64,000 bases of DNA from Buchnera aphidicola (Panaphis juglandis). GTDB lineage: Bacteria > Pseudomonadota > Gammaproteobacteria > Enterobacterales > Enterobacteriaceae. This document shows, in pieces, positions 1 to 64,000 of the stretch (the first letter of the stretch is position 1; each line of letters begins with the position of its first letter). The notes beneath the pieces are model-generated. The model was not told the origin of the DNA. It saw nothing but the letters and a program-made list of their open reading frames with translations, and did not search any database. The stretch covers positions 186,001 to 250,000 of the forward strand of contig NZ_OZ060378.1 in NCBI RefSeq assembly GCF_964059065.1, in the 5' to 3' direction. Made by a program: the position numbers and the translations under genes.

Positions 1-1
1 C

Positions 2-2698
2 ATTGAGATTGCACAACGCTGTAACGTTAGTATACCTACTGGAAATTATTTTTTGCCTATTTTTTCAAAAGAAAATACTGATGAAAAACAGTTATTAATT
101 AATATTAGTTTAAATGGTTTAAAAAATCGATTAAATGTTTTATATCCAGATAGTAAGATTAGAAAATTAATGGAAATAAAATATCGAAATCGATTACATG
201 AAGAGTTAGATGTAATTAATAAAATGAATTTTCCTGGATATTTTTTAATTGTAATGGAGTTTGTAAAATGGGCAAAAAAAAATGATATTCCAGTGGGTCC
301 AGGTCGAGGTTCTGGAGCTGGATCTTTAGTTGCTTATTCAATAAATATTACCGAATTAGATCCTTTAAGATTTGGTTTAATTTTTGAAAGGTTTTTGAAT
401 CATGAAAGACGATCTATGCCAGATTTTGATATTGATTTTTGTATGGAAAAAAGAGATTTGGTAATTGAACATGTAGCTCAAGTATATGGAAAAGATCGTG
501 TTGCACAAATAATTACATTTGGAACAATGTCAGCAAGAGCGGTAATTCGTGATGTTGGTAGAGTTTTGGGTTACCCTTATGGTTTTGTTAATTCAATTTC
601 AAAATTAATACCTTTAGATATTGGTATTACTTTAAAACAATCTTTATTAAAAGATTTAGATTTTTTTAATTTATATGATAAAAATATTGAAGTAAAAAGA
701 TTAGTAGATATTTCTCAAAGATTAGAAGGAGTTATTAGGAATACAGGAAAACATGCTGGAGGTATTGTAATTTCTCCAAGTAAATTGAAAAAATTTACAC
801 CCGTACAATGTGATGATAATATATTCATTACACAATTTGATAAAAATGATATTGATTATATAGGATTATTAAAATTTGATTTTTTAGGATTAAGAACGTT
901 GACAATTCTTCATTCTGCTGTAAGAATGATTAATAAAAGATTAAAATACAAAAATCAAAAATTAATACATTTGAATCATATTTCTTTGCAGGATAAAAAA
1001 AGTTTTGAATTATTGAATACTGGAAATACAATTGCAGTATTTCAATTGGAATCATATGGCATGAGAAATTTAATTTTACGTTTACAACCAGATTGTTTTG
1101 AGGATATTATTTCTTTGATTGCTTTATTTAGACCAGGTCCATTACAATCAGGTATGGTAGATAATTTTATTAATCGTAAGCATGGAAAGGAACCTATTTC
1201 ATATCCTGATAAAAAATGGCAACATATATCCCTAAAACCAATATTAGAATCTACATATGGTATTATATTATATCAGGAACAAGTTATGAAAATTGCACAA
1301 GTTTTGTCTGGTTATTCATTATCTCAAGCAGATATATTGCAGCGTGCGATGTCTAAAAAAAATTTTAAAGAAATGTCAAACCAACGCATAAAATTTCAAA
1401 AATGTGCTATGATTAATGGAATATCGAATTTATTATCGAGTAAGATATTTGATTTATTAGAAAAATTCTCAGGATACGGTTTTAATAAATCACATTCTTC
1501 TGCTTATGCTTTAATATCATATCAAACATTATGGTTAAAATCTAATTATCCTTCTGAATTTATGGCTTCTGTAATGAGTGCAGATATTGATAATTCAGAT
1601 AAAATTAAAATCTTAATTTACGAATGTCGACGTATGAAAATTAAAATAATTCCTCCAGATATTAATATTAGTGAATATTTTTTTACAGTTAGCAAAAATA
1701 ATCATATCATTTACGGTTTAGGAGCGATTAAAGGTTTAGGTAAAAATGTGGTGAAAGAAATTATTTTATCCAGAAAAAAAGTAAAAATTTTTCATAGTTT
1801 ATTTGAATTTTGTATAAATGTTTCATCACAGTGTATTAATAAACGAGTTTTAGAAAAATTAATTTTTTCTGGATCATTTGATTCATTTAAGGTTTCTAGA
1901 GAAATATTATTTTATTCAATATCTGATGCTATTCAACTTTCAAATCAAAATAAAAAATTAAATAATATTTGTCAATTAACTTTATTAAAACCTTTAGAGA
2001 AAGAAAATAAAATTTTAAGTATAAATTATAAAAAATCAAAAAATTTATTTTGGACGAATAAAAAAATTTTATGTCATGAAAGAGATGTAATAGGTTTTTA
2101 TCTTACTGGTAATCCAATTTGTGAATATTTATCAGAATTAAAATATTATACCAATGGTTTCAGAATAAGAGATATTGTTATTTCTAAGAAATCAAAAATA
2201 ACCATATTTGGTATAATATCTTCGATAAGTATGAAAATTACAAAAAAAAAAAAAAATATTATTTTTTTAGAATTGATAGATCATCCAGATAAAGTTGAAG
2301 TTATTATTTTTGATTATATAGAAAAATTTTATAAAAAATATTTAAAGAAAGATAATATTGTGATTATTAAGGGTTATGTTTCTAAAATTGATGCTTTTAA
2401 TTCCATTAAATGCATTGCTCATAAGATTATAGATATTAATTATTATAGAGATAAATATGTGAAAAAATTAGTTCTTTATATTAAAAATCATGATATTTAT
2501 GATGCATTATATAATGACATTAAAAATATTATTACACCATTTTTGGGTGGTAAAATACCAATATATATTTGTAATATGATTAGTAGACCTAAATCTAATT
2601 TTAAATTGCATTGTCGATGGAATGTTAAAATTCATCAAAAATTATTAAATCGTTTAAAATTTTTGTTAGGAAAAGATAGCGTTCATTTAATGTTTTGA
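2..2698 (+). CDS. dnaE: DNA polymerase III alpha subunit, 5' end outside window
   Basis: Replicative polymerase subunit of the DNA polymerase III holoenzyme. The reading frame is open from the first bases, before the first internal ATG, so the gene starts upstream and its PHP domain is not visible. The catalytic aspartates of the PDFDIDF motif lie at 422-424 and 428-430, and the third, in KFDFLGLRTL, at 878-880. FNKSHSSAYALISYQT marks the helix-hairpin-helix side of the fingers. QLTLL (1973-1987) sits where E. coli has its QADMF clamp-binding peptide, so clamp binding looks kept. The C-terminus aligns with the E. coli end, so the tau-binding region is present. A run of 15 A occurs at 2242-2256 inside the gene. 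The stop overlaps the 3' end of convergent proS by 12 bases. Confidence 0.97.
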   Translation: MEIAQRCNVSIPTGNYFLPIFSKENTDEKQLLINISLNGLKNRLNVLYPDSKIRKLMEIKYRNRLHEELDVINKMNFPGYFLIVMEFVKWAKKNDIPVGPGRGSGAGSLVAYSINITELDPLRFGLIFERFLNHERRSMPDFDIDFCMEKRDLVIEHVAQVYGKDRVAQIITFGTMSARAVIRDVGRVLGYPYGFVNSISKLIPLDIGITLKQSLLKDLDFFNLYDKNIEVKRLVDISQRLEGVIRNTGKHAGGIVISPSKLKKFTPVQCDDNIFITQFDKNDIDYIGLLKFDFLGLRTLTILHSAVRMINKRLKYKNQKLIHLNHISLQDKKSFELLNTGNTIAVFQLESYGMRNLILRLQPDCFEDIISLIALFRPGPLQSGMVDNFINRKHGKEPISYPDKKWQHISLKPILESTYGIILYQEQVMKIAQVLSGYSLSQADILQRAMSKKNFKEMSNQRIKFQKCAMINGISNLLSSKIFDLLEKFSGYGFNKSHSSAYALISYQTLWLKSNYPSEFMASVMSADIDNSDKIKILIYECRRMKIKIIPPDINISEYFFTVSKNNHIIYGLGAIKGLGKNVVKEIILSRKKVKIFHSLFEFCINVSSQCINKRVLEKLIFSGSFDSFKVSREILFYSISDAIQLSNQNKKLNNICQLTLLKPLEKENKILSINYKKSKNLFWTNKKILCHERDVIGFYLTGNPICEYLSELKYYTNGFRIRDIVISKKSKITIFGIISSISMKITKKKKNIIFLELIDHPDKVEVIIFDYIEKFYKKYLKKDNIVIIKGYVSKIDAFNSIKCIAHKIIDINYYRDKYVKKLVLYIKNHDIYDALYNDIKNIITPFLGGKIPIYICNMISRPKSNFKLHCRWNVKIHQKLLNRLKFLLGKDSVHLMF

Positions 2699-4387
2699 TT
2701 TTTTTTTATTTAATATAAATTGTATAATGTTGTCAATATGTATGGTGATTTTTTTTTGAATGTTTTTACGTTCTTGATATTCCACAGTATTTTGATAAAC
2801 GGTATTTTTATTAATAATAATGATATTAGGGATACCAATTAGGTTTGCATCGGAAAATATTACTCCAATTCTTTCATCTCTATCATCCATTAACACTTTA
2901 ATATTTTTATTTTTAAATTGTAAATATATTTTTGTAGATATTTTTTGAATTTTTTTACATTGATATAAATTTATTGGAATAATTAATACTTCAAATGGAG
3001 CAATATGATTTGGCCATATTATTCCTTTTTTATCATGATTTTGTTCAATAATTGCGTTAATTAATCGCGTTACTCCTATTCCATAACATCCCATATGAAT
3101 AAGTTTTTTATTTCCTTTTTTATTTGTGATACTTGAATCAGTATTTTTAGAATATTTTGTACCAATTTTAAAAATATGACCTATTTCGATACAATTTTTA
3201 ATTTTATATCTATATTTCGATTCATCATAGTTTATGATATCGTATATTTTTTTTTTTTTAAAGTTTTGTTGTAAAGAATATTGATGAAAATATATATTAT
3301 TAATTAAAACTATTGGTAAAATAGAATCTAAATATGAAATATGAGTATCTATAATTATTGGTATTGATAAGTTAACTTCTTTTGTTTTTTTTAAAATATT
3401 TTTGATTTTTTTTTTTTCTGAAAATAATATTTGATTTTTTTTTATAATTTCTGGCTGACAGTTTTTAATTTTATTGATATTAAGTTCATGGTCTCCTCGA
3501 ATCATAAATGCAAAATATTTATTTTTTTTATGATTTATATTGATAATAAAAATCTTTATAATTTTTTTTTTCATTTGAAAAAATATATTTTTTATGTTGT
3601 AGTTATATTTTTTGAGTATTTTATTAATATTTATTATTTTATTTGGTAAGATTTTTTTTTTAACGGTTTTTTTTATTTCATATGAATTATTTTTTGAATT
3701 TTTTTTTTTATAATATGAAATCATGATTTGATCTTCACCATTATTAGATGGTGATTGAAATTCATGTGAATATTTTCCACCTATTAATCCAGAATTCGCT
3801 TGTACAGAATAAAATTTTAAATTCAATACGTTAAATATTTTTTTATATGCATCGTATATTATTTGGTATGTTTTTTCCAATGAATGCTCATTAATATGAA
3901 ATGAATATGCGTCTTTCATAATGAATTCTCGAGCCCTCATAGTTCCAGATCTAGGCCTAATTTCATCTCTAAATTTTTTCTGTATTTGATATATTATGAT
4001 TGGTAATTTTTTATATGATGTGATTTCTTGTGTAATAAATTGTGTAATCATTTCTTCATATGTTGGACTCAATATGAAAATATTATTATTTCGATCATAT
4101 ATTTTCATTAGTTCTTTCCCATATTCTTGAAAACGGTTACTTTTTTCCCATAAGTATTTCGGTTGTAATAAAGGGAAAGACATTTCTATTGCATTCAATT
4201 TATTTATTTCATAACGTATAATTTTTTTAATGTTATTTAGTACTTTTAATCCATTAGGCAACCAAATATATAGTCCTGATGATGATTGACGTATTAATCC
4301 TGATTTTAACATTAATTTATGGCTAATAATATCTATTTTTTTTGGAGTTTCTTTTATGGTATATAATGGATATTGGCTAGTTTTCAT
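2687..4387 (-). CDS. proS: Prolyl-tRNA synthetase with degenerate editing insert
   Basis: Charges tRNA-Pro with proline in the cytoplasm. 566 residues, close to the E. coli 572. Class II motif 2 is seen as FRDEIRPRSGTMRAREF (about residues 139-155), and motif 3 as GCYGIGVTRL, with GHIFKIGTKYS before it; the anticodon-binding domain follows. Between about residues 220 and 390 lies the insertion (INS) domain that in E. coli hydrolyses Ala-tRNA-Pro. RGDHELN is kept, but the GSLGP motif is missing and the glycines around the GANIDGKH motif are gone. Aminoacylation is therefore well supported and editing doubtful. Several long T runs on the plus strand (13 at 3247-3259) encode lysine stretches. 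Convergent with dnaE, divergent from flhB. Confidence 0.97.
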   Translation of the reverse strand: MKTSQYPLYTIKETPKKIDIISHKLMLKSGLIRQSSSGLYIWLPNGLKVLNNIKKIIRYEINKLNAIEMSFPLLQPKYLWEKSNRFQEYGKELMKIYDRNNNIFILSPTYEEMITQFITQEITSYKKLPIIIYQIQKKFRDEIRPRSGTMRAREFIMKDAYSFHINEHSLEKTYQIIYDAYKKIFNVLNLKFYSVQANSGLIGGKYSHEFQSPSNNGEDQIMISYYKKKNSKNNSYEIKKTVKKKILPNKIININKILKKYNYNIKNIFFQMKKKIIKIFIININHKKNKYFAFMIRGDHELNINKIKNCQPEIIKKNQILFSEKKKIKNILKKTKEVNLSIPIIIDTHISYLDSILPIVLINNIYFHQYSLQQNFKKKKIYDIINYDESKYRYKIKNCIEIGHIFKIGTKYSKNTDSSITNKKGNKKLIHMGCYGIGVTRLINAIIEQNHDKKGIIWPNHIAPFEVLIIPINLYQCKKIQKISTKIYLQFKNKNIKVLMDDRDERIGVIFSDANLIGIPNIIIINKNTVYQNTVEYQERKNIQKKITIHIDNIIQFILNKKKSKH

Positions 4388-4560
4388 TTGATATATTATA
4401 AATTGATATCATAATAATATATTATAATGTACTTTATGATAAATTTAAATTAATATTTAAGTTCTTGATCTTTATATAATTTAATTTTTATGAAATTTTA
4501 TATTAAAAATATATATTACATAATACATACATATTTATTTTTAATAAAAGGTTGTTGAAT

Positions 4561-5592
4561 GTGAAGTACGATGATCAAGAAAAAACTGAAAAACCAACTC
4601 GTAATTATATTAAGAAAGCTCAAGATCAAGGTTTAAAAAATTATTCCATTCAGTTGAATACTTTTATGATTTTATTATCTGGTTTTTTATCAATTTGTAT
4701 TTATAATAATCAGATTTTTTTATTTTTTATAAAAATACTTACTTTAGGTTTTTCATTTCAACATGATAATATTTTAGATAATTATTTAGATTCAGGTTTT
4801 TTACATTATGTACTAATACAATTTTTATATTTTTTTTTAATTTTTTTTTTTATTTCTTTTAGTTTTCTTTTAATTACACCTTTTTTTTTTAATGGTTTTT
4901 TTTTTAAATGGAGTTTTTTTAAGTTTTATTCATTAAAAATGAATATTTTTAATAAAATTAGTATGTTTTTTTCCTTGGAATTATATTTTAGTTTTTTTAC
5001 GAAGTTAATGATGATACTGATGATATTTTTAACAACTTGGGTATATTTCATTTATTGGTTTTTTGAAATAAACAATTTAAGTTTTTTATTACCATTTTCA
5101 TCTTTTAATATGATTATGAAATCATTATTTTATTTTTTTATTTTTATTTTATTTAGTTTAATTCCAGTAATGGTTTTTGATATTTTTTTTAAAAATATTT
5201 TTTATTATAGAAAATTAAAAATGAGTCGTAGAGAAATAAAAGATGAACAAAAAAAATCAGGTATAAATTTTCATATTAAACAGATAATTTATAAAAAACA
5301 AAATCAACTGCTGAAAAAAAAAATGTTAAATGTTAGTTTTGATAAATATGTTTTATTTTTTTCTTTAAATTATGCTGTTGTTATAAAATATTCTTTAAAA
5401 GAAAAATATGATTTAAAAATTATTTCTAAAGGTTGTGGTAAAAAAGTATTAAAAATTAAAGAAGTTGCTTTTAAAAATAATATTTTAACTATTTTAGAAA
5501 CAAAATTAACGTATGATTTATATGTATATGGTGTAATAAATTCACCTGTTCCTGATAAATACTATAGTGAAGTTATTAAATTTTTAAAATGA
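4561..5592 (+). CDS. flhB: Flagellar export gate protein FlhB without NPTH site
   Basis: Inner-membrane component of the flagellar type III export apparatus. The N-terminus EKTEKPTRNYIKKAQDQG matches the FlhB family, four hydrophobic segments follow, and the cytoplasmic C-terminal domain ends in a segment recognisable from YAVVIKYSLKEKYDLK onward. I chose the GTG at 4561 (343 residues) because AAAAGG at 4546-4551 is well placed; a TTG at 4552 would overlap that site. Where family members carry the autocleavage motif NPTH this protein has FSLN (codons 5359-5370). Self-cleavage normally switches substrate class from rod and hook to filament. Followed by flhA after about 100 bases, as in E. coli. 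Confidence 0.93.
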   Translation: MKYDDQEKTEKPTRNYIKKAQDQGLKNYSIQLNTFMILLSGFLSICIYNNQIFLFFIKILTLGFSFQHDNILDNYLDSGFLHYVLIQFLYFFLIFFFISFSFLLITPFFFNGFFFKWSFFKFYSLKMNIFNKISMFFSLELYFSFFTKLMMILMIFLTTWVYFIYWFFEINNLSFLLPFSSFNMIMKSLFYFFIFILFSLIPVMVFDIFFKNIFYYRKLKMSRREIKDEQKKSGINFHIKQIIYKKQNQLLKKKMLNVSFDKYVLFFSLNYAVVIKYSLKEKYDLKIISKGCGKKVLKIKEVAFKNNILTILETKLTYDLYVYGVINSPVPDKYYSEVIKFLK

Positions 5593-5689
5593 TTAAATTA
5601 CTGAATTTTTCATGGATATTAAATTTTAATATTTAATTATTGTGAAGTTATTACTGATGTTGTATAAATTTTAATTCTGTGAGTATAGA

Positions 5690-7792
5690 ATGATTATAAA
5701 TATTATTTTTTTTACTATATTAAATATTATCAGAAAGATTAAATGGAAGAAATTATTTGGATCTATTTTTATTTTAATCATTTTATTCATGATGATATTA
5801 CCACTCCCTTCTTTATTTTTGGATATTTTTTTTACATTTAATATCATTCTTTCAATTATGATGCTTTTAATTTCAATGTTTATAAATGATGTATTGGAAT
5901 TTTCATCTTTTCCTACTATGTTATTATTTTCGACGTTATTAAGATTATCTCTCAACATTGCTTCTACTAGAATTATTTTGTTAAAAGGTCATTTGGGTCT
6001 ATTTTCTGCCGGTCATGTTATTGAATCATTCGGTAATTTTTTAGTTGGTGGAGACTTTTTAATTGGAATTATTATATTTATTATTTTAATTATTATTAAT
6101 TTTATTGTTATTACTAAAGGCTCTGAACGCATTTCAGAGGTGAGCGCAAGGTTTGCTTTAGATGGTCTTCCTGGTAAACAAATTTCAATTGATTCTGATT
6201 TGAATACAGGATCGATTAATTCGGATATTGCTAAATATCGCCGTTTAAAAATATTAAGAGAAGCAAATTTTTATGGTGCTATGGATGGTGCTAGTAAATT
6301 TGTTAGAGGTGATGCTATTGCAGGTATTTTAATTATGGTTATTAATATTTTTGGTGGTTTATTGATTGGAATTTTTAAACATCATATGAAATTAATAGAA
6401 GCTAGTACGTCTTATACGATACTAACTATTGGTGATGGATTGGTTGCTCAAATTCCTTCATTAATGATTTCAACAGCTGTTGGGGTTATTGTAACAAGAG
6501 TTGACACTAAAAAAAATATTAGTGAACAAATTTTTAATCAGATATTTCATAATACAAATGTTATTTTATTAACTAGTATTATAATTGGTATTTTAGGATT
6601 TATACCTGGAATGCCTAATTTGGTTTTTTTATTTTTTACATTTTTTTTAATATTAATTTTTTTAGTAATCAAAATGTCTAAAAAAAATATTTTGAATAAA
6701 GATGTTATGAAAACTAATAATATTAATAATATATCTAATTCTGATCATTATTCTTATAATGTTTCATGGAATGATGTTGTTTTAGAAGACGTGATACGTA
6801 TAGAAATTGGTTCTATGTTAATTTCAATGATTGATATTAATAAAAAAAATAATTTATTTACTTTAATTGATCTTTTTAGGAGAGATTTTGCTAAAAAAAT
6901 TGGTTTTTTACCTGATTCAGTACATGTTATTACTAACTTAAATTTGTCTCAAGACTTTTATCGTATTGTTATTAATGGTATTGAATATGGAAGAGGAAAA
7001 ATTTTTATTGATCATTTGGTAGCTATTGATATGGGTAACGTAAAAAAAAATATTTCTGGAAAAAAAATAATAAAAGATATTTTTAAAATGCCTGCTGTGT
7101 GGATTCCAATATCTTTAAAATTAAAAGCTGAGAGATATCAATACTGTATTATAGATCCTGAAGAATTAATTATTACTCATTTTAGTAACATTATGTTTGA
7201 AAATTTAAAAGATATATTTAGAAGATCTGAATTGCAAAAACTATTAGATTATACATCCACTAAAATTCCAAACCTTGTTGATGAATTGATTCCAAAAATT
7301 ATGGATTTAACATGTTTACATAAGGTATTAAAAAATTTGTTGATGGAAAATATTCCTCTTCGAGATATGCGAACCATTTTAGAAACATTGATTGAATATG
7401 CTTCACATAATCAAGATTCAGAAAAATTAACTAGTTTAGTTCGTTTGTCTTTAAGTAAATTTATTACACAAAATTTATTTTATAATAAGGATACGATTCA
7501 TGTTATGCGTTTTGATGCAGAATTAGAAAATAAAATTCTAAAAATATTGGAATCTAAAGATATTGTTTTTGATCCTGTTTTTAAAGAATTATTATTAGAA
7601 AAAGTTGGTAATGCTATTTCATATCAAGAATCTATGAATGATCCCTTAGTGTTACTAGTGAGACATACTATACGAAGTTTTTTGTCTGTTTTTTTACGTG
7701 ATTATTTTAAGAAATTAATTGTTTTATCTGATCTTGAAATATCAGATAATAAGAATATTATTGTAAAAAATATGATATCATTTTCAATATAA
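5690..7792 (+). CDS. flhA: Flagellar export gate protein FlhA
   Basis: Main membrane component of the flagellar type III export gate. 700 residues against 692 in E. coli, so full length. The N-terminal half carries about eight hydrophobic segments. The family signature region is clear: RLSLNIASTRIILLKGH and GHVIESFGNFLVGGD, then KGSERISEVSARFALDG and PGKQISID in the cytoplasmic loop. The large soluble C-terminal domain, which docks export substrates, is intact to the end. The start ATG at 5690 is the only sensible one. It follows flhB and forms an isolated flhBA pair. Just after the stop, bases 7789-7807 can form a small imperfect hairpin, perhaps a weak terminator facing convergent argS. Confidence 0.97.
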   Translation: MIINIIFFTILNIIRKIKWKKLFGSIFILIILFMMILPLPSLFLDIFFTFNIILSIMMLLISMFINDVLEFSSFPTMLLFSTLLRLSLNIASTRIILLKGHLGLFSAGHVIESFGNFLVGGDFLIGIIIFIILIIINFIVITKGSERISEVSARFALDGLPGKQISIDSDLNTGSINSDIAKYRRLKILREANFYGAMDGASKFVRGDAIAGILIMVINIFGGLLIGIFKHHMKLIEASTSYTILTIGDGLVAQIPSLMISTAVGVIVTRVDTKKNISEQIFNQIFHNTNVILLTSIIIGILGFIPGMPNLVFLFFTFFLILIFLVIKMSKKNILNKDVMKTNNINNISNSDHYSYNVSWNDVVLEDVIRIEIGSMLISMIDINKKNNLFTLIDLFRRDFAKKIGFLPDSVHVITNLNLSQDFYRIVINGIEYGRGKIFIDHLVAIDMGNVKKNISGKKIIKDIFKMPAVWIPISLKLKAERYQYCIIDPEELIITHFSNIMFENLKDIFRRSELQKLLDYTSTKIPNLVDELIPKIMDLTCLHKVLKNLLMENIPLRDMRTILETLIEYASHNQDSEKLTSLVRLSLSKFITQNLFYNKDTIHVMRFDAELENKILKILESKDIVFDPVFKELLLEKVGNAISYQESMNDPLVLLVRHTIRSFLSVFLRDYFKKLIVLSDLEISDNKNIIVKNMISFSI

Positions 7793-7810
7793 TGGATACG
7801 ACTAGTATCA

Positions 7811-9544
7811 TTATAAAAATTTTAAGGTAGGTATTCCTAAAATTTTTAGACCTAATTTAATGGTTTTTCCTATTAAAAATGATAATTTTATTCTACTTTT
7901 TTGAGTTTTAATAGTTGAGGTATAAATAATAGGATATTTTTCATAAAATGTTGTAAATAATGAAGATATTTGAAATAAATATAAACATAGAATGTGTGGT
8001 TTTCCATCTTTTATCATAGATGTTATGATTTCTTCAAATTGTAATAATTTAATTGATAATTTTATTTCAAGATCAGTATTTAATATGCATTTCACATTAA
8101 GTTGTCGTATAGAATATTTTGATTTTTTGATAATGGATTGAATTCTTGTATATGTATACTGTATGTATAAAGCAGTATTTCCATTAAATGATAACATATT
8201 TTTCCAATCAAAAATATAGTTTTTTTTTCTGTTTTTTGATAAATCAGCGTATTTAATAGCACTAATTCCAATAATTTTTGATAAATATAGGATTTTTTTG
8301 TTATTGAAACTCGGATTTTTTTTTTTGATAATTTTTATTGATTTTTGTATTGATTTTTTTATTAAAGTTTTAAGTTTAATTAGTTTACCGTCTCTAGTTT
8401 TAAATGGTTGATTTTTTTTATTTAATACCATACCAAATTCATGGTGTTCAATTTTAATTTTTTTTTTGATATATCCTGCTTTTTTTGCAATAATTTGAAT
8501 TTGTTTTAGGTGTTGTTTTTGTCGAACATCTGTATAATAAATTATTCTTTTTGCTTTTAATGTTTCTATTCGATATTTTAGACAAGCTATATCAATAGTG
8601 GAATATAAAAAGTTATTATTTTTTTTTTGAATAACAACACCCATCTTTTCACCTTTTTTATTTTTTATTTCATCAAGATAAATAATAGTTTTTCCATCAT
8701 TCTCCATTGCAATTTTTTTTTTTTTTAAATCTGAAATCATGTTTCTTATCATTGGTATATAGAAGCTTTCTCCGGTAATATTTTTTTTTTTTAATTTTAC
8801 ATTTAGTTTTTTGTATATTTTTTGGTTTTCTATTACAGTAGTTTGAATTATTTTTTTCCATAATGATATGTAATGGTGATGAGAGTTGTTTAGTTTTGTG
8901 AGATATTTTTCTGATTCTTTTTTAAAGTTTTCACTTTTTTCATATAGTATCTTTGATTTTTGGTATAAAATTTCTAATTCTTTTAAAGAAATATTTTTTT
9001 CATTTATTACAATATTTTTTCTTTTTAATAGAGCAATCATCATTCCAAATTGTAATCCCCAATCTCCAATATGATTGATTCGAATTACATTATAACCCAT
9101 GAATTCTATTACTCTAGACATTACATCACCAAGAATTGTTGATCTTAAGTGCCCAACATGCATTTCTTTTGCCATATTTGGTGAAGAGTAATCTATAATG
9201 ATGTTTTTATTTTTTTTTTTTTTTATATCTAAACGTCTACAGTATGTAATATTTTCTATTTTTTTTGATAACCATTGTTTTTTTAAAAAGATATTAATGA
9301 ATCCAGGATGTGAATATTCTATTTTTTCAAATATCTTTTTAGAATTTAAATATAAAATTATGCTATCAGACGTTTTTTTTATTGTTGTATTTATTTTTTT
9401 TGAAATTTCTATTATTCCATTTATTTGATAGTGTCCAAAATTTGATTTTGAAGATAGTTTTATAAGTTTAATATTTTTTTTTGATATATTTGATTTTAAT
9501 GCTGCTTTTGTAATGTATGTAATTAATTTTTTTTGAATATTCAT
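7811..9544 (-). CDS. argS: Arginyl-tRNA synthetase
   Basis: Class I synthetase charging tRNA-Arg. Its 577 residues equal the E. coli length. The HIGH-type signature is AKEMHVGHLRST, preceded by the N-terminal tRNA D-loop-recognising domain. The segment NQPFKTRDGKLIKL corresponds to the KPFKTR stretch that stands in for KMSKS in this family. The C-terminal anticodon-binding helices are present. The gene is very lysine- and isoleucine-rich with many A runs. It is divergent from the 16S rRNA promoter region. Confidence 0.97.
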   Translation of the reverse strand: MNIQKKLITYITKAALKSNISKKNIKLIKLSSKSNFGHYQINGIIEISKKINTTIKKTSDSIILYLNSKKIFEKIEYSHPGFINIFLKKQWLSKKIENITYCRRLDIKKKKNKNIIIDYSSPNMAKEMHVGHLRSTILGDVMSRVIEFMGYNVIRINHIGDWGLQFGMMIALLKRKNIVINEKNISLKELEILYQKSKILYEKSENFKKESEKYLTKLNNSHHHYISLWKKIIQTTVIENQKIYKKLNVKLKKKNITGESFYIPMIRNMISDLKKKKIAMENDGKTIIYLDEIKNKKGEKMGVVIQKKNNNFLYSTIDIACLKYRIETLKAKRIIYYTDVRQKQHLKQIQIIAKKAGYIKKKIKIEHHEFGMVLNKKNQPFKTRDGKLIKLKTLIKKSIQKSIKIIKKKNPSFNNKKILYLSKIIGISAIKYADLSKNRKKNYIFDWKNMLSFNGNTALYIQYTYTRIQSIIKKSKYSIRQLNVKCILNTDLEIKLSIKLLQFEEIITSMIKDGKPHILCLYLFQISSLFTTFYEKYPIIYTSTIKTQKSRIKLSFLIGKTIKLGLKILGIPTLKFL

Positions 9545-9870
9545 ATGATGTCATGTGTTATATTTAAATTTTTTGTAAGTATACCTGATTTGTATTTTAC
9601 AATATTATTTATTTATGATTTTATATTATAGTTTATTTTTAATGTAAATAATTTTTGATATACAAAATATTTTATTACAATTCTGAAAATTATATAAAAA
9701 ATTAAAAAAACATGTTGACATATTTTTATGATCATGTAGTATGTATTTATAAGTGATTTACACTACGTTCTTTAAAAATTAATTAGATAATTATTGTGGG
9801 CACTAAAATTAACTGTCAAATATTCTCTTATAATTTAAAGAGATTAGATTTTTGAAGTTTTAAGCTACAT
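9545..9870 (+). promoter_or_regulatory. 16S rRNA leader and promoter region
   Basis: Gap of 326 bases between argS and the 16S gene. It holds a perfect TTGACA -35 box at 9715-9720, a likely -10 TAGTAT at 9737-9742 (16-base spacer), an A/T-tract-rich stretch at about 9680-9714 that resembles an UP element, and a boxA-like CGTTCTTTAAAAA at 9766-9778, like the antitermination element of enterobacterial rrn leaders. The left arm of the 16S processing stem follows at 9787-9804. I see no open reading frame here. The perfect -35 box is notable in so AT-biased a background; the -10 choice is less certain. Confidence 0.7.
9787..9804 (+). promoter_or_regulatory. 5' arm of 16S precursor processing stem
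   Basis: ATAATTATTGTGGGCACT is exactly complementary to the 3' arm at 11444-11461, giving an 18-base-pair stem that encloses the whole 16S gene. Enterobacterial pre-16S RNA is cut by RNase III in such a stem, and an RNase III gene (rnc) lies in this window at 15783-16451. The pairing is seen directly; the cutting is inferred from the family. Confidence 0.85.
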
Positions 9871-11417
<1,547 letters not shown>

Positions 11418-11443
11418 TAATAAATTACACTTTAATTTTTTAA

Positions 11444-11461
11444 AGTGCCCACAATAATTAT
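11444..11461 (+). promoter_or_regulatory. 3' arm of 16S precursor processing stem
   Basis: AGTGCCCACAATAATTAT pairs without mismatch with 9787-9804 on the other side of the 16S gene. It lies 26 bases beyond the mature 3' end and 13 bases before tRNA-Ile. See the partner arm for the inferred role. Confidence 0.85.
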
Positions 11462-11474
11462 TGTGTACTTAAAT

Positions 11475-11548
<74 letters not shown>

Positions 11549-11556
11549 TAATTTAT

Positions 11557-11629
11557 GGGGCTGTAGCTCAGCTGGGAGAGCGCCTGCCTTGCACGCAGGA
11601 GGTCAGCGGTTCAATCCCGCTTAGCTCCA
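11557..11629 (+). tRNA. alaT: tRNA-Ala (anticodon UGC)
   Basis: 73-base cloverleaf matching the rrn spacer tRNA-Ala of E. coli. GGGGCTG pairs with TAGCTCC (two G-U pairs), the discriminator is A, and the anticodon TGC is at 11590-11592. CCA is not encoded; AGC follows. It lies 8 bases after tRNA-Ile and only 20 bases before the dnaQ start codon, so it is probably excised from a common transcript. Confidence 0.97.
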
Positions 11630-11649
11630 AGCAACGGTTATTTTATTTT

Positions 11650-12363
11650 ATGAAAACAAAATATAGTAGAAAAATAGTAATAGATATTGAAACTACAGGA
11701 ATGAATAAAGTAGATAAAATTTATAAAAATCATAAAATTATTGAAATTGGAGCTATTGAAATTATAGATAGAAGTATTACATCCAATACTTTTCATAAAT
11801 ATCTTAACCCAAATCAAGAAGTAAGTGATGAAGCATTCAAGATACACGGTATTTCAAATTCATTTTTAAAAAATAAACCAATTTTTCTTGATATTTATGA
11901 TGAATTTATTAATTATATAAAAAATTCAGAAATTGTTGTTCATAATGAAGGATTTGATATTAGTTTTTTAGATTATGAAATAAAAAATATTAATAATAAA
12001 TTTAAAAAAATATCTAAAATATGTAATATAATTGATACACTTAAAATAGCAAGGGATTTGTTTCCTGGAAAAAAAAACAACTTAGATGCTTTATGTAAGA
12101 GATATAATGTTCTAAATGTAAATAGAAAATTACATAGTGCTTTAAATGATTCGAAATTATTATCTGAAATATATTTAAGAATGACAAGAGTTCAGAAAAA
12201 TATTGATTTTAGTCACAATATAAAAAATGAGTTTTTATTAATTAACAATAATGATTTTGATAAAAAATTAAAAGTTCTAAAAACAAGTTTACAAGAGAAA
12301 GAAAAACATATTGAATATTTGAACAATATGAAAAATTATCATAAATGTTTATGGATAAAATAG
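11650..12363 (+). CDS. dnaQ: DNA polymerase III epsilon subunit (proofreading exonuclease)
   Basis: 3'-5' proofreading exonuclease of DNA polymerase III. 237 residues against 243 in E. coli. The DEDDh active site is complete: D12 and E14 in IDIETTG, D103 in NEGFDISF, H162 and D167 in LHSALNDSKL. QKNIDF stands where E. coli has its clamp-binding QTSMAF. The C-terminal tail that binds the alpha subunit is present and ends in CLWIK, as E. coli ends in CLWRA. No Shine-Dalgarno sequence is evident. The start is 20 bases after tRNA-Ala, and tRNA-Asp follows, as it does in the dnaQ-aspV arrangement of E. coli. Confidence 0.96.
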   Translation: MKTKYSRKIVIDIETTGMNKVDKIYKNHKIIEIGAIEIIDRSITSNTFHKYLNPNQEVSDEAFKIHGISNSFLKNKPIFLDIYDEFINYIKNSEIVVHNEGFDISFLDYEIKNINNKFKKISKICNIIDTLKIARDLFPGKKNNLDALCKRYNVLNVNRKLHSALNDSKLLSEIYLRMTRVQKNIDFSHNIKNEFLLINNNDFDKKLKVLKTSLQEKEKHIEYLNNMKNYHKCLWIK

Positions 12364-12394
12364 TATTAATAATTTATGATAAGTATTATTATTT

Positions 12395-12468
12395 GGTGCG
12401 ATAGTTCAGTTGGTTAGAATATCGGCTTGTCACGCCGGGGGTCACGGGTTCGAGTCCCGTTCGCACCG
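12395..12468 (+). tRNA. aspV: tRNA-Asp (anticodon GUC)
   Basis: 74-base cloverleaf. GGTGCGA pairs with TCGCACC, the discriminator is G, the anticodon GTC is at 12429-12431, and the T arm is GGGTTCGAGTCCC. CCA is not encoded; TTTTTA follows. Placement behind dnaQ matches aspV of E. coli. Confidence 0.97.
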
Positions 12469-12481
12469 TTTTTATAACATT

Positions 12482-12499
12482 AAAATATTTTAATATTTT
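12482..12499 (+). terminator. Possible A/T-only terminator hairpin after tRNA-Asp
   Basis: AAAATATT and AATATTTT are inverted repeats with a minimal loop, followed by a T-rich ATTTTATTT. It could end the 16S-tRNA-dnaQ-tRNA transcript, but palindromes made only of A and T arise easily here. Confidence 0.3.
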
Positions 12500-12527
12500 A
12501 TTTTATTTAAAACTTGTAAGGAATGTT

Positions 12528-12998
12528 ATGAGTAAGAAACATATTGTGACATGGGATATGCTTCAAATATATACAAAAAAATTAGCTCATAAAGTACTTG
12601 CAATAAGACAATGGAAAGGTATTATTGCAGTTAGTAGAGGTGGACTAATTCCATCAGCGTTATTGGCTCGTGAGTTAAGTATTAGGTACGTTGATACAAT
12701 TTGTATATCTAGTTATAACAATCGTTGTTTAAAAAAAATAAAAGTTATTAAAAAATCAGATATTTATGATGAAAATATTTTAATTATGGATGATTTAGTA
12801 GATACAGGTGGTACTGCTAAAATTATAAGGAAAATGTACCCAAAGGCATATTTTGTAACTATTTTTGCAAAACCAAGAGGTATATCATTGGTTGATGACT
12901 ATATTATTGATATCCCTCAAGATATTTGGATTGAACAACCATGGGATATGGCAATATCTTATATTGAACCTTTAATTAAAGAAAAAAAAATTTTATAA
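12528..12998 (+). CDS. gpt: Xanthine-guanine phosphoribosyltransferase
   Basis: Purine salvage enzyme that joins guanine or xanthine to PRPP. 156 residues against 152 in E. coli. The PRPP-binding signature [14 protein letters not shown] spans residues 84-97; [17 protein letters not shown] matches the N-terminal base of the fold, and WIEQPWDM matches the end of the E. coli enzyme. A Shine-Dalgarno-like TAAGGA precedes the ATG. It sits between tRNA-Asp and grpE, all on the plus strand. Confidence 0.95.
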
Positions 12999-13049
12999 TT
13001 CAACTATATTTATTTAAATATATTATTAAAAAAGTTTTATTGTAAAGTT

Positions 13050-13514
13050 ATGAAAAATAATATGAATCATATTAAAAATATTATATTTGATGAAGAAAAA
13101 GAAATTAATTTTATAAAAAAATTCTTTGAAAAGAATTCAAAAATTCTATTAAATAGAATTAAAAAAGATATTAAAAATGCTCATCAATATTCATTATCAA
13201 AAATAATTACATCTATATTATCTGATGTTGATAATTTAGAAAAATCATTAGAATTGTCTAAAACAACATTAGGATTTGAAGAAATATTTTTAGAATTAAA
13301 AAAAATTTTGAATAGCATATTAAATTTGTTATATACTACTCATGTGAGTACTATAAATGATAAATATGTGTTATTTAATCCAAATATACATCAAGCAATT
13401 GCACTATCTAATTCAAAACAGGTAAAATCAAATTATATCCTTAATGTTATGCAAAAAGGATATATTCTACATCAACGTCTTTTAAGACCAGCTATGGTTG
13501 TTGTAGAAAAATAA
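13050..13514 (+). CDS. grpE: GrpE nucleotide exchange factor, shortened N-terminus
   Basis: Co-chaperone that releases ADP from DnaK. 154 residues against about 197 in E. coli. The C-terminal beta domain is recognisable from FNPNIHQAIA and VMQKGYILHQRLLRPAMV, which contact the DnaK nucleotide-binding domain. The middle helix is also present (NAHQYSLSKIITSILSDVDN). The long N-terminal coiled coil is cut by roughly 40 residues. Buchnera genomes can carry two grpE copies, so another may exist elsewhere. I see no clear heat-shock (sigma-32) promoter in the 51-base gap upstream. Confidence 0.9.
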   Translation: MKNNMNHIKNIIFDEEKEINFIKKFFEKNSKILLNRIKKDIKNAHQYSLSKIITSILSDVDNLEKSLELSKTTLGFEEIFLELKKILNSILNLLYTTHVSTINDKYVLFNPNIHQAIALSNSKQVKSNYILNVMQKGYILHQRLLRPAMVVVEK

Positions 13515-13592
13515 ATAATATATGTAATTTATTATATTATGTATATAATGCAAATATATGAATTACATATAAAAAATAAAAATATGGTTTAC

Positions 13593-14069
13593 ATGAAAAA
13601 TAGTAAAAAAAATTTTTTTAATGAAATTGTAAAAAACAAAAAAATATATTATGATTATTTTGTTGAAAATACATTTGAAGCTGGTTTAGTTCTAAAAGGA
13701 TGGGAAGTAAAATCCATTAGAAATAAATCTGTTAATATTACTAATTGTCGAATTTTTTTTAAAAATTTAGAAATGTATTTATTAGGATTAAATATAAATC
13801 CTAATTATAATTCTGATATAAATAAAAATGTTAGTTTAATTCGTAACATAAAAGTATTATTAAAAAAGAAAGAGATTACTTACTTACATGGTAAGTATCA
13901 AGTTTCGGGATATAGTTTAGTGATATTATCTTTATATTGGAAAAATGCTTGGTGTAAAATAAAATTAGCTATTGTTAAGGGTAAAAAAAAACAGGATAAA
14001 AGACTTAATTCTAAAAAAGAAGAATGGATACTACAAAAAAATAAAATTATGAAAAGATTATTAAAATAA
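13593..14069 (+). CDS. smpB: SsrA-binding protein SmpB
   Basis: Partner of tmRNA in rescuing stalled ribosomes. I place the start at the ATG at 13593 (158 residues, E. coli 160) because it puts YFVENTFEAGLVLKGWEVKS at the right distance from the N-terminus. In-frame ATGs at 13584 and 13539 would only add poorly conserved residues. SLYWKNAWCKIKLAIVKGKK and the basic C-terminal tail are diagnostic. The stop codon is one base from the tadA start, suggesting coupled translation. No Shine-Dalgarno sequence is visible, so the start remains uncertain. Confidence 0.93.
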   Translation: MKNSKKNFFNEIVKNKKIYYDYFVENTFEAGLVLKGWEVKSIRNKSVNITNCRIFFKNLEMYLLGLNINPNYNSDINKNVSLIRNIKVLLKKKEITYLHGKYQVSGYSLVILSLYWKNAWCKIKLAIVKGKKKQDKRLNSKKEEWILQKNKIMKRLLK

Positions 14070-14070
14070 T

Positions 14071-14547
14071 ATGTCATTATTAAATAATGAACATGAATTC
14101 CAAAAAATAGATACTATGTGGATGCATTATGCTTTTACATTAGCAAAATATGCAGAAAAAATAGGTGAAGTTCCAGTTGGATCTGTTTTAGTATTTGATA
14201 ATCGTATTATTGGATCGGGTTTCAATTGTTCAATTTCAAAACACGATCCAACAGCACATGCTGAAATTATAGCTTTAAAGGAAGGAGGAAGAACTTTAAA
14301 AAATTATCGTTTGTGCAATTCAACTTTGTATGTGACACTAGAACCATGTATGATGTGTTTAGGTGCAATTAAACACAGTAGAATTTATAGATTGGTTTTA
14401 GGTACTAAATATAAATTTAATCAATTAAATTATAGTATTATGGGGATTATAGAGAAACTAAAAAAAAAAATAATAATTGATGAATCAATTATGATGGATC
14501 CCTGTATTCAATTAATAAAAAAATTCTTTAAATCAAAAAGAATTTAA
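14071..14547 (+). CDS. tadA: tRNA-specific adenosine deaminase
   Basis: Converts A34 to inosine in the anticodon of tRNA-Arg(ACG). 158 residues. The zinc-binding deaminase motif is complete: H63 and the proton-shuttling E65 in TAHAEIIALK, with C93 and C96 in LEPCMMCLGA. GEVPVGSVLV and the C-terminal FFKSKR helix follow the E. coli enzyme. One base separates it from smpB. It converges with acpS, with 10 bases between the stops. Confidence 0.95.
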   Translation: MSLLNNEHEFQKIDTMWMHYAFTLAKYAEKIGEVPVGSVLVFDNRIIGSGFNCSISKHDPTAHAEIIALKEGGRTLKNYRLCNSTLYVTLEPCMMCLGAIKHSRIYRLVLGTKYKFNQLNYSIMGIIEKLKKKIIIDESIMMDPCIQLIKKFFKSKRI

Positions 14548-14557
14548 AATATACTTT

Positions 14558-14941
14558 TTATTTTTTTTCTAGTATTGCAACAGAACATATGTATTTTTTT
14601 TCATCAGTAATGCTAATATGTATAGATTTCAGATTTAATTGAAATGCAAAAATTTTTGCTTTGTTTAATAATTTAACATATGGTTTTCCTAATTTGTCAT
14701 GTAATATTTCAAAACTTGTAAATTTAATTTTATTACGAAATCCCGTTCCTAGTGCTTTTGATATAGATTCTTTAACTGAAAATTTTTTTGCAATAAAATT
14801 AGTTTTTTTTTTTATTGTTAATAACTTTTTTAATTCTTTTTTGGATAAAATTTTTTTTGAAAATTTATGACCGAATTTGTTTACAATATTTTTAATTCTT
14901 TTAATTTTTAGAATATCTATTCCTAATCCAATAATTGTCAT
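14558..14941 (-). CDS. acpS: Holo-[acyl-carrier-protein] synthase
   Basis: Transfers phosphopantetheine from CoA to acyl carrier protein, activating fatty acid synthesis. 127 residues against 126 in E. coli. IIGLGIDILKIKRI carries the metal-binding aspartate, and KKFSVKESISKALGTG the conserved FxxKEA-like helix with its glutamate. It starts 5 bases after the era stop, as the last gene of lepA-lepB-rnc-era-acpS. In E. coli recO and pdxJ lie between era and acpS; both are missing here. Confidence 0.95.
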   Translation of the reverse strand: MTIIGLGIDILKIKRIKNIVNKFGHKFSKKILSKKELKKLLTIKKKTNFIAKKFSVKESISKALGTGFRNKIKFTSFEILHDKLGKPYVKLLNKAKIFAFQLNLKSIHISITDEKKYICSVAILEKK

Positions 14942-14946
14942 ATTTT

Positions 14947-15786
14947 TTAATTTTTCTCAATTTTAATTTTAAAATATAGATTTATTTTATTTTTAAGGAA
15001 TTTTTCTATATCTTTTTTTGATTTTTGACGACAAATATTAATTTTTATCCCATTTTTACCAATAATTATTTTTTTATGTTTTTTTTTATTAATAATAATT
15101 GAAGCATAAATATCGTGTATTCCTAAATTATTGATTTTATATTCATCGATATTGATTTTTATTAAGTATGGGATTTCTTGATTTAAAAAACGAATAAATT
15201 TTTCTCTAATAATTTCAGATATAAAGAATTTTTTTGTAAAATTTGTGGTATATTTTTTTTTATGATTTTTTATGTCTTGTTTTGTGTATTTGTTGATTAA
15301 ATTAGATAATGTTTCAATATTTTCTCCAGTTTTTGCAGAAACTGGTATAATTTCTAAAAAATCATGTTTATTTTTCATTTTTTTAATGAAGGGTAATAAT
15401 ATTTTTTTATTAATAATGTAGTCAACTTTATTAATTACTAAAATACTTGGTGCTAATGATTCTTTAATTACTGTTAAAATATTTTTTTCTATTATTGTCC
15501 ATTGTGTTTTATTAATAATAAATAGTATTAATTTTTTTTTCTCCTTATTTAATATTTTTAAGGTGTTATTGTAATTTTTATTTTCATTCATACCTGGTGT
15601 GTCTACATATTGTATCTTTTTTTTTTTTTGATTTAAAATTCCAATAATATTTTGTATTGTTGTTCCAGATTTATGAGATGTAATAGAAATTTTTTTACCA
15701 AAAATAGTATTCAGTATACTAGATTTTCCAACATTTGTTCTTCCAATAAAATAAATATATGAGGAATTGTATTGATTATTTTTCAT
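14947..15786 (-). CDS. era: GTPase Era
   Basis: GTPase needed for 30S subunit maturation; it binds the 3' end of 16S rRNA. 279 residues against 301 in E. coli. GTPase motifs: G1 GRTNVGKS (residues 15-22), G3 DTPGM, G4 NKVD, G5 VSAKTG. The C-terminal KH domain shows [10 protein letters not shown]. The start ATG overlaps the rnc stop in an ATGA, so translation is probably coupled, as it is in E. coli. Confidence 0.96.
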
Positions 15787-16451
15787 TTTATTCCTAATTT
15801 TATTCTTGCTTGATAAGCAGCGTGTTGTTCTGCTTTTCTTCTACTGGAACCAATACCAATTACTTTTTGATTCAATTCAATAATTGAGCATGTAATAGTA
15901 AATAATTGGTTATGTGTTTCTCCATAAACTTGTACAGTAATATATTCTGGTAACGGTAAATGTTTAGATTGTAAGTATTCTTGTAACCTTGTTTTTGAAT
16001 CTTTTTGTGTATCACCTGGTACAATTTTTTTTAATCTTTTTTTATACCATTTTAATATTAATTTTTCAACAATGTTGATGTTGCTGTCAAGAAAGATACT
16101 TCCAATAATTGCTTCAATAGTATTTGCTAAAATTGATTCTCTTTTGAATCCTCCGCTTTTTAGTTCACCATTTCCAAGTGTTAAATATTTTCCAATATTA
16201 AATTCCAATGCAATTTTTGTTAGAGTTTTACCTTGTACTAAAGTAGCTCGCATTCTACTCATTTCTCCTTCATTACTTTCTGGAAAAGTCTTATATAAAG
16301 CATTTGCGATTACGAAACTTAAAATGGAATCTCCTAAAAATTCTAACCTTTCATTATGTTTATTGCTAGCACTGCGATGTGTTAATGCTTGTTGTAAAAG
16401 TTCAATTTTTATAAAATGGTAACCTAATTTTTTTTGTAATTTTCGTATCAC
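15783..16451 (-). CDS. rnc: Ribonuclease III
   Basis: Double-strand-specific endonuclease that processes rRNA precursors. 222 residues against 226 in E. coli. The signature [12 protein letters not shown] holds the catalytic D41, the second acidic site is in [10 protein letters not shown], and the C-terminal double-stranded-RNA-binding domain ends in RRKAEQHAA. It overlaps era by 4 bases and follows lepB by 37 bases. The 18-base-pair stem around the 16S gene in this same window is its likely substrate. Confidence 0.96.
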
Positions 16452-16488
16452 AATTCAACTCTTTATAATTTTATCATTTTTAAATATT

Positions 16489-17445
16489 TTATAAAATTTT
16501 ACCAATTCGGTGAAAATTAATACCGGTTGGCCATTGATTTTTTTTCTTATCTATACTCATCCAGATGTAATCTACTTTACCTAATATATTATTTTCTGAA
16601 ACAAAACCAAGATATCTACTATCTAAACTGTTATCTCGATTATCACCCATAACGAAATAATGTTTTGGTGGTATTAACCATATTTGTTTTGGTTGATCAT
16701 TTTGTTGAAAGTATGATTTTAACTGGTTTTTTTTTGCATATGTAATTAAAATATTATACCTATATTTATCTATATTTTCTTTATAAATCATACAATTATA
16801 ATTTAATATATTATCAGGATGATTAAATTTGGATACATCTAAAATATTTCTTTTAATATCTTTACTTTGGGTTTCGTTATATGCATCAAAAACATAGTGA
16901 TGTACTAAAATTTTTTTATTATATTTTTCATTCTGATAATCTTGATAAATAGTTAAAATTTTGTTAATGCTATCATATGAGATTTTATCTCCAGGAAGAC
17001 CAATAATTCTTTTTACATATTGTTTATTGTGATTATTATTATCATTAAAAACAACAATATCTCCTCTTTTAGGAAGGTGATAAGTGAATATTGGTTTATT
17101 TGTAAAAGGGTTTTTAATATTATAAAAATTTTTTTTTACAAGTATATAGTCTCCAGGTAATAGTGTTGGCATCATAGATTCTGAAGGAATATAAAATGGT
17201 TCATAAAAAAAACATCGTATAATAAGGATTAAAAATAACATTGGGAAAAATGAACCAAGATAAGATAGTTTATCAATATAATTTACTGGTTTAATATGAT
17301 TTTCATAATATGATTTTTTATGTATTTCAATATTTTTTTTAAACTGGTTTTTTTTATTGATGAATTTTTTAATTTTTCTAGTAATCCAGATAGTTCCTGT
17401 TACAAATACTGATATCGTTAATAAATTAGTAAAATTATTTTCCAT
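16489..17445 (-). CDS. lepB: Signal peptidase I
   Basis: Membrane protease that removes signal peptides from exported proteins. 318 residues against 324 in E. coli. Two N-terminal membrane segments (about residues 5-22 and 64-80) precede the periplasmic catalytic domain. The serine nucleophile is S90 in PSESMMPTLLPGD and the general base K145 in KQYVKRIIGLPGD; both fall at exactly the E. coli positions. MGDNRDNSLDSRYLGFV is the third signature. It follows lepA by 43 bases. Confidence 0.96.
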   Translation of the reverse strand: MENNFTNLLTISVFVTGTIWITRKIKKFINKKNQFKKNIEIHKKSYYENHIKPVNYIDKLSYLGSFFPMLFLILIIRCFFYEPFYIPSESMMPTLLPGDYILVKKNFYNIKNPFTNKPIFTYHLPKRGDIVVFNDNNNHNKQYVKRIIGLPGDKISYDSINKILTIYQDYQNEKYNKKILVHHYVFDAYNETQSKDIKRNILDVSKFNHPDNILNYNCMIYKENIDKYRYNILITYAKKNQLKSYFQQNDQPKQIWLIPPKHYFVMGDNRDNSLDSRYLGFVSENNILGKVDYIWMSIDKKKNQWPTGINFHRIGKIL

Positions 17446-17488
17446 ACTTTTCCTTTATAATTATAAAAGATTAATGCATTGATTAAAA

Positions 17489-19285
17489 TTATGATTTATT
17501 TTGAAATATTGAAAAAAATACTGTGTGTGGTATGTTAATGTTCCCTATTTTTTTCATCTTTTTTTTTCCCATTTTTTGTTTTTTTAATAGTTTTTTTTTT
17601 CTACTAATATCTCCTCCATAACATTTTGATAATACATTTTTTCTTAGTTGTTTAATATTTGCTCTAGCAATAATATTATTACCAATTGCTGCTTGTATTG
17701 CAATATTAAATTGTTGTCTTGGAAGTAATAATTTAATTTTTTCAACTATTTTTTTTGCTGTATCATAAATATGATTTTGATGAACAATAGAGGATAATGC
17801 ATCAATTTTTTCTGAGTTAATTAATATATTTAAACACATTATATCAGTTTTTTTAAAACATTTAAAATTATATTCTAAAGAAGCGTATCCATTTGAAACA
17901 GATTTTAATTGATCAAAGAAATTAATAATTATTTCTGAAGTTGGTATTTCATATTGTAAAGATACTTGTTGTGCATGATACGTGATATTTTTTTGTATTC
18001 CTCTTTTAGTTAAACATAATTTCATAATTTTACCAATATATTTTGATGGTGTTAAAATATTACAAAATGATATTGGTTCTCTACATTCTTTTATGTTATT
18101 TAATTTTGATAAATAATTTGGGTTATTTAAATAAATTGTGGTATTATTTTTTTTATACACTTCATAAATTACAGTTGGAGTTGTGGATATAATATTTAAA
18201 TTATACTCTCTTTCTAACCTTTCTTGTATAATTTCCATATGTAATAATCCTAAGAAACCACATTTAAAACCAAAACCTAATGCGCTAGAATTTTCAGGCT
18301 CAAAAATTAATGCTGAATCATTGAGGCTTAATTTTCCTAGTGCAATTTTAAAGGTTTCATATTGTTCACTATTTGATGGAAATAATCCTGCAAATATCTT
18401 AGGTTTAATTTTTTTAAAACCAGAAAGAGCAAATTTTGTTGGTCTTTTTTCTGAAGTTAATGTATCTCCTACAGAAAATGATGTAATATCTTTTATTCCA
18501 CATGTAATCCATCCTACTTCTCCACATATTAAAGATTTTTTTTGTTTTCTTTTAGGTGTGAAAATACCTATTTTTTGTATAAAATAAGTTTTTTTTGTAC
18601 TAATGACTTTAATATTTTCTCCTATTGATAATTTTCCATTCTTAATTCTTACTAAAGATATTACACCTAGATAGTTATCAAACCATGAATCAATTATAAG
18701 AGCTTGAAGTTCAGATGTAACAGATCCTCCTGGTGATGGAATATCAGTGGTAATTTTATTTAAAATATCAATTACACCTTCTCCAGTTTTTGCTGAGCAT
18801 TGTATAGCATCTTTTGTTGAAATTCCAATGATATCTTCAATTTCTTGCATTACTCGCTTAGGATTGGATGTTGGGAGATCTATTTTATTTAATATTGGTA
18901 TTACTTTTAATTTCATTTTTAATGCTAGATTACATGTTGCAACTGTTTGTGCTTCAACACCTTGACAAGAATCTACAATTAATAATGCTCCTTCACATGC
19001 ACTTAGAGATCTAGAAACTTCATATGAAAAATCTACATGTCCAGGAGTATCAATAAAATTTAAATGGAATTTTTGTTTTTTTTGATTAATGTATTGTATT
19101 GTAACACTTTGTGCTTTAATTGTAATTCCACGTTCTTTTTCAAGATCCATTGAATCCAGTACTTGTTCTGACATTTCTCTTTGTGTTAAACCACCACATA
19201 TTTGAATAAATCTATCTGATAGTGTTGATTTACCATGATCAATATGTGCAATAATCGAGAAATTTCTTATGTTCTTATGTATCAT
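17489..19285 (-). CDS. lepA: Elongation factor 4 (LepA)
   Basis: Translational GTPase acting on the ribosome. I start it at the ATG at 19285 (598 residues, E. coli 599), which gives [20 protein letters not shown]; an in-frame ATG at 19336 would add 17 residues without counterpart. The G1 loop is AHIDHGKST, switch II is DTPGHVDF and G4 is NKID. Domains II, III and V follow, and the LepA-specific C-terminal domain ends in the basic [16 protein letters not shown] stretch. First gene of the lepA-lepB-rnc-era-acpS cluster. Confidence 0.96.
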
Positions 19286-19478
19286 ATTGATTTTTAATCT
19301 CTTTAAGTGATTAATAATGTTTATTATACTCATCATTAAAAAAAATAATACGATTATATATTATTTAAATCATTTTAAAATTTTCATACTATAATAATAT
19401 AATAAAAAAATTTATAAAAATTTTTATAAATATATATAATTAGTAATTATATATGATATTTTAAAATTATTGATCATC

Positions 19479-20597
19479 ATGATAAAACCTAAAAAAGTAA
19501 TTCTTGGTATGTCTGGAGGTGTTGATTCTTCAGTATCTGCTTATCTTCTTTTAAAGAATAAATATATTGTTGAAGGTGTATTTATGAAAAATTGGGAAGA
19601 GGATGATAAATTTAATTATTGTTCCGCATTAGAAGATTTAAATGACGCGCGTAATGTATGTAAATTTTTAGGTATTCATTTACATGAGATAAATTTTTCT
19701 CATGAATATTGGAATTATGTATTTAAGGATTTTATATCTGTTCATAAAAAAGGAAATACACCAAATCCAGATATTTTATGTAATCAAAAAATAAAATTTG
19801 GAGTATTTTTTGATTTTTCTATGAAACAATTAAATTCAGATTATATTGCTACAGGACATTATGCACAAATTTCATATTTTAATCATAAACCAATGCTATT
19901 ACGTAGTACAGATCTTTTAAAAGATCAAACATATTTTTTATATACTTTAAAACATTATCAATTAAAAAAAATACTGTTTCCTATAGGTCATTTAAAAAAA
20001 TATGAAGTTCGAAATATAGCAAAAAAAATTAATTTATTAAATTCTCAAAAAAAAGATTCTTTTGGTATTTGTTTTATTGGTCCACGTAAAATGTCAAATT
20101 TTTTAAATCGATTCATTAGAAGTTTACCAGGAAACATTGTTACGATCCATGGATATATTATTGGTATACATACTGGTTTAGTGAATTATACAATTGGACA
20201 AAGAAAAGGTCTTGGTATTGGTGGAAAAAATGATAAAAAATTATTACCATGGTATGTAATGAAAAAAAATTTATTTAAAAATAGTTTAATTGTTGTTCAA
20301 GGTCATCAAAATAATAAATTATTTTCGATAGGTTTAATTGCTAGAAATGTAAATTGGATTAATAAAGATAACGTATTAGATATTTTTAAATGTACGTTAA
20401 AAACTAGATATCGACAAAAAGATATATCATGTAAAATAACATTATTAAATTTAAGATCTGTAAAAGCGATTTTTAGTCAACCTGTTTCATCAGTTACCAT
20501 TGGTCAATCAGTAGTGTTTTATCAATATGATATATGTTTGGGAGGTGGAATTATTACATCTTCTATACCCTATTATCCAGATTCAAAAATTGATTAA
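19479..20597 (+). CDS. mnmA: tRNA 2-thiouridylase
   Basis: Adds sulphur to uridine 34 of tRNA-Lys, -Glu and -Gln. The ATG at 19479 gives 372 residues (E. coli 368); an upstream TTG at 19470 is less likely. The ATP pyrophosphatase loop is GMSGGVDSSVS, and the two catalytic cysteines are C101 in DILCNQKIKF and C198 in FGICFIG. TIGQRKGLGIGG matches the central domain. Divergent from lepA; purB follows after 44 bases. Confidence 0.96.
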   Translation: MIKPKKVILGMSGGVDSSVSAYLLLKNKYIVEGVFMKNWEEDDKFNYCSALEDLNDARNVCKFLGIHLHEINFSHEYWNYVFKDFISVHKKGNTPNPDILCNQKIKFGVFFDFSMKQLNSDYIATGHYAQISYFNHKPMLLRSTDLLKDQTYFLYTLKHYQLKKILFPIGHLKKYEVRNIAKKINLLNSQKKDSFGICFIGPRKMSNFLNRFIRSLPGNIVTIHGYIIGIHTGLVNYTIGQRKGLGIGGKNDKKLLPWYVMKKNLFKNSLIVVQGHQNNKLFSIGLIARNVNWINKDNVLDIFKCTLKTRYRQKDISCKITLLNLRSVKAIFSQPVSSVTIGQSVVFYQYDICLGGGIITSSIPYYPDSKID

Positions 20598-20641
20598 TAT
20601 TTATATTATACTTTAAAGTATTTATTTGGAAGATTTTATAT

Positions 20642-22018
20642 ATGGAAAATTTCTATTTATCCGCAATTTCTCCTGTAGATGGAAGATATCATAAAACAAC
20701 TTCTGTTCTTAAAAATATATTTAGTGAATATGCATTTTTAAAATTAAAAGTAAAAATTGAAATTAGATGGTTGCAAAAATTATCTAAGGTATCTGGTATT
20801 TTTGAGTTACAAAAATTTGATGATTTCACAAATGATGCATTGAATAATATAATAAAAAACTTCAATTATAATGATGCAAAAGAAATTAAACAAATAGAAC
20901 ATATTATTCATCATGATACTAAAGCTATTGAATATTTTTTAAAAAAAAAAATTTCTAAATTAATACCAAAAAAAAAATCAATGATAAATTTTATTCATTT
21001 TTCTTGTACTTCAGACGATATTAATAATTTAGCATACGCTAGTATGATGAAAAGTACTATATTTACAGTATTGTTACCATATTGGGAAAAAATTATATTA
21101 GTAATTAAAAATATGGCAATAAAATTTAAAAATATTAGTATGGTTTCTAGAACTCATGGTCAACCAGCTACTCCTACAACCCTGGGTAAAGAAATGTCAA
21201 ATTTTTATTCACGTTTAATATTACAAAGCGTTAATTTAAAAAATACAAAAATTTTTGGTAAAATCAATGGCGCTACAGGGAATTATAATGCACATGTAGT
21301 TTCTTATCCTGATATTGATTGGGAAAAAGTAAGTGAAAGTTTTGTTAATGATTTAGGTTTTACGTGGAATTCTTGTACTACTCAAATTGAACCACATGAT
21401 TATATATCAGAAATATTAAGTTGCATTATACGATTTAATACTATTTTAATTAATCTTAATCAAGATATTTGGGGTTATATTACATTACATTATTTTAATC
21501 AAAAATGTAGTACAAATGAAGTTGGTTCTTCTACTATGCCTCATAAAATTAATCCAATTCATTTTGAAAAATCGGAAGGAAATCTTGGTTTATCTAATTC
21601 TATTATGAATCATATGATATTAAAACTACCTATTTCAAGATGGCAAAGAGATTTAAGTGATTCTACTGTACTAAGGAATCTTGGAGTAACTATTAGTTAT
21701 TCAATCATTGCATACGATTCAATTTTATTTGGATTAAATAAAATCCAAGTAAATACTATAAATATTGAAAAGGATTTAAAAGATCAGTGGCAATTATTAG
21801 CTGAACCAATTCAAATGGTTATGCGTCGTTTTGGAATTAATGATGCATATGAAAAATTAAAACAACTAACTCAAAATAAGAATATTGACGCTAATCAATT
21901 GCACAAATATATTGATTCATTAAATATTCCATCATATGAAAAAAATAAGTTGAAAAAATTAACACCAATTAATTATATCGGTAATGCTGTGGAGATAGTT
22001 AATAAAATATGTAATTGA
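20642..22018 (+). CDS. purB: Adenylosuccinate lyase
   Basis: Splits fumarate from SAICAR and adenylosuccinate in purine synthesis; in an organism lacking most of the de novo path the AMP-forming step is the likely role, which is an inference. 458 residues against 456 in E. coli. The family signature GSSTMPHKINPIHFEKSEGN is intact and includes the mobile catalytic-serine loop; SRTHGQPATPTTLGKE is the other active-site block. Lies between mnmA and fabI on the plus strand. Confidence 0.96.
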   Translation: MENFYLSAISPVDGRYHKTTSVLKNIFSEYAFLKLKVKIEIRWLQKLSKVSGIFELQKFDDFTNDALNNIIKNFNYNDAKEIKQIEHIIHHDTKAIEYFLKKKISKLIPKKKSMINFIHFSCTSDDINNLAYASMMKSTIFTVLLPYWEKIILVIKNMAIKFKNISMVSRTHGQPATPTTLGKEMSNFYSRLILQSVNLKNTKIFGKINGATGNYNAHVVSYPDIDWEKVSESFVNDLGFTWNSCTTQIEPHDYISEILSCIIRFNTILINLNQDIWGYITLHYFNQKCSTNEVGSSTMPHKINPIHFEKSEGNLGLSNSIMNHMILKLPISRWQRDLSDSTVLRNLGVTISYSIIAYDSILFGLNKIQVNTINIEKDLKDQWQLLAEPIQMVMRRFGINDAYEKLKQLTQNKNIDANQLHKYIDSLNIPSYEKNKLKKLTPINYIGNAVEIVNKICN

Positions 22019-22076
22019 TTGTTTTTTATAATATGATGTATGTACTTTAATTTATAAAATTATTTTTAGGAATATG

Positions 22077-22859
22077 ATGGGATTTTTAAAAAATAAAAAA
22101 ATTTTAATTACCGGGATATTGAATAAAAGATCAATTGCTTATGGTATTGCTCAATCTATGTATTCTCAAAATGCATCTTTAGCATTTACATGCATTAACC
22201 AAAAACATAAAAAAAAAATACAAAGCATTGCTAAAAAATTTAATTCTAAAATTGTGATTAAATGTAATTTTTTTTACAATCATGATGTTAAAAACTTATT
22301 TTTACGTTTATCAAAATATTGGAAAAGCTTTGATGGTTTCGTTCATGCATTAGCATATATTCCAAAAAAACAATTTTTTGAATATGATCTTAATAATATT
22401 AATAAAAAAGATTATTTAAATACACATAATTTTACTTCTTATAGTTTAATACATATGTTGCAATTATGTCAAAAACAATTAAATAAAAACTCTTCAATTA
22501 TTACATTAACATATTTAGGATCTAAAAAATCAATTCCTTATTATAATGTTCTTGGTTCAGCAAAATCTTCATTAGAAGCTAACGTAAGATATATTGCAAA
22601 TATTCTTGGTAAACATCAAATTAGAATTAATGCCATTTCTTCAGGGCCTATTAAAACAACATCTTCATATAGCATTCCTAATTTTAAAAAAATTTTAAAT
22701 TATTCTAAAAATTATTCTCCTATAAGAAGGTTAATTACAAATTATGAGATTGGAAATGTTGCTGCATTTTTATGCTCTAATTTATCTAGCGGGATTACTG
22801 GTCAAATCATTTATGTTGATGGAGGTTTGAGTATATCTGGAATGAATCATTTACAATGA
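22077..22859 (+). CDS. fabI: Enoyl-ACP reductase (NADH)
   Basis: Last reducing step of each fatty acid elongation cycle. Two ATGs are adjacent; I take the second, at 22077 (260 residues), because AGGA at 22068-22071 is then about 5 bases away and the protein begins MGFL like that of E. coli. The catalytic residues Y146, Y156 and K163 fall at the E. coli positions, in LTYLG, PYYNV and GSAKSS. NAISSGPIKT and HVDGG-like YVDGG mark the C-terminal half. Followed by rnb, a neighbour also near fabI in E. coli. Confidence 0.96.
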   Translation: MGFLKNKKILITGILNKRSIAYGIAQSMYSQNASLAFTCINQKHKKKIQSIAKKFNSKIVIKCNFFYNHDVKNLFLRLSKYWKSFDGFVHALAYIPKKQFFEYDLNNINKKDYLNTHNFTSYSLIHMLQLCQKQLNKNSSIITLTYLGSKKSIPYYNVLGSAKSSLEANVRYIANILGKHQIRINAISSGPIKTTSSYSIPNFKKILNYSKNYSPIRRLITNYEIGNVAAFLCSNLSSGITGQIIYVDGGLSISGMNHLQ

Positions 22860-22904
22860 TGATTATTTATTTTATAAATTTGTTTAATTATTGGATAAAT
22901 ATCT

Positions 22905-24836
22905 ATGTTTCAAAATAATCGATTATTGATACCAATGAAAATGACATGTAAATTAAAATCATTACAAATTTCTGGAATTGTTAAAAAATTTAAAAAAGGT
23001 TTTGGTTTTTTAAAAGTAACATCAAAAATAAATTATTATATTCCTCCTAAATATAACAAGTATGTTATGCATGGAGATCGTATTGTAGCGGAATTGTATT
23101 ATCAAAATGGTAAAAAATTTGTAAGACCTATTATTTTAATTAAACCATTTTTAAAAATATTTATGGGTTATATTAAAAAAATAGGAAATAATGTTTTTAT
23201 TAAGCCGGATTATCCTTTAATTTCAAATTTAATTATTTGTGACGTTAAAAAAAATAATGCACGTCATATTCATGATAGAGACTGGTTTATTGCAAAATTA
23301 ATTCAACATCAATTAAATAATGGAAAAATATTTCAAGCAAGGTTAATTACATTAATCTCTTCCTATAATGACCCATTACTTCCTTGGAAAGTAGTGTTAT
23401 CTAATCATAAAACTAATTATAAGTTTCCTAATATTTACAATTATGAAATTAATTTCAATAAAAAAATATTTCGAAAAAATCTTATACATTTAAATTTTAT
23501 TACTATTGATCATGAATGTACGAAAGATATTGATGATGCATTATATGTTAAAAAACATGATAATGATGATATTACTATAATTATTGCTATTTCTGATCCT
23601 ACTGCATATATTAATATTGGTAGTAATTTAGATGTTATTGCATCAAAAATGTTATTCACAAATTATTTACCAGGATTTAATATTCCAATGTTACCTAGGA
23701 TACTTTCAGAAAATAAATTTTCATTACACCCTAACGTTAAAAAACCTGTTTTAGCATGTAAAGTTGTTATTGATAAATACGGTAATATTAATAAAAATTT
23801 TAATTTTTTTTTAGCATGGATAAAATCTCATGCAAGGTTAACATATGAAGATGTTGAAAAATTAATTGAAGGTAATAGAAGTTGGTATCATAAAACTAGT
23901 ATCATCAATCAAATTAATGTATTACATGAATTATGTAATAGAAGAATGAAATGGCGTAAAAAAAATGCTGTAATATTTAAAGATAAAATAGAATATAAGT
24001 TTCATTTTTCTAGTAGTCATGAATTGATAAAAGTTACTTTTCAAAAAAGAGGAATTGCACATAAAATAGTAGAGGAGACAATGATTCTTGCAAATATTAT
24101 TGCATCAAAATTTATATCAAAAAATTTGGGTTTTGGTGTATATAATTCACATATTGGTTTTAATGAAACCAATGCTAAGAATGTTTCTTTAATATTAAAA
24201 AATAATGGTATATACATTAACTCTAATAATATTACTACTCTATTAGGATTTTGTGAATTTCGTCGTATTTTAAATACTATTTCTACATGTTACATCGAAT
24301 CCTGTATTCAAAAATATCAATCTTTTAGTGTGATGAGTTTAACACCAAAACCGCATTTTGCTCTAGGATTCAATGAGTATTTAACATGGACATCTCCAAT
24401 ACGTAAATACAGTGATATGATTAACCATAGAATAATTAAAAGTATTATTTTAGGTAATTCAGCGATTAAACCAAATCAGAAAATGATAATGAATATTATG
24501 GATTGTAAAAGAAGACATCGAACTATAAAAAAAAACATTGAAAATTGGTTATATATAAACTTTTTTTATAAAACTAAAAAAATAAATCAAATTTTTCAGG
24601 CAAAAATATTTGATATTTTACCGTATGGTATACGTGCTCAATTAATAATTAATGGAGCTAATGTATTTATACCAATGTGTCATATACATCATGTTCAAAA
24701 AGAAATTATTTGTAATCAAAAATATGGTATTTTATATTTAAAAAATAAAGAATTATATCGTATCTCAGATAATATTAGTGTGATTATTATTGATATACAG
24801 TTTGATAGTCGTAGTATTATTGCTAAACCGATTTAG
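22905..24836 (+). CDS. rnb: Exoribonuclease II
   Basis: 3'-5' processive exonuclease of mRNA decay. The 643 residues match E. coli RNase II (644), not the longer RNase R (813). Two N-terminal cold-shock-like domains (KGFGFLKV) precede the RNB domain. Catalytic aspartates D202, D208, D210 and D211 lie in IDHECTKDIDDALY. FTNYLPGFNIPMLPR and TWTSPIRKYSDMINHR are family signatures, and an S1 domain ends the protein. Its place after fabI supports rnb rather than rnr. Confidence 0.95.
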   Translation: MFQNNRLLIPMKMTCKLKSLQISGIVKKFKKGFGFLKVTSKINYYIPPKYNKYVMHGDRIVAELYYQNGKKFVRPIILIKPFLKIFMGYIKKIGNNVFIKPDYPLISNLIICDVKKNNARHIHDRDWFIAKLIQHQLNNGKIFQARLITLISSYNDPLLPWKVVLSNHKTNYKFPNIYNYEINFNKKIFRKNLIHLNFITIDHECTKDIDDALYVKKHDNDDITIIIAISDPTAYINIGSNLDVIASKMLFTNYLPGFNIPMLPRILSENKFSLHPNVKKPVLACKVVIDKYGNINKNFNFFLAWIKSHARLTYEDVEKLIEGNRSWYHKTSIINQINVLHELCNRRMKWRKKNAVIFKDKIEYKFHFSSSHELIKVTFQKRGIAHKIVEETMILANIIASKFISKNLGFGVYNSHIGFNETNAKNVSLILKNNGIYINSNNITTLLGFCEFRRILNTISTCYIESCIQKYQSFSVMSLTPKPHFALGFNEYLTWTSPIRKYSDMINHRIIKSIILGNSAIKPNQKMIMNIMDCKRRHRTIKKNIENWLYINFFYKTKKINQIFQAKIFDILPYGIRAQLIINGANVFIPMCHIHHVQKEIICNQKYGILYLKNKELYRISDNISVIIIDIQFDSRSIIAKPI

Positions 24837-24982
24837 TTTTATAGATGATATTTTAAATGAATATTTATTTTTCTATCAAAAATATAGATTTCATATTTTT
24901 AAAAATATAAATGTAGTAGTTTTATAGTTTCGATATTATACTATGAAATAAGGATTAATATTTTCAAAACTGAGGAGATAAT

Positions 24983-25630
24983 GTGGATTATGTAGATTCA
25001 GATTTTAAGATTTATTTAAATTTTTTTGCAGTATTATTTGCATTAATAAATCCTATTGGTATGATACCAATTTTTATTGGTATGACTGGATTAAGATCAC
25101 AAAACGATAGAAACCGAATTAATCTTATTTCAAATATTACTGCAGCTAGTATTTTAATTGTTTCTTTATTTATTGGTAGTTTTATATTAAGTTTTTTTGG
25201 TATTTCTATTGAATCTTTTCGTATTGCTGGAGGTTTATTAATTATTAGCGTTGCAACATCTATGATTAATGGACAATTAATGAGTAAATTACTTTTAAAA
25301 AATAATAAAAATAAAGTTGCATATAATAAAGAAAATATTAGCATTATCCCTTTAGGAATGCCATTAATTGCTGGACCTGGAGCTATTAGTTCAACAATCA
25401 TATGGAGTACACATCATAATCATTATAATAATATGATAGTAGGTAGTATATTAATATTGTTTTTTTCATTCATGTGTTGGTTATTATTTCAACTTGCACC
25501 GTATTTTATTAGGATTTTAGGAAATACTGGAATTAATATTTTAACAAGAATTATGGGTTTATTATTGATGTCTCTTGGAATTGAATTTATTATTGCTAGT
25601 ATTAAAATAATTTTTACAAAAATATTATAA
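24983..25630 (+). CDS. ychE: MarC-family inner membrane protein YchE
   Basis: Function unknown. 215 residues, the length of E. coli YchE, with six hydrophobic segments. [36 protein letters not shown] and [17 protein letters not shown] are family blocks. The start must be the GTG at 24983: an ATG at 24981 runs into a stop within five codons, and GAGGAG at 24972-24977 lies 5 bases before the GTG, one of the strongest Shine-Dalgarno sites in the window. Confidence 0.92.
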
Positions 25631-25679
25631 ATATTATAAAATATTTATACTATTCTTTTAACTCAGATAATTTTATATA

Positions 25680-26324
25680 ATGTTGAAAAATACATATATT
25701 ATAATTCGTAATTTGCATTTCGAAGATTGGAAAACAGTTTATAATTATATGAATGATTTTACGAATATTCGTAATAAATATACATTGGATGAAATCTTAT
25801 TAGTAGAACATTATCCTATTTACACTACAGGACATGTATTAAATGATGATAAAAAAATAAAATATATTCATAATATTCCAATAACATCATCAAATCGAGG
25901 TGGAAAAATTACATATCATGGTCCTGGACAACAAATAGTATATTTATTACTAAATTTAAAACAAAATAAGATCAATATTAGACAGTTATTATTTTATATT
26001 GAACAAATTGTTTTAAATACTCTATATACTTTTTCTATTATTGGTAACAATAATAAATTGTATCCTGGAATATATGTAGATAGTAAAAAAATTTGTTCGA
26101 TTGGTTTACGTATTCAAAAAGGTTGTTCTCTTCATGGTTTTGCATTAAATGTAAATATGGATTTAAAACCATTTTTTTATATTCATCCATGTGGTATTCA
26201 GGATATGATTATGACACAAATTTCTGATATTAAACCTGAAATTTCATTATATTATGTAAAAAAAATTTTAATTGAAAATATTTCAACATTTTTTAAAATA
26301 TTATGCATTAAAAATTATTTTTAA
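25680..26324 (+). CDS. lipB: Octanoyl-[ACP]:protein octanoyltransferase
   Basis: Transfers octanoate from acyl carrier protein to the lipoyl domains of E2 subunits such as SucB. 214 residues against 213 in E. coli. The thioester cysteine C171 is in YIHPCGI and the conserved lysine K137 in DSKKICSIG. NRGGKITYHGPGQQ is the family signature. lipA, the next enzyme in the pathway, follows after 66 bases. Confidence 0.96.
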   Translation: MLKNTYIIIRNLHFEDWKTVYNYMNDFTNIRNKYTLDEILLVEHYPIYTTGHVLNDDKKIKYIHNIPITSSNRGGKITYHGPGQQIVYLLLNLKQNKINIRQLLFYIEQIVLNTLYTFSIIGNNNKLYPGIYVDSKKICSIGLRIQKGCSLHGFALNVNMDLKPFFYIHPCGIQDMIMTQISDIKPEISLYYVKKILIENISTFFKILCIKNYF

Positions 26325-26328
26325 TTCT

Positions 26329-26346
26329 TACTATTTTAAGATAGTA
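26329..26346 (+). terminator. Weak hairpin between lipB and lipA
   Basis: TACTAT and ATAGTA pair around a 6-base loop and are followed by TTATTATTTTATT. It could lower readthrough from lipB, but the stem is only 6 base pairs and lipA follows closely. Confidence 0.25.
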
Positions 26347-26390
26347 TTATTATTATTTTATTAATATTTTTTTAATAATTGGAATTTTAC

Positions 26391-27311
26391 ATGTTAAATA
26401 TTCATCAAAATAACTTAAATAAAAAAAATTTAAAAAATAATCATTATAAAAAAAAAAATAATTCATTAAAACCTAAATGGATTAGAATTAAATTACCAAC
26501 AAAATTTAACCATGTAAATAAATTAAAAAATATTTTAAGAAAATATGAATTACATACTGTTTGTGAAGAAGCTCGTTGTCCTAATTTAACAGAATGTTTT
26601 CATAATCATACTGCTACATTCATGATTTTGGGAAATATTTGTACTAGAAAATGTTCTTTTTGTGCTGTTAAAAAAGGAAGACCTATACTTGTTGATCCTC
26701 ATGAACCTGAAAAATTATCAAAAGTAGTAGATAAAATGGGTATTAAATATATAGTAATTACTTCAGTTAATAGAGATGATTTAAAAGATGGTGGAGCCAC
26801 TCAATTTTCAAATTGTATTCATCATTTACGTAAAAAAAATGAAAATATTAAAATTGAAATCTTGGTTCCAGATTTTAGAAATTCATTAAAATATTCCATT
26901 GATATTATTTCTAAAAATCCTCCGGATGTTTTTAATCATAATATAGAAAATGTACCACGATTATATCAATTGATTAGACCAGGTGCAAACTATTATCAAT
27001 CTTTAAAATTATTACAATATTTTAAAAAAAAACACCCGAATATTTTTACTAAATCTGGTTTAATGTTAGGTTTAGGGGAAACTGAAAAAGAAGTTTTACA
27101 GGTTCTTCAAGACCTCAGAAATCATGATGTTAATATGTTAACATTAGGTCAATATTTACAACCTACTCAGAATCATATACCAATAAAAAGATACGTCACT
27201 CCTTTAGAATTTCAACATTTATATGAAGAAGCCATATCTATGGGTTTTACAAAAGCTTTTTGCGGTCCTCTTGTACGTTCTTCTTATCATGCTAATGAAC
27301 AAGTAAAATAA
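26391..27311 (+). CDS. lipA: Lipoyl synthase
   Basis: Radical SAM enzyme that inserts two sulphurs into protein-bound octanoate. The ATG at 26391 (306 residues) is preceded by TTGGA at a 7-base spacing; the upstream TTG is the Shine-Dalgarno region itself. The auxiliary iron-sulphur cluster ligands are C58, C63 and C69 (CEEARCPNLTEC); the radical SAM cluster ligands are C84, C88 and C91 (CTRKCSFC). The C-terminal RSSYHA contributes the serine ligand. The lysine-rich first 28 residues are not conserved. Confidence 0.96.
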   Translation: MLNIHQNNLNKKNLKNNHYKKKNNSLKPKWIRIKLPTKFNHVNKLKNILRKYELHTVCEEARCPNLTECFHNHTATFMILGNICTRKCSFCAVKKGRPILVDPHEPEKLSKVVDKMGIKYIVITSVNRDDLKDGGATQFSNCIHHLRKKNENIKIEILVPDFRNSLKYSIDIISKNPPDVFNHNIENVPRLYQLIRPGANYYQSLKLLQYFKKKHPNIFTKSGLMLGLGETEKEVLQVLQDLRNHDVNMLTLGQYLQPTQNHIPIKRYVTPLEFQHLYEEAISMGFTKAFCGPLVRSSYHANEQVK

Positions 27312-27381
27312 ATGACTGAATGTATGAGATATGTAATTATTTAATATGTATATTATATTTTATTCATGGAGATAAAATATT

Positions 27382-28095
27382 ATGATGAATCAAAAAAATT
27401 TAAAAAATATTCCTAAAATTATTATAGCTTTGGATTTTTGTAAAAAACATTTAGCAATAGATTTAATAAAAAAATTAGATCCAGAGATTTATAAAGTAAA
27501 AATCGGTTATGAAATGTTCATACGATTTGGAGTATCTTTTATAGAAGAAATCAAAAAATTTAATTTTGATATTTTTTTAGATCTAAAATTTCATGATATT
27601 CCAAGTACTGTTTTTAAAGCTGTTTATTCTGTTGCAAAATTAGGTATTTGGATGATTAGTATTCACGGTTGTGGAGGTTATGAAATGATGATATCTGCAA
27701 AAAAAGCATTAAGTTTATTAAAATTGAATCCTCCATTTTTAGTAGCAGTAACTTCATTAACAAGTTTTAATATTCAAAATTTATCAACAATTGGGGTTTC
27801 TAGTTCTATAGAAGAATATGTTATTAAAATTTCTAAATTATCCCAATTAGCAAAATTAAATGGTGTGATTTGTCCAGGTTTCATGTCTAAAAAAATTAAA
27901 AATATTTTTGGAAAATCATTTAAGACAATAATTCCAGGTATGAGATTTATTGCTGATGATCATCATGATCACAATATGGTAATGTATCCTGATCAAATTA
28001 AAAATTGTGATTGTGATTATATTGTAATAGGGAGAAGCATTACTCAATCTAAAAATCCAATAAAACGTTTAAAAGAAATATTAAAATATATATAA
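27382..28095 (+). CDS. pyrF: Orotidine 5'-phosphate decarboxylase
   Basis: Final step of UMP synthesis. 237 residues against 245 in E. coli. The catalytic Asp-Lys-Asp set is D67, K69 and D72 in LDLKFHDIPST. VICPGFMSKK and TIIPGMR follow the barrel strands, and VIGRSITQ closes the phosphate site. GGAG at 27368-27371 precedes paired ATGs at 27382 and 27385; I take the first. After it comes a 500-base stretch without genes. Confidence 0.96.
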   Translation: MMNQKNLKNIPKIIIALDFCKKHLAIDLIKKLDPEIYKVKIGYEMFIRFGVSFIEEIKKFNFDIFLDLKFHDIPSTVFKAVYSVAKLGIWMISIHGCGGYEMMISAKKALSLLKLNPPFLVAVTSLTSFNIQNLSTIGVSSSIEEYVIKISKLSQLAKLNGVICPGFMSKKIKNIFGKSFKTIIPGMRFIADDHHDHNMVMYPDQIKNCDCDYIVIGRSITQSKNPIKRLKEILKYI

Positions 28096-28597
28096 TATTT
28101 TAATAAATTTTTTATTAAATTAATTATATAGATATTTAATAATAATTTTTATTGTTTTAATATTTATATTATCATCATAAAAATTTAGTATTAATTTCAT
28201 TGATTACATTGAACATAATATTAATAATTTATGAATATGAATATATTTTATAATTATATGTTTAAAATACTATTTTAATTGGTATAGTATGTTAATTTTT
28301 ATATGGGTACTATAATTAAAATTAATGAATAATGAATACTTTGAAATATTATTGATAGTATATATTGTAATTATTTTATTTTTATTATATTGTAATATAA
28401 TTATAAATATATTAGTTACAAAAATTTATCAATAATATTTATATTTTTGTTAAAATTTATTTTAATGAATAATACAATATAATTATTGAAAATTTATTTA
28501 TAATGTACCAATTTTTATTTTTTAATTTTAAATAATATATTTATATTATGGATAAAAATGTTAAAATATTTTATATTTATTACATTATATAATCATA
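28096..28597 (+). other. Gene desert between pyrF and yciA
   Basis: 502 bases, almost pure A/T, with no reading frame that resembles a protein, no cloverleaf and no strong hairpin. In E. coli the segment between pyrF and yciA includes ribA, cls and tonB. I could not recognise a decayed copy of any of them by reading translations. It is best described as eroded spacer. Confidence 0.7.
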
Positions 28598-28990
28598 TTA
28601 ATTTTTTTTTAAAACTGGTGTTGGATTACCATAATTATCAATTGCAACATATATAAACACTCCTTGTGAACTTTTTATATTTAAACCTAATGGTTCGAAA
28701 GAAATTTTTTTTACCCATGTTTCAATACTGATTTTTATGGACGTATTACCAATTTCTATACATTTAGCATAACAACTAACAAGATCTCCAATTGATATTC
28801 TTTTTAAAAACAACATATTTTCTATTTTTAGAGTTACAACTTTCCCTTTTGAAATTTCTTTAGCTAAAATTGATCCAGCTATATCCATTTGAGACATAAT
28901 CCATCCTCCAAATATGTCTCCATTAACATTAATATTTTCTGGCATTGCTAATGTTCTTAATACTAGTTTTTTTTTTTTCAGATATTTCAT
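28598..28990 (-). CDS. yciA: Acyl-CoA thioesterase YciA
   Basis: Hotdog-fold hydrolase of acyl-CoA esters. 130 residues against 132 in E. coli. LVLRTLAMPENINVNGDIFG and GWIMSQMDIAG contain the family's conserved Asn and Asp; SCYAKCIEIGNTSI and ETWVKK follow closely. It lies on the same strand as, and downstream of, trpA, with one small hydrophobic reading frame between them, reflecting the E. coli order trpA ... yciC-yciB-yciA. Confidence 0.93.
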   Translation of the reverse strand: MKYLKKKKLVLRTLAMPENINVNGDIFGGWIMSQMDIAGSILAKEISKGKVVTLKIENMLFLKRISIGDLVSCYAKCIEIGNTSIKISIETWVKKISFEPLGLNIKSSQGVFIYVAIDNYGNPTPVLKKN

Positions 28991-29097
28991 ATATTTAATA
29001 GATTTTATAAAATAAAATTTATATAATTAATTTTTAAATTAGTAATTTTATGAATTAAATAATTATATATATTTAATATTAATATGATTGTTTGATA

Positions 29098-29436
29098 TTA
29101 AATTCGATTTTTTAAAAAAAATGTAATAATTATTATAAATATTATCATATTTAACATAAAGAAAATATCTTTAAGATTATAAAATACAAATATTGCAATT
29201 AAAAAAATCATAAATGCATTATATATTTTTATAGAAATAATATTTTTTAACGCACGGAAATAATAATTATTATTGATATATAATATGATGATTGCTATAC
29301 ATAATAATGCTATTATTGGAGAAATAAATGTAAAAAATATAAATTTTATGATATTGAATATTATAAAAAAAATGAAAAAATTTCTCAATTTGTATAATTT
29401 TAATATGCCATCAATGTAACTTTTAATATTTATCAT
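29098..29436 (-). CDS. Short membrane protein, possible truncated YciC remnant
   Basis: 112 residues with four to five hydrophobic segments and almost no conserved polar residues. It lies between trpA and yciA on the same strand, the place of yciC and yciB in E. coli. By eye the N-terminus (KLRNFFIFFIIF ... FISP) and the segment FRALKNIISIK can be set against the first half of YciC (RNFF ... FSP; SALRAIGASA). E. coli YciC has 247 residues, so this would be a C-terminally truncated copy with an internal loop deleted. YciB is the alternative. The similarity is weak and partly driven by hydrophobicity. It may be a decaying gene. Confidence 0.45.
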   Translation of the reverse strand: MINIKSYIDGILKLYKLRNFFIFFIIFNIIKFIFFTFISPIIALLCIAIIILYINNNYYFRALKNIISIKIYNAFMIFLIAIFVFYNLKDIFFMLNMIIFIIIITFFLKNRI

Positions 29437-29515
29437 ATTAACTGCTATAAATAAAGAAGTATTTTAGAAATAATATAATTTATATAATTTAATTTTAATA
29501 TTCTTGAATTCAATA

Positions 29516-30328
29516 TTATTGAATATGTATTGTAGCATTTTTTAATTTTGTTGCTAATTTTTTAATTTTTAAAAACATATTTTTTTTATCATATTGAAAC
29601 ATTTCAATTAATTGAATAATTACTGATCCACAAATAACACCACTAGATCCCATTCGTATTGAATCAATAATATGTGAACTTTTTGAGATACCAAAACCAT
29701 GTATAATAGGAACAGAATTATATTCTTTGAGTTGATTAATAATTTTTATATCAGGAATTTTTGCATGGTTCTGATGACCTGTAACTCCAGATCTAGAAAT
29801 TAAGTAAATATAACTGTTGCTGTTTTTTGCAATATACTCCATGAGTATATTGTTAGCATTTGGAGGACAAATGAAGATTGAAGATATATTTTTATCATTA
29901 TAATGATTTTTAAATTTTTTTTCTTCTTCTATAGGAATATCAGGAATTAATACTGAATCTATATCAATAGATTTACAATCCTGATAAAAATTTTTAATGC
30001 CATATTGGTATATCATATTTGCATATACTAATATTCCAATTGGGATTTTATAATATTTTTGACGAAAATGATACAACATATCAAAACATTTTTTCATAGT
30101 AATATTGTTAGATAATGCACGTAAGTTAGCATTTTGAACAATTACTCCATCGGCTAATGGATCTGAGAATGGAATTCCTAATTCTAACGCATTAGCTCCA
30201 GAATTCACCAAAATATCAATAATAGTGTAACATGTTTGAATAGATGGGTCTCCTAATGCAACAAATGGAATAAAACACCCTTCTTTATTTTTTTTTAATT
30301 TTTTGAACATTGTAAAATATCGATTCAT
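29516..30328 (-). CDS. trpA: Tryptophan synthase alpha chain
   Basis: Cleaves indole-glycerol phosphate to indole, which is channelled to TrpB. 270 residues against 268 in E. coli. The catalytic E49 and D60 are at the E. coli positions in [22 protein letters not shown] corresponds to the mobile GVTGAEN loop. The start overlaps the trpB stop as ATGA, so the two are translationally coupled and made in equal amounts, as their complex requires. Last gene of trpDCBA. Confidence 0.97.
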
Positions 30329-31509
30329 ATTTTATCCTGTTTCAGATATTGTTGAACTGTTAATATATCTTTATCACCTCGACCAGATAAATTTACAATA
30401 ATGGTTTGTTTTTTATCAGGTTTTTTTTGAATAATTTTTAATGCGAATGCTATAGCATGAGAAGTTTCTAGTGCTGGAATAATACCTTCATATTTACATA
30501 GTTTTTGAAACGCATCTACAGCTTCTTTATCAGTAATAGAATGATATTCTACTCTTTTAATAGAATTCAACCATGCATGTTCTGGTCCAACAGAGGGAAA
30601 ATCTAATCCTGCAGAAATAGAATGTGAATTTTGGATTTGTCCATCTTGATTTTGTAATAATAATGATTTCATTCCAAAGTAAATCCCAGGTGTTCCATAT
30701 TTTATAGGAGCTCCATGTTGTCCTTCTTTTTTTCCAATTCCACCTGGCTCAACACCAATCAATTTTACATTTGTTTTAATAAAATCATGAAATATTCCAA
30801 TAGCATTTGATCCACCTCCAATGCATGCAATAATAATGTCTGGTAGTTTTTTTTCAACATTTAAAATTTGAATTTTTGTTTCTATACCGATAATTTTTTG
30901 AAATTCTCTTACCATAGTAGGATAAGGATGAGGTCCTGCTACTGTTCCTATCATATAATGGCTATTTTTATAATTTTTTGACCAATCTCGTATAGCTTCA
31001 TTGCATGCATCTTTTAACGTTCCAGATCCAGATTGTACTGGTATAATTTTTGCTCCCATAAATTTCATCCTTAAAACATTTAATTTTTGTCTTTTGATAT
31101 CTTTAACTCCCATATAAATTCTACATTTTAAATTCAATAATGAACATGCAAATGCTGTTGCAACCCCATGTTGTCCTGCTCCTGTTTCTGCTAATACTTC
31201 TTTTTTTTTCATTTTTTTTACTAATAACGCTTGTGCAAGAACTTGATTAGTTTTATGTGCCCCTCCATGTAATAAATCTTCTCTTTTTAAATATAATTTT
31301 GTTTGGGTTCCGCGAGTAATATTTTTACATAGTGTGAGGGGGGTTGGTCTACCTGCATAGTTTTTCAATAATTGTGATAGTTTTTTTTTAAATTTTTTAT
31401 CTTTTTGAGATTCATAAAAATTTTCTTCTAATTCTTTTAGCGCTGGTACTAATATTTGTGGAACATACATACCGCCAAATTTACCAAAATATGAATTTAA
31501 AATACTCAT
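30325..31509 (-). CDS. trpB: Tryptophan synthase beta chain
   Basis: Condenses indole with serine using pyridoxal phosphate. 394 residues against 397 in E. coli. The cofactor lysine is K86 in GGAHKTNQ; the catalytic glutamate is in [10 protein letters not shown], and GGGSNAIG binds the cofactor phosphate. It overlaps trpA by 4 bases and follows trpC(F) by 53 bases. Confidence 0.97.
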
Positions 31510-31562
31510 AAAAATCCTTATTGTTGATATATTTAATAATATTATAAAAATAAAATACTATT

Positions 31563-32930
31563 TTATATCGTTCTTAACATTGTAAATAGAGTTTTTAATT
31601 TTTTATGATCTTTTATTCCAGGAGATATTTCAAATTGTGAATTAAAATCTAAGCCAAAAGATTGAAAACTAGATGCTTTTTTACAATTTAATAAAGATAA
31701 TCCTCCAGATAAAAATACGTTTTCTAGATTATATCTTTTTATATGTTTCCAATCGAAAGTAGTTCCAGATCCTCCTTTTAAATTATCAAAAACGTAGTAT
31801 TTAATATGTTTTAGATCTAATTGAATAATATTATTTTCTATGAATAATGCTTTCCATAGTTGAATATTTTCAGGTATTTTATTTTTTAGTGTTTTTATGT
31901 ATTCTTGATTTTCATTACCGTGTAACTGTATAGCATGAAGATTTAATTTATTAATAATAAATATGATGTTTTTAATTTTTTCATTTTGAAACACTCCAAC
32001 GTATTTTAGATTAGATTGATTAATGATACTTAAAGCATTTTCTAATACAATAAATCTCGGTGATTTTTTAACAAAAATTAATCCACCATGTGTTGCTCCA
32101 ATTTTTTCAGATATCAACGCATCATTAGGATTTGTTAAACCACATATTTTATTATTTCCAAATATAATGCTATTAATTTTATGACTAATATTTTTTGATT
32201 GCATAATGGAAGAACCAATTAAAAACCCATGTACAATATGTTTTAGTTTTTTTATTTGTATATTATTTTTAATACCAGATTCACAAATAATAATTTTATT
32301 TTTTGGTATTAAAGGTGCTAGGAAATTGGTATTTTTAATATTTATAGATAAATTTTTTAAATTTCTATTATTGATACCAATGACTTTTGAATCAAGCGCG
32401 ATAGCTCTTTTTAGTTCTTTTGTATTGTTGATTTCTGTTATGATACCCATATTCATACTATGTGCTATTTTTGAAAAAAAAATATATTGATAATCTTTTA
32501 AAATGGATAACATTAATAAAATTGCATCAGCACCATAGTAACGAGCTAAATAAATTTGGTATTCATCAATGATAAAATCTTTGCATAATAATGGTTGATG
32601 TACCAATTTATTCATTTGAGATAAGTATTCCATTTTTCCATGAAAATATTTTTCATCCGTTAATACCGAAATTACTGATGCATGTTTTTTATAACATTTT
32701 GAAATTTCAATAAGATTGAATTTTTTATTAATTATTCCGTGTGATGGTGATGCTGCTTTTGCTTCTAAAATAAAAAATGGTTGTTTTAGTGTTAATGTGT
32801 GATAAAATTTTCGTACAGATGATTTTATTGTTTTCTTTATTTCTGAAATTGGTTGTATTTTTTTTCTTTTTTCTAACCAATTTTTCTTATCGTATAAAAT
32901 ATTTTGTAAAACGTTGTATTTCATAATCAT
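31563..32930 (-). CDS. trpC: Bifunctional indole-glycerol-phosphate synthase / PRA isomerase
   Basis: Fused TrpC-TrpF enzyme, two steps of tryptophan synthesis. 455 residues against 453 in E. coli. The N-terminal synthase barrel shows FILEAKAASPSHG, SVLTDEKYFHG and PLLCKDFIID; the C-terminal isomerase barrel starts at about residue 255 with KICGLTNPNDA and has AIQLHGNE and LSGGLSLLNC. The start ATG overlaps the trpD stop in an ATGA. Confidence 0.97.
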   Translation of the reverse strand: MIMKYNVLQNILYDKKNWLEKRKKIQPISEIKKTIKSSVRKFYHTLTLKQPFFILEAKAASPSHGIINKKFNLIEISKCYKKHASVISVLTDEKYFHGKMEYLSQMNKLVHQPLLCKDFIIDEYQIYLARYYGADAILLMLSILKDYQYIFFSKIAHSMNMGIITEINNTKELKRAIALDSKVIGINNRNLKNLSINIKNTNFLAPLIPKNKIIICESGIKNNIQIKKLKHIVHGFLIGSSIMQSKNISHKINSIIFGNNKICGLTNPNDALISEKIGATHGGLIFVKKSPRFIVLENALSIINQSNLKYVGVFQNEKIKNIIFIINKLNLHAIQLHGNENQEYIKTLKNKIPENIQLWKALFIENNIIQLDLKHIKYYVFDNLKGGSGTTFDWKHIKRYNLENVFLSGGLSLLNCKKASSFQSFGLDFNSQFEISPGIKDHKKLKTLFTMLRTI

Positions 32931-33922
32931 ACTCTTTGAATTTTTTTGATATGTTTTTCGATTATTCCGTTATTGAGTTCTTGAAAAGCAATTTTCGTAT
33001 TTTTTTGAAGATCATCATAACCAAAAACATTTAATAAAACTGCTGTATTTATAGATATTAAATATCGGTATTTTATATCACCAATACCTTTACAAATATC
33101 ATTAAAGATTTTACAGTTTTTTTTGATATTATTATTTTTTAAATAATAATTTGATATTTTATTAATTCCAAAATCTTCTGGGTATAATCTGTATGAACTA
33201 ATTTCATCATAATTGATTTCTATAACATTGGTATAGTGATGCAATGTTACTTCGTCAATATCATCGCTATTAATGATCATTACTTTTTCATAATTTAATT
33301 GACGAACGATATGTGAAATTGGTTTCATTAGATTTTTAGAATAAACACCAATCACTGCAAGATCTGGGTGTGATGGATTAAGTAATGGTCCTAATATATT
33401 AAAGATAGTTCTTGTATTAAGTTGTTTTCTAATTTTTGATACATTTTGGAAACCAGAATGATAATTAGGGGCATATATAAAACAAACATTATTGTTATCT
33501 AGTTGATTTTTTATTTTTTTATAAGATTTATGAATTTTAATATTATTTATTTTTAATATATCTGATGATCCTAATGAACTGGATACGCCTTTATTACAAT
33601 GTTTAATAATTTTTAAACCTAATGATGAACCTAATAAAGCACTTAATGTAGAAATATTAATAGTATTTATATCATCACCACCAGTTCCAACAATATCTGC
33701 AAATTGATATTTTGGTTTTTTAAAAAATACCATATTTTTATTAAATGCTTTAACTGCACCAATTATTTCATTAATGGAAATTGATCTCATTTTTATTGAA
33801 ACAAGAGCAGCAGAAATTTCAATAGACGATATTTTTTTATGAATAATGTTTTGAAATAAATTATAACTTTCTATTTCATTTAGTTGTTTTAATGAATACA
33901 GTTTTTTAAAAATTTTTTTCAT
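32927..33922 (-). CDS. trpD: Anthranilate phosphoribosyltransferase
   Basis: Joins anthranilate to PRPP. 331 residues, so it is the stand-alone transferase, without the glutaminase domain fused to it in E. coli TrpGD. IVGTGGDDINTINIST (residues 78-93) is the PRPP loop, and KHCNKGVSSSLGSSD the second signature. First gene of trpDCBA. trpE and trpG are not upstream; in many Buchnera they are plasmid-borne, which would fit. Confidence 0.97.
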   Translation of the reverse strand: MKKIFKKLYSLKQLNEIESYNLFQNIIHKKISSIEISAALVSIKMRSISINEIIGAVKAFNKNMVFFKKPKYQFADIVGTGGDDINTINISTLSALLGSSLGLKIIKHCNKGVSSSLGSSDILKINNIKIHKSYKKIKNQLDNNNVCFIYAPNYHSGFQNVSKIRKQLNTRTIFNILGPLLNPSHPDLAVIGVYSKNLMKPISHIVRQLNYEKVMIINSDDIDEVTLHHYTNVIEINYDEISSYRLYPEDFGINKISNYYLKNNNIKKNCKIFNDICKGIGDIKYRYLISINTAVLLNVFGYDDLQKNTKIAFQELNNGIIEKHIKKIQRV

Positions 33923-34246
33923 GATATCATTGAATTATAATACAAAGGTAATATTAATGATATTATATACTATTTTGAATAATTTATTATAAATTAATTC
34001 ATAATAAAATATAACATATTTTTAAATTTCTGTTGTAACTATAATTATTTCATATATTTAATTTATAAAATAAAAATAATAGTATCATCATAAATTCTAA
34101 TTGATATCATATTTTTACTTTTAATGATATTTGTATCAAAATTAAATGATTATAATAATGATTTTATACATTATAAAATACTTAAATGCATTTCTTTTTT
34201 TATGATACATTATTTTTAATATATAAAAATAAATAATAAATTGATT
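33923..34246. promoter_or_regulatory. Divergent spacer between trpD and rlmN
   Basis: 324 bases of A/T-rich DNA that must carry promoters for trpDCBA (leftward) and rlmN (rightward). I see no Trp-rich leader peptide, attenuator hairpin or TrpR-type operator, and no promoter pair that stands out from the background. Confidence 0.4.
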
Positions 34247-35344
34247 ATGGATAATATAGTAAAAAAAAATTTTTTTTTAAATAAGTTTAATTTATTAAAT
34301 TTTGATCGTAAAAAAATGAATGATTTCTTTAGTTCTATTAATGAAAAATCATTTCGAGTAGATCAAATTATGATATGGATGTATCAAAAATTTTGTCATG
34401 ATTTTGATAAAATGACTAATTTCTCTTATAAATTAAGAAATAAACTAAAAAAAATTAGTGTGATACAAATACCAAAATTTGTTAATGAAGTAATTTCTGA
34501 AGATCATACGATTAAATGGATAATAAATTCTGAAAATGGAATTTTTGAAACAGTATATATACCTGAAAAAAAAAGAGGGACATTGTGCTTATCATCGCAA
34601 ATAGGTTGCATTTTAAATTGTCAATTTTGTTCTACTGGTATGCAGGGATTTCATAGAAATTTGTTAGTTTCAGAAATAATTGGTCAGATTTTAATGGCTT
34701 ATAAATGCATTAATTATAAAAATCAATTAATGTATCACCCCATTACTAATATAGTAATGATGGGTATGGGGGAACCATTATTAAATTTTAAAAATCTTAT
34801 TTGTTCATTAAATATTATTTTTGATAAAAATGGATTAAATTTTTCAAAAAAAAAAGTTGTCGTATCAACATCAGGTATTGTCCCAGCTTTAGACAAATTA
34901 TCCAAAATTATGGATGTAAAGTTGGCAATTTCATTACATGCATCTAATGATATTTTAAGAAATAAGTTAATGCCAGTAAATTATAAATATAGTATTAAAT
35001 CTTTATTATCTTCAATAAAACGTTTTTTAAAAATATCCAAATTAAATAAAAATGGAATTACTATAGAATATGTAATGTTAAAAAATATCAATGATACTTT
35101 ACTTCATGCAAAAGAATTATCGATACTTTTAAAAAATATACCTAGCAAAATTAATTTGATTCCATGGAATTATTTTCCAAATTCAAATTTTTCATGTAGT
35201 TTATTTTCTCAAATAAATGATTTTTTTTGTTTTATGGTTAAAAAAGGTTTCACTGTAACTATTCGTAAAAAGAGAGGACATGATATTCAGGCAGCATGCG
35301 GTCAATTATCAACTATTAGTATTGATTCTATACAATCAGTTTAA
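34247..35344 (+). CDS. rlmN: 23S rRNA / tRNA adenine-C2 methyltransferase RlmN
   Basis: Radical SAM enzyme that methylates A2503 of 23S rRNA and A37 of some tRNAs. The ATG at 34247 gives 365 residues. The iron-sulphur ligands are C121, C125 and C128 (GCILNCQFC). MMGMGEPLLN binds SAM, and the second catalytic cysteine is in AACGQLS near the C-terminus. In E. coli the cluster is rlmN-pilF-rodZ-ispG-hisS; here hisS follows directly after 58 bases. Confidence 0.96.
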   Translation: MDNIVKKNFFLNKFNLLNFDRKKMNDFFSSINEKSFRVDQIMIWMYQKFCHDFDKMTNFSYKLRNKLKKISVIQIPKFVNEVISEDHTIKWIINSENGIFETVYIPEKKRGTLCLSSQIGCILNCQFCSTGMQGFHRNLLVSEIIGQILMAYKCINYKNQLMYHPITNIVMMGMGEPLLNFKNLICSLNIIFDKNGLNFSKKKVVVSTSGIVPALDKLSKIMDVKLAISLHASNDILRNKLMPVNYKYSIKSLLSSIKRFLKISKLNKNGITIEYVMLKNINDTLLHAKELSILLKNIPSKINLIPWNYFPNSNFSCSLFSQINDFFCFMVKKGFTVTIRKKRGHDIQAACGQLSTISIDSIQSV

Positions 35345-35402
35345 TATAATTTTTTTAAATATAGACGTTTTAAAAAAAATTATATTGTAATAGGAAAATT
35401 TA

Positions 35403-36677
35403 GTGAACAATTTTATTAAATCTATAAAAGGTATGCATGATTGTTTACCACAAGAAGTTTTACTGTGGAATAAAATAGAAAATTTATTCAAAAAAATACT
35501 TTTTAATTATGGTTATTCAGAAATTAGGTTACCAATTTTAGAGAAAACTGATTTGTTTAAAAGAACTATTGGAAATAATACTGATATCATTGGTAAAGAA
35601 ATGTATTCTTTTAATGATAAAAATGGAATAAGTTTCACATTACGACCAGAAGCAACAACAAGTTGTGTTCGATCAGTGATTCAAAATCATTTATTACATA
35701 ATAAAAAACAAAAATTATGGTATTATGGACCTATGTTTAGGTATGAGCGACCTCAAAAAGGAAGATATCGTCAATTTTATCAATTTGGAATTGAAACCTT
35801 TGGATTTTCAGAATTAGATATAGAGTTAGAATTAATAATGTTAATTAATAGATTTTTAAAAAAACTGGGAATTTTACAATATTTAACTTTGGAAATTAAT
35901 TCAATTGGATCTATTTTAAATAGAAAAAAATATCAAATGGTGTTAAATGATTTTTTAAAAAAACACCAATCTGTATTAGATGAAAATTCTTTACATAAAT
36001 TAGAAAAAAATTCATTAAGAATTTTAGATAGTAAGAATGATAATATTCAGAAACTATTACTACAAGCACCTAAGTTAATGGATTTCGTTGATAAAAAAAA
36101 TAAAAATAAATTTCAAGAATTATGTAATCATATGACTGATTTAAATATTTCATACAATATTAATTATCGATTAGTACGTGGATTAGATTATTACAATGAC
36201 ATTGTTTTTGAATGGAAAACAAAATATTTGGGATCAAAAAATACTATATGTGCTGGTGGTAGATATGATAATTTAGTGAATTTATTAGGTGGTCCAAAAA
36301 CTCCAGCTATTGGTTTAGCAATGGGAATGGAACGTTTATTGTTATTATTAAATTCATGTCTCATTACATCAAAAAAAAAAAAAGAATCAGATATTTATAT
36401 ATTTTTTTCATCATTCCTTATTAAAAATTATGTATATCATTTTACAGAAAATTTAAGAAATATAGCATCAAAATTAAAAATATTAGTTGAATTTCAACCT
36501 ATGAATTTTAGTAAAATCTTAAAAAATTTGAAAAAATATTCTACTAAAATCATATTGTTTATTGATGAAAAACAATTACAATATGGTATAATTAAAATTC
36601 ATCATATTAAAAAAAAAACTTTTCAAGAAATTCATATAGATAATATTTTTAATAAAATTAATGAAATTTTTTATTAG
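35403..36677 (+). CDS. hisS: Histidyl-tRNA synthetase
   Basis: Charges tRNA-His. 424 residues, the E. coli length. It starts at GTG 35403 with AGGA 7 bases before. Motif 1 region SIKGMHDCLP, TLRPEAT, motif 2 FRYERPQKGRYRQF, and the family-specific LVRGLDYYN. The C-terminal anticodon domain is present but strongly diverged. Confidence 0.96.
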   Translation: MNNFIKSIKGMHDCLPQEVLLWNKIENLFKKILFNYGYSEIRLPILEKTDLFKRTIGNNTDIIGKEMYSFNDKNGISFTLRPEATTSCVRSVIQNHLLHNKKQKLWYYGPMFRYERPQKGRYRQFYQFGIETFGFSELDIELELIMLINRFLKKLGILQYLTLEINSIGSILNRKKYQMVLNDFLKKHQSVLDENSLHKLEKNSLRILDSKNDNIQKLLLQAPKLMDFVDKKNKNKFQELCNHMTDLNISYNINYRLVRGLDYYNDIVFEWKTKYLGSKNTICAGGRYDNLVNLLGGPKTPAIGLAMGMERLLLLLNSCLITSKKKKESDIYIFFSSFLIKNYVYHFTENLRNIASKLKILVEFQPMNFSKILKNLKKYSTKIILFIDEKQLQYGIIKIHHIKKKTFQEIHIDNIFNKINEIFY

Positions 36678-36771
36678 AGTAATAATTTTTTTATTTATAT
36701 AAATTATTATCGATGAGTATTATTTTAATAAATTTTAAATTTTATAATATTATATTTTGGAGTTCAGTATT

Positions 36772-38022
36772 GTGTCATATAAAATATTTAATAAAATATC
36801 TGATATTAAAACATTAAATTATATAAAACAAGAATCAATTAGACAAGAAAAATATATTTCATTAATTGCTTCAGAAAATTACGCTAGTATTTCAGTAATG
36901 CAAGCACAAGGTTCACAATTAACGAATAAATATGCAGAGGGTTATTCAAGTAAAAGATACTACGGTGGTTGTAGTGTTGTGGATAATATTGAAGAATTAG
37001 CTATTGATCGCGCAAAAATACTATTTAATGCAGATTATGCAAATGTTCAGTCTCATTCTGGTTCACAAGCAAATTTTTCTGTATATTTAGCACTATTAAA
37101 TCCTGGGGATAAAATTTTAGGTATGAGTTTATCACATGGAGGCCATTTGACACATGGTGCTCCAGTAAATTTTTCTGGTAAGATATATCAATCTATTTCA
37201 TATGGTTTAGATAAAAAAGGTGATATTGATTATAATGATTTAGAGCGTATTGCAAAAAAAAATAAACCAAAAATGATTATTGGAGGATTTTCTTCTTTTT
37301 CAAAAATAATTAATTGGAAAATAATGAAAGAAATTGCAGATAGTGTTAATGCTTATTTGTTAGCTGATATTTCTCATGTATCTGGTTTAATTGTAACAGG
37401 TTTATATCCAAGTCCAATAGAATATGCTGACGTAGTAACAACTACCACACATAAAACTTTAGCAGGACCAAGAGGTGGTTTAATTCTTTCAAAAAATAAA
37501 AGTAAAGAGTTTTATAAAAAACTAGATTCTTCAGTATTTCCAGGTAGTCAGGGTGGTCCACTTATGCATGTTATTGCTGCCAAAGCAATTGCATTTAAAG
37601 AAGCTTTGCATCCAGAATTTAAAAATTACCAAAATCAAATTTTAAAAAATTCTAAAGCTATGGTAGAAGTATTTTTAAAAAATGATTTTAACATTATTTC
37701 TAATGGAACAGAAAATCATTTATTTTTAATAAATTTAATTAATAAAAATACTACAGGTAAAGCAATAGAGGATGCATTAAGTTTGTGCAATATTATTGTT
37801 AATAAAAATAGCATTCCAAATGATGTACATAATCCTTTTACTACTTCTGGTATTCGTATTGGAACACCTGCAATCACGCGTCGTGGTTTTCAGGAAAAAG
37901 AATCAAAAATGTTATCTGAGTGGATGATAGAGATTATTAATGATTATAAAAATTCTAAAAAAATATTAAATATTAAGAAAAATGTTTTAGATTTATGCAA
38001 AAAATACCCTATATATAAATAA
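36772..38022 (+). CDS. glyA: Serine hydroxymethyltransferase
   Basis: Interconverts serine and glycine and supplies one-carbon units. I take the GTG at 36772 (416 residues, E. coli 417): GGAG at 36759-36762 lies 9 bases upstream, and the longer frame from the TTG at 36757 would overlap it. The pyridoxal phosphate lysine is K229 in [23 protein letters not shown] and SHGGHLTHG are intact. Confidence 0.96.
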
Positions 38023-38027
38023 TATTT

Positions 38028-38062
38028 AAATATAGTTATGAATAAAACACATAACTATATTT
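38028..38062. terminator. Bidirectional terminator between glyA and bioD
   Basis: A perfect 13-base-pair stem (38028-38040 with 38050-38062) around a 9-base loop, with A/T-rich flanks on both sides, sits between the converging stops of glyA and bioD. Confidence 0.7.
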
Positions 38063-38081
38063 ATATTTTATAAATATTGTA

Positions 38082-38750
38082 TTATTTTGGTAAAATGATA
38101 TTAATATTTTCAACAGAAAAATTGTGTATATTATGAATGTGTGGAATAATACCTAAAAATGGAATATTCATGTATCTTTTGATGGTGTTAATATATTTTA
38201 AAGAATTTTTTGTATTTTTCATAAAATTAGCGTACCATCCAGAACATTTTAACCCGCATTGAATAATTGCTTTATAAGTTAAAATAGCATGATTAATACA
38301 TCCTAATTTTATTGCAACTACAATTATTACTGGTAGATTTTCTTTTTTTACCCAATCTGATAATTTAATTTTTTTATAAATTGGTGTATACCAACCTCCT
38401 ACACCCTCGATAATGATCCAGTTTGATAATTTTTCAATATATTGTAAATGATGAGATATTTTTTTTAAACTAATTTTTTGATCGTTATCAAAAAAAAAAT
38501 TTGGTGGAAAATTATTATTCACAAAAAATGGGTTGATTTTTTCATATGTTAATTGTACAGTGCTGTTTTTTTTTAAATATACTGCATCATAATTTTTAAA
38601 ATGCTTCATTTGTTTAATGCAACCAGATGCAATTGGTTTGTATCCTGCTGTATTGAATCCAATATTTGATGCTTTTTTTAATATAATACCGGATACTATT
38701 GTTTTTCCAACGTTAGTATCTGTTCCAGTTAAAAACCATTTTTTAATCAT
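38082..38750 (-). CDS. bioD: Dethiobiotin synthetase
   Basis: Closes the ureido ring of dethiobiotin with CO2 and ATP. 222 residues against 225 in E. coli. The P-loop is TGTDTNVGKT, AGYKPIASG follows, and IIEGVGGWYTP is the Mg-binding block. KLGCINHAILT is also family-specific. It follows bioB on the minus strand after 80 bases; bioF and bioC, which lie between them in E. coli, are missing. Confidence 0.95.
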   Translation of the reverse strand: MIKKWFLTGTDTNVGKTIVSGIILKKASNIGFNTAGYKPIASGCIKQMKHFKNYDAVYLKKNSTVQLTYEKINPFFVNNNFPPNFFFDNDQKISLKKISHHLQYIEKLSNWIIIEGVGGWYTPIYKKIKLSDWVKKENLPVIIVVAIKLGCINHAILTYKAIIQCGLKCSGWYANFMKNTKNSLKYINTIKRYMNIPFLGIIPHIHNIHNFSVENINIILPK

Positions 38751-38830
38751 ATTCTTTACTTGAGTATTTACTGAAAATTACGAGAATTTTTATTAAAATA
38801 ACTTTAATATTATCATTAATATATTATTTT

Positions 38831-39838
38831 TTATATGGCATTGTAATATTTTTTATTTTTATTAAAAATTTTTATATCTTTTTCGTCATGATTTATAACA
38901 TGTTTTTTTGGATATAAATCTAACATTTTAAATAATTCAATATCTTCTTTTTCTGTATTATTATTTTTTGTTAATAATTTACATCCATAAAAAATAGAAT
39001 TTGCTCCTGCCATAAAACACATAGCTTGCATATTTTTATTCATGGCTTCTCGACCTGCAGAGAGTCGTATGTAAGATTTAGGAATTACAATTCGAGTAAC
39101 AGCAATAGTTTTTATAAAATCAAAAGTATTAATTACATGATTATTTTCCATAGGGGTTCCTTTGATTTTCACTAACATATTAATTGGTATACTTTCAGGA
39201 GGTGGATTCAAATTAGCGAGTTGTGCTAATAATTCAGCTCGGTCAATGTTTTTTTCTCCTAATCCTAATATGCCACCTGAACAAACTTTTATTCCAGATT
39301 TTCTAATTATGTTTAATGTATCTAATCGATCTTGATATTTTCTAGTAGTAATGATTTTTTTATACATTTTTGGAGAAGTATCTAAATTGTGATTATAAAA
39401 ATCTAATCCGGCATCAGCTAATTGTATTGCTTGATTTTTATTAATTGAACCTAGTGTCATACAAGTTTCCATTCCCATATTTTTAATTTTTTTTATAATA
39501 TTTAATAAATATGGCATATCACGATCTTTTGGTTTTTTCCATGCAGCCCCCATGCAAAATCTGTTTGATCCTAAATTTTTTGCTTTTTCCGCTTCTTTTA
39601 AAACTTTTTCAGTATCTAATAGTTTTTCATTTTTTATATTTGTTTTATATCTAGAACTTTGAGCGCAATATTTACAATCTTCTGGACATAAACCTGTTTT
39701 AATAGAAAGTAATGTACTTATTTGAATTTCATGAGGATCAAAATGATTTCTATGAACAGTTTGTGCTTGATACATTAAATTTAAAAACGGTTGTTTAAAT
39801 AATTCATGAATTTTTTTTACTTCCCATTTTTTGTTCAT
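38831..39838 (-). CDS. bioB: Biotin synthase
   Basis: Radical SAM enzyme that inserts sulphur into dethiobiotin. 335 residues against 346 in E. coli. The 4Fe-4S ligands are C51, C55 and C58 (CPEDCKYC). [18 protein letters not shown] and GGILGLGE are family blocks, and [10 protein letters not shown] holds the arginine ligand of the 2Fe-2S cluster. Divergent from bioA with a 76-base gap. Confidence 0.96.
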
Positions 39839-39914
39839 GTCGTTTTCCGTAAAAATTATATTTTATAAATAAATATTTTATAATAAAAAAATCAATTTAT
39901 TACATATTTTCATT

Positions 39915-41201
39915 ATGAAAAAAAATGATTTAAAATTTGATTTACAACATATTTGGCATCCATATGATTCCATGAAAAAATCTGTTACTCGATATTTTGT
40001 CTCTTCTGCTCACGGAGTATATTTAAAATTAAATAACAATATAAAATTAATTGATGCAATGTCATCATGGTGGTCTGCTATTCATGGTTATAATTTTCAA
40101 CCCTTAAATAATGCAGCAATACAACAAATAAATAAAATGTCGCACGTGATGTTTGGAGGTTTAACTCATGCCCCTGCAATTAAATTATGTAAAGAATTAA
40201 TAAAAATATTACCTAAAAAATTAGAATGTATTTTTCTATGTGATTCTGGTTCTGTTTCCATTGAAGTAGCTATGAAAATGGCAATACAGTATTGTAATAC
40301 AATAAATCATACTAAAAAATATTTTTTAACCATTCGTCATGGGTATCATGGTGATAAATTTTCATCAATGTCTATTTGTGATCCTATTATTTCTATGCAC
40401 AGTTTATATAATACAGTGTTACCAAAAAACTTATTTGCTCAACAACCCGAATTATCTTTTACAGATTCTTGGAAAAATAATGATATTTCTTCTTTTATGA
40501 ATCTAATTATACAATATAAATCAAAAATTATTGCAGTAATTTTAGAACCAATTGTTCAAGGGATAGGTGGAATGAAATTTTACCATCCTGAATATTTAAA
40601 AAAAGTACGATTATTGTGTAATATGTACAATATTCCGTTAATTTTGGATGAAATTGCTACTGGTTTTGGTCGTACTGGAAAAATGTTTGCATTCGAACAT
40701 TCTAATATAGTTCCGGATATACTTTGTTTAGGTAAAGCATTAACTGGAGGAATGATGACTTTAGCTGCTACTGTTACAACAAAAAAAATTGCTGATGTTA
40801 TTAGTAATCATTATCCTTATAAATTTATGCATGGACCTACATTTATGGGTAATCCTTTAGCTTGTTCAGTTGCTAGTAAAAATATATCGATACTACGTAC
40901 ACAAAAATGGAAAATACAAGTACGTCGTATTGAAGAATTTTTTAAAAAAAAATTATTACCATTAATTAATCATCCACGTATTGTACAAATAAGAATTCTT
41001 GGTGCAATTGCAGTTATTGAATTCTATAGTTTCATTAATGTAACACTAATACAAAAATTTTTTGTTAATCATGGAGTATGGATTAGACCCTTTCAAAATA
41101 TTCTTTATTTAACTCCTCCATATATTATTAAAACGCATCATTTAAAAAAAATTATTACAACGATTAAATATGCAATACAAAATAACACTTTATTTTTATG
41201 A
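39915..41201 (+). CDS. bioA: Adenosylmethionine-8-amino-7-oxononanoate aminotransferase
   Basis: Makes 7,8-diaminopelargonate using SAM as amino donor. 428 residues against 429 in E. coli. IWHPYDSM opens the family's N-terminus; ILDEIATGFGRTGKMFAFEH and the cofactor lysine in LGKALTGGMM are intact. With bioB and bioD this covers the last three steps of biotin synthesis. The gap to bioB lacks the BirA operator dyad that lies there in E. coli. Confidence 0.96.
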   Translation: MKKNDLKFDLQHIWHPYDSMKKSVTRYFVSSAHGVYLKLNNNIKLIDAMSSWWSAIHGYNFQPLNNAAIQQINKMSHVMFGGLTHAPAIKLCKELIKILPKKLECIFLCDSGSVSIEVAMKMAIQYCNTINHTKKYFLTIRHGYHGDKFSSMSICDPIISMHSLYNTVLPKNLFAQQPELSFTDSWKNNDISSFMNLIIQYKSKIIAVILEPIVQGIGGMKFYHPEYLKKVRLLCNMYNIPLILDEIATGFGRTGKMFAFEHSNIVPDILCLGKALTGGMMTLAATVTTKKIADVISNHYPYKFMHGPTFMGNPLACSVASKNISILRTQKWKIQVRRIEEFFKKKLLPLINHPRIVQIRILGAIAVIEFYSFINVTLIQKFFVNHGVWIRPFQNILYLTPPYIIKTHHLKKIITTIKYAIQNNTLFL

Positions 41202-41229
41202 AATTATTTTAATATTTATTGTATATTAT

Positions 41230-41262
41230 TTACTATATCTTAATTATAATAAGATATAGTAA
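41230..41262 (+). terminator. Terminator after bioA
   Basis: A perfect 13-base-pair stem (41230-41242 with 41250-41262), a 7-base loop, then TTTTTATA on the plus strand, about 30 bases after the bioA stop. A classic intrinsic terminator shape. It may also serve convergent pgl. Confidence 0.7.
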
Positions 41263-41315
41263 TTTTTATAATCTTCATAAATTATCATTATAATTGTATA
41301 ATATAAGAAATTATG

Positions 41316-42320
41316 TTAAATATGATGACATGTAATCCATGTTGGATTTTTACCAACATCATAAGTATTTAATAATTTTAAAAAACCATTATCTTTTAAA
41401 ATATTATATACAGAAACAGTATTTGATTTTTGTCCAGCAACGATTAAATATTTATCATGTTTATCAATGACAAATGATTTAGGCTGTTGAACAGTATTAA
41501 AAACATTTATTATATTTAATGTATTGTCTTTATTAATCTTAAAAGCGGTGATGGTGTTTTGTTTTCTATCAGAAGCATATAAATATTTACCACATTTTGT
41601 AGTATGAATATCGGATGACCAAAAAGATTTTATATTCATTTCAGAAAAAAATAAATTTACATTTTGAATATGTTGCAGATGATAAAATTCATGGTTTATT
41701 TTCCACACATCAATGGTTGCATTATATTCATTCAAACTGTATAAAAAATTATTATTTTTATGAATATCTGCATGTCTTGGCCCACTATTATGTAAGCATT
41801 TTATACTATTCATTTTTTTTAAATAAAAAATTTTTTCTGAATTTTTTTGAAAAGAATATACATAAATATTATTTTTTAATAATGCTGGAATAAATAATAT
41901 TTTATGGTACGAATCTATATGAATTGAATGACAACCTTTAATGTTATGAACAATTTGAATTGGTAATGACGGACAGTGGTTATTTTGAATTTCATGCATC
42001 GTTATACAACCTGAATGATAATATCCACAAAATAAAAGATTAGATTCATCATCTATGTTAATATAATTTGAACTGTATGGAATTTTAGTAATTCCTATTT
42101 TTTTTAATATCCCACTTTTTAAAATATCATACGTAATAATACTGTATTCTGGTCTAGTTCCAACATATAGTTTCTTACGTTTCCATGAAATAGATAAAGG
42201 TTGACCCTCATTATGATTTGTTCCAATCTTTTGAATTAGATTCATTTTTCCTGTATGTAATAATTCCCATACTTCGATAGATTGGTTTCCAGCTGATACT
42301 ATATAAATAATTTGTTTCAT
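41316..42320 (-). CDS. pgl: 6-phosphogluconolactonase (beta-propeller type)
   Basis: Hydrolyses 6-phosphogluconolactone in the pentose phosphate pathway. 334 residues against 331 in E. coli, a seven-bladed propeller. KLYVGTRPE, GCHSIHID, SGPRHADIH, YLYASDRKQNTIT and YLIVAGQKSNTVSVY correspond to successive blades. It lies beside bioA, as ybhE (pgl) lies near bioA in E. coli. mfd is upstream on the same strand, 41 bases away. Confidence 0.94.
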   Translation of the reverse strand: MKQIIYIVSAGNQSIEVWELLHTGKMNLIQKIGTNHNEGQPLSISWKRKKLYVGTRPEYSIITYDILKSGILKKIGITKIPYSSNYINIDDESNLLFCGYYHSGCITMHEIQNNHCPSLPIQIVHNIKGCHSIHIDSYHKILFIPALLKNNIYVYSFQKNSEKIFYLKKMNSIKCLHNSGPRHADIHKNNNFLYSLNEYNATIDVWKINHEFYHLQHIQNVNLFFSEMNIKSFWSSDIHTTKCGKYLYASDRKQNTITAFKINKDNTLNIINVFNTVQQPKSFVIDKHDKYLIVAGQKSNTVSVYNILKDNGFLKLLNTYDVGKNPTWITCHHI

Positions 42321-42361
42321 ATATGATCCAATAAAAGTATTATAAAAATATATAATATATT

Positions 42362-44404
42362 TTAAGTGTTATTATTTAATTTTTTTAAAAAATTTAATAT
42401 CCATAATATTCTTTTATTATCATCAGATATGTAATATAAATAATTCAAAATATATTGATTACTAATTTTCCATTTTTTAAATTCTGTTTCACAAATTTTT
42501 ATAAATTTATGAATATTAATGAATTTATTTATTTTAGAAAATTTAATTTGACCTCCATTTTTATCAGATTGAAGATTAATGATTCCAATATTATTCAATA
42601 AAAATTTAATTTTTATTTTTGAAATTAAATTTTCAACTTCTATAGGTATTGGTCCAAATTTATGTATTAATTGTTTTTTAATTTTTAGTAGATTTTCTTC
42701 TGTATTGACAGAAAAAATTTTTGTATAAAAAAATAATCTTGTATTAATATCTGTGATGTATTTATTTGGAATAATAGTTGGAATAAATAATTTTATTTTT
42801 GGTTGTTGATTTTTCAATGTTTCTAATGATAATCTTTTATTATTTTTAATATATTTTATCGTTTTATGTATTAACTGTTTATATAATAATAAGGTAACAT
42901 TTTTCATGTGCCCACTTTGATGTTTTCCAAATATTTCTCCTACACCTCGAATTTTTAAATCATGTTTTGATAATTCTAAACCAGATTTAAAATCTTTAAT
43001 AGATTCTATTATTTTTAATCTTTTTTTATTATGTAATGACATCTTATTTTTTTTTGATATTAATAACCATGCATAAGATTGTATTTCAGATCTTCCTACT
43101 CGTCCTCTCATTTGATGAAGTTGAGCTAAACCAAAAAAATTTGCATGTTCAATAATAATGGAATTTACTGTTGGTATGTCAATACCAGTTTCTATAATTG
43201 TAGTACATATTAATACATCAAATTTTTTTTCATAAAAATCCTGCATAATATTTTTTAAAACTTTTCCGTTCATTTGACCATGACCAATTTTAAATTTTGA
43301 TTCTGGAACTAATTTTTTGAGTTTTTGAAGTTTTTTTTCTAAATTTTGAATTTTATTACAAATATAGTATATTTGACCATTTCTTGATATTTCAAATAAA
43401 ATAATTTTCCTAATCAACATATTACTTTTATTTTTAATAAAAGTTTTAATAGGTAATCTATTTTTTGGGGGAGTTAACAAAATAGATAAGTCATATATTC
43501 CATATTTTGACATATTCAATGTTCTTGGAATAGGTGTTGCAGTTAACATTAAAATATCAATGTTAGGAAAAATTTTTTTAATTTTTTCTTTTTGAGAAAC
43601 ACCAAATCTGTGTTCTTCATCAATAATTAAAAGACCTAAATCATAACATTTTAGTGTATTAAATAAAATTTTATGAGTTCCAATAATAATATTTGTGTAT
43701 CCTTTACTCATATTCTTTATACAATTTAATTGTTCGTTTTTTGATTGAAATCTGGATAAAATATCAACTTTGATATTATATTTTAAAAAACGATTTTTAA
43801 AATTTTTGTAATGTTGTTGTGCTAATAATGTTGTTGGTACTAAAATAATTACTTGTTTTTGATTATTTACCGCAACAAAAGATGCTCGAATAGCAATTTC
43901 AGTTTTACCAAAACCAACGTCACCACAAATCAATCGATTCATTGGAGTTTTTTTACTCATATCAGACAATACTTCATTTATGACAATATTTTGATCTCTA
44001 GTCATTTGAAAAGGGAAATCATGACAAAATATTTTATATTTTTCAAGGTTGTTATGAAATGAAAAACCAGGATTTAACGCACGTTGTGCATGGCTATCTA
44101 ATATTTTAACTGCAAGATCATTTATTTTATTAAATATTTTATCTCTTTCGTTTTTCCATTTCGAACAACCTAATTTATTTAAATGAACATTTTCATCATA
44201 ATCATAATTATGATATCTTGAAATTAAATATATTTGTGAAATTGGAACATATAATTTCGCATTTTCTGCATACAACAAAGTTAAATATTCTGATGGAATA
44301 TTATTGCATGTAATTGTACTAATACCTTGATATTTTCCAATTCCATATTTTAAATGCATAACAAGTGAGTTTTTCTGTAATTGAAATGTATGATAATCTT
44401 TCAT
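42362..44404 (-). CDS. mfd: Transcription-repair coupling factor lacking N-terminal half
   Basis: 680 residues against 1148 in E. coli. It begins directly at the RNA-polymerase-interacting domain (SLVMHLKYGIGKYQGI), followed by the translocase with Walker A GDVGFGKTE, the DEEH box IDEEHRFG, TATPIPRTLN, and the second RecA lobe with TTIIETGIDIP and HQMRGRVGRS. The C-terminal domain is present. All of the UvrB-like module that binds UvrA is absent, and an in-frame stop lies three codons upstream of the ATG, so this is the true start. It should still push RNA polymerase but not recruit UvrA. Start chosen because no other ATG fits. Confidence 0.94.
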   Translation of the reverse strand: MKDYHTFQLQKNSLVMHLKYGIGKYQGISTITCNNIPSEYLTLLYAENAKLYVPISQIYLISRYHNYDYDENVHLNKLGCSKWKNERDKIFNKINDLAVKILDSHAQRALNPGFSFHNNLEKYKIFCHDFPFQMTRDQNIVINEVLSDMSKKTPMNRLICGDVGFGKTEIAIRASFVAVNNQKQVIILVPTTLLAQQHYKNFKNRFLKYNIKVDILSRFQSKNEQLNCIKNMSKGYTNIIIGTHKILFNTLKCYDLGLLIIDEEHRFGVSQKEKIKKIFPNIDILMLTATPIPRTLNMSKYGIYDLSILLTPPKNRLPIKTFIKNKSNMLIRKIILFEISRNGQIYYICNKIQNLEKKLQKLKKLVPESKFKIGHGQMNGKVLKNIMQDFYEKKFDVLICTTIIETGIDIPTVNSIIIEHANFFGLAQLHQMRGRVGRSEIQSYAWLLISKKNKMSLHNKKRLKIIESIKDFKSGLELSKHDLKIRGVGEIFGKHQSGHMKNVTLLLYKQLIHKTIKYIKNNKRLSLETLKNQQPKIKLFIPTIIPNKYITDINTRLFFYTKIFSVNTEENLLKIKKQLIHKFGPIPIEVENLISKIKIKFLLNNIGIINLQSDKNGGQIKFSKINKFINIHKFIKICETEFKKWKISNQYILNYLYYISDDNKRILWILNFLKKLNNNT

Positions 44405-44649
44405 AAATATTTAATTATTATTATAAAATATATTATTATTGTGATTAATATGAATATATGATATTACGTATGATATTTAATTTTTTTAATATGATATGAT
44501 TTATAATATTTTTATAATACGATTATGTAATGAATATTATGATATGAAATATTCTAAAAAAATATTATAATAAATATTATAATAAAAATTTTAAATATTA
44601 ATATTTTTAATAATTTTATTTTAAATATTTTTATATATAAATTTCATAA

Positions 44650-45669
<1,020 letters not shown>

Positions 45670-45695
45670 ATAAAGAACTAATATTAAATTTTGAA

Positions 45696-45731
45696 ACAGC
45701 ATGTTTAATTTATAAAATTATTACATGCTGT
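45696..45731. terminator. Terminator between gapA and fldA
   Basis: ACAGCATGT and ACATGCTGT pair perfectly (9 base pairs, 18-base loop) 27 bases after the gapA stop, followed by ATTTTTATT on the plus strand. The stem holds several G-C pairs, unusual for spacer here. It faces convergent fldA. Confidence 0.65.
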
Positions 45732-45780
45732 ATTTTTATTAAAATTAATTTTTTAATTTTTAAAACTGATGCTTAAATAA

Positions 45781-46311
45781 TTAAGTATACAATTTTTTAT
45801 TTTCTTTTAATTCAATAAAAAAATTTTTTAACCAAATTTCAATTCTTGAAATTGTTTTGTCTTCTTGTCTGTCTTCATCAATAACTAAACCTACAAAATA
45901 TTTTTTATTCAGTAATGCTTTAGAAGATTCAAAATTATATCCTTCGGTTGGCCATTTTCCAATTAAAGTTGCATTTTTTTTTTTGAGGATTTTATATAGA
46001 GTACCCATACCATCACAAAAATATTCGCTATAATCCTCTTGATCTCCACAACCAAATAACCCAATAATTTTATTTTTAAAGTTCATTTTTTCTAATTTAG
46101 GTAACCAATCATCCCAATCACATTGTACTTCACCATAATACCAAGTGGGTATTCCAAATATTAAAATACTAAAATTATTTATATCTTCTATTTTAGAATT
46201 AGATATATCATAAACTAAAGATTTTTTCTTACCTATTTTTTTTTGTATTATTTTTGCAATTTTTTCAGTATTTCCTGTATCGCTTCCAAAAAAAATTCCT
46301 ATTTTTTCCAT
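45781..46311 (-). CDS. fldA: Flavodoxin I
   Basis: FMN electron carrier that feeds radical SAM enzymes; four such enzymes or relatives (lipA, bioB, rlmN among them) are in this window, so it is probably their reductant. 176 residues, the E. coli length. [12 protein letters not shown] is the FMN phosphate loop, [17 protein letters not shown] and [16 protein letters not shown] are the flanking isoalloxazine loops. Confidence 0.96.
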
Positions 46312-46571
46312 TTTTTTATCCTATAATTAATCATTTAAATTATTTCATAAAAATTTTTTTGAAACATAATTTCATATTACGTTTATTATAAATGTAAGTA
46401 TGAGATAATAAAATTTTTATAAAATATTACATATAAAATTTAGTATGATATTAATTTAATATTTTATTTTATTCATATTCATGAATTCTTATATAAATAT
46501 ACAGGAATTTAAATTTAATAAAATTAATATCGTAATTCTATAAATATTATATAATTGATGAAAAGGTTAAT

Positions 46572-47315
46572 ATGAATAATTTTGAACTAGAAAAAGTAAT
46601 TAATAAAAAACTATTTCATCATAATCTTGTAGATATTATACCTAATGGTTTACAAATTGAAGGTTCTTCCAGTATTTATAAAATTATTACTGGAGTTAGC
46701 ATATGTCAGGAATTAATTGATTTTGCTGTATATAAAAAAGCACAAGCAATTATTGTTCACCATGGATTTTTTTGGAAAAATGAATCACAAAGAATTATTT
46801 ATAATAAAAGAAAACGATTACATAAAATTTTATTAAATAATATTAATGTTTATAATTGGCATTTTCCTTTAGATGTACATCCAGAATTGGGAAATAATGT
46901 TCAAATTGCAAAGAAATTAAATATTAATATTTTGGGTAAAATTAATGATTTTGTATTATGGGGTAAATTTTTTTCATCAATTACAGTACAGGATTTATAT
47001 AAGAAACTTGAATTGTTATTTTTTAATAAACCTATATATTTTAGCACAAACATTAAAAATGTTATTCATAATATTGCTTGGTGTAGTGGCAAAGGACAAA
47101 ATTTTTTAAAAAATGTATTGAATTTTAATTTAGATTCATTTTTAACTGGTGAAGCTTCTGAAGATACAATATATTTTGCAAAAGAAAATAACATTAATTT
47201 TTTTTCTGTTGGCCATTATTCAACAGAACGTTATGGAATACAAGCATTAGGAGATTGGTTAATTAAAAAACATAATTTACATGTTGAATTTTTTGATGTT
47301 TATAATCCTATATAA
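46572..47315 (+). CDS. ybgI: NIF3-family metal-binding protein YbgI
   Basis: 247 residues, the exact length of E. coli YbgI, a dinuclear-metal protein annotated as GTP cyclohydrolase 1 type 2 homologue. The function is not established. Likely metal ligands: H63 and H64 in IVHHGFFW, the aspartate of PLDVHPELGNN, and the His/Glu pair of VGHYSTERYG. The ATG is preceded by AAAGG. fldA diverges from it across 260 bases without a recognisable gene; in some Buchnera a photolyase gene (phr) lies in this neighbourhood. Confidence 0.93.
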   Translation: MNNFELEKVINKKLFHHNLVDIIPNGLQIEGSSSIYKIITGVSICQELIDFAVYKKAQAIIVHHGFFWKNESQRIIYNKRKRLHKILLNNINVYNWHFPLDVHPELGNNVQIAKKLNINILGKINDFVLWGKFFSSITVQDLYKKLELLFFNKPIYFSTNIKNVIHNIAWCSGKGQNFLKNVLNFNLDSFLTGEASEDTIYFAKENNINFFSVGHYSTERYGIQALGDWLIKKHNLHVEFFDVYNPI

Positions 47316-47392
47316 ATTAATATATTTATATTTTTAATTAAATAATTTTATAAAATGTTACTTATTTCATTATAATCATTGATAGGGATTTT

Positions 47393-50065
47393 ATGAATAA
47401 AGATGTTCCTTTTTCATTGAAGATTTTAAATATTCAGAATTGTAATCAATTTTATCTTGAAAAAATTTATCAAGATTTTTTAAGAAATCCAAATTCGGTT
47501 TCCGATTATTGGAAAAATATTTTCGAAAACTATAAGAATTTTTTTTATAATGAAAATGATTTAAATGATTCATCTCAAACTTTACGTGATAATCTTAAGT
47601 ATGAAAAATTTCATATTCTTAATTTTATTAGAAATTATGGTCATAATTATTCTCAATTTAATCCATTAAAAAATTCCTCTATGAATAAAAAATTATATGA
47701 GGATTTATTATTACATAAAATTTTAAAAAATACTAAAAAAAAAGAATTTGATATACAATATGATGACTTATTAAAAATATATTGTGGTTCTATTGGAATA
47801 GAATACATGTATATTGAGAATTTTAAAGAAAGAATATGGATACAGGAATATTTAGAAAATAATTTTTTAAAATTTAAATTAAAAAATGATAAAAAAATTG
47901 ATATATTAAAAGGTTTAATTAAATCAGAAATATTTGAAAAATATTTAAATACTAAATTTCCAGGTTCAAAAAGATTTTCATTAGAAGGTGCAGACGTATT
48001 AATTCCTATGATAAAATATATTATTAATTATTCTAGTAATAATTATATATCAAAAATTATTATTGGTATGGCTCATAGAGGAAGATTAAATGTTTTAGTA
48101 AATATTCTTAATAAAAATATTAAAAATTTATGTCATGAATTTTCTGAAACATATCAGAATTTTTTTGGTAGTGGAGATGCGAAATATCATTCTGGTATGA
48201 GAAAAAAAATTTATTTTGATAATCAATCAATTGATATTGATTTAAAATTTAATCCTTCACACTTAGAAATCATTAATCCTGTTGTTATGGGATCTTCAAA
48301 AGCATACATTGATAATTTAAATACAAAAAATACTAATGTTGTGTTACCTATTAACATTCATGGGGATGCTGCAATTATTGGTCAAGGTGTGAATCAAGAA
48401 TTGTTAAATATGTCACAAGCAACACATTATAATGTAGGTGGTACACTACATATCATTATCAATAATCAGATTGGTTTTACAACTTCTAAAATTAAAGAAA
48501 TGAGATCAAGTAAATATTGTACTGATATTGCAAAAATGATACAAGCTCCAGTATTTCATGTTAATGCTGATGATCCAGAATCTGTAATATTTATTACTAA
48601 ATTAGCTTTAGATTTTCGATTATGTTTTAAAAAAGATGTTTTTATAGATTTAGTTTGTTATCGAAGACACGGTCACAATGAAGCAGATGAACCTTATGTA
48701 ACACAACCATTAATGTATAATATTATAAGAAATCATCCTACTGTCTGCAGAATTTATTCTCAAAAATTGTATTTTCATAAAATTATTTGCAAAAATTTTT
48801 TAAAAAATGAAATAAAAAAACAACGTCAAAAAATAAATATCGTAAAAAAATCCATAAATTATCAAAATGAAAAAAAAAATAAATCATCAATTATAAAAAA
48901 AAATATAGTAACCCATATTAATATTAATACATTAGCACAACAAATTAATATCATTCCAAAGGATATAAAATTACATGATCGTGTTCATAAAATATATCAA
49001 TTAAGATATGATATGGCAATAGAAAAAATTCATTTCGATTGGGGGGCTGCAGAAAATCTTGCATATGCTAATATTTTATCTCATGGAATATCATGTCGAT
49101 TATCCGGAGAAGATGTTGCTCGTGGAACATTTTTTCATCGACATGCCATAGTATATGATCAAAATAGTGGTAAAAATTATATTCCTTTACAAAATATAAA
49201 AAATATAAAAGGAAAATTTCATATTTGTAATTCTGTTTTATCAGAAGAAGCAACTCTTGCATTTGAATATGGTTATTCTATTGAATCACATAATGTATTA
49301 AATATCTGGGAAGCACAATTTGGTGATTTTGTTAATGGGGCTCAAATTGTAATTGATCAATTTATAAGTTCTAGTGAACAAAAATGGGGAGTTAAATCCA
49401 ATTTAATATTATTTTTACCTCATGGTTATGAAGGACAAGGTCCTGAACATTCTTCAGCTCGAGTGGAACGTTTTTTACAATTATGTTCTGAAAATAACAT
49501 GCAATTATGTATACCTTCTACTGCTTCACAAATGTATCATTTGCTAATGAAACAAGCTTTATCTAGTATTATAAAGCCTTTAATTATTTTAACCCCAAAA
49601 TCATTATTAAGACATGAATTATCAAAATCTTCTTTTGAAGATATTAAAAATGGTTCTTTTAAGACTGTAATTAATGAAATTGATATTTTGAATATAAAAA
49701 GTGTTAAAAAAATAATTTTTTGTTCTGGAAAAATATATTATGAAATACTAAATTCAAGACGTGAGAGGAATTTATTAAACATTTTTTTAATTCGAATTGA
49801 GCAATTATATCCATTTCCTAAAAAAGAAATACTAAAATATATAAATAATTTTAAAAATATTAAATATATATACTGGTGTCAAGAGGAACCCAAAAATCAA
49901 GGACCCTGGTATTATATATACCATCAATTTTATAAAATACTTCCTAAATCTGTTATTTTAAAATATATTGGACCAAAATCCCTAGCAGCTTCTGCAGTAG
50001 GATGCATATTTATGCATAAAAAACAACATAAAAAAATAATTTTTGAAGCACTACAGATTACATAA
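47393..50065 (+). CDS. sucA: 2-oxoglutarate dehydrogenase E1 component
   Basis: Thiamine-diphosphate enzyme that decarboxylates 2-oxoglutarate and passes the succinyl group to SucB. 890 residues against 933 in E. coli. The N-terminal segment that contacts E2 ([18 protein letters not shown]) is kept. [41 protein letters not shown] and the transketolase-like [17 protein letters not shown] block are present. AGGGATT precedes the start. sucB follows 13 bases later. Confidence 0.96.
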
Positions 50066-50078
50066 AGAGACATACAAT

Positions 50079-51242
50079 ATGAAACAAAAAACTATTTTAG
50101 TACCTGAATTACCAGAATCTATTAATAGTGCTACAGTTATTAAATGGCACAAAAAAATTGATGATATAATAAAAATAGATGAGGTATTGGTAGATATTGA
50201 AACAGAAAAAGTTATTTTAGAAATACCATCAGAATTTTCTGGAAAATTAATAAAAATATCAGCACCAGAAAATACTGTTGTTAAAAATAGACAAATTTTA
50301 GGTTATATTGAAGAAATTAATAATGAATCAAAATATAAAAAAAACAAAAAAGAAAAAAAAAGTAAAAAAGATATTTTTACTCCTGATATAAAATTTAATA
50401 ACCAAAAAGAAAATTATTATAGTCCTTCAATTCGTAGGAAATGTTATTTAAAGAAAATTAAAAATAACAATAATAATTTCAGTCATAATATTGAACAAAA
50501 TAAAGAAGTTCAAATCAAAGAAAATTTAAAAAAATCTCATATAAAAGATGAAAATCGTGTTCCAATGACTTTAATTCGTAAAAGGATTACACAACGTTTA
50601 TTACAAACAGTCCGTAATACTGTGATGTTAACAACATTTAATGAAGTTAATATGCAATCAATTCTTAATCTTCGTAATAAATACCGTGATATTTTTGAAA
50701 AAAAATATTGTATACGATTAGGTTTAATGTCTTTTTTTGTTAAAGCAGTTGTAGAATCTTTAAAGTATTTTCCAGAAATTAATGCTAAAATTGATAATAA
50801 TGATATTATATATCATAAAACATTTGATATTAATATTGCAATTTCTACCATTAAAGGACTTGTGACACCAATTTTAAAAAATGCAGATCTTATGTCTATG
50901 TTTGAAATAGAAAAAAAAATTAAATATTTTTTATTAAAAGGAAATGAGGGAAAATTAGAATTATCAGATTTAATAGGTGGAAATTTTACTATTACTAATG
51001 GAGGAACGTTTGGTTCATTATTTTCAACCCCAGTTTTAAATCCTCCACAATCTGCTATTTTAGGTATGCATGCGATTAAAGATCGTGTAATAGTAATAAA
51101 AGATAAAATAACTGTTGCTCCTATGATGTATATCGCATTATCTTATGATCATAGATTAATTGATGGTAAAGAAGCGGTGGGTTTTTTAAATATGATAAAA
51201 AATATATTAGAAGATTTTTCAAGAATTTTATTAAATATTTAA
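50079..51242 (+). CDS. sucB: Dihydrolipoyl succinyltransferase (E2) with eroded binding domain
   Basis: Core of the 2-oxoglutarate dehydrogenase complex. The ATG at 50079 gives 387 residues (E. coli 405), with AAGAGA upstream. The lipoyl domain is intact, with the lipoylated K44 in [10 protein letters not shown]. The catalytic domain from about residue 158 is also intact and ends with [12 protein letters not shown], the active-site block. Between them the peripheral subunit-binding domain has shrunk to SPSIRR (residues 115-120) followed by Lys/Asn-rich linker; the GTGxGGRxTxxDV part is gone. Lipoylation is supplied by lipB and lipA, both in this window. Confidence 0.95.
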
Positions 51243-51356
51243 TACATAATAATTATTTTCAATACAATTATTACATAAAAATTTAATTTTTTAATATTTA
51301 TAGTTCTGTTATATTTTTAAATAAATCATTTATATAATTTAATTCAAGGAGAAATT

Positions 51357-52055
51357 ATGCAACCAGGTCAATTAGTTTTAATCAGACATGGGGAAAGTGT
51401 ATGGAATAAATTAAATCAATTTACAGGATGGACAGATGTAGAATTGACAGAAAAAGGTCGAAATGAAGCAAAATGTGCAGGACAGTTACTAAAAAAAAGA
51501 AAATTTGTTTTTGATTATTGTTACACTTCAGTTTTAAAAAGAGCTATTCATACCTCATGGATCATATTAGATCAATTAGATCAATTTTGGATTCCAATTA
51601 AAAAAACATGGCGTTTAAATGAAAGACATTATGGTAAACTTCAAGGTTTGAATAAGGAAGCTATTATTGAAACCTATGGTTCAGAGCAAGTTCAAGAATG
51701 GCGTAGAAGTTTTGAAGCTATTCCTCCTCAAATGGAAAAATCTAAAAATCTAAATTTGTATTATGATAGAAGATATTATGATTTAGATTATAAAAAAATA
51801 CCTGCTGCTGAAAGTTTAAAATTAACTTTAAAACGATTAATTCCTTTTTGGAAAAAATATATAATCTCAAAAATTCAAAAAAATCAACGAGTTTTAATTG
51901 TTGCTCATGGAAATTCTTTACGATCTTTAGTAAAACATGTATCTAATTTAAGTAATGATGAAGTATATAATTTACACATTCCAACTGGTGTTCCTATCAT
52001 ATATGATTTTAATAATGATCAATATCCAATACAATACTCTTTTTTAAAAGAGTAA
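51357..52055 (+). CDS. gpmA: 2,3-bisphosphoglycerate-dependent phosphoglycerate mutase
   Basis: Glycolytic interconversion of 3- and 2-phosphoglycerate. 232 residues against 250 in E. coli. The phosphohistidine is H11 in IRHGES, the second histidine H184 in VAHGNSLR, and NERHYGKLQGLNK is intact. The protein ends at SFLKE, so the flexible C-terminal tail that helps close the active site in E. coli is missing. AAGGAG at 51346-51351 is a full-strength Shine-Dalgarno sequence. Confidence 0.96.
   Translation: MQPGQLVLIRHGESVWNKLNQFTGWTDVELTEKGRNEAKCAGQLLKKRKFVFDYCYTSVLKRAIHTSWIILDQLDQFWIPIKKTWRLNERHYGKLQGLNKEAIIETYGSEQVQEWRRSFEAIPPQMEKSKNLNLYYDRRYYDLDYKKIPAAESLKLTLKRLIPFWKKYIISKIQKNQRVLIVAHGNSLRSLVKHVSNLSNDEVYNLHIPTGVPIIYDFNNDQYPIQYSFLKE
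52035..52054 (+). terminator. Hairpin overlapping the gpmA stop codon
   Basis: TACTCTTT pairs with AAAGAGTA across a 4-base loop; the right arm runs into the TAA stop, and ATTATTATAAT follows. Possible terminator or 3'-end stabiliser between gpmA and pfkA; the following T tract is poor. Confidence 0.35.
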
Positions 52056-52163
52056 TTATTATAATAACGATTTTATATTTTATAACATATGATGTCATGT
52101 ATTCTATTTTGAATTAATATTTTATGTTGTCATTTTTATACTGATTGATATTAAAGATTAATT

Positions 52164-53126
52164 ATGATAAAAAGAATCGGTGTACTAACGAGTGGTGGTG
52201 ATGCTCCTGGAATGAATGCTGCTATTCGATCTGTTGTAAGAACGGGTTTAAGTGAAAAACTAGAAATTTTTGGTATATATGATGGATATTTAGGGTTATA
52301 CGAAAATCGTATTATACAACTATCACGAGATAGTGTATCAAATATGATTAATCGTGGGGGGACTTTTTTAGGATCAGCAAGATTTCCAGAATTCAGTAAA
52401 AAAAAAATGCAATTAATTGCAAAAAAAAATTTAAATAAAAAAAAAATTGATGCATTAATTATTATTGGAGGTGATGGTTCATACATGGGTGCAAAAAAAT
52501 TAACTGAACAAGGAGTACCATGTATAACATTACCTGCAACAATTGATAACGATATTTTTGGTACAGATTATACTATAGGATATTTTACTGCATTAGAGAC
52601 TGTAGTAGAAGCCATTGATCGTCTTCGAGATACATCGTCTTCTCATCAAAGAATATCTATTGTGGAAGTAATGGGAAGAACTTGTGGAGATTTAACATTA
52701 TCAGCAGCAATAGCTGGTGGTTGCGAGTTCATTATATTACCTGAAATACCATTTAAAAAACAAAATTTATTAAATGAAATTCAAAGAAGTATAAAAAACG
52801 GAAAAAAACATGCTATTATAGCAATTACAGAATGCATCTGTGATGTGGAAAAATTAGCTCGATATATTGAGAAACATACTCAACGATCAACTAGAGCAAC
52901 AATATTAGGTCACATTCAAAGAGGTGGTTCTCCAGTAGCATATGATCGTATTCTAGCATCAAGAATGGGGGCATATGCTATTGCAAAAATTTTAAATGGT
53001 TCAAGCGGAAAATGTATTGGTATTAAAAACGATACAATTATTGACTATAGTATTGATAATTCCATAAAAAATATTAAAAAAAAATTTAAACATCATTGGC
53101 TAAAAATTGCTAAAAAATTATACTAA
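52164..53126 (+). CDS. pfkA: 6-phosphofructokinase I
   Basis: ATP-dependent commitment step of glycolysis. 320 residues, the E. coli length. [17 protein letters not shown] is the ATP loop, [12 protein letters not shown] follows, [16 protein letters not shown] carries the catalytic aspartate, and [11 protein letters not shown] and HIQRGGSP line the sugar site. Followed by a GC-rich hairpin 9 bases after the stop and by convergent tpiA. Confidence 0.97.
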
Positions 53127-53134
53127 TAATTTTT

Positions 53135-53156
53135 AGTGCCGGAGAAAACCGGCGCT
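53135..53156. terminator. GC-rich hairpin between pfkA and tpiA
   Basis: AGTGCCGG and CCGGCGCT form an 8-base-pair stem (one G-T pair) with a loop AGAAAA. It is the only clearly GC-rich hairpin outside the RNA genes. The T tract lies before it on the plus strand, and no T run follows on either strand, so it is not a standard intrinsic terminator; it may protect mRNA 3' ends of pfkA, tpiA or both. Confidence 0.55.
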
Positions 53157-53183
53157 GAATAATGTTATGATAATAAAAACTTA

Positions 53184-53960
53184 TTATCTTATTTTATTAG
53201 TAAGTTTTATAATTTTAATAAATTGTTCGTATATTAATGATGAATTTCCTATTAAAACACCATCAACATATTTTTCTGAAAAAAACTCTAATATATTATT
53301 TGAATTGATTGAACCTCCATATTGTATTTTTACCTCATTAAATTTTGTATTGCTATTTTCAGAAATATACTTTTTAATAAAAGTGTTTATTTTTTTTACT
53401 TCCTTAATATTTGCGCTTTTACCTGTTCCAATAGCCCAGATTGGTTCATAAGCTATAATGGTATCATTAAATGCATTGTTACCAGAAATATTTAAAATAT
53501 CATCAATTTGATTACGTATAATCATTTCAGATTTTTTTAATTTTTTTTCTTCGATACTTTCTCCAATACACAATATAGGAATAATATTGTGTTTTTTTAT
53601 AATTTTTAACTTATTTGCAATGTATCGATTAGTTTCATTATGAAATTTTCTCCGTTCAGAATGACCAATAATAACATATTTAACATTAATATCTTTTAAC
53701 ATACATATAGAAATTTCTCCGGTAAAAGATCCAGATAAATGTATATCAACGTTTTGAGAACCTAAAAAAAAATTTTTATTTTGTATTATATTTTTAATAC
53801 TATTTAAATATACAACTGGTGGAATAAAAATTATTGTATTAACAATTTGATTTTCATGAAAAAAAGTTTTTAACTGATTCATAAAAATAGAAATTACATG
53901 ATGATTTCCATTTAATTTCCAATTTCCAGCAACAATAAAATTTTTCAAAAAATACCTCAT
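53184..53960 (-). CDS. tpiA: Triosephosphate isomerase
   Basis: Interconverts dihydroxyacetone phosphate and glyceraldehyde 3-phosphate. 258 residues against 255 in E. coli. Catalytic residues: the lysine of GNWKLNG, the histidine of IIGHSERR and the glutamate of AYEPIWAIGTGKSA. IQYGGSI closes the phosphate site. Converges with pfkA; together with gapA and gpmA it makes a glycolytic group within 10 kb. Confidence 0.97.
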   Translation of the reverse strand: MRYFLKNFIVAGNWKLNGNHHVISIFMNQLKTFFHENQIVNTIIFIPPVVYLNSIKNIIQNKNFFLGSQNVDIHLSGSFTGEISICMLKDINVKYVIIGHSERRKFHNETNRYIANKLKIIKKHNIIPILCIGESIEEKKLKKSEMIIRNQIDDILNISGNNAFNDTIIAYEPIWAIGTGKSANIKEVKKINTFIKKYISENSNTKFNEVKIQYGGSINSNNILEFFSEKYVDGVLIGNSSLIYEQFIKIIKLTNKIR

Positions 53961-53966
53961 AAGTTT

Positions 53967-54005
53967 AAGAAACTAAGTACGAAAATATACAAATCTTAGT
54001 TTCTT
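53967..54005 (+). terminator. Hairpin with plus-strand T run between tpiA and rpsA
   Basis: AAGAAACTAAG and CTTAGTTTCTT pair perfectly (11 base pairs, 17-base loop), and TTTTTA follows on the plus strand. Both neighbouring genes are on the minus strand, where no T run follows the hairpin, so it would stop antisense transcription, or it is a remnant. Confidence 0.4.
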
Positions 54006-54083
54006 TTTTATTAAAATGAACAATAATTAATGATTATGAATCATAATATTATAAAAAACAATGACAATAAAATTTTATTTAAA

Positions 54084-55709
54084 TTATTTTAAAAATTCAT
54101 GTTTTAAAAAAACATCATTTTTTATTTTTTCTAAAAATAATTTTTTACCATTTTCTTTATTACTATAATTTTCATATGCATTTAAATGAATTACTCGATT
54201 TTTACGATCAAATTTATTAAATTTAAATTCTATACAATCATTAATATTTATGGAAATTGAAGAATTTTTGATATTTAAAATACCAAATACATCTTTTCCT
54301 AATTGTACATTAGCTATATTATTTTTTATTGATATTATTTGACCTGGAATAATATCGTCTTTTTTATATGTTTGGATATATTTACTGAAGAAATCTTCTG
54401 TAAGTTGTTTAATTCCTAATGATATTCTTTCTTTTTCAGGATCTACTTGTAATACTACTGCTGAAATTTTGTCACCTTTTTTGTATTTACTTAAAATATT
54501 ATCATTTACATTATACCAGGATATATCTGATAAATGTACTAAACCATCAATTCCTCCTTCTAATCCGATAAAAATACCGAAATCAGTGATTGATTTAATC
54601 CTACCATAAACATGAGTATTTTTTTGATGTAATTTTGAAAAAAGTTCCCATGGATTTGGTTGACATTGTTTAATACCAAGAGAAATTCGACGTCTTTCAG
54701 CATCAATATCTAAAATCATAACTTGTACTTTATCCTTAACATTAACAACTTTGGTAGGATGAATATTTTTATTAGTCCAATCCATTTCTGAAATATGTAC
54801 TAGTCCTTCTATACCTTCTTCAATTTCAACAAAACAACCATAATCTGTTAGATTTGTTACTCGACCATTAACTTTTTTACCCTCAAAATACCGTTCTAAA
54901 ATAGAATTCCAAGGATCATCACTTAATTGTTTTAAACCCAATGATACTCTAGTGTTTTCTCGATCAAATTTTAATATTTTTACTATAATTTCATCGCCAA
55001 TATTTACAATATCACTTGGGTGTTTAACACGCTTCCAAGCCATATCTGTAATATGTAGTAATCCATCTACTCCCCCTAAATCAACAAAAGCTCCATAATC
55101 AGTCAAGTTTTTTATAATACCCTTGATTTTTATTCCTTCTTGTAAATTTAATAATAGCTGATCTCTTTCAGCGCTTGTTTCTGATTCAATGACAGCTTTT
55201 CTTGAAACAACAACATTATTTCTTTTTTGATCTAATTTAATGACTTTAAATTCTAATTCTTTTCCTTCAAGATGATGAGTATCTTTTACTGGTCTCACAT
55301 CCACTAAAGATCCAGGTAAAAATGCACGTAAATCGTCTAATTCAACAGTAAAACCACCTTTAACTTTACCACTAACAACTCCAAATACGGTTTTGCATTT
55401 TTCATGTGCTTTTTCTAATTTAATCCATGACTCATGTTTTTTTGCTTTTTCTCTTGATAAAACTGTTTCTCCAAATCCATCTTCTATTGCATCTAATGCA
55501 ACATCAACTTTATCACCAACATTAACCTCTAATGCCCCATATTTATTTTTAAATTGTTCTATTGGAACATACGATTCTGATTTTAATCCAGAATCAATTA
55601 ATACTGAATCTTGTGTGATTGAAATTACAGTTCCAGAAATAATGGATCCAGTCTGTGTTTTAATCTTTTTTAAAGATTCTTCAAACAAGTGTGAAAATGA
55701 TTCATTCAT
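54084..55709 (-). CDS. rpsA: 30S ribosomal protein S1
   Basis: Brings mRNA to the small subunit. 541 residues against 557 in E. coli, with six S1 repeats. Repeats 3 to 5 are the clearest, each with the [20 protein letters not shown] type of block. Loss of bases is limited to the C-terminal repeat and tail. cmk is upstream on the same strand, as in E. coli, but ihfB, normally next downstream, is missing. Confidence 0.97.
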
Positions 55710-55812
55710 ATAAATATTTATAATTCATGTAATTATACATTTATTTAACATCATGTTAAATAATATGTGTTGATATTTTCTATAATCATCCTAATTATAG
55801 AGGGGATAAGTA

Positions 55813-56490
55813 TTAAATATATTGATTTTTTTTTATATGTTTTATTGCAATGTGTAATACTTCTTTAAAAGTCATTTTACTAGAATCTATTATAATGGCA
55901 TTTTTTGATGGTTGTAAAGGTGCATATGATCTATTTGTATCACGATCATCTCGATGTTTCATTTGTAAAAATATATCTTGAAAATTTATTTGAAACCCCC
56001 TTTTTTTTAATTCATATAATCTACGCTGAACGCGACATTTTAATTCTGCTTTTAAAAAAAATTTTAATATAGCATCAGGAAATACAATGGTTCCCATATC
56101 ACGACCATTTGTAATCAATCCAGGTGATTGTCGAAATAATCTTTGTTTATTTAATAAATTTTTACGAACATATTTTATAGTAGCTAATTTAGATGCAGTA
56201 TACGTTATATTATTAGAAATAATATAATTATATTTAAAATTTTTATTAATTAATTTTTTTATTGCTCCCTTTTTATAAATAAAGTGGTTTTCTAAATTTT
56301 TAAAAGCTATTATTAAATTTTTTTTTAAAATTAATGATTTTTTTTGTAAAAATAAACATGCAAATATTCTATAAATCATTCCAGATTCTAAATGATACCA
56401 ATTTAAATATTTAGACAATTCTTTGGATAATACACTTTTTCCAGAACCACTTGGTCCATCTATTGTAATTACAGGTGGCAATTTAATCAT
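55813..56490 (-). CDS. cmk: Cytidylate kinase
   Basis: Phosphorylates CMP and dCMP. 225 residues against 227 in E. coli. The P-loop is GPSGSGKSVLSKEL; TNGRDMGTIVFPDA is the conserved NMP-binding block and RDDRDTNRSYAPL the lid. It sits between aroA and rpsA as in E. coli. Confidence 0.96.
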   Translation of the reverse strand: MIKLPPVITIDGPSGSGKSVLSKELSKYLNWYHLESGMIYRIFACLFLQKKSLILKKNLIIAFKNLENHFIYKKGAIKKLINKNFKYNYIISNNITYTASKLATIKYVRKNLLNKQRLFRQSPGLITNGRDMGTIVFPDAILKFFLKAELKCRVQRRLYELKKRGFQINFQDIFLQMKHRDDRDTNRSYAPLQPSKNAIIIDSSKMTFKEVLHIAIKHIKKNQYI

Positions 56491-56571
56491 CTATAATTCT
56501 CATATAAAATATATCTATTATATTATTTTAAGAAAATTAACAATACCCATTATGACTATAATTAAAAATTT

Positions 56572-57867
56572 TTATTTATTCATAATACTAATTTTATTAA
56601 ATATTTTAAAATATTCTGGAAATGTTTTTGAAACACATTGTGGATTCATAATTGTAACAGAAGCATCAGATAATGCAATTAAAGAAAAACACATTGCCAT
56701 ACGATGATCATTATAAGTATGAATTTTAGAAGGAATAAATTTTTTTGGAGGAAAAATTTTAATGAAATCTTGACCTTCATGAACCACTGCTCCAACTTTT
56801 CTAAGCTCTGTAGACATAGCATATAACCGATCTGTTTCTTTTACTCTCCAGCTTTCAATATTACGAATTGTTGTTGGAGAACCGTCTTCTGTAAACAATG
56901 CAAGAATTGCAATCGTCATAGCTGCATCTGGAATATGATTGGCATCTAAGTCAATTCCTATTAATTTTCCTTTTTTACATTCTATATAATTTTTTCCAAA
57001 AGTAATTATTGCACCCATCTTTTTTGCAATTTTTATGAATTGAATATCTCCTTGTATACTATTTTTAGTTATTCCATAAATTCTAATACACTTTCCTTTA
57101 ATAGCAGCAGCAGCAATAAAATATGTTGCTGATGAAGCATCTCCTTCTATATCATAAGTTCCAGGTGATTTATATCTTTGATTACCAGGAATATAAAACT
57201 TTTTGTATTGATTATTTTCGATAATTATTCCGAAATTATCTAATAATTTTAATGTTATATCGATATATGGGATAGAAATTAATACATCTGGAACACTAAT
57301 AGTGGTATCCTTCTTTGATAAAGGAGAAGCTATTAATAGTGATGTTAAAAATTGACTTGAAGTATTACTTTTAATAGTAATGTTACCACCAGTAAAACCT
57401 CCATGAATACAAATAGGAAGATAGTGTTTTTTTTTTAAATATTTAATTATACTTCCACCCTGATGTAAAGCATGAACAAGATCATGAATTGGTCTTTCTT
57501 TCATCCTTTCATCACCAGTAATAATAATTTCTTTATTCATCAATGATAAAACTGAAATTAATGGTCTTACAGCAGTACCAGCGTTTCCAAGAAATAGTAC
57601 TGTATTATTTTCATATATAAAATTATTTTCACAGCCATGGATTTCCAAATCTTGATTTTTAATTGATCTTTTATATTTTACACCTAGCTGTTTTAATGCA
57701 TTTAACATATAATTACTGTCATCACTACATAATAAATTTTTTAAATATGTTTTTCCTGATGCTAATGCAGACATTAATAATACTCGATTAGAAATACTTT
57801 TTGAACCTGGTAAAATAATCTCACCTTGTACATATGATATTGGTTTCAAAGTAATGCAATTACACAT
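56572..57867 (-). CDS. aroA: 5-enolpyruvylshikimate-3-phosphate synthase
   Basis: Penultimate step of chorismate synthesis, which feeds the trpDCBA pathway in this window. 431 residues against 427 in E. coli. LPGSKSISNRVLL, LGNAGTAVRPL, GDERMKERPI, and ESWRVKETDRL with YNDHRMAM are the conserved substrate-binding blocks. It lies 47 bases after serC on the same strand, the E. coli serC-aroA operon. Confidence 0.97.
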   Translation of the reverse strand: MCNCITLKPISYVQGEIILPGSKSISNRVLLMSALASGKTYLKNLLCSDDSNYMLNALKQLGVKYKRSIKNQDLEIHGCENNFIYENNTVLFLGNAGTAVRPLISVLSLMNKEIIITGDERMKERPIHDLVHALHQGGSIIKYLKKKHYLPICIHGGFTGGNITIKSNTSSQFLTSLLIASPLSKKDTTISVPDVLISIPYIDITLKLLDNFGIIIENNQYKKFYIPGNQRYKSPGTYDIEGDASSATYFIAAAAIKGKCIRIYGITKNSIQGDIQFIKIAKKMGAIITFGKNYIECKKGKLIGIDLDANHIPDAAMTIAILALFTEDGSPTTIRNIESWRVKETDRLYAMSTELRKVGAVVHEGQDFIKIFPPKKFIPSKIHTYNDHRMAMCFSLIALSDASVTIMNPQCVSKTFPEYFKIFNKISIMNK

Positions 57868-57914
57868 ATTATTGCCTTAAGTATTAAATTTATATCTCAT
57901 GTTATTAGAGTATA

Positions 57915-59003
57915 CTATCCAAATTTTTTTTCAAAATTACTCATAAATTTAATAAGCTTTTTTACCCCTGACATTGGCATAGCGTTATATATTGAAGCTC
58001 GAAAACCACCAATAATTTTATGTCCTTTTAAAAACTTTAGACCATATTTATGAGCTTCTGTTAAAAATTTTTCATTCAATTTTTCATCATACAAATTAAA
58101 AATAACGTTCATCCATGAACGATTTTTTTTATGAATTCGATTAATATAAAATTCACTATTATCAATTTTTTGATATAGTAATTTTGATTTTTTTTGATTA
58201 TTTTTTTCAAAATAATCAACCCCACCTTTTTTTTTCATCCATTTTAATACTAAACTCATTACATACCATGAAAATGTTACAGGAGTATTAAACATAGATT
58301 GGTGCATAAATATTGTTTTATAATTTAATATTGATGGTGTAAATGGTTGACTTGATTGTAACATGTTTTTTTTCATAATAATAACAGTAATACCAGAGGG
58401 TCCTAGGTTTTTTTGAGCGCTTGCATAAATAAAACTGTACCTATTAATATTAATTTTACGAGATAATAATGAAGAAGAAAAATCACCAATAATCGTTTTT
58501 TTTTCAAAAAATGGTTCTTCATGTATAGCAATTCCTTCAATAGTTTCATTAGGACAGTAATGTACGTATGATGATTCATTACTTAATTTCCATTTTTCCA
58601 TTGGTAGGACTTTAATTATTCCATTATAATTATTCTTTACAGGAATATGATTTACTGTACAATATTTTTTTGCTTCTAACATAGCACTATTTGACCAATA
58701 ACCGCTATCAACATAATCCGTTATATTAAATGAATTTTGAAAATTCATCGGTATTGCAGAAAATTGACCACGAGCTCCACCTGAACAAAATAAAATAATA
58801 TAATTTTTTGGTACTGATAACAATTCTCTTAAATCATTTTCTGTATTTTTTATAATTTTTGAAAATTCTTGACTTCTATGACTAATTTCTATAACTGATG
58901 TTCCAATATTATCCCAATTTAAAAAATCTTTTTTTACATTCACCAAAACTTCTTTAGGTAACATAGCTGGACCAGCGCTAAAATTATATATTATATTTTT
59001 CAT
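57915..59003 (-). CDS. serC: Phosphoserine aminotransferase
   Basis: Makes phosphoserine from phosphohydroxypyruvate; also used in pyridoxal phosphate synthesis. I choose the ATG at 59003 (MKNIIYNFSAGPAMLP), which gives 362 residues, the exact E. coli length; the ATG at 59015 would add four. The cofactor lysine is K198 in YASAQKNLGPSG. pdxJ is missing from its usual place in this window, so the serine role is the safer call. Confidence 0.96.
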   Translation of the reverse strand: MKNIIYNFSAGPAMLPKEVLVNVKKDFLNWDNIGTSVIEISHRSQEFSKIIKNTENDLRELLSVPKNYIILFCSGGARGQFSAIPMNFQNSFNITDYVDSGYWSNSAMLEAKKYCTVNHIPVKNNYNGIIKVLPMEKWKLSNESSYVHYCPNETIEGIAIHEEPFFEKKTIIGDFSSSLLSRKININRYSFIYASAQKNLGPSGITVIIMKKNMLQSSQPFTPSILNYKTIFMHQSMFNTPVTFSWYVMSLVLKWMKKKGGVDYFEKNNQKKSKLLYQKIDNSEFYINRIHKKNRSWMNVIFNLYDEKLNEKFLTEAHKYGLKFLKGHKIIGGFRASIYNAMPMSGVKKLIKFMSNFEKKFG

Positions 59004-59055
59004 ATGGTTTTTCATTTCACGACTGAAAAATTAAACTAAAATTTTCATTAAAATA

Positions 59056-60351
59056 CTAATTAATATATTTTAATCCATTCATATACTTATCTCTTAATAT
59101 TTCTGGTATTTCAATACTACCATCATGATTTTGATAATTTTCTAAAATAGCAGCTAATGTTCTTCCAACAGCTAATCCAGAACCATTAATAGTATGCACA
59201 AAATTTTTTTTATTGCTATGCATTTGAAAATATTTTGTTTTTACACGACGGGATTGAAAATCCGACATATTAGAACAAGAAGAAATTTCTCGATACTTAT
59301 TTTGTGATGGGAACCATACTTCTAAATCATATGTTTTAGAAGAAGAAAAACCCATTTCTTGTGTACACAATAATACTTTTCTATATGGTAACTTTAATAA
59401 TTTTAATATTTCTTCTGCATGAAGAGTTAATATTTCTAAACTTTTCATAGATTTTTCAGGTGTTGTGATTTGAAAAATTTCTACTTTATCAAATTGATGC
59501 ATTCTAATTAATCCACGAGAATCTTTTCCGTATGATAAATTTTCTGCTCTAAAACATGGAGAATATGCAGTTAACATGATGGGTAAATCATTTTCTTTAA
59601 GTACCTGATTTTTAAATAAATTAGTTAATGGAACCTCTGAAGTTGGAATTAAAATATATTTATGATTATTTTTATTTTTATGTAACGTAGAAACATAAAA
59701 AATTTCTTTTTTAAATTTTGGTAATTGACCAGCTCCATACATACTTTCATGATTTACTAAATATGGAAGATAAATCTCTGAATATCCATGATTAATGGTA
59801 TGTACATCTAACATAAATTGACTCAGTACACGATGTAAACGTGCTATTTTATTTTTCATGATTACAAAACGAGAGCCAGATATTTTACTTGCAGCATACC
59901 AATCAAAACCATTTATATTATTACCTAAAGTAACATGATCCTGTACATGAAAATCATATTTTTTAATATTTCCCCAATATATTATATTTTGATTATTACA
60001 AGAATTACTTCCAATAGGAACTGTATCATCAGCTATATTTGGTATTTTAGATATAAAAATCTTCATATCATTCTGAATTTTCTTTAATATTTCTTCTTTT
60101 TTTGTTAATTGTTTTTTAACTTTCTCCACTTGTACTGTTTCATAATCACAATTTTTATTTTTCTTTTTGAGATTTCCAATCAATAAAGATAATTTTTTAT
60201 ATTGTGTTCTTAAATTTTCAACAGTAATCTGTAGTATTTTACGTTTTTTTTCTAAATTATTAAATTTTATAGTATCTAATTTAAAACCACGGTGATATAA
60301 TTTTTTTTCAATAAATTGAATTTTATAGCGTAATAAATATGGATCAATCAT
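59056..60351 (-). CDS. serS: Seryl-tRNA synthetase
   Basis: Charges tRNA-Ser. The ATG at 60351 gives MIDPYLLR and 431 residues (E. coli 430); the ATG at 60375 is probably too early. The first 110 residues form the long antiparallel coiled coil that holds tRNA-Ser. Motif 2 is seen in CFRAENLSYGKDSRGLIRMH and motif 3 in NGSGLAVGRTLAAILEN. It diverges from trxB across 183 bases of A/T-rich spacer. Confidence 0.97.
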   Translation of the reverse strand: MIDPYLLRYKIQFIEKKLYHRGFKLDTIKFNNLEKKRKILQITVENLRTQYKKLSLLIGNLKKKNKNCDYETVQVEKVKKQLTKKEEILKKIQNDMKIFISKIPNIADDTVPIGSNSCNNQNIIYWGNIKKYDFHVQDHVTLGNNINGFDWYAASKISGSRFVIMKNKIARLHRVLSQFMLDVHTINHGYSEIYLPYLVNHESMYGAGQLPKFKKEIFYVSTLHKNKNNHKYILIPTSEVPLTNLFKNQVLKENDLPIMLTAYSPCFRAENLSYGKDSRGLIRMHQFDKVEIFQITTPEKSMKSLEILTLHAEEILKLLKLPYRKVLLCTQEMGFSSSKTYDLEVWFPSQNKYREISSCSNMSDFQSRRVKTKYFQMHSNKKNFVHTINGSGLAVGRTLAAILENYQNHDGSIEIPEILRDKYMNGLKYIN

Positions 60352-60534
60352 ATTTTTAAATTTTATTGATATCATTAATGTAGAATATATAATTATAAAT
60401 TATATAATTATTATTAATTATTTTTAATAATTTAATTATTATTAATTTATTGAATATCTAATAATTTATATAAAAATATTTTTATATTTTATTTATAATT
60501 AAATTATCTTTTATTATGCAATGAGTAATATACC

Positions 60535-61506
60535 ATGAAAAAAAAAAATCCATTAATACATAAAATTGTTATTATTGGTTCTGGTCCTGCAGGGTATACG
60601 TCTGCTATATATGCAGCAAGAGCAAATTTAAATCCTTTATTAATTACAGGACTAAACAAAGGTGGACAATTAACTAAAACAACAAACATTGAAAATTGGC
60701 CTGGAACATTTAATAATATTTCTGGTATAAAATTAATGGAAAATATGGAAAATCATGTAAAATTTTTCAATACAAATGTTGTTTTTGATCAAGTATTAAA
60801 GATTAAAATTTCTAAAAATATCATAGAATTAAATTGTGAAAAAAATAAATATTTTAGTTATTCTATTATAATTGCTACTGGATCATCCCCACGTTATTTA
60901 AATATTCAGTCAGAAAAAAAATTCCTTGGAAAAGGAATTTCGACATGCGCAACATGTGATGGTTTTTTTTACAAAAATAAAGATGTTGCTGTTGTTGGAG
61001 GAGGTAATACAGCAGTAGAAGAAGCATTGTATTTATCAAAAATTGTTAATGTAGTTTATTTAATACACAGAAGGGAAAAATTTACAGCAGAAAAAATATT
61101 AATGAATCAATTATACAAAAAAATTAAACTTAAAAAAATTATTTTGTATACAAATTATACAATTACAAATATTTTTGATACTAAACCTCAATTATCAGAA
61201 ATTGAAATTAGTCATACAAATAACGAGAATTTAAAAAAAATTCTTTTTATTTCTGGATTATTTATTGCTATTGGAAATATACCAAATACTAAAATTTTTA
61301 AAAATATTATTGATATGGATAATGAATATATTAAAGTATATAAGCATAACTCACATAGTAGTACACAAACAAACATACCTAATATTTTTGCAGCTGGGGA
61401 TGTAGTGGATCATGTTTATAAACAAGCTATCACTGCTTCTGCAAGCGGTTGTATGGCTGCTATAGATGCAGAGAAATATTTAAATACTTTGAACTTAATT
61501 AATTAA
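60535..61506 (+). CDS. trxB: Thioredoxin reductase
   Basis: Flavoprotein that reduces thioredoxin with NADPH. 323 residues against 321 in E. coli. The FAD loop is IIGSGPAGYTSAIYAAR, the redox pair is C138 and C141 in CATCDGFF, the NADPH loop is VVGGGNTAVEEA, and NIFAAGDVVDHVYKQ is the C-terminal FAD block. infA follows after 31 bases. Confidence 0.97.
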   Translation: MKKKNPLIHKIVIIGSGPAGYTSAIYAARANLNPLLITGLNKGGQLTKTTNIENWPGTFNNISGIKLMENMENHVKFFNTNVVFDQVLKIKISKNIIELNCEKNKYFSYSIIIATGSSPRYLNIQSEKKFLGKGISTCATCDGFFYKNKDVAVVGGGNTAVEEALYLSKIVNVVYLIHRREKFTAEKILMNQLYKKIKLKKIILYTNYTITNIFDTKPQLSEIEISHTNNENLKKILFISGLFIAIGNIPNTKIFKNIIDMDNEYIKVYKHNSHSSTQTNIPNIFAAGDVVDHVYKQAITASASGCMAAIDAEKYLNTLNLIN

Positions 61507-61537
61507 ATTCTATTATAAATAAAAATTGGGAAAAACT

Positions 61538-61756
61538 ATGATTAAAGAAAATAATATTGAAATGCAGGGTAATATTATTGACACATTACCAAATACAATG
61601 TTTAAAGTGCAATTAGAAAATGGTCATATTATTACAGCACATATTTCTGGAAAAATGAGAAAAAATTATATTCGAATATTAACTGGAGATAAAGTCACTG
61701 TTGAACTTACTCCATATGATTTAACTAAGGGAAGAATCATATTTCGAAGTCGATAA
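61538..61756 (+). CDS. infA: Translation initiation factor IF-1
   Basis: Small OB-fold protein that binds the ribosomal A site during initiation. The ATG at 61538 gives 72 residues, the E. coli length, with TTGGGA 6 bases or so upstream. The protein is among the most conserved here: [20 protein letters not shown] and VELTPYDL are unchanged from E. coli. Confidence 0.97.
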
Positions 61757-61792
61757 ATATATTTATAAAAATATTTTATAGGTAATAAATAT

Positions 61793-63502
61793 ATGCGTAC
61801 AAAATATTGTGGAAATATTACAATAAAAGACGTTAATACACAAGTTACATTATGTGGTTGGGTAAATTGTAAAAGAAATTTTGGTGATTTTATTTTTATT
61901 GATCTTAGAGATTGTACAGGAATTATACAGGTTTTTTTTCATTATAAAAACCATGTTTCATTTCAACAAGCGATAAAATTAAAAAATGAATTTTGTGTTC
62001 AAATAACTGGTATGGTACAAAAAAGAAAATCAAAAAATATAAATGAAAAAATCAAAACTGGTATATTGGAAATTATTGTAAAAAAATTAAAGATTTTTAA
62101 TCATTCAGTAACATTACCAATAGATTTTAACAATAAATATGATGATAAAAATAAATTAAAGTATCGTTATTTAGATTTGAGAAATCATCAAAAATTCAAT
62201 AATTTAAAAATTAGAAATGATATTACATATCATATTATGAATTTCATGAATGATCATCGTTTTTTAAATATTGAAACACCGATTTTGACAAAATCAACCC
62301 CTGATGGGGCTAAAGATTATATAATTCCAAGTAGAATACATAATAAAAAATACTATGCATTACCTCAATCACCACAATTATTTAAACAATTATTAATGAT
62401 TTCTGGAATAGATCGATATTACCAAATTGCTAAATGTTTTCGTGATGAGGATTTACGATCAGATCGTCAACCCGAATTTACACAAATTGATATGGAAGCT
62501 GCATTTGTAAATGATATTAAAATTCGAGATATAACGGAATCCATGATTATGATGTTATGGAAAAAAATCATTAATTGTAATTTAAAAAAATTTCCTGTAA
62601 TATCATTTAGTGAATCCATAAAAAAATATGGATCTGATAAACCAGATTTACGTAATCCGTTAAAATTAATTGATATAAAACATTCCATTATGTATGATAC
62701 AACTGATTTAATAAAATATTCTGATAAAATCAGAACAGCTGCATTAATAATTCCAAATGGTATAAAAAAAATAAAAAAAGAAAAATTAAAACAATATACT
62801 CAAATAATTAATCAAAATCAAAATATTAATTATACATTCATTTATGTAAAAAATTTAAAAAAAGAAAATAAAGAAATTGTATGTTCACCAAGTATTTTAA
62901 ATAGAATAATTATGTTAGAAATTATTAATACAATATATTCTGAAGAAGGCGATATAATAATAATTATTTCTGGAGAAAATAATTTAGTAAATAAAATTTT
63001 TAGTAATTTAATCACACGAGTTGGAAAAGAAATGAATATAATTCAAAAAAATACTTGGAAACCAGTTTGGATAGTTGATTTTCCATTATTTAAAAAAAAT
63101 CAGTTTGGATTATCTGCTATGCATCACCCTTTTACCTCTCCTAAAAATATTAATGTAATAACATTACAAAATCAACCAGAAATTGCTATTTCCAACTCGT
63201 ATGATTTAGTTATCAACGGATATGAAATAGGTGGAGGTTCAGTTCGTATCCATAATTATGAAATACAAAAAACTATTTTTAAAATATTAAATATTTCTTT
63301 AGATGACCAAAATAAAGCATTTGGTTTTTTTCTTCAAGCATTACAATACGGAACACCACCACATGCAGGTATTGCTTTAGGTTTAGATAGAATTACAATG
63401 CTTTTAACCAATAGCAATAGTATTAAAGATGTTATTGCTTTTCCAAAAACCAATACTGCTACTTGTCTCATGACAGGATCTCCATCTCATACTACATATT
63501 AG
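61793..63502 (+). CDS. aspS: Aspartyl-tRNA synthetase
   Basis: Charges tRNA-Asp, whose gene is also in this window. 569 residues against 590 in E. coli. Order: N-terminal OB-fold anticodon domain (LCGWVNCKRNFGDFIFIDLR), catalytic core with motif 2 CFRDEDLRSDRQPEFTQID, the bacterial GAD insertion (about residues 280-410, strongly diverged), and motif 3 GIALGLDRITMLLT. It ends about 18 residues short of the E. coli C-terminus. ATAGGT precedes the ATG. Confidence 0.97.
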   Translation: MRTKYCGNITIKDVNTQVTLCGWVNCKRNFGDFIFIDLRDCTGIIQVFFHYKNHVSFQQAIKLKNEFCVQITGMVQKRKSKNINEKIKTGILEIIVKKLKIFNHSVTLPIDFNNKYDDKNKLKYRYLDLRNHQKFNNLKIRNDITYHIMNFMNDHRFLNIETPILTKSTPDGAKDYIIPSRIHNKKYYALPQSPQLFKQLLMISGIDRYYQIAKCFRDEDLRSDRQPEFTQIDMEAAFVNDIKIRDITESMIMMLWKKIINCNLKKFPVISFSESIKKYGSDKPDLRNPLKLIDIKHSIMYDTTDLIKYSDKIRTAALIIPNGIKKIKKEKLKQYTQIINQNQNINYTFIYVKNLKKENKEIVCSPSILNRIIMLEIINTIYSEEGDIIIIISGENNLVNKIFSNLITRVGKEMNIIQKNTWKPVWIVDFPLFKKNQFGLSAMHHPFTSPKNINVITLQNQPEIAISNSYDLVINGYEIGGGSVRIHNYEIQKTIFKILNISLDDQNKAFGFFLQALQYGTPPHAGIALGLDRITMLLTNSNSIKDVIAFPKTNTATCLMTGSPSHTTY

Positions 63503-63585
63503 TTGTATAGTGATTAAAATCTTAAAAATTTTGTATCATGAATATATCTCACAAATAATCATCTTATATTAAAAAATAAATAATA

Positions 63586-64000
63586 CTAATTTTTATTAAT
63601 AATTAAACTGATTAAAAAAAAAATAGATGTAATTAATACAATAATTGGACTGATTGGAATATTAAAAAAATATGTAATAAAAATACCTAATAATATTGAA
63701 ACTATATTAATTAAAATTGTGTAAATAATCATCGTTTCAGGAGAATAAACGAAATTTTGTACAATTGCTGGTGAAATTACAAGTAATGATGTAATCAATA
63801 ATGCACCTATTAATTGTGTAGTAATTCCAATTAATAATGCAGTTGTAATCATTAAAATTAATTTCATTTTAAAAACATTAATACCACTTACTTGAGATAA
63901 TTCAGAACTAATTACCATAGAAACCATATCTTTCCATAATATCATTGTAGTAATAAATATGATCATTGTTACCATGGAAATGATTATAGTATCCAAAAAA
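63586..64000 (-). CDS. znuB: Zinc ABC transporter permease, N-terminal part outside window
   Basis: Membrane permease of the ZnuABC zinc importer. About 138 C-terminal residues are visible, and the frame stays open to the window edge, so the gene continues beyond it. KMKLILMITTALLIGITTQL and IGALLITSLLVISPAIVQNF match the C-terminal half of E. coli ZnuB, with four hydrophobic segments. Converges with aspS across 83 bases. Confidence 0.88.
   Translation of the reverse strand, partial: FLDTIIISMVTMIIFITTMILWKDMVSMVISSELSQVSGINVFKMKLILMITTALLIGITTQLIGALLITSLLVISPAIVQNFVYSPETMIIYTILINIVSILLGIFITYFFNIPISPIIVLITSIFFLISLIINKN

Follow-up and report, generated by a model that had tools for sequence, protein, structure and literature searches.

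What remains of a flagellar export gate when FlhB can no longer cleave itself, and is such a gate still of use to the cell? The question is raised by the flhB gene of Buchnera aphidicola from Panaphis juglandis, which lies within a 64,000-nucleotide stretch of that genome (NZ_OZ060378.1, positions 186,001 to 250,000). We call the whole of this stretch the window. An earlier note, made from its letters and open reading frames, had pointed to FlhB as a protein without its autocleavage motif and had seen in this a possible locked export gate, which would suit a re-purposed exporter.

An FlhB protein without its cleavage motif

The flhB gene occupies positions 4561..5592 on the + strand and encodes a protein of 343-346 aa. 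Its longest open frame (4552-5592, 346 aa) begins with TTG, and the GTG at 4561, which gives the 343 aa form, is the likelier start. The product matches the Pfam profile PF01312 (Bac_export_2) from end to end (164.2 bits, cut-off 24.4; profile 1-332 of 335), and this is the single match to the profile in the whole genome of 433,824 bases, which is one contig. The gene adjoins flhA (5690..7792, +) in the same orientation, and FlhA is itself full length, including its cytoplasmic domain (FHIPEP, 751 bits, profile 1-656 of 657). Window FlhB is the same as E. coli and Salmonella FlhB in its length, its membrane part, its pairing with flhA and, according to a predicted model, the fold of its C-terminal domain; it differs from them in lacking Asn-Pro-Thr-His and in having a changed docking pocket.

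At the motif site (5359..5370, +) the codons TTT TCT TTA AAT encode F-S-L-N. Both flanks align, and FSLN takes the place of E. coli NPTH without a net gap, both in an alignment with E. coli and Buchnera-like genes and in one with ten database homologues. NPTH is present in 30/30 flhB genes of large-genome Enterobacteriaceae, a control set that consists of the best 30 by score of 219 matching genomes (295 searched), is biased to good scorers and is assumed, from genome size, to be free-living. The reported loss of the motif is borne out by this comparison. The premise that the motif Asn is required for cleavage and switching holds as well, since in excerpts of PMC3708937 and PMC13344023 the Asn269->Ala form of Salmonella FlhB neither cleaves nor switches.

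Two sources of error had been raised for this site, an intact NPTH elsewhere and a sequencing error at a T-rich spot. With both flanks aligned and one PF01312 match in the genome, no intact motif was found. Because the CC dinucleotide is absent from 5330-5400, Asn-Pro can be encoded there in no frame, and as the other two frames are full of stops, one homopolymer miscount cannot mask an intact motif. A protein search with window FlhB listed no second near record, the 10 other matches listed having 22-26% identity, and no Buchnera was among the 80 loci listed by a scan of contigs with FlhA. The window protein is a true FlhB that, judged by its sequence, would no longer be able to cleave itself.

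The C-terminal (CC) domain (5362..5589, +) follows a transmembrane part and linker (4561..5358, +), which is the portion retained in the truncated relatives described below. An AlphaFold2 model of the window protein (11-row alignment; whole-model pTM 0.46) has the fold of the C-domain, with a ten-residue mean pLDDT of 69-88 from residue 271, and the best Foldseek matches of the model are the solved cytoplasmic domains of FlhB, EscU and YscU. On the strength of this model, window FlhB retains the FlhB/SctU cytoplasmic domain fold. The modelled domain is also similar to the EscU N262D and YscU N263D mutants, which are autocleavage-dead according to the titles of their structures. The Asp that replaces the motif Asn in these mutants is also seen in three Hormaphidinae, G237, G296 (Mindarus-type), Cinara confinis and some Cinara-type Buchnera, whereas the window protein has Phe.

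Distribution of the motif and its link with fliK

The earlier note had proposed to align FlhB from many Buchnera lineages, and this comparison shows that the loss recurs. Our set comprises all 35 flhB-matching genomes of 400-700 kb, of which 7 (of 11 in all) belong to the genus of the window and 28 come from 12 further genera. Asn-Pro is kept in 16/35 and lost in 12/35, and in 7/35 the C-terminal domain itself is missing. Two 700-kb genomes of genus g101, tabulated besides, read NPIH and NPTN, and for this reason changes at Thr or His only were not scored as loss. Among the 16 keepers, four have the exact NPTH and 12 have another residue in place of Thr (I, V, S, M or L), one of these also in place of His. 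The Melaphis genome (G187) reads NATH, and a further 11 C-domains are without Asn-Pro, including those with FSLN (the window genome), NTIS (G006), NAKN, NTMN and an unclear site in G109. Across the Cinara-type genus, three members of which are within the 35, Asn-Pro occurs in 0/16 genomes.

The presence of Asn-Pro goes together with room for fliK. A fliK slot was defined as a fliJ-fliM interval of 671-1341 bases (17/35 genomes). In the 18 genomes of the no-slot group the interval is either closed, at <=305 bases (9), or fliI and/or fliM was undetected in the fetched stretch (9). Asn-Pro is kept in 16/17 genomes with the slot and in 0/18 without it (Fisher p 4e-9, for genomes that are related to one another). 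FliK can be recognised in 10/17 slot genomes, in two of them weakly, and the fliJ-fliM interval of G101 is without a 60-codon frame on the + strand. The lone slot genome without Asn-Pro is G187, where the FliK match is weak. In the window genome the interval measures 305 bases, and FliK was not found in the fetched stretches of its fli region.

On a tree of FlhA, FliP, FliQ and FliR, there are two changes in the slot and three in Asn-Pro. The independent pairs for the two characters number one that is supported and at most two, which leaves a tree-aware pairing test without power, and the clade that unites five switch-less genera has a support of only 60/16. Because the tree allows about two independent events, the association between the fliK slot and Asn-Pro is a consistent pattern that is not tree-significant.

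Export substrates and the docking pocket

The fli stretch of the window genome includes FliE, FliF, FliG, FliH, FliI, FliJ, FliM, FliP, FliQ and FliR, and the FliE candidate is the sole early substrate found in the genome. Searches of the whole window genome gave no match to the Flg_bb_rod profile, to Buchnera-based profiles of FlgB/C and FlgF/G, or to FlgD and FlgI. The Buchnera-based profiles are the better test for rod genes, because in Cinara-type genomes they recovered divergent rod genes to which Flg_bb_rod had given no match. The hook protein FlgE was covered via Flg_bb_rod and, weakly, via the FlgF/G profile; FliC and FliD lay outside the query set. FlgK, FlgL and FlgM had no match in the fetched flagellar stretches of the genome, and Flk was found in 0/41 small genomes, the window genome among them, with 4/4 large-genome controls positive. 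The window genome thus departs from E. coli and Salmonella in that Flk and the rod genes were not found in it, nor FliK in its fli region. In 11/11 genomes of the genus none of flgB, flgC, flgF and flgG was found, whereas excerpts of PMC8109811 describe these four genes as well maintained across lineages.

According to excerpts of PMC13344023, early substrates dock on Salmonella FlhB at A286, P287, A341 and L344. The aligned residues of window FlhB are D/L/I/L, the first two (Asp-Leu) being encoded at 5410..5415 (+), so that 1/4 is kept. Switch-less genomes that have rod genes (three Hormaphidinae and three Cinara-type) keep 2-4 of the four residues, and those in which rod genes were not found (n = 12) keep 0-2, with one in the window genome. 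The two groups differ with a Mann-Whitney p of 0.0009, which is uncorrected for relatedness and comes from hand-entered scores in which 7 domain-less genomes of the 12 count as 0.

Other flagellar genes persist unevenly in these genomes. FlgD is kept in G001 (Sarucallis-type; L214:10695-11369) and in G006 (L219:9732-10433), where no FlgB/C/F/G was found; in both, FlgD is conserved towards its C-terminus and divergent towards its N-terminus. FlgH and FlgI, of the L and P ring, are kept in G004 (Phyllaphis fagi-type; L217:8910-10500) and G005 (L218:9223-11023), which have no flhB/fliP match. The genes murJ-flg-rne are grouped together in several other Buchnera, and two stretches of the window genome covering 249,000-283,900 (L213:2695, left of a putative rluC) gave no MurJ, Flg or Rne match. 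In the fli cluster of the window genome (L149), fliJ is split over two frames. The FliM match there is part of a single 435-codon frame, and a separate FliN was not found; G020, G062, G191 and G269 likewise have long FliM frames without FliN.

Loss of the C-terminal domain

The C-terminal domain is missing from five genomes of the window's genus (Therioaphis-, Sarucallis- and Takecallis-type and two others) and from two Mindarus-type genomes. For six of these seven genes the alignment with E. coli FlhB ends at residue 245-259 of the latter; that of G008 is ambiguous past that point, and the truncated gene of G119 is frameshifted too. Between the stop codon of flhB and the point where the flhA frame opens, the distance is 67-76 bases in G010, G002 and G001 (76-195 to the first flhA Met codon), which is less than the 342 bases that a domain of 114 residues would need. 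The gap is about 157-346 bases in G003, G008, G119 and G225, and a recognisable remnant of the C-domain persists in G225. Truncation amounts to four changes on the FlhA+FliPQR tree.

A general relaxation of constraint on the C-domain after loss of the motif was considered and rejected, as C-domain identity to E. coli, taken relative to that of the membrane part, is no lower in uncleavable than in cleavable proteins (p 0.98). Several Cinara-type genomes (L241-L249, L145) have the reverse of the arrangement in the window's genus, with the N-terminal half of flhB apparently broken and the C-domain frame open.

A laboratory strain of Salmonella offers a close comparison. As described in excerpts of PMC13344023, a strain that lacks flk, the C-terminal domain of FlhB and the rod-hook genes other than fliE exports a late substrate constitutively, whereas its secretion of an early substrate has ceased. 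One laboratory stop in Salmonella FlhB lies at residue 258. The truncated Buchnera relatives are similar to this strain, in that rod genes and Flk were not found in them, nor FliK in the fli region, and FlhB ends at about residue 245-259. The Salmonella strain was supplied with the late substrate and its secretion was measured, whereas the truncated Buchnera are known here by their genes alone.

Maintenance of the gate core

FlhA is full length in 21/21 genomes examined, including all 7 with a truncated FlhB, and the frames of FliP, FliQ, FliR and FlhA are open in 7/7 genomes of the window's genus that keep the gate. Within the FlhA membrane part, 92/281 columns are invariant across 18 switch-less genomes. 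These columns reflect constraint and do not point to a new role, because the membrane part is better conserved in cleavable genomes too. The FlhA residues D456, F459 and T490, which we take to be those that serve late chaperones, are patchily changed within the window's genus; because the FlhA cytoplasmic domain is less conserved in every genome compared, we draw no reading from these changes. In FlhA, R94, K203, D208 and D249 are shared by 38/38 aligned rows. According to excerpts of PMC3139655, export depends critically on R94, D208 and D249, and of the acidic residues only D208 is essential.

Purifying selection acts on truncated FlhB in G002 (Takecallis-type) and G003, the single measurable pair of truncated genes. 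The FlhB frame has a dN/dS of 0.046 (2dlnL 31.6 against neutrality), compared with 1.8 and 3.9 for the other two frames of the gene, in which each sequence has 26-31 stops. As synonymous change in this pair is near saturation, the value itself is rough and the contrast between frames is the safer guide. Most pairs are saturated, among them two other truncated pairs in which neutrality is rejected with no usable dN/dS. A finite dN/dS, with 0.09 for the membrane part, was obtained for FlhB of G296 and G225, only one of which is truncated.

Plain decay is also under way. This follows from the lack of any flhB or fliP match in 4/11 genomes of the genus, from the frameshifted flhB of G006 and from the broken Cinara-type genes.

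A probable stepwise dismantling of the switch and its alternatives

These gene losses are probably best explained by a switch module that has been removed from a surviving FlhA-FliPQR-FlhB gate core, so that the early-to-late switch would have been dismantled in steps. In the first, fliK would be lost and the Asn-Pro of NPTH would go too, which would leave FlhB permanently uncleaved. The docking pocket would be largely retained as long as rod genes last, and the Hormaphidinae and Cinara-type Buchnera may represent this state today. In the second step the rod and hook genes would be lost, and the pocket, followed by the C-terminal domain, would become purposeless. The window genome, where the domain is present and the pocket is gone, may stand at this point. 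The domain would finally be lost from a point slightly upstream of the former cleavage site, as in the Therioaphis-, Sarucallis- and Takecallis-type genomes and two relatives; in Mindarus-type Buchnera this would be a separate loss on the tree. What stays intact in several lineages is FlhA, FliP, FliQ, FliR and the membrane part of FlhB. As far as can be judged from the genes, this remaining gate core would most likely still serve as a membrane pore, or as an exporter without ordered switching.

Neutral decay is a possible, if doubtful, alternative. If the export apparatus had become functionless in this lineage, then the motif, the pocket and the domain would simply be rotting towards complete loss, and the four genomes of the genus without an flhB or fliP match, the frameshift in G006, the split fliJ of the window genome and the odd remnants that differ by species (FlgD without rod genes, FlgH and FlgI without the gate) are what such a process would leave. 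Three observations speak against it, namely the open frames of the gate genes in every genus genome that keeps the gate, the purifying selection on truncated FlhB in the measurable pair and the invariant columns of the FlhA membrane part in switch-less genomes.

We consider it rather unlikely that several lineages have gone further and that the stripped gate, composed of FlhA-FliPQR and an FlhB without its C-domain, is selected as an unswitched, voltage- or proton-driven pore that moves non-flagellar cargo. Such a gate, in genomes where rod genes, ruler and Fluke were not found and where in some species no ATPase was found in the fli region, would be a natural counterpart of the constitutive gate of Salmonella.

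The locked gate proposed in the earlier note is quite unlikely to be the explanation. An FlhB locked in its uncleaved form would have the gate export rod/hook-type substrates permanently, as a re-purposed exporter on hook-less basal bodies, and excerpts of PMC3708937 and PMC13344023 report that uncleavable Salmonella FlhB does remain in early mode. The proposal is the better fit to the Hormaphidinae and Cinara-type Buchnera, which are without Asn-Pro and the fliK slot, yet retain some of the rod genes together with 2-4 of the four residues of the pocket. It fits the window genome poorly, because the rod-hook mode needs both rod/hook substrates and the docking pocket, and here the rod genes, FlgD and FlgI were not found and the pocket is gone. 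In five relatives within the genus the C-terminal domain itself is missing.

An artefact, by which a sequencing error in the T-run at the motif site or a misalignment would conceal an intact motif elsewhere, is extremely improbable, given that no frame yields Asn-Pro, that the frame is intact on both sides, that the genome has one FlhB match and that the sole other C-domain in the genus, that of G006, is likewise without Asn-Pro.

Implications for Buchnera

Uneven loss of flagellar genes among Buchnera lineages and the hypothesis that export has been re-purposed are already published (excerpts of PMC8109811 and PMC3246468, the latter referring to Toft and Fares 2008). The discussion section of PMC8109811 states that the purpose of Buchnera basal bodies and export genes 'remains unknown'. 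In the passages of that paper considered here, neither cleavage nor truncation of FlhB comes up ('cleav' has 0 occurrences in the paper), and a partial survey of the open-licence literature found no account of either in Buchnera. In excerpts of PMC1084347, 'Buchnera' and 'NPTH' both occur, in unrelated mentions.

The Buchnera genomes can be arranged as a series that runs from a cleavable FlhB with the fliK slot, through an uncleavable FlhB with rod genes and an uncleavable FlhB without them, to an FlhB without its domain and, at the end, to no gate. They provide natural genotypes to hold against the 2026 Salmonella model, in which, according to the excerpts cited above, the gate is freed once Fluke and the C-terminal domain of FlhB are removed. 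The series suggests which parts are retained longest, and at least in the window's genus these are the gate core and not rod/hook export. It also makes the question of why the apparatus is retained testable, through species chosen along it.
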